This document shows, one piece after another, positions 1-64,000 of a stretch of 64,000 nucleotides of DNA. Source of the stretch: a virus; IMG/VR virus record IMGVR_UViG_3300042566_001512, positions 1 to 64,000 of that record. One strand, given 5' to 3'. The notes under the pieces are model-generated. The model was not told the origin of the DNA, did not search any database, and saw only the letters and a program-made list of their open reading frames with translations. Each line of letters begins with the position of its first letter. Positions within the stretch are counted from its first letter, which is position 1. Made by a program: the position numbers and the translations under genes.

Positions 1-92
1 AGTTCTTTAAACGTAACAACGATACCGATCTTGAACTTGCAGTCGCTGGTATGATTCTGTATTACGTAGACGTAAACAACATACCTATCTAA
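1..92 (+). CDS. C-terminal end of an upstream gene (partial)
   Basis: An open frame enters from the left edge (first full codon at base 3) and stops at TAA 90-92. The last 29 residues end in DLELAVAGMILYYVDVNNIPI-like sequence with no recognisable domain. A strong hairpin follows at 136-170, consistent with the end of a transcription unit. Function cannot be assigned from this fragment. Confidence 0.6.
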   Translation, partial: FFKRNNDTDLELAVAGMILYYVDVNNIPI

Positions 93-135
93 AGACGGTT
101 AATAATGAAATATTACGAAAAAGATTCTTAAATAA

Positions 136-170
136 CATAAATGGTTAGGGTTAAACCCTAACCATTTATG
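136..170 (+). terminator. Hairpin terminator after the partial first gene
   Basis: An almost perfect inverted repeat (CATAAATGGTTAGGGTT against its complement, near-zero loop) lies between the partial gene and terL. The same kind of long palindromic hairpin follows many transcription units in this window. Confidence 0.6.
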
Positions 171-386
171 ACGTAATTATTAGCATTTTTAATTAAATTG
201 TATATACGACCAAAATAAAGAAAGCTTCATCGTGATTAACCTCAAAGTCATCAAACGACAATCTCAGCCAGATACTCTCCAGTGCCGATCCACTACTGAG
301 TTTAATATTGGCTCGACATATAAGAAAAGTAATAGTTTTCCGTTTGAACAGGTATTTGGTTTTACTAATTTTACGGAGAAACTGTA

Positions 387-2513
387 ATGATTTTGTTTTT
401 AAATGACTGGCAACGTTACCCACGAGCGGTTATTCATTGGGAGACTAAAAACACCAGTTATCTGGACATGGCCGCAAAATACAAATCAGTCGGCATAGAA
501 AATAATTTCTTTTTTCTGGCTCTACATAATCCAGAGTTAAAACATGTTAATGCACACGAGGATAATCTCCCTCTCAGAATCAAAACTTTAATAGCCATAG
601 AGTGCCGGCAAAACCCGTGGTACTACTTTAGAGAGGTAGCTAGGGCGCCAGCGATTGCGGGTACTAAATCTGGGCCCGTTCTGGCTAACCGCTCCACTAT
701 AGCCCTGTGGTGGTGCTTCTTCAATCACATTACTATTATATTGACGCAACCTCGTCAGACAGGTAAATCTTTTGCAACAGACCAGTTGATGACAGCACTG
801 TTAAACTTCGTCTGCAATAACACCCAGATTAATTTATTGACCAAGGACGATACTTTAAGATCTGCTAACATTGCTAGACTTAAAGATATATACGACGAAT
901 TACCAGGATATCTGAAATTTAAAGATAAAACGGATACAAACAATACGGAGTCCGTAACAATCAACAGATTCAATAACAAGTACATCGCCCACGTACCTCA
1001 GTCATCTCCAAAAAATGCTTATAAATTAGGACGTGGCCTTACCTCTCCAATAATACAGATAGACGAAGCGCCATTCCAGCCAAACATAGAAATATCCATG
1101 GGCTCTGCTCTTGGCGCAATGGGCGCCGCAATAGACAAAGCAAAAGAAGAGGACGAACCGTACGGCACTATAATAACCACCACCGCTGGTAAGAAAGATG
1201 AACCCAGTGGAAAATATATTTATTCTCTAATTGAAGCTTCTGCTGTATTTGATGAAAAATTTTTTGATGCCATAAATCATGAGCAGCTTAAGAGAATAGT
1301 TTGCTCTAATTCGAGAAAAGGGGCGTTTAGAGTATACGCGTGCTTCTCCCACACGCAGCTAGGTAAAGACGATGAATGGCTAAAAGAGAAGCTAAATAGC
1401 TCTATGCAGTCTCCTGATGACGCAAATAGAGACTTCTTTAACAGATGGACCAGCGGTAGCGAATATTCACCTATAGCCACTGTTTACCTGGAGTCTATGA
1501 CAAACAGCGTAGTAGATGCTAATTACCATGAGATTTTCTCCATAGGAAAATACATAGTCAGATGGTACATAGAAGAGAACAGACTTGATCGTTTCATGAA
1601 CACCAGGAAAGTGGTAATGTCAGTCGACACCAGTGACGCCAGCGGAGGAGATGACATATCAACCACGTTTATAGACGTAGAGACCGGTGCATTAATAGGG
1701 GCAGGTACATATAACGAAACTAATCTAATAACTTACGCACAGTGGCTGGTGTTTATATTAGAAAAGTATGAAAATGTTACACTGATAATAGAAAGAAGAA
1801 GCTCCGCTATAGTTATACTGGATTATCTGCTGCTTCTGTTGGTGGAGAAGGGCATCGATCCTTTTAAGAGAATATTCAATTGGATAGTGAATGAGCCTTT
1901 GGAATACAAAAGCCTATACGAAGAAATTAAACAGCCACTGAGACGCAGGTCCGATGACTTGTACGTGAGAGCAAAGAAATATTTTGGATTCGCAACGAGC
2001 GGATCAGGAAGACAGAGTAGATCTGAGCTTTATTCTACTACTTTGCAGCATGCCGTAAAACGATGTTCTGATAAAATGTACGATCGCGTATTAGTGAACC
2101 AAATTACAGGTCTAATTATAAAGAACGGAAGAATAGATCACCGTGACGGAGAAAACGACGACATGGTCATCGCCTATCTGCTAGCTCACTGGTTCATTAC
2201 CTCTGCTAAAAACTTGATCCATTACGGAATAGATCCTACCAGAGTACTGGTAGAGTCTAAGCCACAACAGGTAATAGAGCCCAAGAAAATGTATTTCCAC
2301 GCGGAGCAGCAAAGAATACGATCTCGTATACAGGAAATATACGAACGACTTCAAATTGAAAAAGACTCTAACATTTGCAAAATGTACGAAAGAGAATTAA
2401 TTTTTCTAGATTCTAAAATAGTTCTTCAAGAAGGCGAACATTATTCAGTTGATGCCATAATAAAAGAGGCAGAGAACTCCAGAAAGAGCAGAACTGTAGG
2501 TTATTCTAAATAG
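387..2513 (+). CDS. terL: Terminase large subunit (DNA-packaging ATPase/nuclease)
   Basis: 708 aa. TerL pumps genomic DNA into the prohead with an N-terminal ATPase and cuts concatemers with a C-terminal RNase H-fold nuclease. Visible: Walker A-like QPRQTGKS at residues 121-128, Walker B IIQIDEA at 222-228, a coupling-type segment IITTTAG soon after, then nuclease acidic motifs MSVDTSDASGGDD near residue 410, LIIERRS near 470 and DGENDDMVIAYLLAHW near 590. The start has a purine-rich RBS (ACGGAGAA) seven bases upstream. It is transcribed alone and ends in a bidirectional hairpin facing minus-strand genes. The phiKZ equivalent is gp25. No small terminase gene was recognised nearby. Confidence 0.95.
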   Translation: MILFLNDWQRYPRAVIHWETKNTSYLDMAAKYKSVGIENNFFFLALHNPELKHVNAHEDNLPLRIKTLIAIECRQNPWYYFREVARAPAIAGTKSGPVLANRSTIALWWCFFNHITIILTQPRQTGKSFATDQLMTALLNFVCNNTQINLLTKDDTLRSANIARLKDIYDELPGYLKFKDKTDTNNTESVTINRFNNKYIAHVPQSSPKNAYKLGRGLTSPIIQIDEAPFQPNIEISMGSALGAMGAAIDKAKEEDEPYGTIITTTAGKKDEPSGKYIYSLIEASAVFDEKFFDAINHEQLKRIVCSNSRKGAFRVYACFSHTQLGKDDEWLKEKLNSSMQSPDDANRDFFNRWTSGSEYSPIATVYLESMTNSVVDANYHEIFSIGKYIVRWYIEENRLDRFMNTRKVVMSVDTSDASGGDDISTTFIDVETGALIGAGTYNETNLITYAQWLVFILEKYENVTLIIERRSSAIVILDYLLLLLVEKGIDPFKRIFNWIVNEPLEYKSLYEEIKQPLRRRSDDLYVRAKKYFGFATSGSGRQSRSELYSTTLQHAVKRCSDKMYDRVLVNQITGLIIKNGRIDHRDGENDDMVIAYLLAHWFITSAKNLIHYGIDPTRVLVESKPQQVIEPKKMYFHAEQQRIRSRIQEIYERLQIEKDSNICKMYERELIFLDSKIVLQEGEHYSVDAIIKEAENSRKSRTVGYSK

Positions 2514-2522
2514 AAAAACATA

Positions 2523-2560
2523 CGGCATATATCCCCGGTTTTATCCGGGGATATATGCCG
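2523..2560. terminator. Bidirectional hairpin between convergent genes
   Basis: Perfect palindrome CGGCATATATCCCCGG / CCGGGGATATATGCCG with a short loop, between terL (+) and a minus-strand gene, so it can end transcription from both sides. Confidence 0.7.
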
Positions 2561-2571
2561 CAGTGTAATTC

Positions 2572-2949
2572 TTACTTTATTAGAAGATCTATGTATGCTT
2601 TTATGACCTGTTTTTTCTGAGACTCTTTACTCGCCCAGGGGTGAAGAAACGAAGTTATCTTCAGTTCCCCTTTTAGTTTTTCTTTTATATCTTTTGGTGT
2701 ATCTTCGGTGCATACGCAAAACACGTGGTAGACAGATAGCTTTTTGTTTCTGGACCACTTGCTAATGTATATACAATCGTACACTGTTTCATGGCAATAA
2801 ATTTTTATTTCAAAGCCTTGATTAGTGACTATGGTGTACCCGTCATTTGGGGACTGGTGAGATTTTCCCAGTTTAAAATATCTATCGCCTTTGCTTTCTT
2901 CCCACCAGTCAAGTATTCTGTAAATTACGTTTTTTAGTCCATCCAGCAT
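2572..2949 (-). CDS. Hypothetical protein, 125 aa
   Basis: I do not recognise a family. The protein is soluble, with an aromatic-rich N-terminus (ILDWWEESKGDRYFKLGKS), a beta-rich middle (YTIVTNQGFEIKIYCHETVYDCIYIS) and a Lys-rich helical C-terminus. It is the last gene of a minus-strand group running from 5560 down to 2572 and ends at the shared bidirectional hairpin. Confidence 0.6.
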   Translation of the reverse strand: MLDGLKNVIYRILDWWEESKGDRYFKLGKSHQSPNDGYTIVTNQGFEIKIYCHETVYDCIYISKWSRNKKLSVYHVFCVCTEDTPKDIKEKLKGELKITSFLHPWASKESQKKQVIKAYIDLLIK

Positions 2950-2969
2950 AAGACTAGCCCTCTATTCGT

Positions 2970-4202
2970 TTATCGGTTAGAGTAGTGCTGCATAGTGAAC
3001 GTACGGAGTATCACGTATAGCATAAAACCTGTTCTAGTTGCTGCAATTGAAGACGGATCTTTTATCTTAGTCGCAGTCTTTACAAGGTGTTCTGAAGCTT
3101 CTCTTATCTTAATTAACATCTCGTCGCTAGAACGAGAACTCATGTATATTCCTCGAATTTTACTTAGCAGGCCAGTCAAATCGCCTTTATTAGCCAAGGC
3201 GGATTTGTTTCCTGTTAAATACTCGAACACGTGCTCCATTATTAGTTCTACCGTTTTCTCTACCTGGTTGTCGGACAGGTGTCTGTAGTTAATGCTGCTC
3301 CATTCCAGAACCTTTACTAGATTAGACGGTGACATTGTGGGCATGACGCTACACACCACGTCGACTAACTCTTGTCTAATGAATGAATTTTTGTCGGTTA
3401 TAATGGAGTTTATGTATCGCAAGTAGTTACTCATGCTTTTTGATTTATCTTTGAGTATCATCTCACCGTCGGTTTCTACCAGTGAACTACTTCGCATTAT
3501 CTTAACACCGCGCTCCGCCATTTCGTAGTGAACAGAGGCTATGTTCTTTAGCATGTCTCTTATTCGACCCTGTACGTCATTTAGCATCTGCACTACTCGA
3601 GTGTCATTATTCATATTTTTTATTACGTCGCGCCATATAGAATCTTCTGCTATCACGGACTCTGCTCTGGCCCTAAGCGCAGCTCCCCAACTTCCGTGCA
3701 CTTTGAGTGCATATTTGTAGCTAAGAGATGAGTATGTGGCGGCAGCTATCTCGGCATCAGCGGGGTATCTAAAATGCCTAAATAATCTAGAGGTCAGAAA
3801 CTTGTACTGTAAATAAGAGCATATTCTTATTTTTCCCTCTTCTTTTAAATCCTTATCTAAATAGCTACTGTTTTCTATAGCGTGCATTATCCAAATGCAC
3901 GCTATGTTAAATATGTCACTAGATACTATTCGATGAGTTTCTATGGCGGGCAATCTATGCACTCTCTCCTCTAGATCCAAATCGTTCACTTCTAGTATGT
4001 CTATAAATAATTTATTTCTATCGTCGTCAGTAAATCTGACCACTTGAACACCAGTGAGAGCGCCACCAAAGAACTCAACATGCTCTTGTTTTTTATTTAC
4101 AAAACTAGCTTCAAGGTTAACGAGTTTCTTAATAAAATCTCGATTAATTTTTATATGAGCACATTCCTCATCGAAGATTGCCTTAATGGATTTATCTCGC
4201 AT
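2970..4202 (-). CDS. Conserved hypothetical protein, 410 aa, possibly virion-associated
   Basis: 410 aa, mostly alpha-helical by composition, with no motif I can name. Its start overlaps the end of the upstream minus-strand gene by 11 bases, which suggests translational coupling. Its position next to terL, within a run with two other minus-strand genes, would suit a virion or packaging role, but this is only inferred from location. Confidence 0.7.
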   Translation of the reverse strand: MRDKSIKAIFDEECAHIKINRDFIKKLVNLEASFVNKKQEHVEFFGGALTGVQVVRFTDDDRNKLFIDILEVNDLDLEERVHRLPAIETHRIVSSDIFNIACIWIMHAIENSSYLDKDLKEEGKIRICSYLQYKFLTSRLFRHFRYPADAEIAAATYSSLSYKYALKVHGSWGAALRARAESVIAEDSIWRDVIKNMNNDTRVVQMLNDVQGRIRDMLKNIASVHYEMAERGVKIMRSSSLVETDGEMILKDKSKSMSNYLRYINSIITDKNSFIRQELVDVVCSVMPTMSPSNLVKVLEWSSINYRHLSDNQVEKTVELIMEHVFEYLTGNKSALANKGDLTGLLSKIRGIYMSSRSSDEMLIKIREASEHLVKTATKIKDPSSIAATRTGFMLYVILRTFTMQHYSNR

Positions 4203-4704
4203 TTTTTACCCCATTAAGGTGCTCGACCAGTGACTCCATTCCGTATACTACTTTTATTTTGTTATTGCCAGCAATACTTAGCAAACACTCCATTACTGGC
4301 GACAGTTCTACCTGACTGTGAGGATCGTCCATGTAAACGACCATGTCGGGGTCTTTACCGTCATTAGTAGTTTCGTTTGCTGCCGCTTTAAAGTCTATCA
4401 GATCAACCGGAGAAATGGTTATTGGGTCTACTGTATAAACTACTGTGTAATACATGTTAGAATTTTCGTAATGGTCTTTTTCTTGAACCACGCCAGCGTA
4501 TATGGCTGCATTGTTGGCCTCGTCTATCTGCATACTCTCAAGAGCGTATCCAGAGGACGGATCTATTTCTTTTTTATAAACTTGTTGAAGTGCGCTAGTT
4601 ATCTGTTCGCCAATAACGCCCTTAATAGCGACAACGTTATTATTGTCCAGTTCTATTATTGCACTAAGTACCGGATGAATAATTTCTTGTTCTTTGTTTT
4701 CCAT
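4192..4704 (-). CDS. Hypothetical protein, 170 aa
   Basis: The start chosen is the ATG at 4704 (MENKEQEIIHP), because AAAAAGGA lies upstream at a plausible spacing; a longer reading from 4752 would overlap the preceding gene. The protein has a beta-rich middle (YYTVVYTVDPITISPVDLIDF) and an acidic segment (NDGKDPDMVVYMDDP). No family recognised. The stop overlaps the start of the next minus-strand gene. Confidence 0.65.
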   Translation of the reverse strand: MENKEQEIIHPVLSAIIELDNNNVVAIKGVIGEQITSALQQVYKKEIDPSSGYALESMQIDEANNAAIYAGVVQEKDHYENSNMYYTVVYTVDPITISPVDLIDFKAAANETTNDGKDPDMVVYMDDPHSQVELSPVMECLLSIAGNNKIKVVYGMESLVEHLNGVKNAR

Positions 4705-4729
4705 GATAAATTTATCCTTTTTCACATGT

Positions 4730-5560
4730 TCATCTATTAGCGCCAACTGCAAGCTTAATAAGGCGGTGGAATGCTGGCGTGTCGTTCATCACAGATATGG
4801 CCATCCAAGACTTAAGTTTATCTTGATAATTCTGCTCGGCGTCAGCATAACTTTCTACAATTTGCTTGAACACCCCCAGTGACTGACCGCCCTGTAATTC
4901 ACCCATATCCATGTCGACAATTAATTCATTGTAAATATATGATTTTACAGCAAATTCTACTAGCTGGGCAAAGTCCCTAAAGCTCCTTGGCTGTATGTTG
5001 CTTAGGTTTTCGTCATTTTCTAAAGTACATCTTAGTACCGCAGTGGGCGGCATAGCAAACACGTCTTTTATCATTATGGTGTTTTCCGCTACCAGCTGTG
5101 CGTCAGAAGTGGAGGTTATTGGTATTCTATCCAAAGACGCCATTATTCCCAATGCGGCGTTCATGCTTGCAGTGTTTTCAGTCATGTCTATTGACGCGTT
5201 GTATCCGTACCCTGGTGCGCCGGAGTATAGGCCCGATATGCCCAAATCGTAGTAATTAACGTTGCTAACTGATATGATTGATTTATTATTAGTTCTAGTT
5301 TTAGGTATGTGAATTATGGTGATGTAGTTATTTGGTTTATCTATAGGTAAACCATCAAGCGGAATCATGGCAGTGACTCCACCTACCAAATTACAATCTA
5401 ATAAAACGCGAGGCCGTAATACCATAGTGAGCATCTGGTCATCGACGTTGGTCTGACTAGTAAATCTATAGTCAAACGTTCTTTTAATAAATGCTTTTTC
5501 TAATATATGCTTATTTATTCTTCTTTTAGTTTCCGCGATTGAATACCTGATAATATCCAT
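4730..5560 (-). CDS. Conserved hypothetical protein, 276 aa, structural-protein-like
   Basis: First gene of the minus-strand group. The Gly/Tyr-rich middle (GISGLYSGAPGYGYNASIDM) and regular alternation of strands resemble phage virion proteins, but no specific family is evident. It diverges from the PhuZ gene across a 218-base intergenic region that carries a promoter-like motif. A virion connector or baseplate role is possible but not shown. Confidence 0.65.
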   Translation of the reverse strand: MDIIRYSIAETKRRINKHILEKAFIKRTFDYRFTSQTNVDDQMLTMVLRPRVLLDCNLVGGVTAMIPLDGLPIDKPNNYITIIHIPKTRTNNKSIISVSNVNYYDLGISGLYSGAPGYGYNASIDMTENTASMNAALGIMASLDRIPITSTSDAQLVAENTIMIKDVFAMPPTAVLRCTLENDENLSNIQPRSFRDFAQLVEFAVKSYIYNELIVDMDMGELQGGQSLGVFKQIVESYADAEQNYQDKLKSWMAISVMNDTPAFHRLIKLAVGANR

Positions 5561-5592
5561 GGTAGTTTGTTCTTTCTTAAAGATTGTAAATA

Positions 5593-5618
5593 TTTTTAGT
5601 CACTTATTATAGATGTGA
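5593..5618 (+). promoter_or_regulatory. Promoter-like motif upstream of PhuZ
   Basis: TTTTTAGTCACTTATTATAG matches the recurrent [T/C]AGTCAC-A/T-rich motif also found before other isolated genes here (23693, 28771, 35473, 38126). It lies about 160 bases upstream of the PhuZ start codon, so a long leader is implied. Confidence 0.4.
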
Positions 5619-5778
5619 CAATACTTAAAGCTTATTCGCTAGGTAGGTTTTCATAACATTCTTTTAAAGGAATTCCATGACAGTACCTTAATAATGGCAA
5701 TTTTTAGCCGTTGAAAACGTGAACAATCAAAGAAAACCTAAGTTTATTTTACCCATCAAATGTAAAAGGAAATAGAAA

Positions 5779-6810
5779 ATGACCACTACACAAAAAAATA
5801 CCATAAACGTTATTGGCTGCGGCGGAGTTGGCCTTAACATCGTCAATATGCTGGAGCCGGCTCGTAATTCTGAAATTACTGGGTTTGCAAAATACAAGCT
5901 GTGTTATGTAGACACTAGTAAATCCAACATGATCAGAAAGAAAATCAATCCGGACGATGTATTTCTTTTCGAGGACATGGACGGATCTGGTAAAATTCGA
6001 AAAGAAAATCACACCGCCATCGCGGCAAATACAAAAGCGATTCTCCAAAAATTCAAACCTACAGATTTCAATATCGTGGTGCACAGCGCATCCGGGGGCA
6101 GCGGTAGCGTTTTGGCTCCGAGCGTGGTGTCCGAGCTGCTCAAGGCAGGAAAGGAAGTCATCGTCATCGTAGTGGCTTCTTTTGGTTCTGTAATTGAAGT
6201 GGAAAACACCACAAAAACTCTCCAAACTTACGAATCCATCTCTGAGCTTCGAGAGAAGAATGTCAACGTTGTTTACATGCAAAACAGCGTTACTGAAAAC
6301 AATGAGTTGCAAATCAATTCTCAAGCGATGCACATGCTGTCTCTCTTGCTGGGCTTGCTGTCCGGAGAGCACGAACAGCTAGATACGGCAGACCTGAAGA
6401 CCTGGCTAAACCACAACAAGGTCACTGGCAACCCGACGTGTATCAACAACGTGCTGGTTGGTTATGGTCCGGAGCTTCGTCCCCAATATACCGAAGATCA
6501 CTTTGTAATAGAGAATCCGATATCTGTGGCCACTTTGGCAACTCGAGACATGAACACCCGGTACAGTCACACTCCGTCCATTAAATTCGAAGGATACGTT
6601 CCTTCTCAATGGTCTACCGGAGATGCGAGCGGACTCACTACTATTAAAGACGAAGCCATCCACTTTTGTGTGATGGAAGACAAAATGGAGTCTATTTACA
6701 AACACCTGGCTAACTTCCTAAAAGAGCTAAGGGCCGCAGAAGGAAGCAGAGTGCGTAGAAAATCCATTTTGGGAGACGCAAACGTTACGGATGACGGGAT
6801 GGTTTTGTAA
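5779..6810 (+). CDS. phuZ: PhuZ-like phage tubulin
   Basis: 343 aa. PhuZ polymerises into a GTP-dependent spindle that centres the phage nucleus and carries capsids to it. Visible: nucleotide-binding GCGGVGLNIVN at residues 13-23, a tubulin-signature-like loop ASGGSGSV at 104-111 in place of GGGTGSG, and a charged C-terminal tail (residues 320-343, basic then acidic) of the sort that makes lateral contacts in PhuZ. The length is slightly above that of known PhuZ proteins. It is a single-gene unit with its own promoter-like site and a GC-rich terminator. Start supported by AAAAGGAAATAGAAAATG. The third signature Gly is Ser, so GTPase kinetics may differ. Confidence 0.85.
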   Translation: MTTTQKNTINVIGCGGVGLNIVNMLEPARNSEITGFAKYKLCYVDTSKSNMIRKKINPDDVFLFEDMDGSGKIRKENHTAIAANTKAILQKFKPTDFNIVVHSASGGSGSVLAPSVVSELLKAGKEVIVIVVASFGSVIEVENTTKTLQTYESISELREKNVNVVYMQNSVTENNELQINSQAMHMLSLLLGLLSGEHEQLDTADLKTWLNHNKVTGNPTCINNVLVGYGPELRPQYTEDHFVIENPISVATLATRDMNTRYSHTPSIKFEGYVPSQWSTGDASGLTTIKDEAIHFCVMEDKMESIYKHLANFLKELRAAEGSRVRRKSILGDANVTDDGMVL

Positions 6811-6834
6811 TTAATTATTCGTTAAATAAATAGC

Positions 6835-6865
6835 GATCCCCCTCATCCTTTGAGATGAGGGGGTC
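6835..6865 (+). terminator. Terminator after PhuZ
   Basis: Perfect stem GATCCCCCTCATC / GATGAGGGGGTC with a short loop, 25 bases after the PhuZ stop codon. Confidence 0.75.
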
Positions 6866-6898
6866 TTATGCTCTTTTTCATTAACGTTTTTTAAGGCT

Positions 6899-7567
6899 AT
6901 GTTAGCAATGGACATTAATAACTTGGAAATAGAATCTACTCTTACGCTTAACGTGGAGGATTGCGCCGGCTACATAGAAACCTACTGTTGTGATTTTCTA
7001 CTTCCTCCGCCAAAGGGTATCTACAGCAATAGCAGGATCGACCCCGTAATGAGGGATGGCGGGAACTACTATACGGTGCAAATTAATAAAGGTCAGATAA
7101 AAAGAACACAGGTCACTGATCTAAATAAAGTTAAAAAGGGTTTATCTGTATATACTGAGATAAATGGAAAAGACACGGTTGTAGTTACTAGCATGCAACT
7201 GCAAAATAAAGACAGGTGTCTTGGTACTCTGCCAATCAGACCTTACCGAGGCGTCAAGATAGTGGAGCAGTTGATCAATAACCAAGTGGATGGATTTATA
7301 AAATATCGCAAAGGTTCTAAGGATCTTTACAGCGGGATAACTTGCCACATGATCGAAAACATAACAGATGAGCAACTAGAAGACGTAGTATCTGTTATAA
7401 AAGAGCAATATTCTGAAATTCGTAAAGTCTTGCGAGATTTCATGGGTAAGCACGATTGGAATTTGTATTTTGTGTCTCTAAAAAGTGGCAATGCTACAAT
7501 TCAAAAGTCCATAGACTGGAGAGCGTACGACTGGATGTGTAGGATGGAATCTAAAGAGTGGTCATAA
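6899..7567 (+). CDS. Hypothetical protein, 222 aa
   Basis: First gene of a dense plus-strand operon (6899-10298). No family recognised. The start is uncertain: ATG at 6899 is only two bases from AAGG, while ATG at 6908 (MDINNLEIES) has AAGG at a more usual distance. The sequence has a beta-rich N-terminal half and a helical C-terminal half. It ends one base before the next start codon, so translation is probably coupled. Confidence 0.65.
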   Translation: MLAMDINNLEIESTLTLNVEDCAGYIETYCCDFLLPPPKGIYSNSRIDPVMRDGGNYYTVQINKGQIKRTQVTDLNKVKKGLSVYTEINGKDTVVVTSMQLQNKDRCLGTLPIRPYRGVKIVEQLINNQVDGFIKYRKGSKDLYSGITCHMIENITDEQLEDVVSVIKEQYSEIRKVLRDFMGKHDWNLYFVSLKSGNATIQKSIDWRAYDWMCRMESKEWS

Positions 7568-7951
7568 ATGATAGTAGCCATAGACTTTAGGGATGCATTG
7601 CAGGAGTTTTCTGACTCGCTTGGTGTTGATCGTCGTGACACTGACTCTATGTGGTACGTGGCAGATTTATTTGATATGCTTCTAAAGGCCGCACTTGATT
7701 CAAATAAAGAGTACAAAAAACAAATAGACGGGTTAGTAAGTAAACTTCAGGCCGAAACCGGAGAACCCAGATCTATTTGTCAGAGCTCGTGCGACTTAGC
7801 AATAACTCAGGTGCTTAACAAAATGGATGAAATATTCGCTAACGTAAGACACATCGATCTCTATAAAACGTCTAAGGACGTAAATAGAGCCAACGGCTCA
7901 ATGTCCGTTTACACGATTAACGTAGGCGAGCTGTCCCTAACCTACATCTAG
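7568..7951 (+). CDS. Hypothetical small protein of the overlapping-gene operon, 127 aa
   Basis: It starts immediately after the stop codon of the upstream gene. The layout (short beta strand MIVAIDF, acidic helices, then a C-terminal strand SVYTINVGELSLTYI) is shared loosely with the genes at 7955 and 8787, hinting at distant paralogy. Function unknown. Confidence 0.6.
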   Translation: MIVAIDFRDALQEFSDSLGVDRRDTDSMWYVADLFDMLLKAALDSNKEYKKQIDGLVSKLQAETGEPRSICQSSCDLAITQVLNKMDEIFANVRHIDLYKTSKDVNRANGSMSVYTINVGELSLTYI

Positions 7952-7954
7952 AAA

Positions 7955-8329
7955 ATGATTCTAAAGATAAGGTTTGTAGATACTCTGCATTGTATAGCGG
8001 AAATGGCCAGCGCCGACGCGGCCGACAAAGAAGCAAACGCGTTATTGGATCTATTGGTTATTTCTGTGTTTTCTGACCACGTCTATTATAAAGAAAAAAA
8101 CGTAGAAGAAAAAATTAATAGACTAATAAATACGATGTCAATAAGTCCAGAGTGTTTAGAAGAAATAACGCTGTCTCTTTTCTCAGAGATGGCCGAACAC
8201 TTTTCCATATTTGCGATACCTCAACCAGCATCCACGTATAAGTCGCCATGCGTATACAAAACATCCAAAGCAACTTACTGTCTCTTAACGAATCAGGTAC
8301 TGATAAAAATGCCCAGAATCGAGCACTAA
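7955..8329 (+). CDS. Hypothetical small protein, 124 aa
   Basis: It starts three bases after the previous stop. The N-terminal MILKIRFVDTLHCIAEMA resembles the starts of the neighbours at 7568 and 8787 in hydrophobic pattern. Its last 27 codons overlap the next gene by 82 bases in another frame, which is unusually long even for a phage; either the overlap is real or the C-terminal part is not the native frame. Function unknown. Confidence 0.5.
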   Translation: MILKIRFVDTLHCIAEMASADAADKEANALLDLLVISVFSDHVYYKEKNVEEKINRLINTMSISPECLEEITLSLFSEMAEHFSIFAIPQPASTYKSPCVYKTSKATYCLLTNQVLIKMPRIEH

Positions 8330-8778
8330 AACAACTAACAACTTGCGTGGTGCGCAGCAAAGATTTGCATAATTTGGATTTATTGCTAAAAAGCGAATTC
8401 CCTACCATCTACGAACTAATAGGCGGTGCAGAGGGGTTGCTAATGTGCGCCGATAACGGCGACAATAAAATAGTAGAAATATCTAAAGATAGAGAAAAAC
8501 TACACGATAGATTGGCCAATGAATGTTACGCGGTATTAGATGGCGCTGCTCAAAACGAAAGTTTTCATTATAATAATTACATGTTGCCAAGTGAGCTAGA
8601 CAGGGAGTACTTGAGCTGGGGTTTTACCGACACTCTTTTAAAACTAACAGACATTTATCGGCAAATAATCACAGATGACATGTCCGACGTTTTAAAAAAT
8701 GAAAAAAACATAGTAATCGTAAATATAGTTAGATCTCCAATCAGGGAGGTCTACTATGTTCAGTTTAGCAGTAAATAA
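8248..8778 (+). CDS. Hypothetical protein, 176 aa
   Basis: The first ATG is at 8248, inside the previous gene, without an obvious RBS; a later GTG/TTG start is possible. The protein is mainly helical and ends in beta strands (IVIVNIVRSP, EVYYVQFSSK), like other members of this operon. Function unknown. Confidence 0.5.
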   Translation: MRIQNIQSNLLSLNESGTDKNAQNRALKQLTTCVVRSKDLHNLDLLLKSEFPTIYELIGGAEGLLMCADNGDNKIVEISKDREKLHDRLANECYAVLDGAAQNESFHYNNYMLPSELDREYLSWGFTDTLLKLTDIYRQIITDDMSDVLKNEKNIVIVNIVRSPIREVYYVQFSSK

Positions 8779-8786
8779 ACGAGCTA

Positions 8787-9143
8787 ATGAAGATTTTAGT
8801 ACACCTTCCAGAAGTGGCAAAGTCCCTAGGCGATAAAGAATTTAACAAAACGGCACCAACGGTGGACGTGGACGCATTAGTTGACTACATATGCGGGGAA
8901 TACATTTTTAGCTCTGACATAGATAATGTCTTAATAAATTGTTTAGATTCTCTGGGCAGCGTGACGGACTACTACAACTGCGACATTTCTTACAATAAAT
9001 TGGTATCGACTATTTACGCCACGATTGTGGATATATATGGTAGACTGGATGAATACATGATACGAGAAAACGTAGCATACGGTAAAAATAATCTTCGTCT
9101 TCAATGTCGAATTGGGGATTTGTATGTATTTGAATTTCAATAA
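8787..9143 (+). CDS. Hypothetical small protein, 118 aa
   Basis: It follows the previous gene by eight bases. It begins with a beta strand (MKILVHLPEVAKSL) and ends in paired strands (NLRLQCRIGDLYVFEFQ), the same plan as the gene at 7568. It overlaps the next gene by 20 bases. No known domain. Confidence 0.6.
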   Translation: MKILVHLPEVAKSLGDKEFNKTAPTVDVDALVDYICGEYIFSSDIDNVLINCLDSLGSVTDYYNCDISYNKLVSTIYATIVDIYGRLDEYMIRENVAYGKNNLRLQCRIGDLYVFEFQ

Positions 9144-9588
9144 ACAGCACAGTAGACGACCTCCTAAATTCGTAAACGTTAATGTTAGCGGATTTACTAA
9201 ATCCGTTTACGAGTTAGAAAAAGACACAGGTCTTATTATAGACTGCTCTGACATCTTAAAAGAGATAACCTGTTGCATAAAAGACAAAATGTGCGCACAG
9301 GTAGAGCTGGAGATGTACGGTCTTTCTTTAATGGAGAGTCAGTGTCACTCTGACAGAGACGAAGAAGTCAATAAGATAATTCGTTTATTTATAAATACGG
9401 GCAATCTGGTTTACCAGGAGTGCTTAGATCACGGTCTTTATGATGGAAACACCTTGGGATTCGTTTTCAGCAATTGTGTTAAGGATAATTTAGTATTTAT
9501 AGAAAGAACCAGTATGGTGGAGATACTTCGCGATGAATTCAATACGGTTACTACTAGATACCCGATGTTTGTTCAAGTATCTTGGTGA
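9124..9588 (+). CDS. Hypothetical protein, 154 aa
   Basis: The start at 9124 is preferred over 9112 because GGGGA lies five bases upstream. It is Cys-rich in the middle (DCSDILKEITCCIKDKMCA) without a clear metal-binding spacing. It overlaps both neighbours (20 and 56 bases). Function unknown. Confidence 0.55.
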   Translation: MYLNFNKQHSRRPPKFVNVNVSGFTKSVYELEKDTGLIIDCSDILKEITCCIKDKMCAQVELEMYGLSLMESQCHSDRDEEVNKIIRLFINTGNLVYQECLDHGLYDGNTLGFVFSNCVKDNLVFIERTSMVEILRDEFNTVTTRYPMFVQVSW

Positions 9589-9913
9589 AAACGAATACTA
9601 CGCCAGACTAACACCGGACGATAAAACAGAAATAATACAACAGGCATTTGATGTTTTATCAGATCGGTATTGGCACGAACAAAATCAAGGAAAGAAATAC
9701 GTAGTACTAGATTTACTTAAAACAAAACCGCTGGAGCACAAACGCTCCAGCGTAGATTCTTTATTTAATTTTTTGTGTTTTGAATTAGAGATTCTAATAA
9801 AAGAGCATCTTCGCTCAGAACTCGAACTAATAAAGCATATACAGGATTTTGCCTTGATAAATAATTTGATTGTTATACAGTTTACTAAAGGAATTAAAAA
9901 ATATGTTTTATAA
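9533..9913 (+). CDS. Hypothetical small protein, 126 aa
   Basis: The start at 9533 has GGAG ten bases upstream and lies inside the previous gene. The protein is helical, with basic stretches (LLKTKPLEHKRSS). It overlaps the next gene by 11 bases. Function unknown. Confidence 0.55.
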   Translation: MNSIRLLLDTRCLFKYLGENEYYARLTPDDKTEIIQQAFDVLSDRYWHEQNQGKKYVVLDLLKTKPLEHKRSSVDSLFNFLCFELEILIKEHLRSELELIKHIQDFALINNLIVIQFTKGIKKYVL

Positions 9914-10298
9914 CTTAGAATTAGGAAAGTCCTACGATTTTACCTTATACGCAAGCGGTGTTCTTGGCTCCGGATTTAGGAACTCAAAAGTGGTAGGCAT
10001 AATGGACTACGACTCCGCTAAATATATACAGGATGTTTCTCCCCTGCATATTCAAGCTTATCCTCAGCTTCCTAGCGGAACCCCTAGGAACGCCAGAGAC
10101 TTAGTATATGTGAAAATAAAAACGCCACTAAACGAGCTACGTGTTATAGCCATGGATTGGATATCGTCCGTTCCGGTTCTTGTTACATCGCAGGCCGCCA
10201 GAGTTACTATTAGCCAAATAAGCTCATCTGACGTTAGCATTATTAGGGACCTTCTCGTCGTCAACGGATACCCTAATTTAGACATCCAGCTTTTGTAA
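9903..10298 (+). CDS. Small phage protein, 131 aa, SH3-like beta-barrel candidate
   Basis: The ATG at 9903 (MFYNLELGKSYDF) is chosen because AAAGGA sits nine bases upstream; an earlier in-frame start at 9870 lacks one. The sequence is strand-rich: ELGKSYDFTLYAS, SKVVGIMDYDSA, RDLVYVKIKT, ELRVIAMDWI. This layout resembles small SH3-barrel-like proteins annotated in other myoviruses; that is a resemblance in pattern, not a family match. Last gene of the operon. Confidence 0.6.
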   Translation: MFYNLELGKSYDFTLYASGVLGSGFRNSKVVGIMDYDSAKYIQDVSPLHIQAYPQLPSGTPRNARDLVYVKIKTPLNELRVIAMDWISSVPVLVTSQAARVTISQISSSDVSIIRDLLVVNGYPNLDIQLL

Positions 10299-10349
10299 AC
10301 GTATATTGTATGTGCGCAACTAATTGATGTGCGCGCCAGTTTTGCTGTT

Positions 10350-10477
10350 CCGTCACTCTTTTGGCTGACTTGATCCTATTAGCTCCGTTTACGAAATTGC
10401 AAATGATCCATCTGCGTCATTTTTGCTCTAAACGAGAACGCTACTGAAAGATCAACGCTCAGTTGGGAGAGTGACGG
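10350..10477 (+). ncRNA. Candidate structured RNA closed by a long-range 10-bp stem
   Basis: The gene-free stretch 10299-10816 holds CCGTCACTCT at 10350-10359, perfectly complementary to AGAGTGACGG at 10468-10477, closing a 108-base interior without an open reading frame on either strand. The rest of the gap (10480-10660) has no ORF either. Two terminator-like hairpins follow. A regulatory or decoy RNA or a long leader for the polymerase gene are all possible; the strand is assumed from neighbouring genes. Confidence 0.4.
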
Positions 10478-10662
10478 GACACATTTATGATGTTTAATAG
10501 TATGGCTAGGAAATGCGGGTCCTGGCCAATAGCATTCGACGAGTCGGCATGTTTTTTCATCTTAGTTCAAATTGGCGTTTCGGTTTCCTTTAGCTGATTG
10601 AATTGATTTGCTTTTAACCGCAGGTAAGTCGTTTGCGTCCTTTGTTGTGTTGAGTGGGTAGT

Positions 10663-10693
10663 AAATAGGGAGGGGCATTGCCCCTCCCTATTT
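10663..10693 (+). terminator. First of two tandem hairpins before the DNA polymerase gene
   Basis: AAATAGGGAGGGGCA pairs with TGCCCCTCCCTATTT around a two-base loop. Confidence 0.65.
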
Positions 10694-10703
10694 ATGTTTA
10701 CAA

Positions 10704-10738
10704 CATAAATGCCCATGGCAGGCCCATGGGCATTTATG
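10704..10738 (+). terminator. Second tandem hairpin
   Basis: CATAAATGCCCATGG pairs with CCATGGGCATTTATG; only ten bases separate it from the preceding hairpin. Two strong hairpins in a row suggest that the candidate RNA unit is tightly insulated from the polymerase gene. Confidence 0.6.
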
Positions 10739-10816
10739 ACATATTTTTAAAAAATCAATATCTTTGCAAGATACTTTGAATGAGCTATAAACGAATAACC
10801 TTAAGGATGGCAGATA

Positions 10817-12964
10817 ATGTCTAAAAATCCATTTGTACTTGCAACATCGGAATATAAAAGAGACATCAATATAATAAAACACTATGTTGACCAGCAAGCA
10901 TCTTATCTTAGCATATCTACTGGTAAAGATTTAAACACGTGTATTGAATTTGTTAAATCCAGCCTAAGAAAAGGCGGACAGTTTGAATTTAAAGACCCCA
11001 AGATAAAGTATCTGGAAAGGGGTGATAACGGGGATAGAACAGAAAAGGAAGGAACTGCTTGGGCCTACATATCTGAATCTGTTAAGAACAGAGAACTGAT
11101 TTCCCCGACACTTACTACATATGTTCACCCAGACGTAAAGGGGTCTTTGCTTTCGGGATTCCTTGAGAAAAACGTGGCCCTTAGAAACAAAGCTAAGAAA
11201 GAGATGTTTGAGGCTCAGGTGAACAAAAACACAGAAGTGGCCCAGATGAAAGCCACTGAGCAAAAACAAAATAAACTATCAAACAACAGCGTATCGGGGA
11301 TGCACTGTTCCCCCGCTAATCCAATATATAACGAAACCGGGCACTCGACTCTCACCAGTAACTGCAGAAGCACTTCCGGTTATGGGAACGCTAACAACGA
11401 AAAGTTTTTAGCCGGAAATAGGCACTATTATAACCACCACATCGTCTTAAATAACATAATGTCTATCGTGACCAACGTAGATTATTCTTTAATGGACGAA
11501 GTTATAAAAAAGTACGGGCTTTGCTACCCTAGCGTGGAACAGACCCTCGATTGTATAAAATACTCATCTAACCTTTATTGGTGGGAGAGTCACTATTTCA
11601 GAAAAATAGAAGACCTAGTATGTAAACTAACCCCACTTCAACGAGCTGCGTTTGTGTACGTAGGGGACTTTTATCATTTGATGAAATTTAACGATGAGTT
11701 TGTAAGGGGCTTCTTAGGTGAACTGACAAAGAAGGTCGAGTGCAAGTTTGACGGTAATCCGGTGGATTACATAAGGTCATCTGATGAAATATACGTAAAC
11801 ATGGCTCACCAGATCTGCGCACAGGAAGTAAAGGGATTTGGTAAGAAGTACGATCAGCTAAAAGAAGAAGATGTTAACACGCTAGCGTGCACAGTAAGAA
11901 ACATAGAAAGCTGTTTTAATAATCATTCTGATCTGGTTAAAGCCTTTTGGGTAACCACTAACATGCCAAGCTCAATGGCGTACTTCCCCACTAGCTTAAG
12001 AAGAGTGGCGCTAACCAGTGATACCGACTCCACTATATTTACCGTTCAATCGTGGATACATTGGTATCGTGGATATTACACAATGGACGACGGGGCCATT
12101 GCTCTAATTGGTGCACTTACTGCATTGGCTTCATTGACGATTATTCACGTGTTAGCAATGATGTCTGCTAACTTTGGCATAGTAGAAAAACACATTCATC
12201 GAATAGAGATGAAAAACGAGTATAGGTTTGACGTATTCGTCCCTACTCAGCTAGGAAAACATTATTACGCAAACATGGGCTGCCAAGAAGGTAACGTGTT
12301 TGAAAAACACAAAATGGAAATAAAAGGAGTATATCTTAAAAGCTCAAATTTGCCTGGCATAATAAATAAAAAGGCCCAGGAAATGATGAAGCGAATTACA
12401 GATGAGGTCATGACTATAGGGAAAGAAAACCCCAGGCCTATAAGCATAAAAAAATATATTAAAGAAGTAGCAGACATAGAGCGCCTGATAGTCGATTCTA
12501 TAAAGAATGGCGAAACCTACTTTCTTAAGTCATCCAGCATAAAAGACGCTCAAAGCTATTCTAAAGAAGGTAACGAATCGCCTTATAAACATCATTTATT
12601 CTGGAACGAAGTATTTGGAAATAAGTACGGAATTGTTCCCGAACCACCATATAGCACAATTAAAGTATCTACCATAATTGAAAATAGGACAGACCTCAAG
12701 AAATGGCTAGACTCTATACAAGACCCTACAATTAAAAATAAAATAGAAAACTGGATAAGTAGGACCGGTAAGGATAGTTTTGGAACATTTAACCTTCCTA
12801 CACAGGTTCTCAAAAATACAGGTATACCGATTGAAATAACCGGCATAATCAACTACAAAAAAATCATTATTGATCTTTGTTCTATATTTTACTTAATTTT
12901 GGAAACCCTGGGCGTCTACCTTTATGATGATAAGGTAGCTAGATTGGCCAGCGATTTTTACTAG
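10817..12964 (+). CDS. Family B DNA polymerase, C-terminal part (fingers/palm motifs B and C, thumb)
   Basis: 715 aa. Motif B KLSNNSVSG at residues 153-161 fits KxxxNSx(Y/S)G, followed by a TLTSNCR segment like the conserved T-x-x-G-R region. Motif C SDTDSTIF has the catalytic DTDS at 402-405. IKGVYLKSSNLP near residue 500 fits the KGxxxxR(r) thumb-side motif. Motif A and the 3'-5' exonuclease are absent; they are encoded at 46134-48198 on the minus strand, so an active enzyme needs two polypeptides. The gene has its own 5' region with tandem terminators upstream and a bidirectional terminator downstream. Starts: ATG with AAGGATGG upstream. The split falls in the fingers between motifs A and B, like gp43A/gp43B in some T4-like phages. 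Confidence 0.85.
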   Translation: MSKNPFVLATSEYKRDINIIKHYVDQQASYLSISTGKDLNTCIEFVKSSLRKGGQFEFKDPKIKYLERGDNGDRTEKEGTAWAYISESVKNRELISPTLTTYVHPDVKGSLLSGFLEKNVALRNKAKKEMFEAQVNKNTEVAQMKATEQKQNKLSNNSVSGMHCSPANPIYNETGHSTLTSNCRSTSGYGNANNEKFLAGNRHYYNHHIVLNNIMSIVTNVDYSLMDEVIKKYGLCYPSVEQTLDCIKYSSNLYWWESHYFRKIEDLVCKLTPLQRAAFVYVGDFYHLMKFNDEFVRGFLGELTKKVECKFDGNPVDYIRSSDEIYVNMAHQICAQEVKGFGKKYDQLKEEDVNTLACTVRNIESCFNNHSDLVKAFWVTTNMPSSMAYFPTSLRRVALTSDTDSTIFTVQSWIHWYRGYYTMDDGAIALIGALTALASLTIIHVLAMMSANFGIVEKHIHRIEMKNEYRFDVFVPTQLGKHYYANMGCQEGNVFEKHKMEIKGVYLKSSNLPGIINKKAQEMMKRITDEVMTIGKENPRPISIKKYIKEVADIERLIVDSIKNGETYFLKSSSIKDAQSYSKEGNESPYKHHLFWNEVFGNKYGIVPEPPYSTIKVSTIIENRTDLKKWLDSIQDPTIKNKIENWISRTGKDSFGTFNLPTQVLKNTGIPIEITGIINYKKIIIDLCSIFYLILETLGVYLYDDKVARLASDFY

Positions 12965-12970
12965 TAAGGT

Positions 12971-13002
12971 CATATTGCCCGGGAATACCCCCGGGCAATA
13001 TG
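12971..13002. terminator. Bidirectional hairpin between convergent genes
   Basis: CATATTGCCCGGG / CCCGGGCAATATG with a short loop, between the plus-strand polymerase gene and the minus-strand gene ending at 13011. Confidence 0.7.
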
Positions 13003-13010
13003 CTGTATTT

Positions 13011-14123
13011 TCAATGCTTAAAAGCCGTAGGGTTAGATAGATTCTTAGCTATTGTGTCTAAGTATCCCTGGGCCTTAAAAAATAATTCTATTGGTAAATT
13101 GCTCCTGAACACGTTATAAAGGTCACCGTAATTTAACTCCATTATTATTTCGTTTATCTCGCTCTGATTTAACTTAAGTACTTCTTTATCGGCTATATCA
13201 CAAAGAAAAGCCATGTATTTAAGGCGAGCCCACATACCTGCCCAGTGTACCTGTTTAGTAGTAGATATATCCGGCATTAAAAGCACCTTGTAGGCGTTTT
13301 CTTTAGAGAACGATGGGATAGTCTTTAAAACCAAATCAAATCGCTTAGGGGCCTTTTTAATGTAGTCCAGAACTTTATCTAGCACTAAGTCTATTTGGTT
13401 TTCTAGATTTATCATGGCAAAAGGGTATCTCTGAATAACAGATATACTTTGCTGTAACCCCAAATGTTTATTTATCAATCTGTTTATTAAGCATAGGTCG
13501 ATATGGTCTTCTAGCATGTTGGGTAGAACATATTGACCCACGAAATGCATAATGGTTTTGTTATAATTTTTATTATGGTTGTTCGTATTTTCTAGATAAA
13601 AAGCGCGATACTGAATTGCAAGCAAAGGCAGGTTTATCAGTAAAACGCTACTAGAGAGTTCATTTGAATAGTCTATTGAGTTTGGTACGGATACAGAAAA
13701 GTCACTTTTATCATGCATTATAGGCCTAACCGCGACTATGTCCTGCCAGTTTTCATGCGCTTTCTTATAGTTAAACAAATCGTCAACCACTAATAGACAT
13801 TCTAAAGATTGCTTACCGTACGCCACGCCGCTGAAAAACTTTCCTCTGTAATAAGCAGAGGTCATCTGCATTGATGAACTGTGACTTAGAGCTATGTCGT
13901 TTACTGCTCTGTAGTAAGAATCTATTTCCGTATTTTTAGGAACCGGGATGGACTGTAGCAGTCTTACCAGGAAATGTTGAGACGGAACAGAAAAGGAAGA
14001 GTCCCTGTAGTATTGTTTAGCCCGTTTGACGTTTACCATCATATTTGTTTTAACATAGTTCCAATCGGGGGCTATTTGAATTGGCTGATTAGTTACATCT
14101 TCTATTCTGAATAATTTAAACAT
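13011..14123 (-). CDS. Conserved hypothetical protein, 370 aa
   Basis: The start at 14123 (MFKLFRIEDVTNQ) is preferred; the frame extends to 14171 but without an RBS and deeper into the upstream gene. The protein mixes helical and strand segments with several Tyr/Asn-rich stretches (ENTNNHNKNYNKT). No family recognised. It overlaps the upstream minus-strand gene by eight bases, so the two are co-transcribed. In phiKZ the genes just before chimallin (gp46-48 region) include nuclear import factors; whether this gene corresponds to one is unknown. Confidence 0.65.
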   Translation of the reverse strand: MFKLFRIEDVTNQPIQIAPDWNYVKTNMMVNVKRAKQYYRDSSFSVPSQHFLVRLLQSIPVPKNTEIDSYYRAVNDIALSHSSSMQMTSAYYRGKFFSGVAYGKQSLECLLVVDDLFNYKKAHENWQDIVAVRPIMHDKSDFSVSVPNSIDYSNELSSSVLLINLPLLAIQYRAFYLENTNNHNKNYNKTIMHFVGQYVLPNMLEDHIDLCLINRLINKHLGLQQSISVIQRYPFAMINLENQIDLVLDKVLDYIKKAPKRFDLVLKTIPSFSKENAYKVLLMPDISTTKQVHWAGMWARLKYMAFLCDIADKEVLKLNQSEINEIIMELNYGDLYNVFRSNLPIELFFKAQGYLDTIAKNLSNPTAFKH

Positions 14124-14322
14124 TAGCTTTTCTCTTATAATAAAAACAGTTAGTTTGATTTGAACTATCACAGGATTCTATTTTTTGTAAAAAATGATTA
14201 CCTCGCATATGGTATAGAACTACTAGGTGTATTCTTAGTGGATTTAGATATTCTAGCATTTTTATTGCTTGAGTATCGAATGTGGGTCTATAATGTATTC
14301 TTGATTTTTTTGTCAAGGACAT
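14116..14322 (-). CDS. Small hypothetical protein, 68 aa
   Basis: ATG at 14322 (MSLTKKSRIHYRPTFD) has AGGA eight bases upstream; a GTG at 14355 is an alternative. It is basic and His/Arg-rich with five Cys/His residues near the end but no clear zinc motif. Its stop overlaps the start of the downstream gene by eight bases. Confidence 0.5.
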   Translation of the reverse strand: MSLTKKSRIHYRPTFDTQAIKMLEYLNPLRIHLVVLYHMRGNHFLQKIESCDSSNQTNCFYYKRKANV

Positions 14323-14347
14323 GTAAAAAATCCTATTGGAAATTTTT

Positions 14348-14364
14348 ATATCCACATATCACTT
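14348..14364 (+). promoter_or_regulatory. Promoter-like CACATAT motif upstream of chimallin
   Basis: TATCCACATATCACTTG resembles the core CACATAT of the recurrent upstream motif, 63 bases before the chimallin ATG. It overlaps the start of the divergent minus-strand gene. Confidence 0.3.
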
Positions 14365-14426
14365 GTATGATTACACTCGCAATGTAATCGTCTAACGTTA
14401 GATAAACCGCCTTAAAAGGAACCAAA

Positions 14427-16289
14427 ATGGCAATTACCGATACCAACAAAGTCAACGCTCTGCAATCGCAACTGAGCGGCGCTAACATGAATCAACAACC
14501 ACAGCAGCAGTCTTCTGCACCGGCCCCAATGAGCTTCATGAACCTGGGGTACAACTTCGGCCTGACGCGGTCCACCACCGACGAAGCCCTTTCGCGCGCT
14601 CTTGCCGTCTTCAAGGAAGACATCAAGAAGCAATTTGAAGATCGAAAGATCGATCCCTCTTTTGAGATCAGTCTTCTGGCCGTCGATTCCAGCAAGGGCA
14701 CGGGTGTTCGTTTCTCTGGCATCGTGGTAGCCACTACCCACAAGGAAATTCCTCAGTCTGTGGCCATTCATACGGTGCTGGTGGAGGGCTCTTCTGACCC
14801 CATCGTTCCGAAGATCGAATCGGCACGCGGTGTTCAATACGAGGTCATGTTGACTGCCGGCGACACGATCGACCGCACCTACGTCGAGGAAGTTCGACGG
14901 ACGGTGGAAAAGGCCTACCCTGGCTATCGCGTGATCAACGCCGATGCTCAAGTGCTGCATCGCGATTTCAACTACGAAGACAAGAACCAGGTGCGCACAT
15001 TTGTGCAAAACTTCGTTCTTCCCACCACCACCATGCTGGTGACCAGCGCACAGGGCTTCCAAGACCTGAACCTGGGCCGCATTGAACGAGACACCTCTAT
15101 TGGTGTTCAGCGCTCCTTCAACGAAAACCAGATGCTGGACTACTCCGGCCACCCGGTCCGTACAGACATCAAGGTTACGGTGAGTGCGTATACTGGTCAA
15201 AAGGGACAGAGCGGTTCGCTAAATACCCAGGAGCAATCTCGGGTGCTGGCTATCGTGGGTGGTTATATCGACACGGTTTGGTCTGACGAAGCCGTATCCC
15301 CGATGACGAACATGATGATGGGCCCGAAGCCCAAGTTCAGGGCTCGCCTGGTGATGACTGCGCTGGAAAACCAAGCAATGCAGACCATCCCTGCTCAGCT
15401 GTTTGCGCTTTCGGGTTCCATGATCCTTCGGGAAGGTAATAACTGGTTCTCCTACTTCACTCCTCGTCGCCTTGCGGCAGGTGCGCATCGTGTCGATAAG
15501 CGTGACGTCGGCGCTCTCAACATCGAGGGAAATATTTCTAATGACCCGAGCGGCTTTGATAAGCTTTTCGATACAAAGGATTCTGGCTTTGACGGAATGG
15601 CTCTTCAGCGTTACATCACCAGCCTGTTCATCCCCGGTATGTACTTTACTCTTCGTGTCAGCGAAGCTGGAGCAGATACCTGGTACAACAGCGTCTTCAA
15701 AGCGGCGGCAGACGGTAACCCGAGTGCCATTTCCGCCATTCTGGCAGGTGCCAACACTCTGACCAACGGCAACTTCCAGAAGTTCTACACTTCGGGCTCG
15801 TCGCCCGTTCTGAAGAACGAAGATCGTGTTCACATGGGCTACTACGTAGACGCCAACGGTGTTAAGTGCGACATCGCTGACATCGACTACATCGCCATCA
15901 TGAATCTGGTTGGCCGAAACGACCCCAGCGTCGGTGCAGCTTGGTCCAATACTTTCTATGCAACAAACGAACCCCTTAACGTTCGTATGGCCGCACGCTG
16001 GAAGATGATCAATGAAGTTGTCGGCGGTACCGCTGTCCTCACCGGATACGGTCGTCTGGTGACCTTCACCAACGAGTTCATTGAAGCCTTTAGCAAGGCA
16101 GTAGCAGCCACCGGCCTGACCATTCGTCAGATTGGTAACAACGATAGCGCGCTGTTCCAACAGCGCGCTGGCGCGAGCTTCCTGGCTGGCGCTGACGTTG
16201 CACCTGGTCAGACCGGGCTGTTTAACTACGGTTCGGGCATTCCTGCACAGCAGTCTGGTGGTTTTGCGTTTAACCAACGCACCTACTGA
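14427..16289 (+). CDS. chmA: Chimallin (phage nucleus shell protein) candidate
   Basis: 620 aa, close to the roughly 630 aa of known chimallins, which tile into the single-layer protein shell of the phage nucleus. Identification rests on synteny (directly upstream of the RNAP beta' N gene, as gp54-gp55 in phiKZ), on length, on a disordered Gln/Pro/Ala-rich N-terminal tail (about residues 15-36) and a flexible Gly/Gln-rich C-terminal tail (last 40 residues), both of which mediate lattice contacts in chimallin. Codon use is markedly GC-richer than in neighbours, as expected for a very abundant product. It is a single-gene unit: AAAAGGAACC RBS, strong terminator at 16334-16365. The main alternative would be a capsid protein, but none of the usual head genes are adjacent. 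Confidence 0.75.
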   Translation: MAITDTNKVNALQSQLSGANMNQQPQQQSSAPAPMSFMNLGYNFGLTRSTTDEALSRALAVFKEDIKKQFEDRKIDPSFEISLLAVDSSKGTGVRFSGIVVATTHKEIPQSVAIHTVLVEGSSDPIVPKIESARGVQYEVMLTAGDTIDRTYVEEVRRTVEKAYPGYRVINADAQVLHRDFNYEDKNQVRTFVQNFVLPTTTMLVTSAQGFQDLNLGRIERDTSIGVQRSFNENQMLDYSGHPVRTDIKVTVSAYTGQKGQSGSLNTQEQSRVLAIVGGYIDTVWSDEAVSPMTNMMMGPKPKFRARLVMTALENQAMQTIPAQLFALSGSMILREGNNWFSYFTPRRLAAGAHRVDKRDVGALNIEGNISNDPSGFDKLFDTKDSGFDGMALQRYITSLFIPGMYFTLRVSEAGADTWYNSVFKAAADGNPSAISAILAGANTLTNGNFQKFYTSGSSPVLKNEDRVHMGYYVDANGVKCDIADIDYIAIMNLVGRNDPSVGAAWSNTFYATNEPLNVRMAARWKMINEVVGGTAVLTGYGRLVTFTNEFIEAFSKAVAATGLTIRQIGNNDSALFQQRAGASFLAGADVAPGQTGLFNYGSGIPAQQSGGFAFNQRTY

Positions 16290-16333
16290 CCCGAAATGGG
16301 CCCTTTAGTGGCCCAATGACGACACACACACCT

Positions 16334-16365
16334 CAGGGGCGCTTGGCGAAGGCTAAGCGCCCCTG
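16334..16365 (+). terminator. Terminator after chimallin
   Basis: CAGGGGCGCTT pairs with AAGCGCCCCTG, followed by a T-rich stretch. It separates the abundant chimallin transcript from the polymerase subunit gene. Confidence 0.7.
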
Positions 16366-16407
16366 ATTGTGCTTTGTATTTTTAATTCCAATGCAAAAGG
16401 AAAGACA

Positions 16408-17655
16408 ATGGGTGTACATTTAGAGCACGTGAACTTTGATGACGAGTTCAGTAGGCTAAACTTTAGTCCTATCATTATTAATGACTGCCCAACGGTAACT
16501 TCTCAGCAAAAAGATTTTTTGGACAATCTAATCTATAAACGATTTGAAAGCGATCTGCTTTCAAATGAGCCAAAGTGCGAATGCGGGGAAATGACTGGCA
16601 GATACAGACTAGGTAGCGTTTGTCCAAACTGCCAAACTGCCGTACAAGACGAAATGGAACAGGAGCTTCGGCCGATGGTCTGGATCAGATCTCCTGTTGG
16701 CGTGCAACGTTTAATTAATCCTATAATTTTGTTAAAGCTCGTCAGACATTTTAACAAGAGTAACTTTAGTCTGATCGAGTGGCTAATTAACACCGACTAC
16801 GTATCAAGCGGACAGAAGCCAGCTTATCTTGACCATTTGCTATCTATGGACGTTAAGCGCGGTTATAACAACTTCGTGTCCAAAATTGAAGAATATATAA
16901 ATCTAATATTTGACATCAAGACATTTAAGCCTAAAAAGGGAAGTTACGATCCGCTTTACTATCTGGTGATTAAGGCACTCAAAGAAGGCACCCTACTAAG
17001 TCACCATATCCCTCTTATCAACAGGAGCCTGTTGGTTATTGAGGAGACCAAGGTGGGTAAGTGGGTGGACCCTATAGTGATGGGCGCCATAGATGCAATC
17101 AGGACGGTATCGAGCATAGACGACCCGATTATGGCGTTTACGTCTAGGCAAAAGGAAAACAGAATAGCAAAGTCCTTACTCGCCCTTAGTAACTACTACC
17201 GGGACATGCTGGATGAAGTTCTATCTGGAAAGCCAGGAATGTTTCGCAAACACGTGTTTGGCACGCGTACAAACTTTGCGATGCGAAACGTTATTGCTTC
17301 TCTGACAAAGAATCACAGATACGACGAATTGCATATTCCATGGGGTGCGGCAGTAACCACATTTAAACTGCACCTAATTAATAAATTGCTAAAAAGGGGG
17401 TTTACGTCAAACCAAGCAACCGCTCTGCTAAACCAGTGCGTATATACGTTTGACCCTTTGGTAAAGCAATTATTCGATGAGCTGTTTTCCGAGTCTAGGG
17501 ATGGCGGCTTTGCTTGCATATTTCAACGTAATCCTAGCCTGAGCAGAGGATCTGCGCAACGGATGTGGATAACGAAAGTAAAGACGGATCCTGACGATCC
17601 CACAATTTTGTTGAGTATCCTGTCAACAAAATCGTACAATGCCGATTTTGACGGT
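16408..17655 (+). CDS. Non-virion RNA polymerase beta' N-terminal subunit, exon 1 (phiKZ gp55-like)
   Basis: 416 aa encoded in this exon. It is the N-terminal half of the largest RNAP subunit, part of the non-virion polymerase made during infection. Visible: a Cys cluster CECGEMTGRYRLGSVCPNC near residue 60 (zinc-binding), TRTNFAMRNV near 290 (the switch/rudder-side conserved region), and the catalytic motif start SYNADFDG at the exon end. The third catalytic Asp lies in exon 2. Start at ATG 16408 (MGVHLEHV) with AAAAGGAAAG upstream; a GTG at 16369 is unlikely. Unspliced reading continues into the intron and stops at 17754, giving a protein without the catalytic triad. Splice site defined by P1 pairing described under the intron. 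Confidence 0.88.
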
Positions 17656-18379
17656 AAACCTAAATTGCCGTATTTAAACCTTTTTAACTGCGGGAAAGCC
17701 CTTAGAGCTTCGTCTACCAAGCCAGAGCAGAAATGTATCTGGTGGCCAGCGTAATTAACTGGGTATGGTAAAAATGGCGAAGATTGGGTAATCCGCAGCG
17801 AAGTCTCACGTATTCAGTATTGGTAACATAGCAAAGGAGCAAAAGATGACTGTAATCCAAATCAATACTGAAGATCAACTGTATAGTGCAATTCAGAACT
17901 CAATAGGTAAAAGCCGTTGCAAAAAGGTGCGAGTAATGGAGAACGGGAAGTCATACGAGGACTATTCCATCAGCTATACTCTTGCTCCAGTAAAAGCCAT
18001 TGCTAACTTCACTATCGATATTGAAGACGGTAACGTCGTCATTAAGAAGAAAGCAAAAACCAGCACACGGCACGTCCTGTTCAAAGCGGGGTCTATGGTG
18101 GAGATAAGTATAGCGAACAAAAAGGCACCTTATCTGAAAGTAAACGTGCTAAACGAGGTTCGCTACACAGACGGCACGCACCGATATCAAAAATGAAAAG
18201 CACTGAATCCGTGAGAAACGTTCAACGACTAGACCGTAAGGTCGTACACTCAAGTGAGTGGAAATGGAAGGTACGTCGCAATTCTAACTGCGACGTAAAG
18301 AGATAGTCTGGACTGTGCGGAAACGTACAGAAGCTGAAAAACAGCTCAAGTAGATTAACGACCTATTTGTAACTTATCG
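17656..18379 (+). mobile_element. Group I intron in the RNAP beta' gene
   Basis: 724 bases between exon 1 (...GACGGT) and exon 2 (GATCAAATG...). P1: exon ACGGT (17651-17655) pairs with GCCGT (17667-17671), with the required U.G at the splice site; the intron ends in G (18379). AATCCGCAGC at 17790-17799 is the typical P3/P4 strand. GTTCAACGACTAGAC (from about 18219) and AGATAGTCTGG (from about 18301) supply the P7 strands GACTA/TAGTC. TCTCACGTATTCAGT (17804-17818) pairs with ACTGAATCCGTGAGA (18202-18216) with one mismatch; this stem holds the intron ORF in its loop. Removal restores NADFDGDQMNL exactly in frame. Insertion into the most conserved motif is typical of homing introns. Confidence 0.88.
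17846..18196 (+). CDS. Intron-encoded protein of unknown function, 116 aa
   Basis: It lies in the peripheral loop of the group I intron, with a strong RBS (AAAGGAGCAAAAG). Strands dominate (FTIDIEDGNVVIKKKAKTS, HVLFKAGSMVEISIANKK) and the protein is basic. I see no HNH, GIY-YIG or LAGLIDADG motif. By position it should be a homing endonuclease or a splicing helper (maturase-like), but neither is supported by sequence alone. Confidence 0.65.
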   Translation: MTVIQINTEDQLYSAIQNSIGKSRCKKVRVMENGKSYEDYSISYTLAPVKAIANFTIDIEDGNVVIKKKAKTSTRHVLFKAGSMVEISIANKKAPYLKVNVLNEVRYTDGTHRYQK

Positions 18380-18604
18380 GATCAAATGAACTTAACTTTG
18401 TGTTTGGATAATGAAGCGGCCGATCAGGCAGAGCCACTTTCCCCTCACAAAAACCTACTGGACATTCACAACCCCAGAAAGCTAAGCGGAATCGCGGCTC
18501 TGCCGAAACCGGTGGTAAGTACCATTGCCCATTGGCTACACAGGCCAAGGGATTTGCCGGTTGAAGAAAGACACACTTCTTTCTTAAATAGCATATCGAC
18601 GTAG
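18380..18604 (+). CDS. Non-virion RNAP beta' N-terminal subunit, exon 2
   Basis: Reads DQMNLTLCLDNEAADQAEPL..., completing the catalytic loop NADFDGD with its third Asp, then the usual conserved continuation (bacterial form: DQMAVHVPLS.EAQ.EA). Spliced protein about 490 aa. It ends with LNSIST at 18602-18604. The remaining half of beta' is the separate gene at 31006-33015. The ATG at 18386 would permit a stand-alone 72-aa reading, but there is no good RBS and the catalytic Asp would be lost. Confidence 0.85.
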   Translation, partial: DQMNLTLCLDNEAADQAEPLSPHKNLLDIHNPRKLSGIAALPKPVVSTIAHWLHRPRDLPVEERHTSFLNSIST

Positions 18605-18614
18605 AGGGAAACAA

Positions 18615-19232
18615 ATGCACTCATTTACAGCCGATGATGCGTTTAACGCATTCATTTATCCAGAGAAAAACGCTGGAGGTCTGCAATACCTGAAAAATCA
18701 ATTCAATAATTTTACCGGAGTGATGACTAACACCGCTCAGGACTTTATAAAGAAGAGTCGTGAGCAGTTTGAGCGCTTTAACAGTAGCGCGGCCATTGAG
18801 TTTGCCAGAAACATGGTGAAGTCCGTAATCGGAACCGTGGACGTTAGTACCGACAGAATTACTACGTTATGGGAAGTCAATCATTTTCAATGCGCGTCGA
18901 TCCCTATGCAGCGGTGGGTTATGGCCAATCCTGAGGTACGAGAACTGTATCACCGGCAAGGCTGTGAAGGCTATAGCGACACGTACGTCGATATGCAACC
19001 CAAAGTAAAGGGAGAGGAACATTATGACTACCGAAGGGTCATGGATGGCGTAATGCGGTTTGACGACGATAAGGGATGGTTTGCCAAGATATACGTAGAG
19101 GATCTGGTAGATGGAGACAGAGACCTGACTCACGGGGAAAAGCAGGACGTTCTGCAGACTTGGTCTAAACTCGAGTACCTTATTGCGATTGGAAAAGACG
19201 ATCCTACGAGTCCGGATGGCGGATATCTGTAA
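18615..19232 (+). CDS. Conserved hypothetical protein, 205 aa
   Basis: RBS AGAGGGAAACAA precedes the ATG; it starts 10 bases after beta' exon 2. It has an N-terminal helical region with many aromatic/charged residues (NQFNNFTGVMTNTAQDFIKK), then a compact part with VEDLVDGDRDLTHGEKQDVL. No family recognised. Likely co-transcribed with the spliced polymerase gene; followed by a terminator. Confidence 0.7.
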   Translation: MHSFTADDAFNAFIYPEKNAGGLQYLKNQFNNFTGVMTNTAQDFIKKSREQFERFNSSAAIEFARNMVKSVIGTVDVSTDRITTLWEVNHFQCASIPMQRWVMANPEVRELYHRQGCEGYSDTYVDMQPKVKGEEHYDYRRVMDGVMRFDDDKGWFAKIYVEDLVDGDRDLTHGEKQDVLQTWSKLEYLIAIGKDDPTSPDGGYL

Positions 19233-19247
19233 ACAATGACGACAAAA

Positions 19248-19278
19248 AATGCCGGTATGGAAACACCATACCGGCATT
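19248..19278 (+). terminator. Terminator
   Basis: AATGCCGGTATGG / CCATACCGGCATT around a short loop, followed by TATTAAATTTTTTT. Confidence 0.75.
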
Positions 19279-19314
19279 ATTAAATTTTTTTGTAAAGAAA
19301 GGCTTTGAATTAAA

Positions 19315-19740
19315 ATGGTTAGTTTCCCAGTAACACCGGTGCCAACTTTGTCTACACAAGGATGGGTAACTGATCCGTCTACAAAGTTCGATAAACTATT
19401 GTCTGATTTCTTTTTAGCGGATCATAACCAGACATACATCTATAAAGGTAGCGTAAGAAGCCTTCAGGGCCTTATAGAAAAACACGGATCTTCTATACAG
19501 GGTCTAATTGAAGATCTTACCTCTAGTCTAAAAGTGTACCTCGAGAGATACTACGATCTTGTGGAAATAAGTATATTGCCGGCCAATGACGTTTACCTTG
19601 ACCCCAGAGCCAGGATGGAATTGAAGATCTCAATTGGTGTAAATGACAAGGGTACTCAAGCACAGTACTCCAAGTTATTGCAGGCAAAAGACAGCGCCAT
19701 GCAAAGTATATCAAACCTCAACGATGGCGTTTCTCAATAA
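19315..19740 (+). CDS. Hypothetical protein, 141 aa, possibly baseplate-type
   Basis: RBS AAAGAAAGG upstream. The plan (N-terminal GWVTDPSTKFDKLLSDFF, central helices, then YLERYYDLVEISIL and ARMELKISIGVND strands) resembles small baseplate or tail-completion proteins of myoviruses, where a fold of helix plus paired strands ends in a statement like xxLxIxIxVxD. This is a pattern-level impression only. Confidence 0.55.
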   Translation: MVSFPVTPVPTLSTQGWVTDPSTKFDKLLSDFFLADHNQTYIYKGSVRSLQGLIEKHGSSIQGLIEDLTSSLKVYLERYYDLVEISILPANDVYLDPRARMELKISIGVNDKGTQAQYSKLLQAKDSAMQSISNLNDGVSQ

Positions 19741-19867
19741 AAATACAAAAAACACTTAACATATGGTGAAAAACGGTGGAGTAAGTGGTAAAGAAAATAC
19801 GTCTCTAACACTTAACGCTCCGTTTACATTGTTTTATGACATATTTAAATTCTTAGGAGATCTACAC

Positions 19868-20431
19868 ATGGAAAACCCCGCTTCCAAAAGCATGAACGAA
19901 ATACAGACCGAAATGCTCAAAGGTCAGATTAAGACAATAAAAGAGCAATTTCAAAAACTAGATAAACTGGATGTGAGAACTATACCTGAGGCTATTTTTG
20001 TTCATCATTTCTTGCCGGTGTTTAGCGGAGAGAGAAAAGAGAACGCTCAAGAATCTCTTGCCATGTGGGTAAATATTGCTGGCAGTAACTTTCATCCAGT
20101 AAATATAGTAAACCCAAAGGGTGAGGTGGTTGCACAAGTCCCCCCTTTGCAAAATAACGCTGTTCTGGACCCTTCGTCCAGTAAAAGTAACCTAAGTTAT
20201 GCAGTACAAGAGTCTAACGCAAGGGCTGGGCTGTCTCCGTTGGGATCGCAGACAATTCTAACTAACCAGCTTACAAATAAATTAAACGCGTTAACTTCCG
20301 AAATAGACGCCAAAAATGTTCCACATGAAAAGATGTGGAAAGACTTGCTAACAAAATACGGCAAGGAACCTAAAAATACCCAACAAAAAGAAATCAATAA
20401 TCAGGCAGAAGGAGACCCTTTTGGTTTCTGA
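19868..20431 (+). CDS. Conserved hypothetical protein, 187 aa
   Basis: ATG 19868 (MENPASKSMNEIQ) has AGGAG nine bases upstream; an earlier in-frame ATG at 19763 lacks an RBS. A central segment LPVFSGERKENAQESLAMWVNIAG is followed by a Ser/Asn-rich and then a Lys/Gln-rich disordered tail (TQQKEINNQAEGDPFGF). No family recognised. Overlaps the next gene by 11 bases. Confidence 0.6.
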   Translation: MENPASKSMNEIQTEMLKGQIKTIKEQFQKLDKLDVRTIPEAIFVHHFLPVFSGERKENAQESLAMWVNIAGSNFHPVNIVNPKGEVVAQVPPLQNNAVLDPSSSKSNLSYAVQESNARAGLSPLGSQTILTNQLTNKLNALTSEIDAKNVPHEKMWKDLLTKYGKEPKNTQQKEINNQAEGDPFGF

Positions 20432-21560
20432 TCAGATAAGAATAGCCTCTATAAGCGACATACATTTATTACATAAAAACAATAAGACACCGGCTATACT
20501 AAGCAATCTAGATAAGTATCTATGCACAGATGAGCTACTGAGTAAGGTAGATATACTTTTCATAGCCGGTGATTTATTCGACGGACCTGTTCCTTTTTCA
20601 AATGAATACATTGGCCTAATAAATGTATGGATAGCTAAGTTACTGCATAAGTGTAAGAGATACAACGTATGCCTTAGGATATTGGAAGGAACACCCTCCC
20701 ACGACATGGGGCAATCAAAAATATTTTGTAATATAAACGAGATACTGTTCAAGGAAGGCGAAACGGTAGATCTTCAATATGTAAAAACTCTAAGCGTTGA
20801 ATACATAGAAAGGTTTGGAATTAACGTCTTATATGTTCCAGACGAATGGAATCACGATACAAACGACACTTACATAGAAGTAAAAGAAATATTAAACACA
20901 AAAGGTATAACGAAAGTAGACTTTGCAGTAATGCACGGTCAGTTCGAGTATCAGTTGTCAGATGTAGTAAAAAGCCACGTAAAGCACGACTCTTCTTTGT
21001 ATTTAAGTTTAGTTAATTATCTAATCTTCATTGGGCATATTCACAAATACTCAAAGAAAGATAGAATATATAGTCACGGCAGTTTTGACCGGCTAGCCCA
21101 TAATGAGGAAGAGTCAAAAGGATTCATATATGCTACCGTATTTAAAGACGGTAGCCACACATGCCAATTTATTGAAAATAAGACTGCCAGAATATACAAA
21201 ACAATAAATTGCACAAGCCAGGACATGGAATTAAACCTTAAACGAATAGAGGCAGTGGTAAAAAAACTACCAGACGATTCGTTTGTAAGGATAATAGCCG
21301 ATCAGGATAACTCAATAATGAGCGCGGCGGAGACCATAAAGAAACGTTGGATAAACATAAATTGGTCTTTTGCAAAAGCAAAAGAAACCAGTAAAACCGA
21401 CGTAGCCAGCGCATACAGTCAAGAAGAAAAATATACGCCTATAATCATAAATAAAGATAGCATAAGGAACTTAATATATCCAAGGATTAGTAAGGTTTCT
21501 ATGCCAGAAGACGTCATGAATAGATGTCTTTACTATATTAGCGAAATGGAGAAAGGGTAA
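20421..21560 (+). CDS. SbcD/Mre11-like metallophosphoesterase (gp47-type nuclease)
   Basis: 379 aa. Calcineurin-like motifs are in order: SDIHLLH (residues 12-18, D-x-H), AGDLFDG (about 49-55, GDxxD), a GT-type segment EGTPSHDMG (about 90), HGQFEY (about 175) and GHIHKYSKK with SHGSFDRL (about 210-230). This is the two-metal active site of SbcD, Mre11 and T4 gp47, which process DNA ends in recombination and replication. A partner ATPase (SbcC/gp46) was not found in the window. TTG start with GGAG upstream, inside the end of the preceding gene. Confidence 0.8.
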   Translation: MVSDQIRIASISDIHLLHKNNKTPAILSNLDKYLCTDELLSKVDILFIAGDLFDGPVPFSNEYIGLINVWIAKLLHKCKRYNVCLRILEGTPSHDMGQSKIFCNINEILFKEGETVDLQYVKTLSVEYIERFGINVLYVPDEWNHDTNDTYIEVKEILNTKGITKVDFAVMHGQFEYQLSDVVKSHVKHDSSLYLSLVNYLIFIGHIHKYSKKDRIYSHGSFDRLAHNEEESKGFIYATVFKDGSHTCQFIENKTARIYKTINCTSQDMELNLKRIEAVVKKLPDDSFVRIIADQDNSIMSAAETIKKRWININWSFAKAKETSKTDVASAYSQEEKYTPIIINKDSIRNLIYPRISKVSMPEDVMNRCLYYISEMEKG

Positions 21561-22427
21561 ATGATTACTTCTACACTATCGGATAGGACAATGAGTGCTT
21601 TTATGCTGAGCATAGGCACTTCTCTGTCTTTTGAATCTCTTTTTCCTGGTACTCGTCCTCCGTATGACCCAGATAGACCTATACCAAATAAAATAGATCT
21701 GACAGAATACGACGAGATGTGGATTAATATTTTTACACTATTTAGAAACATTGTTAGTTCTGTTCCCAGTATTAAGGTACCCACACTCACACCAGAGAAC
21801 GTAGGGCATGTGCTGGGGGAGGAAGTAGAGCTAATAAGAGACGTTGTTAAGATGTACACTCAAGACAGAGTAAAGGTAGTTTTTTACTCTAGCTCTTATC
21901 AAAAATTAAAAAGTAAATTTCCACACGCAAACGTAAGAGTGGACAATACAGAAAAACAGAGGCAAATGACAGAATTGCTAACTGGGTCAGTTAGTTACTT
22001 TTATAGAACGCAGACAAAAAGCGATTCTTTAAAGCATTTTAATTTATACATGGAACCGGGAAAAGGCTCTTCTACTAAGAAGGTTCTTTTGTTGACTAAT
22101 TATGCTTTTGATTTATTAAATCACGTGAATTTCTACAGAATGGATTTATTGGAATCACATACTGGCATTTTAAAAGAAAGATCAAAGTGGAGCACCAAAT
22201 ACACCGACGGAAAAAATCTTGTTAGAATGCCCTTTAACAAGGTACTGCTTCAGGTATTTGGTGATTCTCAGACATTTTATCCAATGGATAAAAATTTAAG
22301 AAAAGAAATAATAGATCTATCCGAAGCGGCAAAATGGAACCCGCTTACCACCGATGAACGGGTACGATTTACAATCGAGCAAATAAAAAACCCTTACTTT
22401 GTAAGCGTACTTAAATCTATGTTCTAA
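21561..22427 (+). CDS. Conserved hypothetical protein, 288 aa
   Basis: Starts directly after the phosphoesterase stop (TAAATG), so it is in the same operon. Contains a Pro/Asp-rich stretch (GTRPPYDPDRPIPNK) and VFYSSSYQKLKSKFPHANVRVDNTE, which has the look of a Rossmann-type strand-loop-helix. No motif allows a function. The partnership with a nuclease gene suggests DNA metabolism. Confidence 0.65.
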   Translation: MITSTLSDRTMSAFMLSIGTSLSFESLFPGTRPPYDPDRPIPNKIDLTEYDEMWINIFTLFRNIVSSVPSIKVPTLTPENVGHVLGEEVELIRDVVKMYTQDRVKVVFYSSSYQKLKSKFPHANVRVDNTEKQRQMTELLTGSVSYFYRTQTKSDSLKHFNLYMEPGKGSSTKKVLLLTNYAFDLLNHVNFYRMDLLESHTGILKERSKWSTKYTDGKNLVRMPFNKVLLQVFGDSQTFYPMDKNLRKEIIDLSEAAKWNPLTTDERVRFTIEQIKNPYFVSVLKSMF

Positions 22428-22514
22428 TGTTATTACCGATGTAATAAATTACATTTTAAACCAATGGAGTGCAGGCTCCTAAACCTAACCTTTTTAAGTA
22501 GAAAGAATAGAAAA

Positions 22515-23237
22515 ATGGAAAACACCACCCAACGACCAGAGCGCAAGAAAAACGCATTTAGTAATAGTAAACTAACGCTTTCAGCTCCGTGTCCAACAGC
22601 CAAAGGTAAATACTCCACTTTGGGATTTGAGTTCCACAATAACAACCCCGCAATCGTTGTTAGAACAAACGATCCAGCAGACATGGATCCCAGCAGAAAC
22701 TATGGCCGAATTATGGCCAACATGGACACTCCTGCGTTTTTCGCATTCATTGTACATCTAAAAGACGCAGTGGCTGCCACAGGTGAATTCAAGAAAAAAT
22801 GCGAAAACCATAATCACGATTATGTAAACGGTCGCAGAAGTGACGACCCCGTGCACATCTCCGATCTTTGGGTAGGTAAAGATAAGGACGGGTGCGTATA
22901 TATTTCTGTGGTGTCTAAGAAAGACGAAAGGGCCGTTATCAAGTTCGTGTTTGGCCCGGGAGATTCCCGTTGGCATAAATATTTCCATTCCGATGGGCAG
23001 CCCTTTACAAAGGGCGATCTCTCCATGCTGTATGCTAAGGCGTGGATTATGATTTTGTCTGAGGTTACTTCCAACCTAGTTGTAAACGAATACGTTGCAC
23101 CGGCTCCTCGTAAACCCTTTGGTGGACAGCAAGGCGGACAGCGACCCCCGTACAACAACAGACAAGCCAATAACGGTGGCTATAGTAAACAAAACGCCGC
23201 CGAAGCTCCTCTCGCAGAAGAAGATCTACCATTTTAA
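22515..23237 (+). CDS. Single-stranded DNA-binding protein-like
   Basis: 240 aa from ATG 22515 (MENTTQRPERKK; AGAAAGAATAG upstream). The C-terminus has the hallmark of an SSB: a Gly/Gln/Asn-rich linker (about residues 200-228) and an acidic tip ending EEDLPF, like the bacterial DDDIPF tail that recruits replication partners. The body is strand-rich (LTLSAPC, TLGFEFHNNNPAIVVRTN, CVYISVVSKK), compatible with an OB fold, though its sequence is not close to bacterial SSB. Placed near recombination genes; own terminator. Medium-high confidence on role, low on exact family. Confidence 0.7.
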   Translation: MENTTQRPERKKNAFSNSKLTLSAPCPTAKGKYSTLGFEFHNNNPAIVVRTNDPADMDPSRNYGRIMANMDTPAFFAFIVHLKDAVAATGEFKKKCENHNHDYVNGRRSDDPVHISDLWVGKDKDGCVYISVVSKKDERAVIKFVFGPGDSRWHKYFHSDGQPFTKGDLSMLYAKAWIMILSEVTSNLVVNEYVAPAPRKPFGGQQGGQRPPYNNRQANNGGYSKQNAAEAPLAEEDLPF

Positions 23238-23250
23238 AATAGAGAAATAA

Positions 23251-23300
23251 ACCCCTTACCTGACTGTAGCTAAAAATATAGCTACGGGTCGGTAAGGGGT
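23251..23300 (+). terminator. Long hairpin after the SSB-like gene
   Basis: ACCCCTTACC pairs with GGTAAGGGGT and an inner stem GTAGCTA/TAGCTAC continues it. Confidence 0.75.
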
Positions 23301-23402
23301 GTTATTTCCATTTAGTATAAATATACATTTAGTTAATTTCGATCTTATATCCAAGACCAAGTGTAAGATTGGGCAGTGGTGTTAGCCACCGAAAGGGAAA
23401 CA

Positions 23403-23669
23403 ATGGGACAAGCTAAATTGCGAGGCTCTTTTGAGCAACGACAAGCACAAGGTATTCTTAAGCGGCAAGCAGAAGAACAAATTACAGCAGAAAAAGTTCG
23501 ACTGGCAAAAATCGAACAAGCCAAACGCTTTGCCGACATGTCGCCAGAACAAAGATCGCGAGCAATAAAAAGTCGAAGCGCACTTGCGGCATTGTCGGCA
23601 GTGATAGCGGCAAGCCAAGCGCAAAAAGTTGATTTTGCAAATGCGGTTGAGCGCTTCAAGGCAGGCTAA
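23403..23669 (+). CDS. Small basic protein of the 'MGQAKLRGSFEQR' type, 88 aa
   Basis: ATG 23403 with AAAGGGAAAC upstream. The opening MGQAKLRGSFEQRQAQG resembles a small family seen in phages and proteobacterial genomes (M-x-K-A-K-x-R-G-T/S-F-E-Q-R), function unknown. The rest is one long Ala/Gln/Lys-rich helix. Confidence 0.65.
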   Translation: MGQAKLRGSFEQRQAQGILKRQAEEQITAEKVRLAKIEQAKRFADMSPEQRSRAIKSRSALAALSAVIAASQAQKVDFANAVERFKAG

Positions 23670-23692
23670 AAGCTATAAGCTTTTTGAAAATA

Positions 23693-23716
23693 ATTTCAGA
23701 CGCATATTACCACTAT
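23693..23716 (+). promoter_or_regulatory. Promoter-like motif upstream of the gp68-like gene
   Basis: TTTCAGACGCATATTACCAC includes ATATTAC, which agrees with the phiKZ early promoter consensus TATATTAC as I recall it; 34 bases upstream of the start codon at 23750. Confidence 0.5.
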
Positions 23717-23749
23717 GTCAAGCACTCAAACGCTGTTAAGGAAAACTAA

Positions 23750-25276
23750 ATGAAGATGTACGTAGATCCGTTGTCAATGAAGACTACGACTGCGCAGCTT
23801 GTTCTGGAGCACAATGAAAACAAGCTTTATTGGTACGTTAGTACATTAAACAAATCTGCCTTTGAAACCGACGAAGTGTGTAAACACATTAACGGTTTCT
23901 GGGAAAGACTACCTGGCTATAAACAACAGTTAATATTCAACATTTATGAAGAAATTAAAGATGTTCTTCAAGACGTATACGACACCACTCAGTTAATCAC
24001 TTCTCTAATACCTCTTGTCACTAAACTATACGAAGAACACGACATGAGTGAAATGTCCACGTGGATTAGTTTTCACTCCGACATCATCTTGCCTAGCGAC
24101 ATGGTAGAGAATTACGTCGAGTCCGATGACGACGTACGAACCAGAGAGAAAACATACGTCAGAGAAGATTACAAAGGACTGATTCTTCTTAGTCTAGCCC
24201 TTAGGCCAATGATTCCTATTTGGGGTGAGTTTATTTACAAGACTCGCCCAGACACCGGTACAGGATTTAAAGAATTCTACGCGGTTAAGCTTATCAACAG
24301 CACCCACCTGATGGAGTCCGAACCCATGGTGAAGCTGCGAACTTACGTTTCACACAACATCAAGGCCGATAAGCCGATGTATTCAAACATCCTAAATAGC
24401 GTCGGAACCGAAGATTTCCCACTGTGGCTGCTCAGTCACGTCCTAGTACGAAAACTTTGCATAAGTGATTTATCGTGCACAAGTAACGAGACAACACTAA
24501 TATCGTCCATTTTCAACTTCATCAGCCAAAAGGTCATGGGTAACCCCCCAAGCTCATTGGCGGAAATGGTCTCGTCTAAGGACTTTAACAGAAGTAGCTC
24601 TAACGACGAAAACAATATTAGTAGACTAGAAGCTTTTAAAATAAAGCAAAAAATAGCACCGGGGGACATCGCCGTAATCGAGCACGTTTTAAACGATCCA
24701 TTTAACGTAGCTCGAGCAATAAATCCAAACGTTTCTTTTGATCTGCTCGGTCAATTTTTGTCATCGTCCAGGGCGCTTGAATTACATGAAATCTCTGTAT
24801 GTCAGGTAGTCATGGCGCAGTACGTGCTCAAGAAAGTGATTCCGCCAAGAGGACTGATGCACGTATCTAAGCAAAAGGTAATAAATGCAATAGCGATTGC
24901 CCAGACACTGATCTGGGATAACTATAAACCGATCTCCGCCATGATGAGCGCAATCGTCACGGGTGACTCAGAGCTACAGACTAACGGAATAGATTCCAAA
25001 GTTAGAATCCCGCCAGAATTAATGAAACGGCTAGAGCTCGTTTTCCCATACACAAAAGTATCCATTTCCAAAAAGAAAGGCAAGGTACAAAACAACGTAC
25101 TTAGCTCAATAGACGAAATCTCTAGTCTGTTCTCGTCTAGAGACTGGACGCTAACCATACCCGACCATATGGTTCAGGAGGTAACCGGCCAACCAAATCT
25201 TAGAAGGTATAGTTGCCCACATGACATAAAGATTCTTTTAGCTGAACTCATATTGGAAACAGTTACTCCCAAGTAA
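23750..25276 (+). CDS. Probable non-virion RNAP accessory subunit (phiKZ gp68-like)
   Basis: 508 aa. No classical RNAP motif is visible. The assignment rests on position (two genes before the gp70-like gene and ahead of beta C and beta' C, as in phiKZ gp68, 69, 70, 71-73, 74), on length similar to gp68, and on a mostly helical sequence with a Ser/Asn-rich loop near residue 285 (KDFNRSSSNDENN). In phiKZ, gp68 is an essential fifth subunit needed for promoter recognition. Own promoter-like motif; RBS AAGGAAAACTAA. Confidence 0.6.
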   Translation: MKMYVDPLSMKTTTAQLVLEHNENKLYWYVSTLNKSAFETDEVCKHINGFWERLPGYKQQLIFNIYEEIKDVLQDVYDTTQLITSLIPLVTKLYEEHDMSEMSTWISFHSDIILPSDMVENYVESDDDVRTREKTYVREDYKGLILLSLALRPMIPIWGEFIYKTRPDTGTGFKEFYAVKLINSTHLMESEPMVKLRTYVSHNIKADKPMYSNILNSVGTEDFPLWLLSHVLVRKLCISDLSCTSNETTLISSIFNFISQKVMGNPPSSLAEMVSSKDFNRSSSNDENNISRLEAFKIKQKIAPGDIAVIEHVLNDPFNVARAINPNVSFDLLGQFLSSSRALELHEISVCQVVMAQYVLKKVIPPRGLMHVSKQKVINAIAIAQTLIWDNYKPISAMMSAIVTGDSELQTNGIDSKVRIPPELMKRLELVFPYTKVSISKKKGKVQNNVLSSIDEISSLFSSRDWTLTIPDHMVQEVTGQPNLRRYSCPHDIKILLAELILETVTPK

Positions 25277-25319
25277 AGTTTTTACTGACTAAAAGTAAAC
25301 AGTAACATAAAAGGATACC

Positions 25320-26804
25320 ATGCAATACCAAAATAACGCCAATGCAGCTTACGGATACTCCTCTGTAGAGATTGTTCGTATAATTATGCAAGAAACCGGC
25401 ACTTATAACACTATGATGCGGCGGCCATTTGAATCGCATCTCACTGGCTCAGTGCAAAACACCATTGTGGAAAACTGCGAAATGGCAGGTAGAATTACTC
25501 CAAATCTACTTACTGGAGTAGCTGGGCAGTTCATTCGACCAAGTGCGACTCCAGAGCGACCCATTAACATTGTAAACGGCTGGGAAACTAGGCGGTTTAA
25601 GTTTTTCATGGAGGTGCGGTCGACCAGTCACATGGGGAACGTTATCACCCAGTTCATCACTGGCTACACCGATCAACTCGGCAGCAGTGTATTTGGAAGC
25701 CTCGACCCTGATATGGAGTTCTTCATTAACACTGTTAATATTGCGAAAAATGCAATTAGGACAACTCCTATGGGTTCACAAAACATCCAGAGTATCGTCG
25801 ATTGCTCTCATCTTCTTTATCAAAACGACTATAACGGCGTCCATGGTCTTAACAACGGATACAAGATGAGGCCGGAGGACGTTTTCGCTTCAATGCAAAA
25901 TGCTCAATTGGAAGAAGCATCTAACCTGTATGGAGGCAGCAGTGAGTTTGTGGACACGCGAACACATCTGACTAGAAATCCCGTTAAGGCGATGAGGAGA
26001 TTTAATTCTTCACCTGTGTTTGTATCTAGTGTTCTAGACAGCTACGTCCAAACCAAGCGTGCGGCCATAGGAGGCTCTAGCGAGCTAGAGATCACCGACA
26101 GCGCAGCTGCTTCCGTAGCTTCGGCAAGAACAAACGAAGACCCTTTCTTGAGAACACTAAAAGGAAGAACCGACTCTAATGGTGGCAGCTTTCGATTGAG
26201 GGATCTGCTTAATATTGACCCCACGGTAAAGAGCAGAATTGTAGTAACGCCAATGACCCCGGCCCTGAGGGCAACTCTGCCCGCTGCCGGTCAAAGTCAG
26301 CACTGGCAAAACAGCGATTACGACACACAGTTTGCCACGGCATTGAGTCAAGCCGTGCCCGGTTACATGCTGGACAACTGTTTGCAATCGGTCAAGTTTC
26401 GTGCAACGAACATGGAAATGGGCGGTGCCATTACGGTCATCCTGGTAGATTTCGGTTCATTGCTTCAGGGTATTGATATCTCTCCTTATCTTGCTTCTTT
26501 TAGTTTTTCCATAGAGAAAACCGTGTTGTCGGATCTATCTCACAACAACATGATACCGTTTAGCCTGGAGATGTCATGCAACCTAATGAGTGAGAGCACT
26601 GTAAATCTTTCTGTAAACGGATCGCCCTATACCCTGTTCGTTTCTCCGTGTTTCTGCGACGGTCTGATGTCCCCATTGGTAACCGCGGATAAGAACAGGC
26701 TAAATCTACTGGCAAAAGATATATCTACGGTAGTCGACTATCTAGGCGATGCAACCGGTTCTGTGATGGGCTTTGCAGAAACGACAACCGAAAACTTCAT
26801 TTAA
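25320..26804 (+). CDS. Candidate phage-nucleus import factor (phiKZ gp69, PicA/Imp1 position)
   Basis: 494 aa. No domain is recognisable. It occupies the phiKZ gp69 position between the gp68-like and gp70-like genes; gp69 is reported as PicA/Imp1, which selects proteins for import into the phage nucleus. The sequence is rich in strands and polar loops (GSSVFGSLDPDMEFFINT, NGSPYTLFVSPCFCDG) and contains two Ser/Ala-rich loops. Codon use is GC-rich compared with neighbours, suggesting high expression. RBS AAAAGGATACC. Role inferred from synteny only. Confidence 0.5.
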   Translation: MQYQNNANAAYGYSSVEIVRIIMQETGTYNTMMRRPFESHLTGSVQNTIVENCEMAGRITPNLLTGVAGQFIRPSATPERPINIVNGWETRRFKFFMEVRSTSHMGNVITQFITGYTDQLGSSVFGSLDPDMEFFINTVNIAKNAIRTTPMGSQNIQSIVDCSHLLYQNDYNGVHGLNNGYKMRPEDVFASMQNAQLEEASNLYGGSSEFVDTRTHLTRNPVKAMRRFNSSPVFVSSVLDSYVQTKRAAIGGSSELEITDSAAASVASARTNEDPFLRTLKGRTDSNGGSFRLRDLLNIDPTVKSRIVVTPMTPALRATLPAAGQSQHWQNSDYDTQFATALSQAVPGYMLDNCLQSVKFRATNMEMGGAITVILVDFGSLLQGIDISPYLASFSFSIEKTVLSDLSHNNMIPFSLEMSCNLMSESTVNLSVNGSPYTLFVSPCFCDGLMSPLVTADKNRLNLLAKDISTVVDYLGDATGSVMGFAETTTENFI

Positions 26805-26817
26805 AGGAAATAGAAAA

Positions 26818-28116
26818 ATGAGCAAACTAAACGACTTTTACAAGCAGATACTAAAGCTCGGCGGGTTAGTGACCGACAAAGACGGGCTAGTCTCCGCTAC
26901 CATCGACGACTCCACTGTCCCTTTTACAGTAAAAGGAAAAAGACTAGCTCTCCCCACCAAAGAAAACATGGGCAAGACTGCAGACTTGGTCATCTTCCAT
27001 CCTCTTAGCGAAAACTTTTTGCGAGGAGAATCCGAAGTCATGCAAAGGTACAGGTCCGCCATTAACACTCGCCTGAACTATGTACTCGGTTGCCTAATGG
27101 AGGAAATGCTCACGCTAATCACTAGCGCGGGAGAACATCAGAAACTAACTCCGGAGCAAAGTGAGGTACTTTCTGTAGCGCACGAGGCCGACGAAGGCAC
27201 TCTAACCCGCTTTACTCAATTGCTAAAAGCAATGGGCCTTGGCGACAAAGAGAAGTCATTTGTAAACATCTACCTCAAAAAGACGGCCAGTATCAAAGGC
27301 AAAGTTTACAAAAGAGGCGCCATTGTAACATTTCCGTTTTACAAAGAGCTTATCAAAAAAGAGAAAAGCGTATACGGAGTGACGCTAAGAATTAAAGACA
27401 GAGAGGCTATCCAAAAGCTCTTGGAATTCATTATTCCTGGAATCGGAGAAGACGACGCTTATAATCAAGGCAGCTCCGGTGACGTTAGCCCGTTCTTGGA
27501 GTCCTTGCTAAAAGGCCTCATTGGAGTCGCTGCAAACATTAATTCCATTGCTACTTCATACAAGGACTTTCTTGCTCTGTACGATAACTATGTTTACAAC
27601 GCGGACTGGGTGGACACCATGGAAAACATCCATCTGCTGGAAACGGAAATCAGACTAGTGCCAATGCAGGCTGGAAACGAAGGTAGCATAATGTCTACCA
27701 ACCCATCCCCACCGCAACTATCTGTTGCACCACCCGTTCAGGAGAGCGTACATTCTCAGCCACAGCAAACGTACGCAGCCAATACGGCTGCTATGCGGCA
27801 AAACGTAGCGACGCCTGTACAGCAGAGCCAGGGACGTGATCCTAGTAAGGTTAGCTTTTCTGATCTGGATCAACGAAATCGACAAACGACGCCGATGCAG
27901 CAGCAAATAAACCCCGCATGGGGTCATATGCCAATGCAGCAGAACGTATGGCAACAATACCTTCCGCAGCCAGTTAGCGGACCCGTGGCCGCGCGGCAAA
28001 GCATCTCTTCACTAAGCGTATTGGCAAGCGCACAACCTCCCAGCTTGCCCATTAATCAAGTCGCCAATAACTACGGGTGGGGTAATCAGCTACAAAGTCA
28101 AAATTCTTTCATTTAA
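26818..28116 (+). CDS. Conserved protein with long Gln/Pro-rich tail (phiKZ gp70 position)
   Basis: 432 aa from ATG 26818 (MSKLNDFYKQ; AAAGGAAATAG). The N-terminal ~280 residues form a folded Lys-rich domain; the last ~150 are low-complexity Gln/Pro/Ser/Ala, with repeats such as PMQQQ and MPMQQN, so probably disordered and suited to multivalent contacts. It sits 13 bases after the gp69-like gene and is certainly co-expressed. Function unknown. Confidence 0.65.
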   Translation: MSKLNDFYKQILKLGGLVTDKDGLVSATIDDSTVPFTVKGKRLALPTKENMGKTADLVIFHPLSENFLRGESEVMQRYRSAINTRLNYVLGCLMEEMLTLITSAGEHQKLTPEQSEVLSVAHEADEGTLTRFTQLLKAMGLGDKEKSFVNIYLKKTASIKGKVYKRGAIVTFPFYKELIKKEKSVYGVTLRIKDREAIQKLLEFIIPGIGEDDAYNQGSSGDVSPFLESLLKGLIGVAANINSIATSYKDFLALYDNYVYNADWVDTMENIHLLETEIRLVPMQAGNEGSIMSTNPSPPQLSVAPPVQESVHSQPQQTYAANTAAMRQNVATPVQQSQGRDPSKVSFSDLDQRNRQTTPMQQQINPAWGHMPMQQNVWQQYLPQPVSGPVAARQSISSLSVLASAQPPSLPINQVANNYGWGNQLQSQNSFI

Positions 28117-28136
28117 AAACTTTTTGAAAATATAAA

Positions 28137-28334
28137 ATGTCAATTATTAACCAAACCAAATGCTACTTTGACGGCTACCTTAAAAGCCCACCCGGAGTCA
28201 GTGAAGACCGACTTAGGGCATATCAGCTACCTAGCATGGTAAACGGTAAACGACAAAAACCCACAAACTCAAAATACACTGTACTTGGAAACACGAAGCA
28301 ACAAGCAGGCGATAATAACCAGCACATTAAGTAA
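28137..28334 (+). CDS. Small hypothetical protein, 65 aa
   Basis: Follows the previous gene by 20 bases without a strong RBS. Polar, with several Lys/Gln residues; no domain. Its 3' end leads into a strong terminator, so it would be the last gene of the gp69-gp70 unit. Confidence 0.5.
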   Translation: MSIINQTKCYFDGYLKSPPGVSEDRLRAYQLPSMVNGKRQKPTNSKYTVLGNTKQQAGDNNQHIK

Positions 28335-28351
28335 AACTTAATAGACGTCAT

Positions 28352-28387
28352 AATAGGCTATGGATGTTCAGGCATCCATAGCCTATT
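28352..28387. terminator. Bidirectional hairpin
   Basis: AATAGGCTATGGATG / CATCCATAGCCTATT with a four- to six-base loop, between a plus-strand unit and the minus-strand gene ending at 28403. Confidence 0.7.
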
Positions 28388-28402
28388 TAAGGCATTTTTG
28401 TT

Positions 28403-28744
28403 TTAGAAATTAACAAGCCCGCTGTTAATAAAGCTTGACCTTATTTGTTCTATCTCTTCTGTGCTAGGCACTATTAAAGAATCTACATTCGGTTTAAAAT
28501 CAAATGGAGACAGGTAACCATTTACTCTGAGATAAATCCAGTGGTACTTTTGTTGAACGCCTCTGTAATTCAAGTATCCAAAGAAATCACCCTGGTAGAC
28601 CTCTGCAATATTTTTATCCACTATAAAGCTGCTAGACTTACTGCTGTTTCTCAAGTAATCTAAATGCGATTCCATGACATCCATGAAATTTTTAGAATAA
28701 TAAACCGGACTTCCCTCTTGTATAGATAGTCTGTTAACGTTCAT
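28403..28744 (-). CDS. Baseplate wedge protein, T4 gp53/LysM-like
   Basis: 113 aa. The pattern 'AEVYQGDFFGYLNYRG...YHWIYLRVNGYLSPFDF...DSLIVPSTEEI' fits gp53-type baseplate proteins and their LysM-like end: polypeptide must reach an (I/L)A-x-x-x-Y/F-G start, a (Y/W)-W-I-x-x-x-N-G-x-x-x-P-F core and a closing L-x-I/V-P. The hydrophobic/aromatic spacing agrees. It is a single minus-strand gene inserted between plus-strand RNAP genes. The alternative is an unrelated LysM-fold protein. Confidence 0.55.
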   Translation of the reverse strand: MNVNRLSIQEGSPVYYSKNFMDVMESHLDYLRNSSKSSSFIVDKNIAEVYQGDFFGYLNYRGVQQKYHWIYLRVNGYLSPFDFKPNVDSLIVPSTEEIEQIRSSFINSGLVNF

Positions 28745-28770
28745 TGATTACTCGTTTCTTTTTAAATAAA

Positions 28771-28794
28771 TGTCAGACACATATTACTAAATAG
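28771..28794 (+). promoter_or_regulatory. Promoter-like motif upstream of RNAP beta C
   Basis: TGTCAGACACATATTACTAA shares TCAGAC-CATATTAC with the motif at 23693. It is 63 bases upstream of the beta C start codon; both lead RNAP genes, suggesting shared timing. Confidence 0.5.
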
Positions 28795-28856
28795 TGAGAC
28801 TGACTAATGGGACTATTTACCGTTAAGAACCACATCATTTCTCTAAAGGAAAAGTA

Positions 28857-30992
28857 ATGAATAAAGAAAGACCAAACGAACTACATCGGGAACTGCTAAG
28901 CGTGTGCGGTTTAAACCCCTGGCACCAACACGTGTCCAGTGCGCGGGTTGCGATGTTCACTTCGCATTTGGGTCAGATGTTGCAAATCCAAGGTGCCACA
29001 GAAAGAACCTTTCAAACTGGAATGGAAGCGGAGTACGGAAAATACACATTTAACGTACAAATGCCATGCAACGGAAAAATTGTAAAAATAATTGAACGAT
29101 ACAGACCCGACCTAGGTAAGGACAGCATAAAGGAGAACCCGGAAACTGTGGTTATCTACGAAGACGTTGACACCAAGGTAATCGGGCACTTTAGTTTAAC
29201 TACCTATAAATCAAATCACCAGTATTTCGGTTTCAGATACGTAGCTAAAGACGGCCTTCGTCATCTCAGGGAAGGTCAGCATATTCCAAAAGGTACCGTT
29301 TTCTTGGATTCGCCATCTGTCACCGATGACGGCGGGTACAAGTACGGTATACAGGCTAACGTAGCAATGATGAGTCATCCCGCGGTGGCTGAAGACGGGG
29401 TAATGATAAGCGAGGAGTTTGCGGAAAAATTGAAATACAATACATACGAGACTCGCGTTATTGAATGGGGTACTGAGGAATTTGCGCTAAACCTATACGG
29501 CGACGTTAACAACCACAAGGCATTCCCTGACATCGGGGATCCGGTAAGGCCCGATGGCTTGCTGATGGCCCTTCGTAGCTGCGAGCCGGGTATCTTAGCT
29601 GGGGTGGAGCAAAATATCTACGACATAATGCAGGTGGATTTTACTTTTGATAACACGGTTTACGCCAACGGTCCCGGAGGAAAGGTTGTGGATGTCAAAG
29701 TACAGCACGACTTCAATAACTCTAATTTTTCAGACAAGAACATGGACAAGCAGGTCCAGAAATACGACGCTGTTCGTAGAGCGTATCACCAGAAAATTGT
29801 AGATTTCTACAATAGCATGGTCAAGCTAAGAGGGCAGTCATTGCATATTACTCCGGAGTTTAGTAACCTGGTGGTGCAGTCTTTGGCCGTGGTTAACGAA
29901 GGACCCGGGCATCAGCGCGTCACGAAGCTTTACAGAAAAGTTCCGTTGGATATTTACAGGGTAGAGATCGTAATCGAGTACACACACAGACCGGGAATTG
30001 GCGGAAAACTAACAGACTGTCATGGCGGCAAGGGTGTCATATGTCAAATAGAGCCAAAGTGCAACATGCCAGTAGACGAGGAAGGAAACGTTGCTGACAT
30101 TGTGATGGACGGGGGCGCTACCGTTAACCGAATGAACGTTAGCAGACTTTACGAACAATACTACAACTCGGCCAGTAGACAGGTTCACAACACGGTATGT
30201 AAAATGCTAGGCGTGGACCCTTATACCAATGAGGTAGCGGCAAATGACATCATAAGTTCGCTAGAATCGCATCGGATAGAGGATGCCTATAATTACTTAC
30301 TGGGCTATTACGGGATAATGTACGAGCCGATGGTCAAATGGGCCAGTGAAAGGCAAGAGTCTCTATCTGAGTTCATGGCGACGATTGTTAGCAAAGGCGT
30401 ATACATATATCTACCTCCTGATAATCCTAAAGAATCTGTGCAGATTTTAAAGGACATAGAAGCTAGTAAATATCGACCACACATCGGAAAAGTTAGCTAC
30501 GTCGGAAACAGTGGTAATAGAGTAACCACAATCGACAACGTTAGAGTTGGCGGAATGTATATTTTGCTTCTAGAGAAAACAGGGGATGACTGGAGCAGTG
30601 TTTCTTCCGCTAAGCTTCAGCATTTTGGGGTTATCGCTCCACTTACCAAGCAAGATAAGCATTCTAATCCCGCAAGACTACAGGGCGTCAAGAGCGCAGG
30701 CGAGGCGGAAGTTCGCATTTTTAAGTCATATACCAAAGGCAACTTCACTGTAGAGTTGATGGACAGAAACAATAATCCAAAAACACATAAACACATATGC
30801 AATGCAATACTCAGCGTACCGTATCCAACCAACGTCGACAAATTTGTAGACAGAGCAGCAATGCCGTATGGCGGTGTAAAACCACTTACCTTGATCAGAC
30901 ACATAACTGAATGCGCGGGGTTTAGATTCAAGTACACGCCGTACGACGCCACTAAGCCCAGTAGCTACGTGGACGACGGTGAGACGGATTAA
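28857..30992 (+). CDS. Non-virion RNAP beta C-terminal subunit (phiKZ gp71-73-like)
   Basis: 711 aa, uninterrupted. C-terminal part of the second-largest RNAP subunit. Visible: AVAEDGVMISEEFAEK near residue 180, the conserved block HRPGIGGKLTDCHGGKGVICQIEP near 375-400 (bacterial form GDK.AGRHGNKGV), DIVMDGGATVNRMNVSRL near 420, and a C-terminal GNRVTTIDNVRVGGMYILLL near 550 (bacterial GRMYMLKLNHL) followed by the beta-clamp-like end. In phiKZ the equivalent gene is broken by an intron; here it is whole. The beta N-terminal partner (gp123-like) is not in the window. Overlaps a possible GTG of the next gene. Confidence 0.92.
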   Translation: MNKERPNELHRELLSVCGLNPWHQHVSSARVAMFTSHLGQMLQIQGATERTFQTGMEAEYGKYTFNVQMPCNGKIVKIIERYRPDLGKDSIKENPETVVIYEDVDTKVIGHFSLTTYKSNHQYFGFRYVAKDGLRHLREGQHIPKGTVFLDSPSVTDDGGYKYGIQANVAMMSHPAVAEDGVMISEEFAEKLKYNTYETRVIEWGTEEFALNLYGDVNNHKAFPDIGDPVRPDGLLMALRSCEPGILAGVEQNIYDIMQVDFTFDNTVYANGPGGKVVDVKVQHDFNNSNFSDKNMDKQVQKYDAVRRAYHQKIVDFYNSMVKLRGQSLHITPEFSNLVVQSLAVVNEGPGHQRVTKLYRKVPLDIYRVEIVIEYTHRPGIGGKLTDCHGGKGVICQIEPKCNMPVDEEGNVADIVMDGGATVNRMNVSRLYEQYYNSASRQVHNTVCKMLGVDPYTNEVAANDIISSLESHRIEDAYNYLLGYYGIMYEPMVKWASERQESLSEFMATIVSKGVYIYLPPDNPKESVQILKDIEASKYRPHIGKVSYVGNSGNRVTTIDNVRVGGMYILLLEKTGDDWSSVSSAKLQHFGVIAPLTKQDKHSNPARLQGVKSAGEAEVRIFKSYTKGNFTVELMDRNNNPKTHKHICNAILSVPYPTNVDKFVDRAAMPYGGVKPLTLIRHITECAGFRFKYTPYDATKPSSYVDDGETD

Positions 30993-31005
30993 CAAAGGAT
31001 TAGCT

Positions 31006-33015
31006 GTGAAAGTACACGTAAGAAAACTACTTGGTTTAACAACGGATACTCTATGGGAAAACCTCAGGGGTGACTTCACCTTGGTGTTCGATGACGACTC
31101 TTTCATTAATACCAATGAAAAAGAATGCATTTATTCCAGTTACTGCTGGGAGCTGTTCAGGGAATACCCCAACACAACAATAAAAACAGATCATCACATC
31201 AGAGGTGTAATAAAAGACGGCAGAATGACTGCCGATACGCACAACGACCTTATTTCCGCAATATTGTTTGACATCTATGACAGCTATGCTGAGCTTGTTC
31301 CTAACAAGACTCATCTGCTGGACAGACTAACCAAAAGAGCATATGAGATCATTAATCTCATGTACAACGAATTTAGCTACAAGTTAGAGGCGTACGTAAC
31401 AACTCTTGACATCTTGGACTTTCTTGAAATAGACGAGCATCCAGATATAGCTAACGCAGAGAAAAATCTACAACAAACACAAGAAGGCATTGATGCTTTC
31501 TATACTCTAATCAAGAAAACAATCAACAACGACAGTAGATTAGAAAACAACCAGTTGGCCAAAGCAGTAAGAAGTAAGCTGGTTAAAGTGGATCAGACTT
31601 TGCAATGTGTAGGCCCGAGAGGCTTCCTGACTGACGTGGACTCTTACATTTACAAGAAGCCAATCGTCACAGGCTACTTCAGAGGCATTCGCACACTAGA
31701 GGACTCCATGAAAGAGTCCAGGTCCGCAGCCAAGGCTCTGATGTTCTCCGTCGATCCAATGAAAAAGGCGGAGTATTTTTCTCGACGCCAGCAGTTCGTT
31801 TGCCAAAACGTAAAAAACCTACATCACGTGGATTGCGGAAGCCAGCACTACTTGCTATGGCAAGTCAGAGGGGAAGAAGTAGTTGAGGGCGTGGTAACCA
31901 GAGAAAGTGACCTTAAAACCATTTTCGGAAAATACTATTTGGACGAGGCTACAAATACGCTTAAGTGTATAAAGAAAACGGACACACACTTGATAGGCAA
32001 GACTATCAAAATGCGAGACCCTGTAGCTGGCTGCCAGCATCCCGACCCATACGGAATCTGCGAAGTGTGTTTTGGTGACGCTGCACTTACAGTGCCAGAA
32101 TTCACTAACCTGGGGCATATGGCGTGCGTATCCATGACACAAATCGTTACCCAATTGGTACTGTCTACAAAGCACTATGATGGCTCTAGTGTAGTGGAAG
32201 GTATTCGTCTACAGCCACACGACAAAAAGTACCTAGCAGCGCCAATTAATGGTAATGACTACTATCTAAGTGGTGATCTGAAAAACAAAAAGGTATATAT
32301 AAAAATAGATTCAAAAGACGCTAAGGGTCTTGCTGACGTTTCCATGGTGGACGACGTTAACAAGCTTACGGTATCGAGAATATCTGAAATTAATGAAATA
32401 CAATTAATTATCGACAATTCTAAAGGAGTAATAGACGAGATTCCTATTGAGGTAGCTGTCAACAAGAGACTCGCTAACATGACGCATCAGCTTTTGCGTC
32501 ATTGTAAAAAGCACGGATGGGAGATTACCGACGACAACAAGTACATAATTGACATGACGGGTTGGGATTGGTCACTTCCTATCTTGACGCTACCGCTTCG
32601 CCATTTCAACATGATGGACTTCGCTACCGAAATTGCAAAAGTTCTAGAGGCCACAGTGAAAGACATGAAAGCCAGAGATACGGTAGTAGACCCGGCTGTA
32701 ATGTTGACGGAGTTTCATGACCTAGTTAATAAACGAATTACGGTGAATCTTTCCATACTTAGCATTATCATCTATAGCTCTATGGTGGTGTCGGCCACTG
32801 ACGGGATGTATTCTCTACCGAAGCCATGGACGGGATCCGGTATGGGCGTGATGAAGCTTATTATGGAGAACAGGTCGCTTTCGGCAACAATGGCCTATGA
32901 GAGACAAACTAATACTGTTTTGTCCCCCAATAGCTATTTGATGACCAACAGGCCAGATCATCTGTTCGATAGCTTAGTATGCCCCAGTGAGATGCAACAA
33001 CTGGGTTTGCTATAA
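31006..33015 (+). CDS. Non-virion RNAP beta' C-terminal subunit (phiKZ gp74-like)
   Basis: 669 aa from GTG 31006, chosen because AAAGGA lies six bases upstream, 13 bases after the beta C stop; the GTG at 30979 lacks an RBS. It carries the bridge-helix/trigger-loop block GPRGFLTDVDSYIYKKPIVTG then FRGIRTLEDSMKESRSAAK near 215-255 (bacterial form: TPIKSNFREGLTVLEYF...GARKGLADTA), a zinc-type CQHPDPYGICEVC near 350, and VTQLVLSTKHYDG near 385 (GTQLTMRTFHxGG). It completes beta' with the intron-containing gene at 16408-18604. Confidence 0.92.
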   Translation: MKVHVRKLLGLTTDTLWENLRGDFTLVFDDDSFINTNEKECIYSSYCWELFREYPNTTIKTDHHIRGVIKDGRMTADTHNDLISAILFDIYDSYAELVPNKTHLLDRLTKRAYEIINLMYNEFSYKLEAYVTTLDILDFLEIDEHPDIANAEKNLQQTQEGIDAFYTLIKKTINNDSRLENNQLAKAVRSKLVKVDQTLQCVGPRGFLTDVDSYIYKKPIVTGYFRGIRTLEDSMKESRSAAKALMFSVDPMKKAEYFSRRQQFVCQNVKNLHHVDCGSQHYLLWQVRGEEVVEGVVTRESDLKTIFGKYYLDEATNTLKCIKKTDTHLIGKTIKMRDPVAGCQHPDPYGICEVCFGDAALTVPEFTNLGHMACVSMTQIVTQLVLSTKHYDGSSVVEGIRLQPHDKKYLAAPINGNDYYLSGDLKNKKVYIKIDSKDAKGLADVSMVDDVNKLTVSRISEINEIQLIIDNSKGVIDEIPIEVAVNKRLANMTHQLLRHCKKHGWEITDDNKYIIDMTGWDWSLPILTLPLRHFNMMDFATEIAKVLEATVKDMKARDTVVDPAVMLTEFHDLVNKRITVNLSILSIIIYSSMVVSATDGMYSLPKPWTGSGMGVMKLIMENRSLSATMAYERQTNTVLSPNSYLMTNRPDHLFDSLVCPSEMQQLGLL

Positions 33016-33025
33016 TCCAACTATA

Positions 33026-33054
33026 AGACTGTCGGGAATAAAACCCGACAGTCT
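33026..33054 (+). terminator. Terminator after the RNAP operon
   Basis: AGACTGTCGGG / CCCGACAGTCT with a loop AATAAAA, then TTTATTT. Confidence 0.75.
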
Positions 33055-33074
33055 CTTTATTTAAAAGGATAAAA

Positions 33075-33341
33075 ATGCAAATTTTAGCAGAGGTAAGTTT
33101 TTGCGATCTGCGTGTTGGGGATAGGGTAAAATCAAAAAACACAGGCAGAGAGGGGTTTATACGAAACCTTATAGATATAACCGAAGCGCGCCGACGAGAC
33201 GACAACGAAATAGTCATATATTGGGAAAACGGGAACGTGTCTTATCATTGGCAATATATGTACGTTAATGTATGGTTAATGTTATTCTATCTTATATATA
33301 AAACTAAAGGAATATTACCGTATAACTACCTACCGACTTGA
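33075..33341 (+). CDS. Small hypothetical protein, 88 aa
   Basis: RBS AAAAGGATAAAA. The N-terminal half (ILAEVSFCDLRVGDRVKSKNTGREGFI) has the form of a small SH3/KOW-like barrel, and IVIYWENGNVSYH could be a further strand. The stop codon lies inside the following hairpin. Function unknown. Confidence 0.55.
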   Translation: MQILAEVSFCDLRVGDRVKSKNTGREGFIRNLIDITEARRRDDNEIVIYWENGNVSYHWQYMYVNVWLMLFYLIYKTKGILPYNYLPT

Positions 33342-33370
33342 TACATACGTCAAGTCGGTAGGTAGTTATA
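33321..33370 (+). terminator. Long hairpin overlapping the stop codon of the 88-aa gene
   Basis: TATAACTACCTACCGACTTG pairs with its exact complement; perfect 20-bp stem with a loop of about ten bases. Confidence 0.75.
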
Positions 33371-33491
33371 AACGGTTTAGTTTTTACATATTTATAATTT
33401 GTTTGCCGCAGATAGTAAATATATAAAAATTGCAAATAAAGTAAGTGGATGTTTGTTTAAGAAAACCTAGTCGTCGCTTTTTTGACGATTT

Positions 33492-35051
33492 ATGAAAAAC
33501 GCAAGGTACAAAACTGTGACTAATATACATTTTTTGATGACTGTATACAGTCACCATTTCAGTTTATCGAGATTATCGCCGGTAGGCAGGATGCTTGCCA
33601 TAAAGTTTGCTAACAGATATGTGCAATTTGGATTAGTACCAATTGCGGGTCAAATGCGGAAGAAGGCACTGAAAGTATTTGGAGTTGCTAACGCAGATAG
33701 AACCGAGTTTAGGTTTCACATTAATCAGCTTCCTGAGTTTTATAAATTACTCTCTCAGACCGGCTACGATAATCCAAATTTACATAAACGAGTAGAAGTT
33801 TCAGTAAAACCCACTCCTTCTGTAGATCTGATTGTGGATAGTAAATACGTCCCTAGGGATTATCAGGTTCCCATTGTTGAGTACCTCATTAAGAAGGAGC
33901 CTAAGTGTAAGCTGGTGGGGCTTCAAACGGGCGGCGGGAAATCTTTAGTCTCCATGTTGGGTATATCTAAACTAAAGAAAATACCTTGCATAATAGTAAA
34001 GCCGGCATATATTGAAAAGTGGACTGATGATCTAGTAAAAACCTACAATCTCACGATTGACGAGATCATGGTAGTCCAAGGCGGTAAGCACCTCATGGCG
34101 CTATTGAATCTAATGAAGGAAAACAAGCTAAACTATAAAGCGGTAATTGTAAGTAATAGGACTATGCAAATATGGCTTACTGCCTATGAGAGAAACAAAG
34201 AGTACGCACTTGAGCTAGGATACTGTATTCATCCTCAGGAGTTCTTTGAGCATATCGGGGCAGGCATCAGGTTGATAGATGAGGTCCATCAAGACTTTCA
34301 CTTTAACTTTAAATTAGATTTGTATACAAACGTAGAATACGCGATGAGTTTGTCGGCTACGTTGATTACGAATGACCCCTTTTTGAGGAGCATGCACGAT
34401 GTAGCATATCCAATAAAGGATAGATACTCTTCCCCACCTTTGAACAAGTACATCAATAGCTTTGCCGTCCATTATAGGTTTAATAAACCGGATAAAATTC
34501 GCACTCATGAATACGGTAGTAAAAACTACTCACATGGGGCGGTAGAGCAATCTGTGATGAAGCACACGCCCACTATGCACGGTTATTTAAACCTAATAGA
34601 TTATACTCTTAGCATCGGGTATACCCAGAGTAAGAAACAGGATAAGAAATGCATAGTGTTTGCTTACTCGGTTGACATGTGTACCCGAATAACTAAGTTT
34701 CTTGAATCAAAGTATCCGCAGTACGACGTAAGAAGATATGTGGCCGATGACCCTTATGAAAATCTGATGCAGGCAGACGTAATCGTATCCACTTTGGGGT
34801 CGGCAGGAACTGCCGTGGACATACCAAATCTAACTAACGTGATTTTGACTACTGCCGTAGACAGCATACAGAGCAACGTACAATCGTTAGGCCGTCTACG
34901 TAACCTGGACAGCGGAAATACTGCAACGCAGTTTCATTATTTCGTATGCGACGACATACCAAAGCACGTAGAGTACCACAGTAGAAAAAAAGAAATGTTA
35001 GGACAAAGAGCTAAATCTTTTATAGACGTATATTCTGGATTTGTGCTGTAG
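33492..35051 (+). CDS. SF2 DNA helicase, UvsW-like
   Basis: 519 aa. Motif Q/I: VPRDYQVPIVEYL then LQTGGGKSLVS (Walker A, residues 144-153); motif II IDEVH near 258; motif III LSATL near 280; helicase C-terminal motifs VSTLGSAGTAVDIP near 430 and motif VI-like QSLGRLR near 465. This matches T4 UvsW and related helicases that remodel branched DNA and promote the switch to recombination-dependent replication. The start is uncertain: no good RBS at 33492; a Met about 15 residues in is an alternative. Confidence 0.85.
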   Translation: MKNARYKTVTNIHFLMTVYSHHFSLSRLSPVGRMLAIKFANRYVQFGLVPIAGQMRKKALKVFGVANADRTEFRFHINQLPEFYKLLSQTGYDNPNLHKRVEVSVKPTPSVDLIVDSKYVPRDYQVPIVEYLIKKEPKCKLVGLQTGGGKSLVSMLGISKLKKIPCIIVKPAYIEKWTDDLVKTYNLTIDEIMVVQGGKHLMALLNLMKENKLNYKAVIVSNRTMQIWLTAYERNKEYALELGYCIHPQEFFEHIGAGIRLIDEVHQDFHFNFKLDLYTNVEYAMSLSATLITNDPFLRSMHDVAYPIKDRYSSPPLNKYINSFAVHYRFNKPDKIRTHEYGSKNYSHGAVEQSVMKHTPTMHGYLNLIDYTLSIGYTQSKKQDKKCIVFAYSVDMCTRITKFLESKYPQYDVRRYVADDPYENLMQADVIVSTLGSAGTAVDIPNLTNVILTTAVDSIQSNVQSLGRLRNLDSGNTATQFHYFVCDDIPKHVEYHSRKKEMLGQRAKSFIDVYSGFVL

Positions 35052-35071
35052 ATATTTATAATTTAGTAATT

Positions 35072-35413
35072 ATGAAAAACATTAACAAATGGAAGCTGTT
35101 CTTAGAAGATGAAAGGCATCCTGTTAAAACACAAGATAAAAGCATAGTAGTGTGCAGGTCAAGCCAACATGCAATAAACGAATGTGTTTTAAGGGGCTGT
35201 TTGCCTGACGAGATCATGTTTGATCACGATCTAGGTGGCCAAGACACGTCTATTAATTTCATACGCTGGATGATAGATGCTTTATTGGGTGATTTTGGTA
35301 ATAGTTACTTTTTGCCTGAAGACTTTTCTTACAGCGTTCATAGCCAAAACCCGGTTGGTGCTAAAAACATCAAGTCTTTAATGGATGGGATTATTTTAGA
35401 GTTTAAGCAGTAA
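35072..35413 (+). CDS. Cyclic-phosphate-processing receiver (cREC) domain protein, 113 aa
   Basis: Residues fit the cREC family: LFLEDERHP near the start (acidic pair of the receiver fold), MFDHDLGGQDTSINF in the middle (the characteristic DHDLG) and YSVHSQNPVGAKNI near the end (HSxNPxGxxNI). Family members are proposed to act on cyclic phosphates in nucleotide or RNA repair pathways. It follows the helicase by 20 bases. Confidence 0.75.
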   Translation: MKNINKWKLFLEDERHPVKTQDKSIVVCRSSQHAINECVLRGCLPDEIMFDHDLGGQDTSINFIRWMIDALLGDFGNSYFLPEDFSYSVHSQNPVGAKNIKSLMDGIILEFKQ

Positions 35414-35415
35414 GT

Positions 35416-35453
35416 CATATAGCCCTAATGGATTAATCCATTAGGGCTATATG
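35416..35453 (+). terminator. Terminator
   Basis: CATATAGCCCTAATGGATT / AATCCATTAGGGCTATATG with no free loop beyond the turn. Confidence 0.75.
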
Positions 35454-35472
35454 CTTTAACTGATCTTATTTA

Positions 35473-35497
35473 TTTTCAGTCACATATACTAAAATAG
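35473..35497 (+). promoter_or_regulatory. Promoter-like motif
   Basis: TTTTCAGTCACATATACTAA, almost identical to the motif at 38126. The 216 bases between the preceding terminator and the gene at 35670 otherwise contain only a nine-codon reading frame (35532-35561) with an AAAGGAC RBS. Confidence 0.5.
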
Positions 35498-35669
35498 ACA
35501 ACTGGTTCATTCTGCTTAAAGGACTTTAATTATGATGGACAAGAATATTTTGCCAGGATAACAAACGTTTTTGTTCGCTTTTGTTGCTGCGAATACTCAA
35601 CGAAACGTCTTGGGGCTGGTTCTGTGGGTTCCTGACGGTAAAGCAAACTAATTAATGTAAGGATTTAAT

Positions 35670-36131
35670 ATGTCAACCAAAGAATTTCAAGAGTACGAAA
35701 AACGCCACAGCGAATTGAAGCGTCGGCTCACGCAAGCGCCAGATTGTATAAGTCACAGTGACAAAGGGTACGTAGTATACAGCAAGCAACAAATGGACCA
35801 GATGTTCTCATCTGGAAAAACCAGGTTTAGTGTTATAAGTTATAGAAATAGCAATCACTGCTTATCTGTTTACTTCTACGTAAGCGACCATCTGTTTGGG
35901 TATGGGGTACTGCCAAAAAGTTTTGTTACGTGTAGTACGGCAATCCCCAATTACGTAGTTCCAAGACCTACATTGCCTTCAGGCGTTATTAAAGACAGGA
36001 AGGACTACGAAAAAGTATTCCAGGAATACGATTACTGCATCGAGACAATCGATGAACTGTGTGACTTCGTAATCAAGATCGAAGATATTGAGAAACGTAA
36101 AATCTCGGCTTCTGTAGAAAGTCGAGACTAA
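35670..36131 (+). CDS. Hypothetical protein, 153 aa
   Basis: RBS TAAGGATTTAAT. An N-terminal charged helix (EFQEYEKRHSELKRRL) leads into a strand-rich middle (RFSVISYRNSNHCLSVYFYV) and an acidic helical end. Unknown function; first gene of an accessory run of small genes with a promoter-like motif. Confidence 0.6.
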   Translation: MSTKEFQEYEKRHSELKRRLTQAPDCISHSDKGYVVYSKQQMDQMFSSGKTRFSVISYRNSNHCLSVYFYVSDHLFGYGVLPKSFVTCSTAIPNYVVPRPTLPSGVIKDRKDYEKVFQEYDYCIETIDELCDFVIKIEDIEKRKISASVESRD

Positions 36132-36151
36132 AAAGAGAGTTAACAACTAAA

Positions 36152-36439
36152 ATGAGTATCTTTACCGCCCCATTGGCCGACGACAGTCCGTCTATTAAGC
36201 AATTTCTTGTTTTTAACAATTCTCACGACATGGAAGAATTTGTTAAAAACAAAGACTGTAAAAAGGCCACCCACAAGATCTTTTTGCTAAAAAACGGCAT
36301 TGGCACTTGGAACATCGAAATTCGTTGTTGTTTGACAAACTCCGTAGTATTCGAAGACGAGGACGTTGCACATGTCTGGTCTTTTGCTCTGCTCTTGGCT
36401 AAAGAGAAGTTGCCTTCTCTTATCTTGGTAAACAATTAA
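36152..36439 (+). CDS. Small protein, 95 aa, paralogue of the gene at 37600
   Basis: Aligns with the 37600 product: DDSPSIKQFLVFNN vs DNEPAVKQILVFSS, then a K-I/L-R-A/L-L-K/N-G-x-G-x-W core (KIFLLKNGIGTWNIEIR vs KLRAVLNGQGRWDGVIR), then a shared acidic segment and a W-containing helix. Function unknown; the pair suggests duplication within this accessory stretch. Confidence 0.65.
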   Translation: MSIFTAPLADDSPSIKQFLVFNNSHDMEEFVKNKDCKKATHKIFLLKNGIGTWNIEIRCCLTNSVVFEDEDVAHVWSFALLLAKEKLPSLILVNN

Positions 36440-36734
36440 CTTGAGGGGTCTTTTCGAACAGGCGAATGCTTTATTGGCGCTTTTGTAAACACAAGTGCGT
36501 CAATAAAGTAAATTATTAATTTCTATTTTTGTATTTGAAAACTTAAAGTAAAATCATCAAAAATAGAGTAAACAAGTTCATTAAAAATGATTATTTTTTT
36601 CAAAGGTGTTTTGTTGTCCGATTTAAATTCTGAAAAATATATTACTGGGCACCGTAACGGGTATTTCAAGTTCAAGTAATAAAAGATTTGAAAATTGTAA
36701 CTAAAAAATAGCAAAAGAAAATCGCTAAACAAAA
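36440..36734. other. AT-rich intergenic stretch with a hairpin
   Basis: No convincing gene on either strand. Contains an imperfect hairpin (CTTTATTGGCGC / GTGCGTCAATAAAG, about 36470-36510) right after the 95-aa gene, likely a terminator, and then T/A-rich sequence leading to the next start at 36735. Confidence 0.4.
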
Positions 36735-37049
36735 ATGAACGATTTTAAAAATAAACCAAAACCCGACACACTGATTAACTCCGGTGCTCTTTGTCTGGCC
36801 ATCAACGTGCTGCGAATGGCGGGTAAAAACGAAGTGGCTGATGAGCTCGAATCTTCGGCTGTCCGATTATCCGAAATACCGACTAGCGAGATTCATTACT
36901 ACAGGGTCTTGGCGGAAAAAGACCTGGAGATTAAAATGCTACAGGAGAGTTACAAAGCAGCAAACAAGATGACCATTAGCTATATGAAAGAATTTCAAAA
37001 CAGAGGGGTAGTTTATGCCCCCTTGATTAATGATATTGAACAAAATTAA
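36735..37049 (+). CDS. Hypothetical protein, 104 aa
   Basis: Helical protein with DTLINSGALCLAINVLRMAGKNEVADELESS at the start. The RBS is weak. It resembles small phage proteins of unknown role; no domain named. Followed closely by the gene at 37065. Confidence 0.55.
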   Translation: MNDFKNKPKPDTLINSGALCLAINVLRMAGKNEVADELESSAVRLSEIPTSEIHYYRVLAEKDLEIKMLQESYKAANKMTISYMKEFQNRGVVYAPLINDIEQN

Positions 37050-37064
37050 ATTGACAAATTAATT

Positions 37065-37568
37065 ATGACTAAACACGAAATTCCTGAGTTCGATGACACC
37101 GTCATCCTTGGTTCCATTACCTGTCCCGACGACAAAGAACTTCTGATTTTGACGATATCGTATCAGACCGATAGTGTATATCTGTTCAAAGAAAGTTTCT
37201 CAAAAGACTACAATTTCAAACCTCTATTGGAGTTTACTTCCAATTCGGTGGTGTTGGATGTTCGTAACTTGGAAGAGGTAAAGTGCATTGGCTATATTCG
37301 TACTCCTGCGGGAGTTGAGTTTGGATCAGCACTGATGTTTGAGTCTACCCTCTGTAAAAAGGGAACACCTGCATTCAAGATCCACTACGATAAACCACAC
37401 GTTGAGATGTTTATTAATTTTGAAAAAGAAATTTGTAAAATGCTAGTGGCAAATGGAACCGACGCACTATATAAGTTCTTGGATCAGGATTGGAATAATT
37501 TAAAGTCAAGTCACGATAAATACCATCTAAGTGGAAATCATCTCACGATTGAATTTGTCCAGGATTGA
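37065..37568 (+). CDS. Hypothetical protein, 167 aa
   Basis: Starts 15 bases after the previous gene. Strand-rich N-terminal half (TVILGSITCPDDKELLILTI), then a helical end (NWNNLKSSHDKYH). Function unknown. Confidence 0.55.
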   Translation: MTKHEIPEFDDTVILGSITCPDDKELLILTISYQTDSVYLFKESFSKDYNFKPLLEFTSNSVVLDVRNLEEVKCIGYIRTPAGVEFGSALMFESTLCKKGTPAFKIHYDKPHVEMFINFEKEICKMLVANGTDALYKFLDQDWNNLKSSHDKYHLSGNHLTIEFVQD

Positions 37569-37599
37569 AAAATTATTACCAAAGAAAGGTTTATTAAAA

Positions 37600-37935
37600 A
37601 TGTTTGCATTTTCTGAAATCCATGACGCCGATAACGAACCGGCAGTTAAGCAAATACTGGTGTTTTCTAGCGAACAGGAAAAGCAGGAATATAACCCTGA
37701 GACGGGACCCAATACAAGTTCGTATAAGCTACGCGCAGTACTAAATGGCCAAGGGCGTTGGGATGGTGTGATTCGGTCGGGAAGAAATGGTCAGCTTCTA
37801 CTTGATCAGAAAAACTTGGGCGATAGCTGGCAATCTGCCATGGTGAGCGTTCACGTTATGTTCAACGGTTTTATTACCGAGTCCATTAATAAAAACTTTA
37901 GAAGTGTTCTTTTGGAAACGAAAAAGGACGAATAA
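37600..37935 (+). CDS. Small protein, 111 aa, paralogue of the gene at 36152
   Basis: ATG 37600 (MFAFSEIHDADN) with AAGAAAGG upstream is preferred over an earlier frame start at 37531. See the 36152 entry for the shared KQ(F/I)LVF and G-x-G-x-W core. It has a longer acidic/basic C-terminus. Function unknown. Confidence 0.65.
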   Translation: MFAFSEIHDADNEPAVKQILVFSSEQEKQEYNPETGPNTSSYKLRAVLNGQGRWDGVIRSGRNGQLLLDQKNLGDSWQSAMVSVHVMFNGFITESINKNFRSVLLETKKDE

Positions 37936-38050
37936 ACCACGATTACCATGGCGTAATAATCGGAGTACTTAATATTTGATTGTCTTTTACTGTTTGACTA
38001 CGACCAGTAATAACATCGTATTAGATGCTAAGACTTCTAATTATTCGACA

Positions 38051-38083
38051 TATATCCCTGTGTATTATACACAGGGATATATT
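38051..38083 (+). terminator. Terminator
   Basis: ATATATCCCTGTGT / ACACAGGGATATAT with a five-base loop, then a T-rich run. Confidence 0.75.
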
Positions 38084-38125
38084 ATCTATTTTTTATTTTA
38101 TTTTAAAAAACCCGATTCCAAATAA

Positions 38126-38149
38126 TTTCAGTCACATATATCTAAGGTG
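38126..38149 (+). promoter_or_regulatory. Promoter-like motif upstream of a small membrane protein
   Basis: TTTCAGTCACATATATCTAA, the closest match to the motif at 35473; 51 bases upstream of the start codon. Confidence 0.5.
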
Positions 38150-38199
38150 AATAGAAGCAATAGTGTTTCTATTTCATTCAAAAATATAGGAGTATTCTC

Positions 38200-38343
38200 A
38201 TGTCCAATTCCAACAAATCTTCGTCCAAGGCGATTGACACGGTGGCACGTGTGGCTGCCACCGTGGTAGTCCAAGTCGGCGTGATCGCTGTCGGCGTGGC
38301 CGGCGGCATCGCTCTGATTGGCCTCTTGAAAAAGAAGGACTAA
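38200..38343 (+). CDS. 47-aa single-span membrane protein
   Basis: ATAGGAGTATTCTC gives a good RBS. After a polar Ser/Lys-rich start, a 26-residue hydrophobic segment (VAATVVVQVGVIAVGVAG and onwards) forms one membrane helix, ending in KKKD. Codon use is strongly GC-rich, like chimallin and unlike its neighbours, which implies high expression. Possible roles (envelope factor, small holin-like or superinfection protein) cannot be separated. Confidence 0.65.
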   Translation: MSNSNKSSSKAIDTVARVAATVVVQVGVIAVGVAGGIALIGLLKKKD

Positions 38344-38368
38344 TCATCCCTCTTACGATCGCCCTGTA

Positions 38369-38411
38369 AGGGGCGATCCAGTGTGCGTTATTATGGAGCT
38401 CATACTGGATC
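38369..38411 (+). terminator. Hairpin after the 47-aa membrane protein gene
   Basis: CGATCCAGT pairs with ACTGGATCG around a 20-base loop; it follows the first small gene and may attenuate or end transcription. Confidence 0.35.
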
Positions 38412-38601
38412 GTCGCTCTTAAACATAACACTATCGCACGCACATTGAACTCGGCCGCCTGAATTTGCATTTTTCCGTCACGGGTGTCATGGACAACACG
38501 GAAGCCAAGTTGCAGGCTGTCAGGACAGTGGTAAAAAGCACGAAGCTTCGTTTGAAAGCACCCCGTGCAGCTTAACATCGATTCATTTTTTAGGAAAAGT
38601 C

Positions 38602-38745
38602 ATGTTCAAAGTCATCGTTACTCTTTTCGCAGCAGCGGCTATTCTTGGCACCATTATCGTTAGCGAAGATGGCCCTAGCGACCACGATGCAGCAGTGGCC
38701 ACAGAGCTGGCCAAACAAGACGCCATCAACGCGGCTTCTAAATGA
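38602..38745 (+). CDS. 47-aa protein with N-terminal membrane anchor
   Basis: RBS TTTAGGAAAAGTC. MFKVIVTLFAAAAILGTIIV is a membrane anchor or uncleaved signal, followed by an acidic Asp/Ala-rich tail (SEDGPSDHDAAVATELAKQD). Same GC-rich codon use as the gene at 38200; followed by a terminator. Likely outside or at the inner membrane, function unknown. Confidence 0.6.
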   Translation: MFKVIVTLFAAAAILGTIIVSEDGPSDHDAAVATELAKQDAINAASK

Positions 38746-38750
38746 AAACA

Positions 38751-38783
38751 TAATAGGACTGGCTTAAAAAGCCAGTCCTATTA
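38751..38783 (+). terminator. Terminator
   Basis: TAATAGGACTGGCTT / AAGCCAGTCCTATTA with a three-base loop. Confidence 0.75.
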
Positions 38784-38816
38784 TTATAGATATTTTTTTT
38801 AAATTAAATTTATAGA

Positions 38817-39101
38817 ATGACTAAAATGTTAAACTTTAGCAAAAATTTGTTATCTCAAAAACAAACTGAAATGGGTGCCACTGAATTAAAAGAAGAGGAT
38901 AGATGTATTTTACTAGAATTACTATCAGCTGGAGATTATTTAAGTAAAGGAGATCTGCTAACACTCGCCATCGACGTATCGTCTATTGCTAGTAGAAATA
39001 AAGCAAATGCTGTTATTCTAGAAAAAGATCACCCTTTGTCTTCATTTCTTAAAATCATTTTTGATAGTAAATCTATATTAACTATATACGAAGACACTTA
39101 A
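38817..39101 (+). CDS. Hypothetical protein, 94 aa
   Basis: ATG preceded by an AT-rich region and a weak RBS. Mostly helical (EEDRCILLELLSAGDYLSKG), no domain known. AT-rich codons, typical of the accessory genes here. Confidence 0.5.
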   Translation: MTKMLNFSKNLLSQKQTEMGATELKEEDRCILLELLSAGDYLSKGDLLTLAIDVSSIASRNKANAVILEKDHPLSSFLKIIFDSKSILTIYEDT

Positions 39102-39118
39102 CCAATTTAAAACTATTT

Positions 39119-39143
39119 AAAACGCATATAACATACTTGAGTA
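39119..39143 (+). promoter_or_regulatory. Promoter-like motif
   Basis: AAAACGCATATAACATACTT shares GCATAT with the recurrent motif; it lies 38 bases before the start at 39181. Confidence 0.35.
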
Positions 39144-39180
39144 GGTTTACTCGTGTTAACAGCAATTAAAGGAATTATAA

Positions 39181-39702
39181 ATGAGTACGATATTCGTGAG
39201 TAGCGGAATTTCTATTACGAAAAATATTCTTCTCGGTTGGTGTATTCTTGCTGAGTTTGATGTGGGCGGTTATGCTTATACTCAGTGGGTACCCATAGAT
39301 ACACTTGATTCTTTTGACCTAGATGGAACTTTAAGAAAAATAGCAGGGGATCCTTTGATTCCTATTGATTTTTATTCTGAATTGTCAAAGCTAGCTAATA
39401 TCCGCAAAGATGATCGCAATAAAGCAAACGAGACTGAGAAAGTTTTAAACGATTTAAATGTGAAAGAATCAGAAAACGCCATTACAGCCACAAACAGGGA
39501 CTCTGACAGGATACATTTACTTAAAGACATTTTGCAGAAAATGTTAGTGGTGAACAATGTTGCGGTATCTGATTTGGGTTATGCTAAGGTAAATCGGCAA
39601 AATGGAGGCAACTGGGTGCTAACCAAAGGGCAAGAATCTACCTGTGAATCGTTTAGTTCGTTGGACGACACACTTGAACATTTGCTAAAAAGGTACTATT
39701 AA
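39181..39702 (+). CDS. Hypothetical protein, 173 aa
   Basis: RBS AAAGGAATTATAA. The N-terminal half is strand-rich with aromatic residues (ILLGWCILAEFDVGGYAYTQW), the middle is a charged helix and the end has an NWVLTKGQESTCESF segment. No family recognised. Confidence 0.6.
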   Translation: MSTIFVSSGISITKNILLGWCILAEFDVGGYAYTQWVPIDTLDSFDLDGTLRKIAGDPLIPIDFYSELSKLANIRKDDRNKANETEKVLNDLNVKESENAITATNRDSDRIHLLKDILQKMLVVNNVAVSDLGYAKVNRQNGGNWVLTKGQESTCESFSSLDDTLEHLLKRYY

Positions 39703-39749
39703 AAAGTAATAAATAAATATATTTATTAAAGATAAAAAAGGAGTAATAC

Positions 39750-39932
39750 TTGAATAAAAGCACTAAATTATTGCTAGTGGGCGTTTTCTTAATTGTTCTA
39801 TTTTCATTCTTCTTAAGAGGGGTCTCTGAGAAAGAAACTGAGAAAATCATCAACGCCTGGAAACTGGAATTGTTAAAAATGGCAGAGCAAGATAGGGAGT
39901 CTCTTTTTAAAGCGGGAGCTTTTACTAAGTGA
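39750..39932 (+). CDS. Small membrane protein, 60 aa
   Basis: TTG start with a strong AAAAAAGGAG RBS. KLLLVGVFLIVLFSFFLRG is one membrane helix, followed by a charged cytosolic or periplasmic helix (EKETEKIINAWKLELLKMA). The third small membrane protein within 1.7 kb. Confidence 0.6.
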   Translation: MNKSTKLLLVGVFLIVLFSFFLRGVSEKETEKIINAWKLELLKMAEQDRESLFKAGAFTK

Positions 39933-39935
39933 CGT

Positions 39936-39971
39936 CATAATGCCCTCTGGAATCATCCAGAGGGCATTATG
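39936..39971. terminator. Bidirectional hairpin
   Basis: CATAATGCCCTCTGG / CCAGAGGGCATTATG, at the junction of a plus-strand gene and the minus-strand frameshift gene ending at 39973. Confidence 0.7.
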
Positions 39972-39972
39972 C

Positions 39973-40461
39973 TTATCTTTGAGCTTTTTGAATTTCTTCT
40001 ATTGCTTTTATATCCGAATTAACCTTTGCGGTTAATCTCTTTTGACTATCTTTTAAAATGTAGTCGCATATTACACGAGGATATTGTAAAAACTCTTGTA
40101 AGTTTATACCGTAAAACTCCTTAACATTAGAATCGGCAAAAGCTTTTATAGTGTCAAAAGTTTTACTATATATAAAAGTGTCCTCTCCATTCTGATAGGC
40201 AACGGAGGATAAGGGGCGCACATCGTCTAAGCTAGATGGGTTTGCATCCAGGCTGGCTTGCTTTAGGTAGTCAAATACACCAGAAGACTGCTCATAGGAC
40301 TGAACTAGGAGCTGTTTAACCCCTATGTATGTATCTTTTTTTGCAGTTCTGAGTATCTGAACCAGTAATTCGTTTTGATTTGCTCTAGTACAGAAATCGT
40401 GATCTGTTACATGAGCAACTATCGTTGCTCTATCCGACGAATCTTCTGTACGGCTAATATA
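39973..40461 (-). CDS. -1 frame C-terminal extension of the 491-aa gene (frameshift product)
   Basis: Open without a stop from 40461 to the TAA-type stop at 39973 (162 codons), but with no ATG: the only in-frame start codon candidates (GTG at 40221) lie 80 codons in. The upstream part reads YISRTEDSSDRATIVAHVTD and continues in one piece into the GTG-started reading. It is in the -1 frame relative to the 491-aa gene and joins it exactly at the TTTTTTT site at 40461-40467. Expected fusion: 478 + 162 = 640 aa. It would add a helical, Lys/Asp-rich domain to a fraction of the product. Function follows the N-terminal part. Confidence 0.75.
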   Translation of the reverse strand, partial: YISRTEDSSDRATIVAHVTDHDFCTRANQNELLVQILRTAKKDTYIGVKQLLVQSYEQSSGVFDYLKQASLDANPSSLDDVRPLSSVAYQNGEDTFIYSKTFDTIKAFADSNVKEFYGINLQEFLQYPRVICDYILKDSQKRLTAKVNSDIKAIEEIQKAQR

Positions 40462-40467
40462 AAAAAA
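40413..40467 (-). other. Probable -1 programmed frameshift signal (slippery TTTTTTT plus hairpin)
   Basis: In the 491-aa frame the codons read AAT TTT TTT ATA; the heptamer T-TTT-TTT (40461-40467) allows both tRNAs to re-pair one base back, after which TAT ATT AGC... is read. About 30 bases further, GAGCAACGATAGTTGCTC (40413-40430) is a perfect 7-bp hairpin with the zero-frame TAG in its loop. Confidence 0.75.
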
Positions 40468-41894
40468 TTAGACATTACCTCGATTGGGATTAGTCCTTGC
40501 ATGTGATGATTTTCTCTTAGCTCTCTTTGCTCTTTTCCGCAGGAGGGGCATTTATAAGTAGGTATTGCAATGAGCGATACCGTAGAATCATCGATGAATT
40601 CTTTTATTTTTGTTTGAAAAGTCGTTCGAAGCTGATCATCTGCGGATACGTCTCCGACCACGTTTTCAATTTCTTCTCTTTCCGAATATTCGGTGTCTAA
40701 GTAGTTTATTGATTTTACGAAATGCGCATATTGCCTCATCACGGTAGCCTTAGCCTGCTTAATGAGATATTCGTCTCGTTCCTTCTCGTCCTGTATTAGA
40801 ACTTTAGGATAAGTCTCTTCTATTTCAGAAATCCACCTATAACCGGAATCTATGTGTTCTTGCGCAGTATCTATGGCTATAGTAAAGCTCAAATCTTCGC
40901 TTAGCTTAATAGCCCTGGGATGACCATTTAAGAATTCGTCCTTATAGATGCTCAACGATTCCACCGAGACGCTTGCCTTGTCGCGTTTTGCCATGTGTGC
41001 GATTTGTCTTGCCGTAAGACGTGTCTTGTCAACAAAAAGCAACTTAGATGGATCTAAAAGCTCCGTTACCACATGGCTGCACCTCTCGGGATCACTGGTA
41101 CATGCTCTTTGGTATTGAACCCCGTTTGGCCAAATGGCGCAAACCATCCCCCAAAAAAGGGTTGGCATATCCAGTACATTCATATATTTTTTTATGCTGT
41201 CCCCGTCTGGCAAAATAAGACTAGTGCTCAATATGTGATCTTCGCAGAAGTTCAACATTGCTGCAGAAGAAAAAGAGGTATTGTTGGAGAAGATTAAACC
41301 ATAGGTTGCTCTTCCTAGGCTAACCTTCTCCTCGGTCAAGGCCCTGTACAGCTCCAAAATAGCAGACTCTGAAGGGGCTTTAAATCTAACCCAGAATCCA
41401 GAATGCCACAACGGAACATTAAATGTACCGCCCAGATCAAGGGACTGCCTGATCATCAGGCGAAGGTTTTCACCAGTGAGTTTTTGATTTGGGCCCACCT
41501 TGGCTTTTGCCATCCCTAGGAAAAGAGGCCCTACCGAGGAATCTATCTTCTGTTGAAAATGTGCATCTGCTCTACTTACTGTTGGTACAAAAGCACTGCC
41601 ATAGGCCACAGATTCCATAGACCCCTGCAAAACAGACAGCCAGTGGGAATTAAAGTCAGATACTTTATTGCCCACTTTTGTAACCCGGTCTCTAACAGAA
41701 TCGGACAGATCCGACGGAAGCACGATATTTTCTTTTTCAAAATCTATGCCGTCCTGTAGAGGTTTGCTATATTCTCCATCCAACGTGAAATTAGCAGGAA
41801 GTGGAGTTACTACTTTCGGTTGTTCGGAATCAAACTTTTCAGAATCGTTTTTTGGTTCTGGAATTTCTGGTAAAAAGTCTTCTACGATTGACAT
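40419..41894 (-). CDS. Tail/baseplate assembly protein with zinc ribbon, zero-frame product (491 aa)
   Basis: 491 aa. The N-terminal ~75 residues are acidic and Pro-rich. The body is helical and ends with a zinc-ribbon half, IPTYKCPSCGKEQRELRENHH near residue 450, a form seen in T4 gp26/gp51-type baseplate-hub proteins. The zero-frame product ends 13 codons after the slippery site. The arrangement, short form plus -1 frameshift long form, recalls lambda gpG/gpGT tail-assembly chaperones. RBS AAGGAGAATAATC before the ATG at 41894. The upstream neighbour (41899) is probably co-transcribed. Confidence 0.7.
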   Translation of the reverse strand: MSIVEDFLPEIPEPKNDSEKFDSEQPKVVTPLPANFTLDGEYSKPLQDGIDFEKENIVLPSDLSDSVRDRVTKVGNKVSDFNSHWLSVLQGSMESVAYGSAFVPTVSRADAHFQQKIDSSVGPLFLGMAKAKVGPNQKLTGENLRLMIRQSLDLGGTFNVPLWHSGFWVRFKAPSESAILELYRALTEEKVSLGRATYGLIFSNNTSFSSAAMLNFCEDHILSTSLILPDGDSIKKYMNVLDMPTLFWGMVCAIWPNGVQYQRACTSDPERCSHVVTELLDPSKLLFVDKTRLTARQIAHMAKRDKASVSVESLSIYKDEFLNGHPRAIKLSEDLSFTIAIDTAQEHIDSGYRWISEIEETYPKVLIQDEKERDEYLIKQAKATVMRQYAHFVKSINYLDTEYSEREEIENVVGDVSADDQLRTTFQTKIKEFIDDSTVSLIAIPTYKCPSCGKEQRELRENHHMQGLIPIEVMSNFFILAVQKIRRIEQR

Positions 41895-41898
41895 TTGA

Positions 41899-42435
41899 TT
41901 ATTCTCCTTTAATCACTGCGTCTGATATAACGTTGACGTCGGTAATATCGTTTTGTTTATTTTGAATGAGGGCGGCCATGGCTTCTTGCGCAGGAGCAAT
42001 CTGTTCCAATATGTGGCAAATTACAGGAACGATATTGGCATCGTATATTTCCACGATTTCCTGATATCTACCATTAATCTGAATAACCTCAAGACCTTCT
42101 TCTGGGCTGGAAATCCCCCCAGTTTTGTCTTTGTGATTTTCATGGACGGCGTTAAGTCGCTGCACGTGCTCCATGATGTCTTTATTCAAAAGACTTACGT
42201 TATCTGCCAGTTTTTGTGGATCGTTAATTAGTACGGCAAGTTCTGGCGTGTCCACGATTACTGCCAACTGAGCAGCAAGCTGCCCTTCTACGTTGTGTAT
42301 GGCCTGGGTGGCTACTTCGTAGTGTTTATTGCAGTCATCCCAAAAACCGTTATTTTTTAACGATTTTTTATTTTGTATTGCATCAATTACGCGCTGGTGA
42401 CCTTTGCTGGGTCCTTTGATTTTGTGAGAGCTCAT
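41899..42435 (-). CDS. Hypothetical protein, 178 aa
   Basis: First gene of the two-gene minus-strand unit; its stop is four bases before the start of the frameshift gene. Mostly helical (VEGQLAAQLAVIVDTPELAVLINDPQ) with a basic N-terminus (MSSHKIKGPSKGHQR). No family recognised. Translational coupling with the frameshift gene suggests a shared assembly role. Confidence 0.65.
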   Translation of the reverse strand: MSSHKIKGPSKGHQRVIDAIQNKKSLKNNGFWDDCNKHYEVATQAIHNVEGQLAAQLAVIVDTPELAVLINDPQKLADNVSLLNKDIMEHVQRLNAVHENHKDKTGGISSPEEGLEVIQINGRYQEIVEIYDANIVPVICHILEQIAPAQEAMAALIQNKQNDITDVNVISDAVIKGE

Positions 42436-42599
42436 TTTTGATTTTCCTTTGATTATTAAATAAATGGATAAAATATTTTTTGTTTAAAAAATAAGTGGAC
42501 GTAAATAATCTGACAACGTACTCGGCGAGCTTCGTTCAAAGTATGTTAAGATATAATATCATTTTTAACAGTTTACACTAACACGAAAGAATATCTAAA

Positions 42600-43493
42600 A
42601 TGATTTATGAAGAGCTTAGGAACCTGATATCTCTAACACGCGCAGATAACACGGTAGATACTTTTGATTCAGCAATACGGCTATTTGAAACCATGGGTCA
42701 GGATGACTACATGGATATTTTTTCAGCAACTATTAACTCTTCACCAAACCTAACAGAAGAAGAATTAATACTAGAATTAATAAATGACTTAACTTTGTTA
42801 ATCAACAACATATTCTCTATACAGGGCGTTGTTCTGGCAGAGGAAGTAATTCTTAGTGACAAGGTAAAATTGGCCAAGGGACTTATTGACATCTTTGACT
42901 ACTCAGACCGTCCGACCTTGGTAAGAATAGTAGAGACAGACCTTAACCCAGAAGAACAGCTTTCTGAGCTACTGGGCCTGGTTACAGAATACAACGTCGA
43001 AACTATTTTTTCTTTTATTCAGGAAGTAAATCCGGGATTACCGCAAAGACTGAAAGATACAATTTTAGAAGAAGCAATAGACCAGATTTACTCCGAGGTA
43101 ATGAAATCAATAATAACTCTATATTTATCTTTTAAAGAAAAACTGATGGAAAACCGTCCGTTTTACACAGATAAACACGTGTCTGAAATAAGCACAATAG
43201 GTAGACAATATTCGTTTTATCTTGATGATCTGCTTAAGAACAAAGACTTCGTTGACCTGTTATCTAAATTAGATAATGTTGGTAAAATAGGCGGCGATGA
43301 TATTTTTGAGGAAGTTAGTAAATACCTAATAGGAATAGCGTGCCTGTCAGAAGACGGATTTACTAATATACTTGAAGTCATCAGGTCTAATATGGATAAG
43401 ATAACCAGCAACATGACCACCAATTCTAAGCTGCAAACTTATATATCTAAATATCTAATTAAACTAACTAGCACAGGAGCGGTTAATGAATAA
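42600..43493 (+). CDS. Hypothetical helical protein, 297 aa
   Basis: Acidic, Leu/Ile-rich and almost certainly all-helical (LTLLINNIFSIQGVVLAEEV). It overlaps the start of the virion RNAP subunit gene by eight bases, so translation is coupled. In phiKZ the corresponding gene before gp80 is of unknown function; a role with the virion polymerase is possible. Confidence 0.65.
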   Translation: MIYEELRNLISLTRADNTVDTFDSAIRLFETMGQDDYMDIFSATINSSPNLTEEELILELINDLTLLINNIFSIQGVVLAEEVILSDKVKLAKGLIDIFDYSDRPTLVRIVETDLNPEEQLSELLGLVTEYNVETIFSFIQEVNPGLPQRLKDTILEEAIDQIYSEVMKSIITLYLSFKEKLMENRPFYTDKHVSEISTIGRQYSFYLDDLLKNKDFVDLLSKLDNVGKIGGDDIFEEVSKYLIGIACLSEDGFTNILEVIRSNMDKITSNMTTNSKLQTYISKYLIKLTSTGAVNE

Positions 43494-44781
43494 AAGAGAT
43501 CTATTCATAAAGGCAATGAAAAATGGCCTTTATAAAAAACTAGAATGGGTAATATCCGCTTTCTCTATTTCACAAGACACGGATTCGGCTTTTGCTTATA
43601 AAATAAAAACTGACCCTACGGGACATTATTACTTAAATCCTGATAATTTAAAAGAATACATTAAAATAGAGGATGGTTTACCGGGCCAACCTCTGTACAA
43701 AGCTAAAGATACACTTACGATCTCAAACGAAGACATAGTAAATCTAAATGAAGAGCTGGTAACGACTTACGGGAATCTTCTAGCTAACTATGTTTTACTG
43801 GTATATCCGTTTGGAAAGAAAATACCTTACATTAATAAGAAAATAGAACTTGGAAGCATAGAGAAATTCATTCTCCCTATATTTAAAAGTAATCCACCAA
43901 ACGGGGCAGAAAGAGACCCCAAATACATTTACGTTGACGAATATATAGCTTTAGGAAATGCTGTTATATATTGCTGCAGCTTTTCGCAGCTATTTACTTG
44001 GGGCCTCACTGAGAAAATAGTAATACCCCCAGACTGGGTGAAGAAAGAAAAGGCTAAGCTGCTTGAGCAGTATAAGGATCGACTAAACGAGGCCGCCGTG
44101 GTGGCCATTATAGATTCTGAGCTTGTAAAAAAATATAAAGAATATATAAAAGACGACCCCGGGGCAAATTTTCTCATAAGCTCAAAGTCTACCAATACGG
44201 TAGCAAAAAAGAAGTACTTGATGGTGGGTGGCGAAATGGGTCTAAACGAAGACACAGTAAACGTCGATCTTATTCAAAATTCTCTAGCAGAGGGCTGGGA
44301 CCTTGATAAATTTCCAGTAATGTTAAATACCTTAAGAGCCGGCTCATATAACCGAGGGGCGCAAACGGTTTTAGGCGGCGTTGCAGTTAAGGGTCTACTC
44401 AGAGCCTCGGCTAACCTAAACGTAACCGAGGATGACTGTGGCTCCAATCTAGGTATGGTTGCAGACATAGAGCAGTCAAATCTAGAAAAATTTGTAGGCC
44501 TTAGTGTTATTACAAAAGAAGGCAGTCTGTTAATGCGGACAAAAGAGGATGTCGGCGAATACATGGGTAAGCGTATATTGGTTAGATCGCCGATGTATTG
44601 TAAACTGGATAAAACAGATTACTGTAAAGTATGTCTGGGTGAACGCTTAGCAAATAACCCCGAAGGTTTAAGTATTGCGGTCTCGGAATACGGCAGCACG
44701 TTTCTAGGAATATTTATGTCTGCTGCGCACTCAAAATCTTTACAACTAGCAAGAATGAATTGGAAAACGGCAATAAAGTGA
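43486..44781 (+). CDS. Virion RNAP beta' C-terminal subunit (phiKZ gp80-like)
   Basis: 431 aa. It carries a second, different beta' C-terminal region: MVGGEMGLNEDTVNVDLIQN then NTLRAGSYNRGAQTVLGGVAVKG near 280-305 (trigger-loop side), a zinc-type CKLDKTDYCKVCLGE near 370 and EYGSTFLGIFMSAAHSKSLQ near 400 (GTQL-like end). It is clearly paralogous to, but diverged from, the product of 31006-33015, so it belongs to the virion polymerase that enters with the DNA. Its partners (gp149, gp178, gp180-like) are outside the window. Confidence 0.85.
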   Translation: MNKRDLFIKAMKNGLYKKLEWVISAFSISQDTDSAFAYKIKTDPTGHYYLNPDNLKEYIKIEDGLPGQPLYKAKDTLTISNEDIVNLNEELVTTYGNLLANYVLLVYPFGKKIPYINKKIELGSIEKFILPIFKSNPPNGAERDPKYIYVDEYIALGNAVIYCCSFSQLFTWGLTEKIVIPPDWVKKEKAKLLEQYKDRLNEAAVVAIIDSELVKKYKEYIKDDPGANFLISSKSTNTVAKKKYLMVGGEMGLNEDTVNVDLIQNSLAEGWDLDKFPVMLNTLRAGSYNRGAQTVLGGVAVKGLLRASANLNVTEDDCGSNLGMVADIEQSNLEKFVGLSVITKEGSLLMRTKEDVGEYMGKRILVRSPMYCKLDKTDYCKVCLGERLANNPEGLSIAVSEYGSTFLGIFMSAAHSKSLQLARMNWKTAIK

Positions 44782-44881
44782 TATTTTTATTATTAAATGG
44801 ACTTCTAAGATTTTCTTTTTTGGGTGCCGTTACTAAAGAATGATCTGAGTAAATCCTTTTATATCAATAAGGTAATTATTT

Positions 44882-45625
44882 ATGTCCAGGAAAACAAAAT
44901 TTAAACCACAACCAAAGGTAAGCGAAATGAAACAAGATGCAAACGTCGAGATACAAGAATCCACATCCGGGGTCGTTCAAGAAGACCAAAAGATTGAACA
45001 AGTGACGACAAACGAAGTGGTCGCCGGTGAAGAGCAAGTAGCCAAGGAAGTCATTGAGCTCATCGCGGTGAAAGATATCCCGGTTCAAGAAAAACCAACT
45101 GTGCAAGAATCGGCTCCAATTAACACAGTGGCAGAGAAAGAAAAAGAAGTAAGTCCTTACTCCGAGGGTCTTACCAAACTGCTGGATCTTTGTAAACAAA
45201 CCAAAAACGTTTCTCTCATTAACTACGTGAATGAGTTGCTGGACTACGCGCAGAAAATGGCGCCGGACCAGACGATGACGCGTGAACTTGGCGCAGCTAA
45301 TCAGGCCGCCTTTTATAATACACTGGTGTGCATTATCGACCACACGGGCAAAGACTTCCGTCTTGGTTTTGCCACCATGTTGGCGATTTTTAACGAATAC
45401 AAAAAAGGCGCTTTTAGTGGAACACACGTATTGCGTTTTATGGAAGACGTTCCGCTTAACAAAAACAAGCGAGACGCTTTTATTAAAATGGTCAACTTGT
45501 TCAGCATGACGGCCGACTCCAAGACCAGAAAAGCCGCACTGAAGCACGTTGATCTAAAGCGCGAACTAACCAACGGCGTCAGTGACGAGGGCAAGGCCCG
45601 CATCGCTAGCTTTTACTCGGTCTAA
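44882..45625 (+). CDS. Protein with acidic disordered N-terminus, 247 aa
   Basis: Residues 1-100 are Glu/Val/Gln-rich low complexity. The folded part starts near YSEGLTKLLDLCKQTKN and includes RLGFATMLAIFNEYKKGAFSGTHVLRFM. Codon use is GC-rich, so it may be abundant. Unknown function; possibly a structural or internal protein. RBS is weak (AATAAGGTAATT). Confidence 0.65.
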   Translation: MSRKTKFKPQPKVSEMKQDANVEIQESTSGVVQEDQKIEQVTTNEVVAGEEQVAKEVIELIAVKDIPVQEKPTVQESAPINTVAEKEKEVSPYSEGLTKLLDLCKQTKNVSLINYVNELLDYAQKMAPDQTMTRELGAANQAAFYNTLVCIIDHTGKDFRLGFATMLAIFNEYKKGAFSGTHVLRFMEDVPLNKNKRDAFIKMVNLFSMTADSKTRKAALKHVDLKRELTNGVSDEGKARIASFYSV

Positions 45626-45646
45626 TACCGACTAAAAATAAACAAA

Positions 45647-45674
45647 TACACCCCCGAATTACTTCGGGGGTGTA
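45647..45674 (+). terminator. Terminator
   Basis: TACACCCCCGAA / TTCGGGGGTGTA with a four-base loop. Confidence 0.75.
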
Positions 45675-45743
45675 TGCCGATAATAAAAGTAAGATGTTGT
45701 CGATGATATGTGTCCCTCAATTAAACAATAAGGCGACGTTTTT

Positions 45744-46085
45744 ATGATTATGTCAGATCTGCCCATTTCCCCGTCCCCAGTATCGGTCACCGGAATAGAG
45801 AGAGGGGAATATTTTGCAGTAGACGTACTAGGTCACGCGATGATATACTTGTGCAGGACATGCGCTCACGGGGTTGTGTTTGATGACAGACAAGAACCAA
45901 AGCCATTTAGGGCAACGGAATGTTACTGCATAAGAAGAGAGGCCTATTCGAACATAGAGAAATTAAAGTATCAATGTATCACCGATAGAAACAATGCACT
46001 AGGAATAAAAGAAAAACATAAAACTTATGTAGAGGACCGATTGGAAAAACTTGCTATTAAATACAATAAAGATAAGAGAAATTAA
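45744..46085 (+). CDS. Small Cys-containing protein, 113 aa
   Basis: CRTC and CYC near residues 37 and 58 could form a zinc site (C-x2-C...C-x-C). The C-terminal half is Lys/Asn-rich helix. Start either at 45744 or the Met two codons later. Function unknown. Confidence 0.55.
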   Translation: MIMSDLPISPSPVSVTGIERGEYFAVDVLGHAMIYLCRTCAHGVVFDDRQEPKPFRATECYCIRREAYSNIEKLKYQCITDRNNALGIKEKHKTYVEDRLEKLAIKYNKDKRN

Positions 46086-46090
46086 AAACA

Positions 46091-46128
46091 CGTCATATAG
46101 CCCCGGTTTTGTCCGGGGCTATATGACG
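46091..46128. terminator. Bidirectional hairpin between convergent genes
   Basis: CGTCATATAGCCCCGG / CCGGGGCTATATGACG, between a plus-strand gene and the DNA polymerase exon 2 on the minus strand. Confidence 0.7.
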
Positions 46129-46133
46129 CAGAC

Positions 46134-46469
46134 TTAAATATTTTTATTGAACGCTTCTAACATCTGATCCAGGTTAGGCATTCCCAACAGATTAGTGCAA
46201 ATCTCTACTGCGTTTACGTGTCCAGCGGAAAGATTTATGGTGCACATTCTTTTTGTATGTTCATCTACTCCTTCTACTGAGGATAACTCTTTTTTAGTAG
46301 TTTCCTTTGAGATGTTTAATGCTATCCCTCCATTAGGGTAAGACCCAGCAACGTCAAGGTCAACGGCACCGATTCTTATATTAGTCCTTAAATTTGGGTT
46401 TTCTTTTATTAAACAAATCCCATTATCATCAACCAGATATGATTGTAACATAACACTATATTGTTCAGA
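46134..46469 (-). CDS. Family B DNA polymerase, exon 2 of the N-terminal gene (palm motif A)
   Basis: About 111 codons in one frame. The hallmark is VDLDVAGSYPN (motif A, D-x-x-S-L-Y-P-S; here D-L-D-V-A-G-S-Y-P-N), followed by ALNISKETTKKEL like T4 gp43 NISPETI. It ends at 46134 before motif B. The start is not an independent ATG; the frame opens from the putative intron 3' end at 46469 (SEQYSVML...), and the first Met is at 46451. Together with exon 1 this makes the exonuclease plus motif A polypeptide (about 558 aa). Confidence 0.75.
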   Translation of the reverse strand, partial: SEQYSVMLQSYLVDDNGICLIKENPNLRTNIRIGAVDLDVAGSYPNGGIALNISKETTKKELSSVEGVDEHTKRMCTINLSAGHVNAVEICTNLLGMPNLDQMLEAFNKNI

Positions 46470-46857
46470 CAGATTCGCTACTACCTATCCCGCATTTCTA
46501 AATGCGAAAGCTACATGTCTCCATGTAGAACAGACCATATCTTCGCCCATTTATGGCGGATACCTTTTCCACTTGGCTTCAAGTGTACTCCCTGGGATGG
46601 GATGGTCGTTGAACCTTACGCGTATCCTGCTTCACAGCGGTATTTAGCGTCTTGGCTGCTGATTGTCTCTATTCAATTAATTTTCAAACCTTTTCGCATA
46701 GACTTTCGTCTTTCGTTTTGGTCTAATTGACTTGGCGAGAGTTTCCAGCAATTAAATATCTTTTTCGATGCGAATTTCTGCGCAAAGGGACTGCTGGATA
46801 AAAACAAAAAAACATTCTATTTAAAAGAAAGTTTTTCATATGTTTTTATACCGATTT
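46470..46857 (-). mobile_element. Putative group I intron in the DNA polymerase gene
   Basis: 388 bases separating the exonuclease exon from the motif A exon. On the minus strand: AATCAGCAGCCAAG (a P3/P4-type strand), then GTTCAACGACCATCCC and GATATGGTCTG (P7 strands GACCAT/ATGGTC), and a terminal stem CGCATTTAGAAATGCG. The R segment GTTCAACGAC is shared with the intron at 17656-18379. Boundaries proposed from frame (exon 1 ...GGATT, exon 2 TCTGAACAA...; intron ends in G), but P1 pairing is not clear, so ends may shift by a few bases. No protein-coding ORF inside on the sense strand. Confidence 0.7.
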
Positions 46858-48198
46858 AATCCACCCTGATAATTCAGGAGTAAGGCTATCTAGCTCCGTG
46901 GTCATTTCGCTAGAAACAGAACCTACTACTCTATCGTTGTTCAAGCAAAAATAATGAAGTTTATCAGATGTTCTCTTAGGTTGAGATTTAAAATCACTAA
47001 AATCACTGCAGCCTGTGAATGTTGGCAATGAAAGCGATAGATCGTTAGTTATTTCGTCCAACACCTCCATGGAAATACAGTCGAACATGTTGTAAACTAC
47101 GTATTCTAGAGGATACTTTTCTTGCATTACTTGGTGCCACATTAGGCCGGTATATTCCTTTGTTTGCTCGAACTTTAATTTAGTTATCCCCGCTTTTAAC
47201 TGAAGGATAGAGTCTAGAGCATAGCTGGGCTCTTCTGGTTCCCCGGTCCTCACGTGCTTGTAGGTACACATTGCATCTATCCACGTAAAGGAAGCCGGAG
47301 AGGTAACAGAGTGCCACCTGGCGGCTGGGGGTATGGACATTGTAAGGCCGGACGCTGTAGTCTTTTTTGCTGGGCCCTTTTTAAAGTTAAAAGTCCTGTA
47401 TCGAGCAGGCACCTTTGGATCGTTTAGAATGTCTGCTATGTTTACATTAGCTCTTTCGCAAGCCGATATGATCTTATCCATATCGAATTCGATATTCCAA
47501 ACAGCCAGAAAGTCCGGCATCCACTCGTGCGCTTTGGCCATCGTCAGTTTAACAATATCTATTTCTTTATCTACGACGGCTATCTCTATTTGTATATTTC
47601 TTTCTTTAATGTATTTTTCTAAAATTACATTAGCAATATCTCGTATTCTCTGAACTGCGTTACTCTGACCAGTAAGGAATTTCCTCTGAATCACCGTAAT
47701 TAGCCTGGTCTTATACGAAACAGTGGCCATTACTATTTCACCGGTACCGTGAACGACATCAGTCTCAGTATCAAAAACTGCTACCGAGTACTTAGTGCGC
47801 TTAGTCCATTTATCTGCATATGACTGTTTTATCATAGCGGTTGAACTAATGTCGGTTCCGTAGACATATGGAGAGGCTTGGAGCTTCTTCAAATTACCCT
47901 TAAACCAGGGTGTGCCAAGTGCCGCCGCCACTGACCTAGTTAAATCCGACTGAGTGGATTTGAATTCATTTAAATTTTCAATGTGCTCCCACTCTTTCTT
48001 ATCCTTATGGTTTTGCATTCCCTTTTTAGTAATGAAAAAATTTCTTTTATAATCTATAACCGACCTCAAATTAGGCGCGGTGACTCCATTTTTATAATGC
48101 ACTATTTCTTTGATAAGGTGATAATCGCTATAATCACCCTCTTCAGTCGAGCGACTGTATGTAGCAAATCGGCATTCAATTGCTTCGATGTCGGACAT
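46858..48198 (-). CDS. Family B DNA polymerase, exon 1 (3'-5' exonuclease domain)
   Basis: About 447 aa from ATG 48198 (MSDIEAIECRF; AAAGGATCC upstream), with longer frame starts at 48237/48240 lacking a good RBS. Exo I AVFDTETDV (D/E near residues 143/145), Exo II VWNIEFDMDKI (near 235-245), Exo III YNMFDCISMEV (near 385). Gene continues across a putative group I intron into motif A (46134-46469). The polymerase's fingers, motif B, motif C and thumb are in the separate gene 10817-12964, 33 kb away on the other strand. Unspliced reading ends with IKSV at 46846. Confidence 0.82.
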
Positions 48199-48281
48199 CG
48201 GGGATCCTTTGTATGAAATGTCTATGACTGAACTCATCAAATTTATCAGGATATATATATATTTAACTTAACAGAGGCGAT

Positions 48282-49595
48282 ATGGTAAACAATACGGGAC
48301 TCGAGAGCATTAAATTTCAGAACAGCGACCTCTTTGACGGAATAACGGCATGCTTAGACAATATACGCAAAAAAGATAACATAAAAAATAAAACTTTTTA
48401 CAGCGACGGTGAAATAGACGAATTGTCAAAGGTTATACAAAAACATACAGGCATAGACTTTAGTTTTAGGGATGGTAATTTTGGGCCGGCGGTATATATA
48501 CCTAGATTAGACCAGCACATTTTTGACGATGCTAACGAACTAAAAGAATACCAAGAGTACATGAAGAATTTTGATCTTCACTACGACATGCGAAGAACAT
48601 TAAACACTCTGGATTCTGATCTTATAGCCGGTAGTGTTAGTTTAAAGGAATCTAAGGTAACTGGATTTTTTACTAAAATAAAATGTAAAATGTTTCTGCC
48701 CAGGTCTTATTTGAAAGACACCACTTTAACTAATGAAGAATTGGCAGCAATAATACTGCACGAGATAGGCCACGTATTTACGTCGTTTGAATATATGGAC
48801 AGGTCCGTAACCACCAATCAGTCGCTTAGTTTAATGCTGCGAGTGATGGACAGGTCCGTAAACTTTGAAGATAAAAAAGTTATATTTAGAAAAGCTAAAG
48901 ATAAACTCAGTCTGGACGACGATTCGTTTAAACTGATTATGGGGTCTAATGACAAAGAGTTTGTTACTTTAGTGGTAATGAACCAGAGAATAGAGGATTG
49001 CAAAAGTGAGTTGGGTGCCAGTGTATATGACGTTGTTTCTTGCGAATACCTAGCCGATCAATTTGCAGCCAGGCACGGAGCCGGTCGATACCTTATAAGT
49101 GGACTAGATAAAATACTAAGAAGGGGCATGAGTCCTGCTTCCAGCATATACTTCTTTGCCACGCTTAATTCGATTTTAACCGTTACTTCAGCGCTTCTGA
49201 TGGTTCCTGGTTTCGCTGGAGTGATTTTTGGCATATTGACCTTAATTGCCGTCGGCATCAGCTCCATGTTTACAGCCAGCAAGAGCGACACGGAGTTCAT
49301 TTACGATAACAATTTAACCAGGCTAAGTAGAATAAAACATCAGATGATTCAGCGGCTAAAACAGACGGACGCGCAAGAAGATGAGAAGAAGTACATTTTA
49401 AATTACTTGGATGAAGTAGAGCCAATTATTAAAAAATATTCCGATGATAATTCTTTAAAATTAAGAAATAGAGTAGCTTTCTTTTTTAGCAAAAAACACA
49501 AGTACGACTTTGAATACATGAGTCTTCAAAAAGATCTAGAACAGATGGGTAATAGCGATTTATTCGTAATGAGTGAGAAACTTAAACGCATTTAA
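48282..49595 (+). CDS. Membrane-linked M48-type zinc metallopeptidase
   Basis: 437 aa. Zinc site HEIGH at residues 160-164 and a downstream glutamate in CEYLADQF near 254-261 match the M48 layout (HExxH...E-x-x-A-D). Two adjoining hydrophobic segments (FFATLNSILTVTSALLMVPG and AGVIFGILTLIAVGISSMF) follow near 290-335, giving a membrane anchor. Then a Lys/Asp-rich helical tail. Possible roles include host membrane protein turnover or virion protein processing. RBS AGAGGCGAT. Contains a 16-base direct repeat (48795 and 48846). Confidence 0.75.
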   Translation: MVNNTGLESIKFQNSDLFDGITACLDNIRKKDNIKNKTFYSDGEIDELSKVIQKHTGIDFSFRDGNFGPAVYIPRLDQHIFDDANELKEYQEYMKNFDLHYDMRRTLNTLDSDLIAGSVSLKESKVTGFFTKIKCKMFLPRSYLKDTTLTNEELAAIILHEIGHVFTSFEYMDRSVTTNQSLSLMLRVMDRSVNFEDKKVIFRKAKDKLSLDDDSFKLIMGSNDKEFVTLVVMNQRIEDCKSELGASVYDVVSCEYLADQFAARHGAGRYLISGLDKILRRGMSPASSIYFFATLNSILTVTSALLMVPGFAGVIFGILTLIAVGISSMFTASKSDTEFIYDNNLTRLSRIKHQMIQRLKQTDAQEDEKKYILNYLDEVEPIIKKYSDDNSLKLRNRVAFFFSKKHKYDFEYMSLQKDLEQMGNSDLFVMSEKLKRI

Positions 49596-49615
49596 ACTTA
49601 AAAAGGAAATACAGA

Positions 49616-50059
49616 ATGAACACTAATCTTTTACCAATAGCGCAATACACTCAGCAATGTGCAGTGGGAATCGATGCGGTATCTATAGCCGCAGGTATGG
49701 CGGTTTCTAGATTTGTAAACCTGCCAAGCTCAGAAGTTGAGTCCGTCAACGTACACTACGTGGAGCAAGCGCAGGCAATTATCAATCAGTATTTATCCGC
49801 CATAAACGAGGATATACCTCTAGATATAGATAAAGCCACTAAGATTGCCCGCAGCTCTTATCTTCTCAGATATTTTTCGGCTTTTCCTAAATCTGACGGC
49901 TCCGTGGTGTTGCCAAGCGAAGGTAATTTCTTTGAGAAATATTTATCTATCAACATTTACTTTGACACGCCGACCAAAGAGTATGTTGACGGCAACGCGG
50001 AATTGCTTATTAATCTAATAAATCGTTTTCTGGTAGTATTGCCTTGCCTAGTTAAATAA
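49616..50059 (+). CDS. Hypothetical protein, 147 aa
   Basis: RBS AAAAAGGAAATACAG; 20 bases after the peptidase stop, so likely co-transcribed. Soluble, mixed helices (VSIAAGMAVSRFVNL) and strands (KYLSINIYFDTP). Unknown function. Confidence 0.6.
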   Translation: MNTNLLPIAQYTQQCAVGIDAVSIAAGMAVSRFVNLPSSEVESVNVHYVEQAQAIINQYLSAINEDIPLDIDKATKIARSSYLLRYFSAFPKSDGSVVLPSEGNFFEKYLSINIYFDTPTKEYVDGNAELLINLINRFLVVLPCLVK

Positions 50060-50067
50060 CGCGGAAC

Positions 50068-50097
50068 ATATGCCGGCCTATCCATAGGCCGGCATAT
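50068..50097 (+). terminator. Terminator
   Basis: ATATGCCGGCCTAT / ATAGGCCGGCATAT with a two-base loop. Confidence 0.75.
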
Positions 50098-50115
50098 TTC
50101 CTATTATAAATAATA

Positions 50116-50139
50116 ATAGTAACATATGACTAATATGGA
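50116..50139 (+). promoter_or_regulatory. Promoter-like motif
   Basis: ATAGTAACATATGACTAATATGG resembles the recurrent CATAT motif, 70 bases upstream of the gene at 50209, within a single-gene unit. Confidence 0.3.
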
Positions 50140-50208
50140 TCGCGTCGTAATAGTGCGAACGACCAATAGTCTCCTATGCGGGGACGCAACTCATAAAGGG
50201 CATTCATC

Positions 50209-50913
50209 ATGGCTAACAAGAAAAACGCTAAACCCGAAGTTAAAAAAGCAGTGGAAGTCAAGCCTAAAGGCCCTAAGGTAGACTACACTCCAAAGAACGG
50301 CAATCCCAAGAAAAACAAGATCGTCGAAAAACCGGCGGTAGTGTACTATGGGGAAAGCACGTTCACCGTAACAGAGGAAGGTGCTACATGCTCCTGGAAT
50401 GAGGCCAGTCGCCAGTTGTGTCTGCACGCTGCACAGGAGATGATTAGCGGCTACAAAGAAGCCGCCCGCCCTGCTCTCTTTAAGTTCGCTCAAAACGCTT
50501 CTCTAATTGAGAACGCTAAAGAACTGACCAATGCCGAGTATCTGTATTTCGGTGGTCAAGTTACGATGGGTAGCCACATGAAACGTCAGCGATTCTGGAA
50601 ATTCGTAGGATACATTGGAAACGGTCGAATCCCCAGTGACCTTTCTCTTTACACCGGCGATACGACGGATCACGTGACTGCGGAGAAAAGAGCAGTGGCC
50701 ATGGTTGAGATGTCCAACGACATTAAGAAAAAGGCCGCCGAAATGGTCTCTCTGGGTCAATTCAAAGAAACTGAAATGTTCAGGGTTTCTTGTTTGCTGA
50801 TTTCCTGTGTGCATTGGCCCGATTTTACCACGAACTTCGAAGCAGCGCCTCACAACTACACTCCAGAAATGAAAGGCTACAAAAGCCTTAAAGATTGGGC
50901 ATTTCGTCCATAA
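50209..50913 (+). CDS. Protein with basic Lys/Pro-rich N-terminus, 234 aa
   Basis: Residues 1-45 are Lys/Pro/Val-rich and probably disordered; a folded domain follows, with AVVYYGESTFTVTEEGATCSW and many aromatic/charged residues (MKRQRFWKFVGYIGN). GC-rich codons suggest high expression; single-gene unit with its own terminator. The basic tail might bind nucleic acid. No family recognised. Confidence 0.65.
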   Translation: MANKKNAKPEVKKAVEVKPKGPKVDYTPKNGNPKKNKIVEKPAVVYYGESTFTVTEEGATCSWNEASRQLCLHAAQEMISGYKEAARPALFKFAQNASLIENAKELTNAEYLYFGGQVTMGSHMKRQRFWKFVGYIGNGRIPSDLSLYTGDTTDHVTAEKRAVAMVEMSNDIKKKAAEMVSLGQFKETEMFRVSCLLISCVHWPDFTTNFEAAPHNYTPEMKGYKSLKDWAFRP

Positions 50914-50925
50914 TCAATAAGACCT

Positions 50926-50957
50926 CATATACCCCCGGAATATTCCGGGGGTATATG
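50926..50957. terminator. Bidirectional hairpin between convergent genes
   Basis: CATATACCCCCGGAATA / TATTCCGGGGGTATATG, between a plus-strand gene and the large minus-strand baseplate gene. Confidence 0.75.
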
Positions 50958-50972
50958 TTGTTTATTTTTTCT

Positions 50973-53900
50973 TTAAAGTCCGTGTTTAATAAACTCTATT
51001 GTAATGTCCTCTTCTACCGTTAAACTGTTGTCAGGAAGAGCAGCAAGTCTCTTTCTTATGCTGCATCTATTTGAGTTATCGAGAACGGTGAATGTGGTAT
51101 GTGTATTGAGTCCGCCGAGGCCATAAACTTCAGCAGCAATAACGTCGTTTCCGTAAGCGGCAAGTAAACTGCTTTCCATGTTAGATACTGATACAGTTTT
51201 ACCCTGTAGACTAGAATCTATAGTTTTTGTTGTTATTTCTCTTAACGCGGATAACAGTGCACTATCGTTGTAGACGTTAGGAGAAACGAGTAATTTTACA
51301 ATGAAAGATTGACTGGCGGATATGGTCGTAACTTCGTTACTATCAGTCAACACATCTATGTCTCCGGCCGTCACCTTCGGATAAAAGTATATCTCTGTTT
51401 TGTCCAGAAGTCTTTCATTGAATGAAGGTATGTCTTCTGTAATCCACTTATTTAGAGTTTTTGCTATTATGGCTCTGTAATTGGTGGTCGAGTTAAAATC
51501 CTCAGGTATGGCAAAATAGTAAGGTGCTTCGACAGTCAAAATGTCTATCAGTCTAAGCAGGTCCCTTTCGTAACCTGGCACTATGGACGGGTTACCGTCT
51601 TCGTCGTATATAACTTCGCCTTTTCTATGTTCGTATACCGGGTCACCGTTTGTATCCAGTATAGGGTCGCCTCGTTTGTGAAGAATATTGTAAACTAAAT
51701 TTCCTTGATCGTCCACCGTAAACGCGGCACCTGTTAACGGGTCCACTTCATAGACGTCTGCTTTGTAATAAGCCGGAATATCGGTTAGGTACACTTGATA
51801 AGGGGCGGCGTTTATGTTGCTTCTAGATAGAGACCATAATCCCTTTAGTCTATAGCCGAACGTTACATTCAATCTCTCGTTGGATATTGCGTATGCACTC
51901 TCAGGTAGGCCAAAGGTTTTTATCTCGTCGTCTAGAGGTGAATAAGTCCAAGTATTTGAAACTTGCGCAGTGGTGCAAAAGTAAATATCGCAATCTAGAT
52001 TTAAAGATCCTTTAATGTCTACTGCTGATTCCGATCCACTGGTATTAGTAAACACCATTTTATCATCAAGATCGATATCGTAGTTTGTATTCAGTTCAAA
52101 AGAGTATAGTCTTTCGTTTGAACTGGTTTTTCCTTTTAGGCTTCCTATCAAATAAACTTTTTGAGTTTGGTTATGAGGCTTGAAAGCCAATCTAACGTGC
52201 ACATTTGAATCATCCAGATTCTTAAAATCGTCTGAAGATTTTGTCACTATGTCTACAACGTACCCGGATTCGTTTTTAGATATGCTGTAGCTGGAGTCTA
52301 TTGATACCTGATAACCCGCAGAGGCGTTTTCCGAAACGAAACTTTTATTGTTTATAAATGGATTATCTATAAAGTAAGCCCTGGCTTCAAACGTTGAAAG
52401 GGTGGCGTCTAACACGTAAGTAAAAGGACTGTAATAGTAATTACCAGCAGTTACGTCTAAGCTTTTTTGCAACACCGGTAAGCTATTTAACGAATTAAAT
52501 TCTATTTCGGTTAATGGCCTAGTAATACCTTCTTTGTTCTGGTAAAGAGTTTTAGAAGTGAGAGTTACCCGCTTTCCATTGTCTCGAGCCCCATATATGT
52601 TGTCTGCCTCTTTTAGTGTCATCTGAACCCTGGACACCGTAGACGCAGCCGCAGTAAGTATGGTCTCATCGGTAGGCTTTGGTAGGGCTCTAGTGGCTAG
52701 ATATATTCGGTTAGTTATTGTGTCTACGTTCTTTGTGATTTCATAGCCTTCCTGTAAAAGCTCGTCTTCTAGTTGAACGTTTGTTATTGGTACATTAAGG
52801 GACCCTATGGTGTTTCTTATTACTTTATTTTTTAATTCAATAAAGCTGGCAGCAGAAGACCCGCCATTGACGTCGGTAGTAGAATATATTACCATTGACC
52901 TAAAGTTAGATATAGCCGTGCTATATATGTCGTCGTCGTTCTCATCCAGATTTATCCAATCCGCTTTAAAATCTTCTGCTTTATAGGTGCCTAATGAAGT
53001 GGTTAGGGAGCCTTTGGTTTGGTAGACGTCCATCCTGAGTTTACCTGTAATTTTACCAGTGGTGGTGTATACACTAGGTATAGTTACCTGAACAGTATTC
53101 TCCAAAACTTTAACTACCGCAGTCACGGTAAACGGATCATATACCTGCGACGTGTGTACTACTTTTATTTCAGTGTATGTGTTGTCGTTATTTTGAACAA
53201 AGCAACGAAGATGATAAAAAGAGTCGGTTAGTGGAATTTCTGTTGTAAGTCCAGACACCGCACTAACGTCGTTAGTTCTTTGCTCAACAAAGAACTGATC
53301 TACTTCTAACTCTATTTGAATGTAGGAAGCGCCGTCTGAGCTTCTAAGCTCTAAAACCTCTATTGTGTTAGTTGTTAGAGTTTTTAATGGAGATACTTTA
53401 TCGACAACGTAAGACGCCTGAAGACCTCCGTGTGCAGGTTGCCTAATATCAACAGGGTACTGTAGACTAAACGGAATATCTGAAGCGTAAAATACAGTGT
53501 TTCTAGGTATTCTAATTTTTTTGATGCCGGTACTTGAATCCAGAATCATTCTGCTCAAAAGCTCAGTTTTGTTCAGCAGTAGTTTAAAAGTAGCCTTGCT
53601 AGGAGTTGCGTGCTGGCCGATGTGGTCTTTATCGCTCATGTGCAAATAGAGATCGTCCATTGTTACGGCTGCCGCACTATAGAGCCTTCTAGTGGTGGCT
53701 TCGTTTTGAATCATGAAAGCAGCTGTATTTACTGCAGTAGCTTCCATGCAGTAAACGAAAGGATTTGTAGCATCTACTATATCGATGTTGCCGTCGTAAA
53801 TGTTTCTTAGTACGTCCAAACCCACTCGCTGTATAGCAGGCGGGTTAAACTTATACGTTTCCAGTTTATCTAAGTAGTCTGTTATTTTAACGTCTGCCAT
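50973..53900 (-). CDS. Baseplate wedge protein, T4 gp6/J-like (975 aa)
   Basis: The N-terminal 110 residues (with TAVNTAAFMIQNEATTRRLYSAAAVTMDD and DHIGQHATPSKATFKL) match the form of baseplate J/gp6-type proteins, which build the wedge ring around the hub. A long strand-rich middle has Ig-like spacing (YTEIKVVHTSQVYDPFTVTA and similar) and the end carries another folded domain with Asp/Glu-rich loops. It is the second gene of a two-gene minus unit with 53928-54992. Size and composition agree with large phiKZ-type baseplate proteins; exact paralogue unknown. Confidence 0.7.
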   Translation of the reverse strand: MADVKITDYLDKLETYKFNPPAIQRVGLDVLRNIYDGNIDIVDATNPFVYCMEATAVNTAAFMIQNEATTRRLYSAAAVTMDDLYLHMSDKDHIGQHATPSKATFKLLLNKTELLSRMILDSSTGIKKIRIPRNTVFYASDIPFSLQYPVDIRQPAHGGLQASYVVDKVSPLKTLTTNTIEVLELRSSDGASYIQIELEVDQFFVEQRTNDVSAVSGLTTEIPLTDSFYHLRCFVQNNDNTYTEIKVVHTSQVYDPFTVTAVVKVLENTVQVTIPSVYTTTGKITGKLRMDVYQTKGSLTTSLGTYKAEDFKADWINLDENDDDIYSTAISNFRSMVIYSTTDVNGGSSAASFIELKNKVIRNTIGSLNVPITNVQLEDELLQEGYEITKNVDTITNRIYLATRALPKPTDETILTAAASTVSRVQMTLKEADNIYGARDNGKRVTLTSKTLYQNKEGITRPLTEIEFNSLNSLPVLQKSLDVTAGNYYYSPFTYVLDATLSTFEARAYFIDNPFINNKSFVSENASAGYQVSIDSSYSISKNESGYVVDIVTKSSDDFKNLDDSNVHVRLAFKPHNQTQKVYLIGSLKGKTSSNERLYSFELNTNYDIDLDDKMVFTNTSGSESAVDIKGSLNLDCDIYFCTTAQVSNTWTYSPLDDEIKTFGLPESAYAISNERLNVTFGYRLKGLWSLSRSNINAAPYQVYLTDIPAYYKADVYEVDPLTGAAFTVDDQGNLVYNILHKRGDPILDTNGDPVYEHRKGEVIYDEDGNPSIVPGYERDLLRLIDILTVEAPYYFAIPEDFNSTTNYRAIIAKTLNKWITEDIPSFNERLLDKTEIYFYPKVTAGDIDVLTDSNEVTTISASQSFIVKLLVSPNVYNDSALLSALREITTKTIDSSLQGKTVSVSNMESSLLAAYGNDVIAAEVYGLGGLNTHTTFTVLDNSNRCSIRKRLAALPDNSLTVEEDITIEFIKHGL

Positions 53901-53927
53901 GATTTTTTAAATTTCTCTATTGTTCGG

Positions 53928-54992
53928 TTACGGTTGTGCGGTAGCCTGAGCAAGGGCCGCTGCGTGTCTATTGTAAGCTAGTTTTACTCTATTGTAATCG
54001 CCAATTGGTACATACCACTGAAGTTCTTTTGTATTTGGATCTATCCTAGGATACCCCAAATTGTTAAAGAATTGAAGCTCACTAATATGTACTTTAGCCA
54101 TTTCTTTGTTCTTTGACATGTCCGGGCTTCTCATTTGAGGGTTAAATATTCCCACCACTTTATTAAAGTCGTGTACAACTATTTCATCCATGTACCTCGC
54201 GCCCAATGACTTAAATTGTATAGTTATTTCTTTATTAGCCATGTTAAGTGGCGCGTCTGTTTCAAAGTTAAAAGAATTTCCTATAGGCACATTAATAGGA
54301 AAAGACGCTCCGGTGCAAGCGATCTTTTGTACGTACTGCTTAGTGTGATCTAGGACTAGTCTATAAATCCTAGTATTGTAGTCTATTTCATTTTGAACCA
54401 GAAAATCCGGGTAGGGCAATAATTTACCCTCAAAAACCGCCGCTTGATAAAACTGCCAAATAAGCATCAGTAACATAATAGGGTCCCCTGGCATGCTTCT
54501 GAACGTCGCGGAGATATCGTATGTCGTGTAGTTCTTAAACACGCCATCCGTTTGAGCATACACTTCTCTGTATGCGCCAGGCTGACTAGTATATGTATCA
54601 AGTAATACGTCTTGCCAGCCAGTGCAGGAGATACAGTGGTTTGTCAGTAAAGACATAAAAGCATTTTTGTTGTCCACGAAAGGAGATACTAGTGCCTGAT
54701 CGCTTGCGCCCAATCTAGGATCTAGATACATGCGAATTATCCTCTGAATACTGGCATCTTGTTTCGTCAACAACGGGCCGAGAAACCTTTCCGCCCTGAT
54801 GTTTTCCGTAGACAAATTCAGTTGAGGTCTAGTAAAAAACACTAAGCCATAATTGTCTTTGTTATATGGAATGGGGGTGGGGGTTTGTCTGTGATTTATG
54901 CCGTAAAAAACAGACCCCATTGCGTTGTCCAAACCACCTATCGGACCGTTGCGCAATACGTCCTCTACAGTTGTGTTTATTCTTTGAGCCAT
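53928..54992 (-). CDS. Virion structural protein, probable baseplate/tail, 354 aa
   Basis: ATG 54992 (MAQRINTTVEDVLRNG) with GAAGG upstream is preferred over 55007. Contains VFFTRPQLNLSTENIRAERF and MPGDPIMLLMLIWQFYQAAVFEG; strand- and aromatic-rich like phage tube-tip or wedge proteins. It is co-transcribed with the gp6-like gene. The divergent neighbour starts 22 bases away from its frame start. Confidence 0.65.
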   Translation of the reverse strand: MAQRINTTVEDVLRNGPIGGLDNAMGSVFYGINHRQTPTPIPYNKDNYGLVFFTRPQLNLSTENIRAERFLGPLLTKQDASIQRIIRMYLDPRLGASDQALVSPFVDNKNAFMSLLTNHCISCTGWQDVLLDTYTSQPGAYREVYAQTDGVFKNYTTYDISATFRSMPGDPIMLLMLIWQFYQAAVFEGKLLPYPDFLVQNEIDYNTRIYRLVLDHTKQYVQKIACTGASFPINVPIGNSFNFETDAPLNMANKEITIQFKSLGARYMDEIVVHDFNKVVGIFNPQMRSPDMSKNKEMAKVHISELQFFNNLGYPRIDPNTKELQWYVPIGDYNRVKLAYNRHAAALAQATAQP

Positions 54993-55029
54993 ACTGCCTT
55001 CTTTCAATCTTTTATAAGGAAAATTAAAA

Positions 55030-56127
55030 ATGGTTTCAACTTCAGTTCAAGTCGCGCATGCCGTAAAGGATACGGTCAGCGCAATCGCTCAGTTTAAGTC
55101 CATTGTGGATGGGTTGAGTTCCGAGAATTCTTTGGTGGGCGCCACCTCGATTGCTCGGGTTGAGCCTCTGTGCATAGTCGATTCCGACGTGGTGAACCTA
55201 GAGTACCTTCCAGACACTCTAAACGTTCTTCAAAACATTTTCTCTGGCTACTATTTACAAGCACTACAACTGATGACCAATTTGGGTTCGGTTAGCGTGT
55301 CAAAGACGCTTGGTAGACTAAACCCGGGCCGTAGTGGCGGGTTTGAGTCATACGGTAATTACGTGGCACCTAACCTTGGCATGGAGTCTTACAAGTACAA
55401 ACTCCCTAGCTACGTAGGGATGGAGAGCGGCGATAAAGACGGATCGAAATCTGGGCAATTCAACGAATTGAGCAAAAGCGTCTACGGTGAGTCTAGCTTG
55501 GTTACAGGTAAAATGTACAACGTAACCATTAAAGACGGTAACAACGAAGCCACCGTTCCCGTCGGAATTAAACTTCTAGTAAATACGATACCCACCAGTG
55601 TGATGGTCAGCCTTATGGGGCTTCAAAGCCGTCTAGATTATGACTTCGTTGAAAGATTTCATTCCTGGAGATCTGGCCGTATTCAGTTCGTAAGAGATCT
55701 GATCCTTTGTAAGGATCTAATAGACAAGCACCGTAATACGCTAATAAAGGACCCAACTGGTGTATATTCCGAAATAATAAATCGTCAGAATAAGAATATT
55801 AAGTCAGGCCTGTTAAACAACACTCCTTCTTTAGCAACTTCGTCTAATCTTGCCATAATCTCCAGTGAGACGGCAGAACTGATTGAGCAAAAGCTTGACG
55901 GTAGTCTAGACAATTTCAAAACTAGACATCCTATTTTTCAGACTACTAACCTGATGATACTGGTGGTCATAGATAAAAGCTGGGAGCAGATCACATTTTA
56001 TCACCGAGGAATTAACGCGTTTAGCAAAGTGTCCGTTAAGGACCTAAAGGCTTCTAGTAAGAAAGACGGCGGAGACGTGAATGCCATTCTAAAGGCATTC
56101 ATCGAAGGAAAAGCCCCTACCATTTAA
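55030..56127 (+). CDS. Probable cleaved virion protein, 365 aa
   Basis: Three closely spaced G-x-E/S sequences (GFES 104-107, GMES 117-120, GMES 130-133) fit the S/A/G-x-E cleavage rule reported for phiKZ prohead protease gp175. That would split off an N-terminal ~105-130 residue propeptide and leave a C-terminal domain with a strand-rich core (NVTIKDGNNEATVPVGIKLL). RBS AAGGAAAATTAAA. Position just before inner-head genes supports a head-internal location. Confidence 0.6.
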   Translation: MVSTSVQVAHAVKDTVSAIAQFKSIVDGLSSENSLVGATSIARVEPLCIVDSDVVNLEYLPDTLNVLQNIFSGYYLQALQLMTNLGSVSVSKTLGRLNPGRSGGFESYGNYVAPNLGMESYKYKLPSYVGMESGDKDGSKSGQFNELSKSVYGESSLVTGKMYNVTIKDGNNEATVPVGIKLLVNTIPTSVMVSLMGLQSRLDYDFVERFHSWRSGRIQFVRDLILCKDLIDKHRNTLIKDPTGVYSEIINRQNKNIKSGLLNNTPSLATSSNLAIISSETAELIEQKLDGSLDNFKTRHPIFQTTNLMILVVIDKSWEQITFYHRGINAFSKVSVKDLKASSKKDGGDVNAILKAFIEGKAPTI

Positions 56128-56152
56128 TAACAAAACAGAAAGAGGCGTTATC

Positions 56153-57052
56153 GTGAATCTTTACAATTTTGTAAAATCTTTATTTCCAACTTTTAAGCGA
56201 GACGAGCTGTTGGACGGAGTAGTTGCCATAAGAAAAAGCATTATGGAGCACTCTGTACAGGCTTACAGAAGCGCAGACCAAGTCTGGGGTAGCACTGAGC
56301 TTATAAGTAAGCAAGCAAAGGCAATGGAGAAGACTTACAAACTGGAAGTCGGTCTTCCTGGTCGTCAAAGTATGATCTCCAGTATTTACGCAGCAATGAG
56401 TAATGCTTTAAATGTACTGGACATGGTGGTTGAAAAAGGAAAAGTGGTATACGGAAACAACGAGGCCAGCATGGGCCTCACTTTCCAAAAAGCAACTATA
56501 CTTCGCCTGGTGACCGTTGCCGAGTTTGCTAACAAATATAGTTTAGATCTGTTAAACTACATATACGTGGTCGAAGCTCAAGCCACCAAGGGTGGCGAGG
56601 GTATCGACATGGTGTCCAAGGCGGAAGAGGACATTTTAGTTAGCCAGTTTCAAGACTTCTGTACCGCTATAAACGTTTTAAAGGTAAACGTAGATTCCTT
56701 GGAAAAGGCACTAAACGATCTTCCCGATGCGGTAGTTAGCGAACTTACAGAAAACACTTTTGTTGCTACTATAGGTTCTAAGAAAATAGATCCGCTAAAC
56801 ATCAGAAATTTTAGCGTTAAACAAAACCCATTCTACGTACTTGGCATGATGATTGCCGAGAAACAAGAAAAAAAATATAAAGCGAAAAAGGAAACAGTGG
56901 AGCTATTGCAGCTTCGACTGATGCACCTTAGAAAACTTCGTGACAAAACACAGGACGCCTCTCTTGACAAAGAGATAAACTATTACCAGGACCGCGTAAC
57001 CAGTTTAAACCACGAACTTGAAAAGCTCAACAAAGACTATGGACTCCAGTAA
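56153..57052 (+). CDS. Helical virion protein, 299 aa
   Basis: GTG start with AGAAAGAGGCGTTATC upstream. Long helices, an aromatic N-terminus (NLYNFVKSLFPTFKRDELL) and a coiled-coil-like, strongly charged C-terminus (about residues 230-299: EKQEKKYKAKKETVELLQLR). Overlaps the next gene by 14 bases. Virion role inferred from its neighbours. Confidence 0.6.
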   Translation: MNLYNFVKSLFPTFKRDELLDGVVAIRKSIMEHSVQAYRSADQVWGSTELISKQAKAMEKTYKLEVGLPGRQSMISSIYAAMSNALNVLDMVVEKGKVVYGNNEASMGLTFQKATILRLVTVAEFANKYSLDLLNYIYVVEAQATKGGEGIDMVSKAEEDILVSQFQDFCTAINVLKVNVDSLEKALNDLPDAVVSELTENTFVATIGSKKIDPLNIRNFSVKQNPFYVLGMMIAEKQEKKYKAKKETVELLQLRLMHLRKLRDKTQDASLDKEINYYQDRVTSLNHELEKLNKDYGLQ

Positions 57053-57650
57053 CACACTCTTGAAAATCTATCCCAGTGGTTTTCTGGGCTCGGCCAGTTT
57101 GATTCAAACAGAACCAATTGACATGATTGTCAATGTTAAGAATCTGCTAAATCTGAACAGAGTAAATAAAGCCACCCCTTACACGGCGAGTCAAGAAATT
57201 GTACTAATGTGGGAAGAGGCCCTTGTTAACAATAAAGACTTTAAGAGCTTTGAATACAAGGAAAAAATACTTGTAATTGCGATGAAGGCCTTCGGTACCA
57301 GGGTATTTAAGCACTGGGTAGACGCTCAGGTGGACAATCCTTTATCCGGCGACACGCACTATAGATGGATAGACGAGACCTTAAATTACGTAATAGAAGG
57401 AACTCCTCGTTCTTTTCAATATAACACATGGTTAACTGTCCTAAGTGCAGCTAGGCCGGACACGGAAGCTAAGGGATATAGTAAAGTAATGCATAATTAC
57501 TTTGGTGCGGGTCGTCCTTCTATATTGATGAGCACCGATAAAAACCCCAGGATAATGTCTACCGTCGATTTCATTAGAGCCTGGGTCTCCAGAGAAAATG
57601 GAATAGAGGACTTGACTGCGTCACTTAACGTTTTGTTTGGTAAAAGGTAA
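57039..57650 (+). CDS. Hypothetical structural protein, 203 aa
   Basis: ATG 57039 (MDSSNTLLKIYPSG) is preferred; the frame extends to 57018. Mixed fold with IVLMWEEALVNNKDFKSFEYK and FGAGRPSILMSTDKN segments. Overlaps the previous gene and ends six bases before the next ATG, so all three are coupled. No family recognised. Confidence 0.6.
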   Translation: MDSSNTLLKIYPSGFLGSASLIQTEPIDMIVNVKNLLNLNRVNKATPYTASQEIVLMWEEALVNNKDFKSFEYKEKILVIAMKAFGTRVFKHWVDAQVDNPLSGDTHYRWIDETLNYVIEGTPRSFQYNTWLTVLSAARPDTEAKGYSKVMHNYFGAGRPSILMSTDKNPRIMSTVDFIRAWVSRENGIEDLTASLNVLFGKR

Positions 57651-57656
57651 TTGGAC

Positions 57657-59108
57657 ATGACTCAAGACGATGCTTTTATTAATCCAGAATTAGAGTTGCA
57701 AATACACCAGTCTAACATCGCGGCAGGCGCTAGCTACGACGCGGTGCAGCTGCAGCAGAGCATCGACCGCACCGACGGCTTGCTTGAGTGTATTAAAACA
57801 GATACTGAGGCGGCCGCATCACTGGAGGCCATGGGTAAATTCATAAAGGACAAGAAAGTGGATAAAACATCTGCTATTTTGTTCAACATTGCAAGTGAGA
57901 GTTACGGTAATCTTCATACCCTAAACTCCCCAAAAATAACTTTTGCTCTTGAAGATTTTAAAATCGAAGATCATCTATCACAGAGGCAAGTCGATGCCGC
58001 GATTGAGAACTTAAAAATAAACTCACAAGAAATTATTGCCAGAATAAACTCGCGCATAAACGAAACAATGGTATCTTTAGGTGACATTGTTCATGGTTTT
58101 GATAAAAACCTACTAAACGTAAAGAAAAGGGTTTCTTTTTTAGAAAATCTTTTAGAGGAAATAAAAAATAAAGAGGACCTGGCTTATAATTACGTAAAAC
58201 CTGAAAACGAGTACACTTACCTAATGTATACGCAGGAAGGCTTTGCCAATGGAATGGGTCCTGTGATTGATGACATAGATTGGCTTTTGTCCGAGCACGC
58301 GGATATGGTTGGAGATTCCATCGGTATATACAAGCAATGGTTTAATGATCATAAAAAAGATATGACCAACCCTGCGGTCATCAATGGCCTGGAGTTTGAT
58401 AAAAAATATTTCATTATTTCGGGATCCACTGTATTTAACAAAAGTGTAGGGGATAGACTGCCATCTAAAGGAAATTCTTTTTATAGAACTAAAGAAATCC
58501 CCGGCGGCAAATGCTTATATTGCGAGGTCAGAACCGAGAATCAGCACGGCACCCAGGCAATCGACGCTTTGTTAGATGTTAAATATTTTATGGACTATTT
58601 CCAGCCCGACTCTTTCAATATTACAAAAAAACGTCTGTATGGGGCTGCAGCCCTAGGTACTTTAGCGTGGGCGTCTTTAATGGTGGCGAGCCCCCTACCT
58701 ATTGCACTGTATGGCCTAGCCGCAATGAAAATATCAGACAGTACCAAAACTGTAGATATTAAAAAGGTAAGAATAACGCCAGATACGGTCTTCCCTGTTC
58801 TCGATAAGGATCAGCTACAGGGACTTGTATTGGATCTAAAGAAAATCATAATTACCCTAGAGAAATGGAACAAAGCCGTCTACCTTAACGTTTGGAAAGA
58901 CAGGTCCATTCAAGAAGCTCTAAGGGAGCTATCGAACATCAAGAAAGAAGATAATCAAGATCTTAATGGTCTTGATAACATCAGACATCTTGCCATAGCC
59001 ATAATCTCCCTAATGGGTAAATCGTATACAAAAGTACACTCACACTCTTTCCACGTAATAAACGCGGCTCTAAGTTACGCAGAAAAGTCAGCAAGGCAGT
59101 ACAAATAA
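57657..59108 (+). CDS. Virion inner-head/structural protein, 483 aa
   Basis: ATG 57657 (MTQDDAFINPELELQ). N-terminal part has S-L-E/A and A-L-E sequences (AAASLEAMG, FALEDF) like prohead-protease sites in the adjacent family. A hydrophobic stretch LYGAAALGTLAWASLMVASP with PIALYGLAAM near 330-365 may be a membrane-spanning or buried hairpin. It is the last gene before a terminator and the inner-body paralogues. Confidence 0.6.
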   Translation: MTQDDAFINPELELQIHQSNIAAGASYDAVQLQQSIDRTDGLLECIKTDTEAAASLEAMGKFIKDKKVDKTSAILFNIASESYGNLHTLNSPKITFALEDFKIEDHLSQRQVDAAIENLKINSQEIIARINSRINETMVSLGDIVHGFDKNLLNVKKRVSFLENLLEEIKNKEDLAYNYVKPENEYTYLMYTQEGFANGMGPVIDDIDWLLSEHADMVGDSIGIYKQWFNDHKKDMTNPAVINGLEFDKKYFIISGSTVFNKSVGDRLPSKGNSFYRTKEIPGGKCLYCEVRTENQHGTQAIDALLDVKYFMDYFQPDSFNITKKRLYGAAALGTLAWASLMVASPLPIALYGLAAMKISDSTKTVDIKKVRITPDTVFPVLDKDQLQGLVLDLKKIIITLEKWNKAVYLNVWKDRSIQEALRELSNIKKEDNQDLNGLDNIRHLAIAIISLMGKSYTKVHSHSFHVINAALSYAEKSARQYK

Positions 59109-59113
59109 TAAAA

Positions 59114-59153
59114 AATACTTTAGTGCGTTGACTATGTCGCGCACTAAAGTATT
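59114..59153 (+). terminator. Terminator
   Basis: AATACTTTAGTGCG / CGCACTAAAGTATT around a twelve-base loop. Confidence 0.75.
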
Positions 59154-59180
59154 ATGTTTAACAAAAAAGAAAGAAACTAA

Positions 59181-60476
59181 ATGAGAAAGCTAAACATTGC
59201 GATTTTATCAGAACAAGTCACGATACCCAGCAGCCCAGAGCAGGTCCACGTAACTTCGGGTTCTATCATCGACTATGACGCCGCCGATGAACTTGGCGAT
59301 TTGTCAATAGCAATGACGGACTTAAAATACATAGACGACGTGATAGGGCAGGCCGTAGACGCTGCACAGGAACTAATAGAAGAGGAGCAAGCGGTTGAAC
59401 AAGTAAGTCAGGATGGCGCCAGTCAAGCGGCGCTAGAGAGCCTACAACGAAACGTAAACTGTCTATTAAAACAGGTTGGATTCGAGCAAGGCGCCACGTT
59501 TGCTATCGGGGCTTACTCTAATAAAAAACACAACAAAATAGCACTAGAATCGGCAAAGGCGGAAATAAAAAGCTTCTTAATTCGTATATGGGAAGCCATT
59601 AAGGCTGCTATTAATAAAACAATGGAAATGGTAGATGCCATTTTCAAGAATATTTTTGACCTGTCTAGAAGAATAAAAAAATCAAGCGAAAGAGTCAAAG
59701 AAATCGCTTCTAGTAAAAAGGGCAAAGTGCATCTAAGTGAAACTAAAGTTGGATCGCATACTCTAGCAAAATACGCTAGATTTAATAATAAGCCGCTGCT
59801 GCCCGGCGACCTAGTGAACAACTTTGACACGTGGACTGCTCACAATTACAACTTTATTGAATCTCTGGCTGGAAAAGAATCCCTTCAGGAATACAAAAAA
59901 TTCATTGAAATGGCGGCTGTTCTTTTCAATAAACTCGGTGTCTCTCCAGAAGACGCACAGCCTCTAAAGAAAGAAACCGATTCCATGGGGGATCTCTTTC
60001 TAAAGCGATTAATAGATAATTTTGATTATCACAAAGAAGGCATACATACTACCAAGCCGTTTATTGGCGATGTGCATTATAAGTTCAGTGAAGTGGACTT
60101 GTCTTTTGAGATAGAAAAAGAAGACAAGTACGTCACCATTAAAAGTGAAGGTACGCATTTACCTTTCACGGCAGAGCAGGTTATTGAAATGTGCGAGAAA
60201 CTTAGTTCACACATGGACACTTATAATAGCATAAATAAACATTTTGACGGTCTAGACAAAATAAAAAATTCTATTAATAAAATCGCAAACGAAGTAATTG
60301 CCGAAAAGAACGACTCTTCTTTAGTAAACAGAAAATTAATAAGCTCCAGCGTGTCATTTGTAGTTAAGCTGTTTATAGACGCCATTCGTAAAGTGGGAGT
60401 TGGTGCAAGGGAGTACGATTTGCACATGTGCAATGCTATTCTGCAGTGGTGCGGTTTATCCATTAATTCACTTTAA
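59181..60476 (+). CDS. Inner-head (inner body) protein, paralogue 1, 431 aa
   Basis: Begins MRKLNIAIL, the diverged form of the MARLNIAML opening of the next three genes. An acidic/Gln-rich segment (about 30-85) is followed by ALESLQRNVN near 87 and IALESAKAEIKSF near 120, both A-L-E/S cleavage-type sites, then an amphipathic basic helix region (INKTMEMVDAIFKNIFDLSRRIKKSS) and a helical C-terminal domain. phiKZ gp93/95/97-type proteins form the cylindrical inner body around which DNA is packed. RBS AAAAAAGAAAGAAAC. Confidence 0.75.
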   Translation: MRKLNIAILSEQVTIPSSPEQVHVTSGSIIDYDAADELGDLSIAMTDLKYIDDVIGQAVDAAQELIEEEQAVEQVSQDGASQAALESLQRNVNCLLKQVGFEQGATFAIGAYSNKKHNKIALESAKAEIKSFLIRIWEAIKAAINKTMEMVDAIFKNIFDLSRRIKKSSERVKEIASSKKGKVHLSETKVGSHTLAKYARFNNKPLLPGDLVNNFDTWTAHNYNFIESLAGKESLQEYKKFIEMAAVLFNKLGVSPEDAQPLKKETDSMGDLFLKRLIDNFDYHKEGIHTTKPFIGDVHYKFSEVDLSFEIEKEDKYVTIKSEGTHLPFTAEQVIEMCEKLSSHMDTYNSINKHFDGLDKIKNSINKIANEVIAEKNDSSLVNRKLISSSVSFVVKLFIDAIRKVGVGAREYDLHMCNAILQWCGLSINSL

Positions 60477-60676
60477 TAATCAATGAACTTGTAGGTTTTT
60501 GTTTTGTATTCATTACAGAAACTTGTGGATTTGAGTAATTTAAAATAAGCTTTTTTCAAAAATCGTGACAACAATATTGTGTAAATATTTTTAGACACAT
60601 AAGTAACCATATATTTTTTGTTGATATCCAAATTAATCTATACTTTTATCTTTAATTTTTGCACAGGAGAATGCAC

Positions 60677-61624
60677 ATGGCGCGTTTAAATATAGCAATG
60701 CTGGCAGACGATACTCAGGAAGAAACTTTACATATTGCAGAAGACCATCTAGACGTTTTAGGGCAACAGGTTGAAGACGACATGTTGCAATTGCAGCAGC
60801 AGCAAGCACATTCCGACAATGTGCATGTGGCCATAGAAGACGCAATACAGGCCACTGAAGACCTTATGGATGAGCAGCAGGCCGCTGAGGAACTTCTTAC
60901 TCGTAAAGAAGAAGCTACTCAGGCCGCAATGGAATCTATTGGAAGAAACGTCAATAACATCCTTAGAAGCATAGGGATGGAGGCTAACCAAGTAAGCACT
61001 TATGTTAGTTCTGGCGAGGGGAAAAAAGCGGAAAATAAAGACACCGAGGAGGCCGCTAAAGTAACCTCGACCACAATCGGTGAATTCATAAAAAAGATTT
61101 GGGAAAAGATCAAAGAAGTCTGGCTTCGCGTTGTAGATGCGATTAAGGGTTTCTTTAAGAATCTATTCAATGCGTCTGTAGGTCTTAAGAAACGCGCCAT
61201 GGCGATAAAATCCGCTGCTAAGGGCATGAAGGGAAAGTCTATTCCGTCAGATGCTAAATTTGAGGCCCCTGAGAGCGTTATCAGCAATATGCGCTTGGGT
61301 CACCGAGCTATTCCCGCCGCAACAATCGACAAGGGGCTGGCTCGTCAAAATGAGGAAATGTCTAAATACAAGAACCTTGACGCCCGCGCAGATGACTTTA
61401 AAAAGTTCTCAAAAGAAATTGAAAAAATTCAAGCACAGTTAATAGGACAAAACAAAGAAGTATCTTTTGCAGTGCGTAAAATGCAATCTATGGTTGCTGC
61501 AGCAGTTGTTCGCTTCTTTATGAACATCGTAAAAACAGTTGCCACACAGGCAAGAGTAATAGACATGCAGGTAAACAAGGCAGCCATAGACTGGTGTGCC
61601 GCTTCCTTGAAGCTGTATAAGTGA
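60677..61624 (+). CDS. Inner-head protein, paralogue 2, 315 aa
   Basis: ATG 60677 (MARLNIAML) with AGGAG upstream (frame start at 60659 is less likely). Acidic/Gln/His N-terminal propeptide-like region, then AAMESIGRNVNNIL (A-M-E/S) and IGMEANQ near 95-115, then the basic helical block with VVDAIKGFFKNLFNASVGLKKRA. Shorter C-terminal domain than paralogue 1. The 200-base upstream gap (60477-60676) has a CACATAAGTAACCATATAT promoter-like stretch. Confidence 0.75.
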   Translation: MARLNIAMLADDTQEETLHIAEDHLDVLGQQVEDDMLQLQQQQAHSDNVHVAIEDAIQATEDLMDEQQAAEELLTRKEEATQAAMESIGRNVNNILRSIGMEANQVSTYVSSGEGKKAENKDTEEAAKVTSTTIGEFIKKIWEKIKEVWLRVVDAIKGFFKNLFNASVGLKKRAMAIKSAAKGMKGKSIPSDAKFEAPESVISNMRLGHRAIPAATIDKGLARQNEEMSKYKNLDARADDFKKFSKEIEKIQAQLIGQNKEVSFAVRKMQSMVAAAVVRFFMNIVKTVATQARVIDMQVNKAAIDWCAASLKLYK

Positions 61625-61634
61625 TAGAACATCT

Positions 61635-61720
61635 AACCTATCAATATAGCCACGCAATAATGTTGTGTAGGTTATCTTGGTCGCGCTAGCTGACTTAAGC
61701 AGTTTAGCGCACAACAAGGT
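61635..61720 (+). terminator. Two successive hairpins
   Basis: AACCTA...TAGGTT (61635-61675) and GCGCTA...TAGCGC (61684-61712) lie between inner-head paralogues 2 and 3; at least one probably terminates or processes the transcript. Confidence 0.4.
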
Positions 61721-61764
61721 CATTTTGACTTACTTTTTTTAAATTTCTGTACAGGAGTATACAC

Positions 61765-63093
61765 ATGGCACGTTTAAACATCGCAATGCTGGCCCAGGAA
61801 GGCCAACAAGAAACCCAAGCTGTTGAGCAGCAGACCGAACTGGACGTCATTGGTCAGCAGGCCGAAGACGCAATTGCTGAGGCTGCTCAGTACCGCGAAG
61901 AAATCGAACAAACCCAGCAAGCTATCGACGATACCGAAGAAGTTGTCCAAGAAGTAGAAGAAGAGCGCCAAGTCCTTCAGAATTCGCAACAGCAAGGCGG
62001 CGCCGAACCGGTTGCAATGGAAGCACTGCAGCGCGCAGTAAAGCGCTTTGAAAAGCGAACCGGCGTTGCTTGCTCTGTCGGCGCAATGGGCCTGGAATCC
62101 TTCTCTTCGAAGGCCAGCCGCATGCAGTCCACAAGCATTGCACTAGAAGGCGCAGTAGAATATATCAAGAAGCTGATCAAGATGCTTACCGAAGCCATGG
62201 CGGCTGTCTGGGAAAAGGTCAAGGCTTTCTTTGAAAAGATTATGGTGGGTGCCGAGCGCCTGGCCAAACGCGCAAAACAAGTGGAAGCTGCAGCTAAAGC
62301 CGCACAGGGTAAAACCGCTGCGGCAGACGCAAAAGTCACCACTGGATCCGTGCTTGCCTTTGCTCGCAAGGAAAACAAGGTTGTTGAAGGCAAGGCCTTT
62401 GCTGACCAGTACGTCAAGCAAACCTCACAGGGTTTTGTATCTAGAAAAGAACTGGCTAAGGAAGTCGATTCCCTAATCAAGGGCGACGATTTCCGCGCCA
62501 TCATCACGGCGGCTAAGGTCCCCGATAATACCAAGCAATTGTCGCAGGCTATTTTGGCCGTGGCAAGCGTCGACGGCGGCAAAGAGCAAGAAGGTCTTAT
62601 CACCGACAGTATGGCTTCTCCGCTCTTGGGCGATTACGTGGCGACTTTCACTGCGTTTAGCAAGAACGCCACTTGGGAACAGATCTCTGCCGGTTATACC
62701 AAGCTCAAGTCTACCCTAAGTATGGCCGAGAACGCCAAGCCCGATCTGGCAAAAGAAGTCTCGCCGCTGTCTCCTGAAGATGCGCGCAAAGTGGCCAGCC
62801 ATGCAGCAGGCCACATGATCTCGTATTCGGACATGAGAAAGCAGCAACAAGATCTGGACGCCGGTCTGAAGAAAGTGCTGGCAGAGGCTAAGAAGATTGA
62901 AACCGAGAAAGATGCTCCGGTTGATCAGCTGCGGGTCGCTACCGGCGCTCTTCGCTCGGCAGTCAACATGGCTATCCAGGGTATGGTCGCCGACCGCTCT
63001 TACGACGTCAGCCTAACCAAGGCCGCACTGGACTACGCTGCCGCGTCTGTTAAGTTGGCCGGTGGTAAAGGTTCTACCGCCACCGGTAGTTAA
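61765..63093 (+). CDS. Inner-head protein, paralogue 3 (major form by codon use), 442 aa
   Basis: MARLNIAML start with AGGAG RBS. Glu/Gln-rich N-terminal part (about 15-80), then VAMEALQRAVKRF, MGLESFSSK and IALEGAVEY (A/G-x-E sites near 88, 109 and 128), a basic coiled helix block with VKAFFEKIMVGAERLAKRAKQVEAAAKAA, and a long helical domain. GC-rich codon use stands out from the other copies, so this is probably the most abundant member. Strong T-run terminator follows. Confidence 0.8.
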   Translation: MARLNIAMLAQEGQQETQAVEQQTELDVIGQQAEDAIAEAAQYREEIEQTQQAIDDTEEVVQEVEEERQVLQNSQQQGGAEPVAMEALQRAVKRFEKRTGVACSVGAMGLESFSSKASRMQSTSIALEGAVEYIKKLIKMLTEAMAAVWEKVKAFFEKIMVGAERLAKRAKQVEAAAKAAQGKTAAADAKVTTGSVLAFARKENKVVEGKAFADQYVKQTSQGFVSRKELAKEVDSLIKGDDFRAIITAAKVPDNTKQLSQAILAVASVDGGKEQEGLITDSMASPLLGDYVATFTAFSKNATWEQISAGYTKLKSTLSMAENAKPDLAKEVSPLSPEDARKVASHAAGHMISYSDMRKQQQDLDAGLKKVLAEAKKIETEKDAPVDQLRVATGALRSAVNMAIQGMVADRSYDVSLTKAALDYAAASVKLAGGKGSTATGS

Positions 63094-63131
63094 GTTGCGG
63101 TAGTCTAATAGATTCGTGTGAATCTTATATA

Positions 63132-63165
63132 AAAAAGCGGCGGGGTAAAAACCCGCCGCTTTTTT
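63132..63165 (+). terminator. Rho-independent terminator
   Basis: AAAAAGCGGCGGG / CCCGCCGCTTTTT with a six-base loop and T-run. Confidence 0.85.
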
Positions 63166-63198
63166 GATGTAAACTTTTAAAAACAAAGGAATAGTAAA

Positions 63199-64000
63199 AT
63201 GGCGCGTTTAAATATAGCTATGCTGGGCGAACCATCGAACCAGCAGGAAACGATCGATCCGAATAACGAATCGTTGAAATCCGACCAGGACATGGCTCAG
63301 ATTGAACAGCAGGGTTCTGAAATTCAAGAAATTTCTCAAGTGGTTCAAGAGACAATCGATTCGTCGGAGACTATTTCGGCTATGGCTGACAAAATTGAGC
63401 AATCCGAAACAGTCAGTAAAGACACAATAGCTGTCGCACAAGAGGCCATATCCTATTTTGCCAAGCGCACGGGTTTAAAAATGGCCGGCCTTAGTTCCTC
63501 CATGGAATCATTCTGCCTTACTTCAGATAAACAAATCGTGTTAAACGAGATGCGGCTAGCTTCGGATAACCTCAACGACTGCGTGGCCATAGCTCAAGAA
63601 GGCATTATTGATCGTATAAAAAATCGATTTAGTCTTATATTCACTAGCTCGGATAGGCTGCGTAAAGAGCTAAGAGAAGTGTCTGATCAATACGATAAAA
63701 ACGGCCCTAAACAGGGCGTGATTATCAATCCCGCGTTTGCAAGAAGACTCAATCGTGAAGAAAAAACACTTCTAAAAGAAATAGACGTTATAAATCTGGC
63801 TGGCGAGATCGATAAAAAGGTACACGACCCAAAACTAATCGACGCAATAAATGGATTGACTGCGTCTATAAACGGAGTTAGTCGCGCTCTGAGTAAGTCG
63901 GGCATGGTATTTACAGATAAAGAGTCTATAAAAGAGATAAATGCTGAATACGACGTTATCTCCGGGATATACGAAGAAGTGGCAGCCCAATTCGTTGTAG
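63199..64000 (+). CDS. Inner-head protein, paralogue 4 (cut by window end)
   Basis: ATG at 63199 with AAAGGAATAG upstream; the frame is open for 267 codons to the window edge. It begins MARLNIAML as paralogues 2 and 3, has the same Gln/Glu-rich N-terminal stretch, SYFAKRTGLKMAG (compare KRFEKRTGVACSVG in paralogue 3) and SSMESFCL near 97 (S-M-E/S site). The rest is helical. The end of the gene is not visible. Confidence 0.75.
   Translation, partial: MARLNIAMLGEPSNQQETIDPNNESLKSDQDMAQIEQQGSEIQEISQVVQETIDSSETISAMADKIEQSETVSKDTIAVAQEAISYFAKRTGLKMAGLSSSMESFCLTSDKQIVLNEMRLASDNLNDCVAIAQEGIIDRIKNRFSLIFTSSDRLRKELREVSDQYDKNGPKQGVIINPAFARRLNREEKTLLKEIDVINLAGEIDKKVHDPKLIDAINGLTASINGVSRALSKSGMVFTDKESIKEINAEYDVISGIYEEVAAQFVV

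What the first reader, a model, noticed from the sequence alone, without database searches (positions are those of the whole stretch)
39973..41894. -1 programmed frameshift makes a long form of a tail/baseplate assembly protein
Seen: the 491-aa minus-strand gene reads AAT TTT TTT ATA; slipping one base back at TTTTTTT (40461-40467) enters an 80-codon stretch with no start codon that runs on for 162 codons to 39973. A perfect 7-bp hairpin (40413-40430) lies about 30 bases downstream, with the zero-frame stop in its loop. Known: tail-assembly chaperones of many phages (lambda G/GT) use -1 slippage at such sites, and T4 gp26/gp51-like hub proteins carry a C-terminal zinc ribbon like the CPSCGKEQ seen here. 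Inference: a zinc-ribbon hub/chaperone in short (491 aa) and long (640 aa) forms. I do not know of a description in phiKZ-like phages.
Basis: partly seen in the sequence, partly recalled or inferred. Interest (0 to 1): 0.85.

Follow-up and report, generated by a model that had tools for sequence, protein, structure and literature searches.

The report
Frameshift-extended phiKZ-type tail chaperone candidate
A gene in this giant bacterial virus carries a built-in ribosome slip site that makes a short and a long form of one protein; the slip site is kept in every relative examined, including phage phiKZ, and the protein is probably a tail-assembly helper like those of phages lambda and T4.

Summary
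The window is a phiKZ-like phage contig and the 491-aa gene is the homologue of phiKZ PHIKZ077. In all 27 annotated-phage genes compared (window included), two more distant records, and all 73 IMG/VR contigs found, the reading frame after a conserved Phe codon (nearly always Phe-Phe) continues in the -1 frame for about 147-194 codons. In 96 genes measured together the first Phe is always TTT. The strict heptamer T_TTT_TTT/C sits at the site in 86 of 96 and never occurs in frame at 50,929 other codon positions in the same genes. Databases list the extension as a separate truncated "hypothetical protein" with arbitrary starts (PHIKZ076.4 in phiKZ). So -1 programmed frameshifting making short (491 aa) and long (640 aa) forms is very likely.

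Function is inferred. The predicted short-form fold matches T4-type baseplate-hub assembly chaperones (gp26/gp51 type; E about 1e-5 to 1e-4). It also shares their split four-cysteine site and C-terminal "FF.L" end. Sequence profiles do not confirm homology. I found no description in the open literature searched. Best reading: a lambda G/GT-like short/long tail chaperone built on a T4 gp26/gp51-like fold.

The parts
40419..41894 (-). Zero-frame gene, short form, 491 aa; homologue of phiKZ PHIKZ077 (PHROG 4585/8054, unknown function)
41904..41909 (-). Shine-Dalgarno-like AAGGAG before the ATG of the short form
   Evidence: sequence read directly
40461..40467 (-). Slippery run T_TTT_TTT (...AAT TTT TTT ATA...), -1 slip site
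   Evidence: conserved in relatives
39973..40461 (-). -1-frame extension, 162 codons plus stop, no start codon in the first 80 codons; long form 640 aa (PHROG 12109, unknown function)
40388..40451 (-). Predicted RNA stem-loop (GUACAG...CUGUAC) beginning about 9-10 nt past the slip and enclosing the 7-bp hairpin 40413-40430; possible local stimulator, not family-wide
40539..40550 (-). CPSC knuckle (C449, C452), C-terminal half of a predicted split four-Cys zinc site, 25 residues before the slip Phe
41079..41102 (-). Other half of the predicted zinc site, CTSDPERC (C265, C272), lost only together with C449/C452
41899..42435 (-). Syntenic upstream gene (phiKZ gp78 position, 178 aa, unknown function); a small gene lies directly upstream of the gp77 homologue in the annotated records

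Best explanation
Most ribosomes translating the gp77-type gene stop at the zero-frame stop and give a 491-aa short form. A minority slip back one base on the U run while reading two Phe codons (U_UUU_UUU/C) near the 3' end, pass the stop in the -1 frame and give a 640-aa long form with a 162-aa, largely helical extension. By analogy with lambda gpG/gpGT and T4 gp26/gp51, the two forms act as non-virion tail (tape-measure/hub) assembly chaperones in a fixed ratio: the shared part binds one tail component and the extension recruits another. Shown by comparative sequence: the slip site, the frame change and the conserved extension. Inferred: that ribosomes actually slip, the ratio, the partners and the tail-assembly role.
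For: 1) The same -1 architecture is found in 27/27 annotated-phage genes (including phiKZ, 201phi2-1, SPN3US, RAY, PCH45, Noxifer) and 73/73 IMG/VR contigs, and in the distant MIZ-Pa99 and YC1. 2) Strict heptamer at the site in 86 of 96 genes, 0 of 50,929 positions elsewhere. The first Phe is TTT in all 96 although some of these genes use TTT for 0 of 14-19 other Phe codons. Other FF pairs: 1 of 43 starts with TTT and none is a strict heptamer. log10 P = -14.9 for the 27 annotated genes (shared ancestry makes this optimistic). 3) F477 at the slip is one of four invariant columns in an alignment of 23% mean identity. 4) No ATG/GTG/TTG within 80 codons of the slip here; a Shine-Dalgarno-preceded start in the first 70 codons in only 16 of 96. 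5) Confident short-form model (pLDDT 87.7, pTM 0.87) matches T4-type baseplate hub chaperones (E 3.5e-5, 9.7e-5, 5.4e-4). 6) Two Cys pairs are kept or lost together (66 all, 15 none, 0 mixed, counting both alignments); T4 gp26 and gp51 have the same split layout, and gp26 ends KCPECGKTHAHVIRGLKEFFELL. 7) gp26 and gp51 are in one Pfam family (PF12322), gp51 having about 47 extra C-terminal residues: two separate genes that look like a short/long pair.
Against: No mass-spectrometry or reporter data. Profile comparison with T4 gp26/gp51 is not significant: hhalign probability 6%, though the best stretch ends at the FF, and gp26/gp51 do not stand out in a whole-T4 search. The extension has no detectable similarity to the gp51 tail. 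No tape-measure gene was seen among the window proteins scanned, and the gene lies beside a virion RNA polymerase gene. No family-wide RNA stimulator. Foldseek TM-scores to T4-type proteins are moderate (about 0.4-0.54 by target length, 0.3 by query).
Confidence: 0.76

Rival explanations
1. The frameshift is real, but the protein is not a tail chaperone: it serves head or inner-body assembly or loading of the virion RNA polymerase, whose subunit genes lie next door.
For: The gp77-type gene sits beside a virion RNA polymerase beta-subunit gene and structural head protein genes in phiKZ and relatives. Sequence profiles do not link it to T4 gp26/gp51.
Against: The fold search finds T4-type baseplate hub chaperones and nothing named as a polymerase. 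The split four-Cys site and FF.L end match gp26. Short/long frameshift pairs are the known signature of tail chaperones (PMC5009743).
Confidence: 0.18
2. The extension is a separate gene started by its own ribosome-binding site or by translation re-initiation at the zero-frame stop.
For: GenBank and RefSeq annotate it so in most records. Start codons do occur in the -1 ORF in many relatives.
Against: Annotated starts differ widely between relatives. There is no start for 80 codons here and 85 in phiKZ, and an SD-like start in only 16 of 96. It would not explain the kept T_TTT_TTY, nor the aligned -1 reading from the slip onward.
Confidence: 0.04
3. RNA polymerase slips on the T run (transcriptional slippage), giving mixed mRNAs rather than ribosomal frameshifting.
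For: Homopolymeric T runs of 7-9 in many relatives; phiKZ-like phages use their own RNA polymerases (established knowledge).
Against: 17 of 96 genes have only 5-6 T. The T run is phased T_TTT_TTY in 86 of 96, which polymerase slippage would not require. All relatives continue in the -1 frame.
Confidence: 0.05
4. Sequencing error or a decayed gene.
For: A homopolymer run is a typical error site.
Against: The same frame change at the same place in about 100 genomes, from phages and metagenomes.
Confidence: 0.005

Closest known systems
Phage lambda gpG/gpGT tail assembly chaperones (-1 frameshift)
   Different: Slip sequence U_UUU_UUY; proteins several times larger with a split four-Cys site; not seen next to a tape-measure gene. 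Sequence similarity to gpG/gpGT was not tested directly; Pfam scans of the short form gave nothing.
T4 gp26 and gp51 baseplate hub assembly proteins (Pfam PF12322)
   Same: Fold match by Foldseek to this type of protein, two Cys pairs far apart with the second just before a C-terminal FF.L, and a pair of proteins of which one has a C-terminal tail.
   Different: In T4 the pair is two separate genes; here one gene plus frameshift. gp77 is more than twice as long; the extension (about 160 aa) is not recognisably the gp51 tail (about 47 aa); sequence profiles are not significant.
phiKZ PHIKZ077 and PHIKZ076.4 (PHROG 4585/8054 and 12109)
   Same: Direct homologues; same order and same -1 frame change.
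   Different: Annotated as unrelated hypothetical proteins, PHIKZ076.4 starting 85 codons too late; not annotated as a frameshift.

Membership tests
-1 programmed ribosomal frameshift gene | In-frame slippery heptamer that lets both tRNAs re-pair | tested here: met
   T_TTT_TTT here; T_TTT_TTY in 86 of 96 relatives; the others keep at least a TTT preceded by T, allowing a single-tRNA slip
-1 programmed ribosomal frameshift gene | Overlapping -1 ORF without its own start, conserved in relatives | tested here: met
-1 programmed ribosomal frameshift gene | Downstream structure or upstream SD stimulator | tested here: inconclusive
   Strong in the window (z -3.4 and -4.5), no family-wide signal; SD-like motifs not enriched
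-1 programmed ribosomal frameshift gene | Fusion protein detected | not testable with these tools
   No proteomics available here
Lambda G/GT-type tail assembly chaperone | Short form plus frameshifted long form | tested here: met
   (architecture only)
Lambda G/GT-type tail assembly chaperone | Gene lies just upstream of the tape-measure gene | tested here: inconclusive
   No tape-measure hit among the window proteins scanned, though not every ORF was scanned. In SPN3US the tape measure is gp239 (PMC5105663), far from gp39 by gene number.
Lambda G/GT-type tail assembly chaperone | Absent from the virion, binds tape measure and tube protein | not testable with these tools
   The 201phi2-1 record marks gp138 but not gp135-137 as found by mass spectrometry: weak support only
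T4 gp26/gp51 (PF12322) | Match to the Pfam profile | tested here: not met
   No PF12322 hit in 27 homologues, nor in four phiKZ-like genomes searched whole
T4 gp26/gp51 (PF12322) | Shared fold | tested here: met
   Foldseek E 3.5e-5 to 5e-4 to T4-type hub proteins, TM by target about 0.4-0.54
T4 gp26/gp51 (PF12322) | Two Cys pairs, second just before the C-terminal FF.L | tested here: met
   15 of 81 aligned homologues have lost all four Cys

The most novel reading that the evidence does not exclude
phiKZ-like phages, including nucleus-forming ones such as phiKZ and RAY, use an ancient, universally kept -1 frameshift to make a two-form chaperone that links virion RNA polymerase or inner-body loading to assembly rather than tail length.
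Probability: 0.12. Interest if true: 0.8.

Novelty: new variant of a known kind. Interest (0 to 1): 0.66.

Why it matters
It gives a testable identity to a widely conserved gene of unknown function in phiKZ-like jumbo phages and corrects a systematic annotation error: the extension is listed as a truncated separate gene in phiKZ, RAY, 201phi2-1 and many others. It suggests that lambda's frameshifted G/GT and T4's separate gp26/gp51 are two ways of making the same short/long pair. The site has been kept across a protein family averaging about 23% column identity, so having both forms must matter.

Tried and rejected
Sequence-profile proof of T4 gp26/gp51 homology failed. Extension as homologue of the gp51 tail: the motif looks similar by eye (LxEFLxxPRxxxExxL against [21 protein letters not shown]) but profiles give nothing. 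A family-wide downstream stimulator or upstream SD was tested and not found; in the closest clade a stem about 26 nt downstream has weak covariation only. PDB by sequence and by fold gave nothing. Pfam gave nothing; PHROGs gave essentially only unknown-function families. A single-protein scan of viral contigs found no relative, and the 27-sequence alignment was too diverse to search with; a six-sequence alignment worked. Rfam gave nothing.

Full report
What is there. The window belongs to a 208,807-bp virus record with phiKZ-like genes: split RNA polymerase beta subunits, DNA polymerase, terminase. The finding is on the minus strand at 39973-41894. The zero-frame gene (40419-41894, 491 aa) has an AAGGAG ribosome-binding site. 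Near its end it reads AAT TTT TTT ATA, the run TTTTTTT being at 40461-40467. The -1 frame is open from there for 162 codons.

Relatives. tblastn found 242 phage records with a match to the gene, among them phiKZ PHIKZ077, 201phi2-1 gp136, SPN3US gp39 and RAY gp267. I examined 26 of them plus the window. In every one the conserved Phe-Phe pair (Phe-Leu in one) is followed, in the -1 frame, by a conserved 149-175-residue extension that passes the zero-frame stop. A scan of IMG/VR brought 73 more contigs, all with the same arrangement. Two more distant records, MIZ-Pa99 and YC1, also have it.

Strength of the signal. Four IMG/VR contigs with atypical codons at the site were read by eye and left out of the count. 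In the other 96 genes taken together, the strict heptamer T_TTT_TTT or T_TTT_TTC lies at the site in 86 and at none of 50,929 other in-frame positions. The first Phe codon is TTT in all 96, while only 1 of 43 other FF pairs in these genes starts with TTT. There is no stop in 1,714 -1-frame codons between slip and zero-frame stop, against 121 stops in the +1 frame. Some of these genes use TTT for none of their 14-19 other Phe codons. Non-strict sites (G, A or C before the run, or CTT TTT A and GTT TTT TC) still let the Phe tRNA re-pair perfectly one base back. The genes share ancestry, and for the IMG/VR set the site was located by its long -1 extension, so formal probabilities are optimistic; but family divergence is large (23% mean column identity).

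No separate start. The -1 ORF has no ATG, GTG or TTG for 80 codons here and 85 in phiKZ; an SD-preceded start in the first 70 codons occurs in only 16 of 96. The annotated starts of the second ORF differ widely: PHIKZ076.4 starts at codon 85 of the extension, RAY gp266 inside gp267, 201phi2-1 gp135 at the stop of gp136. No record looked at marks a joined gene.

Stimulators. Across 96 relatives, folding energy just after the slip is no lower than elsewhere in the gene (mean z -0.37 against -0.34 and -0.50 upstream), and SD-like motifs upstream are rarer than in controls. In the closest clade a different stem about 26 nt downstream has two pairs with double changes. So a stimulator is plausible locally and not shown.

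Ribosome or polymerase. The run is phased as T_TTT_TTY in 86 of 96 and is only 5-6 T long in 17. This fits tandem tRNA slippage better than polymerase slippage, for which phase would not matter.

What the protein is. Pfam gives nothing; PHROGs place the short form in unknown families 4585 and 8054 and the extension in 12109. The AlphaFold model of the short form is confident (pLDDT 87.7, pTM 0.87). After other phiKZ-like proteins and some unnamed ones, Foldseek lists T4-type baseplate hub proteins: Vibrio phage VH7D baseplate hub subunit 3.5e-5, Aeromonas phage phiA8-29 9.7e-5, Acidovorax phage ACP17 baseplate hub assembly chaperone 5.4e-4. The extension model is partial (pLDDT 75, pTM 0.45, confident C-terminal helices) and its named significant matches are the mis-annotated second ORFs of related phages. 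The short form has two Cys pairs (C265/C272 and C449/C452) that are all present or all absent in every sequence: 25+2 in one alignment, 41+13 in the other, none mixed. This fits one split zinc site. T4 gp26 has C82/C84 and C187/C190 and ends KCPECGKTHAHVIRGLKEFFELL; gp51 has C85/C88 and C185/C186 and about 47 further residues. Both are Pfam PF12322. Against homology: hhalign gives 6% probability, although its best stretch is this C-terminal part ending at FF, and a search of the whole T4 genome with my profiles does not pick out gp26/gp51.

Mechanism. Lambda makes gpG and, by -1 frameshifting, gpGT at about 30:1; neither is in the virion, the shared part binds the tape measure and the T part binds the tail tube protein (PMC5009743). 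T4 gp26 and gp51 have been proposed to act as chaperones or cofactors (PMC9024508). The simplest reading is that phiKZ-like phages make an equivalent pair from one gene by frameshifting. Shown: site, frame, conservation, absence of starts. Inferred: slippage itself, ratio, partners, role.

Literature. Searches for phiKZ or jumbo phages with frameshift, tail assembly chaperone, gp77 and ribosome profiling found no description. The RAY core-genome paper and two jumbo-phage overviews do not mention frameshifting in their main text. One annotation, in phage DT01, already notes gp26 similarity. The library lacks most subscription papers and bioRxiv preprints, so prior description cannot be excluded.

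Noticed in passing
L008:5314-5556, L004:3601-4149, L009:2769-3230: The -1 extension is annotated as separate truncated genes with arbitrary starts (PHIKZ076.4, RAY gp266, 201phi2-1 gp135).
   Followed up: yes
window 41899-42435 (-): A small gene of unknown function (phiKZ gp78 position) lies directly upstream of the gp77-type gene; a gene of similar size sits there in the annotated relatives. It may be a partner.
   Followed up: partly
L124:3001-3750: In a Klebsiella T4-like contig gp51 is broken into two frames at about codon 120; sequencing error or real change not decided.
   Followed up: no
window 40336-40342 (-): An A7 run lies inside the extension; its effect on frame was not studied.
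   Followed up: no
L135:2022-5098: Pseudomonas phage MIZ-Pa99, filed in its record as Straboviridae, has a gene block with RNA polymerase beta, gp77-type gene and frameshift like phiKZ; the taxonomy line looks wrong.
   Followed up: no
A1/A5 alignments, C265, C272, C449, C452: The four cysteines are kept or lost as a set, the losses being mainly in FLC9-like relatives.
   Followed up: partly
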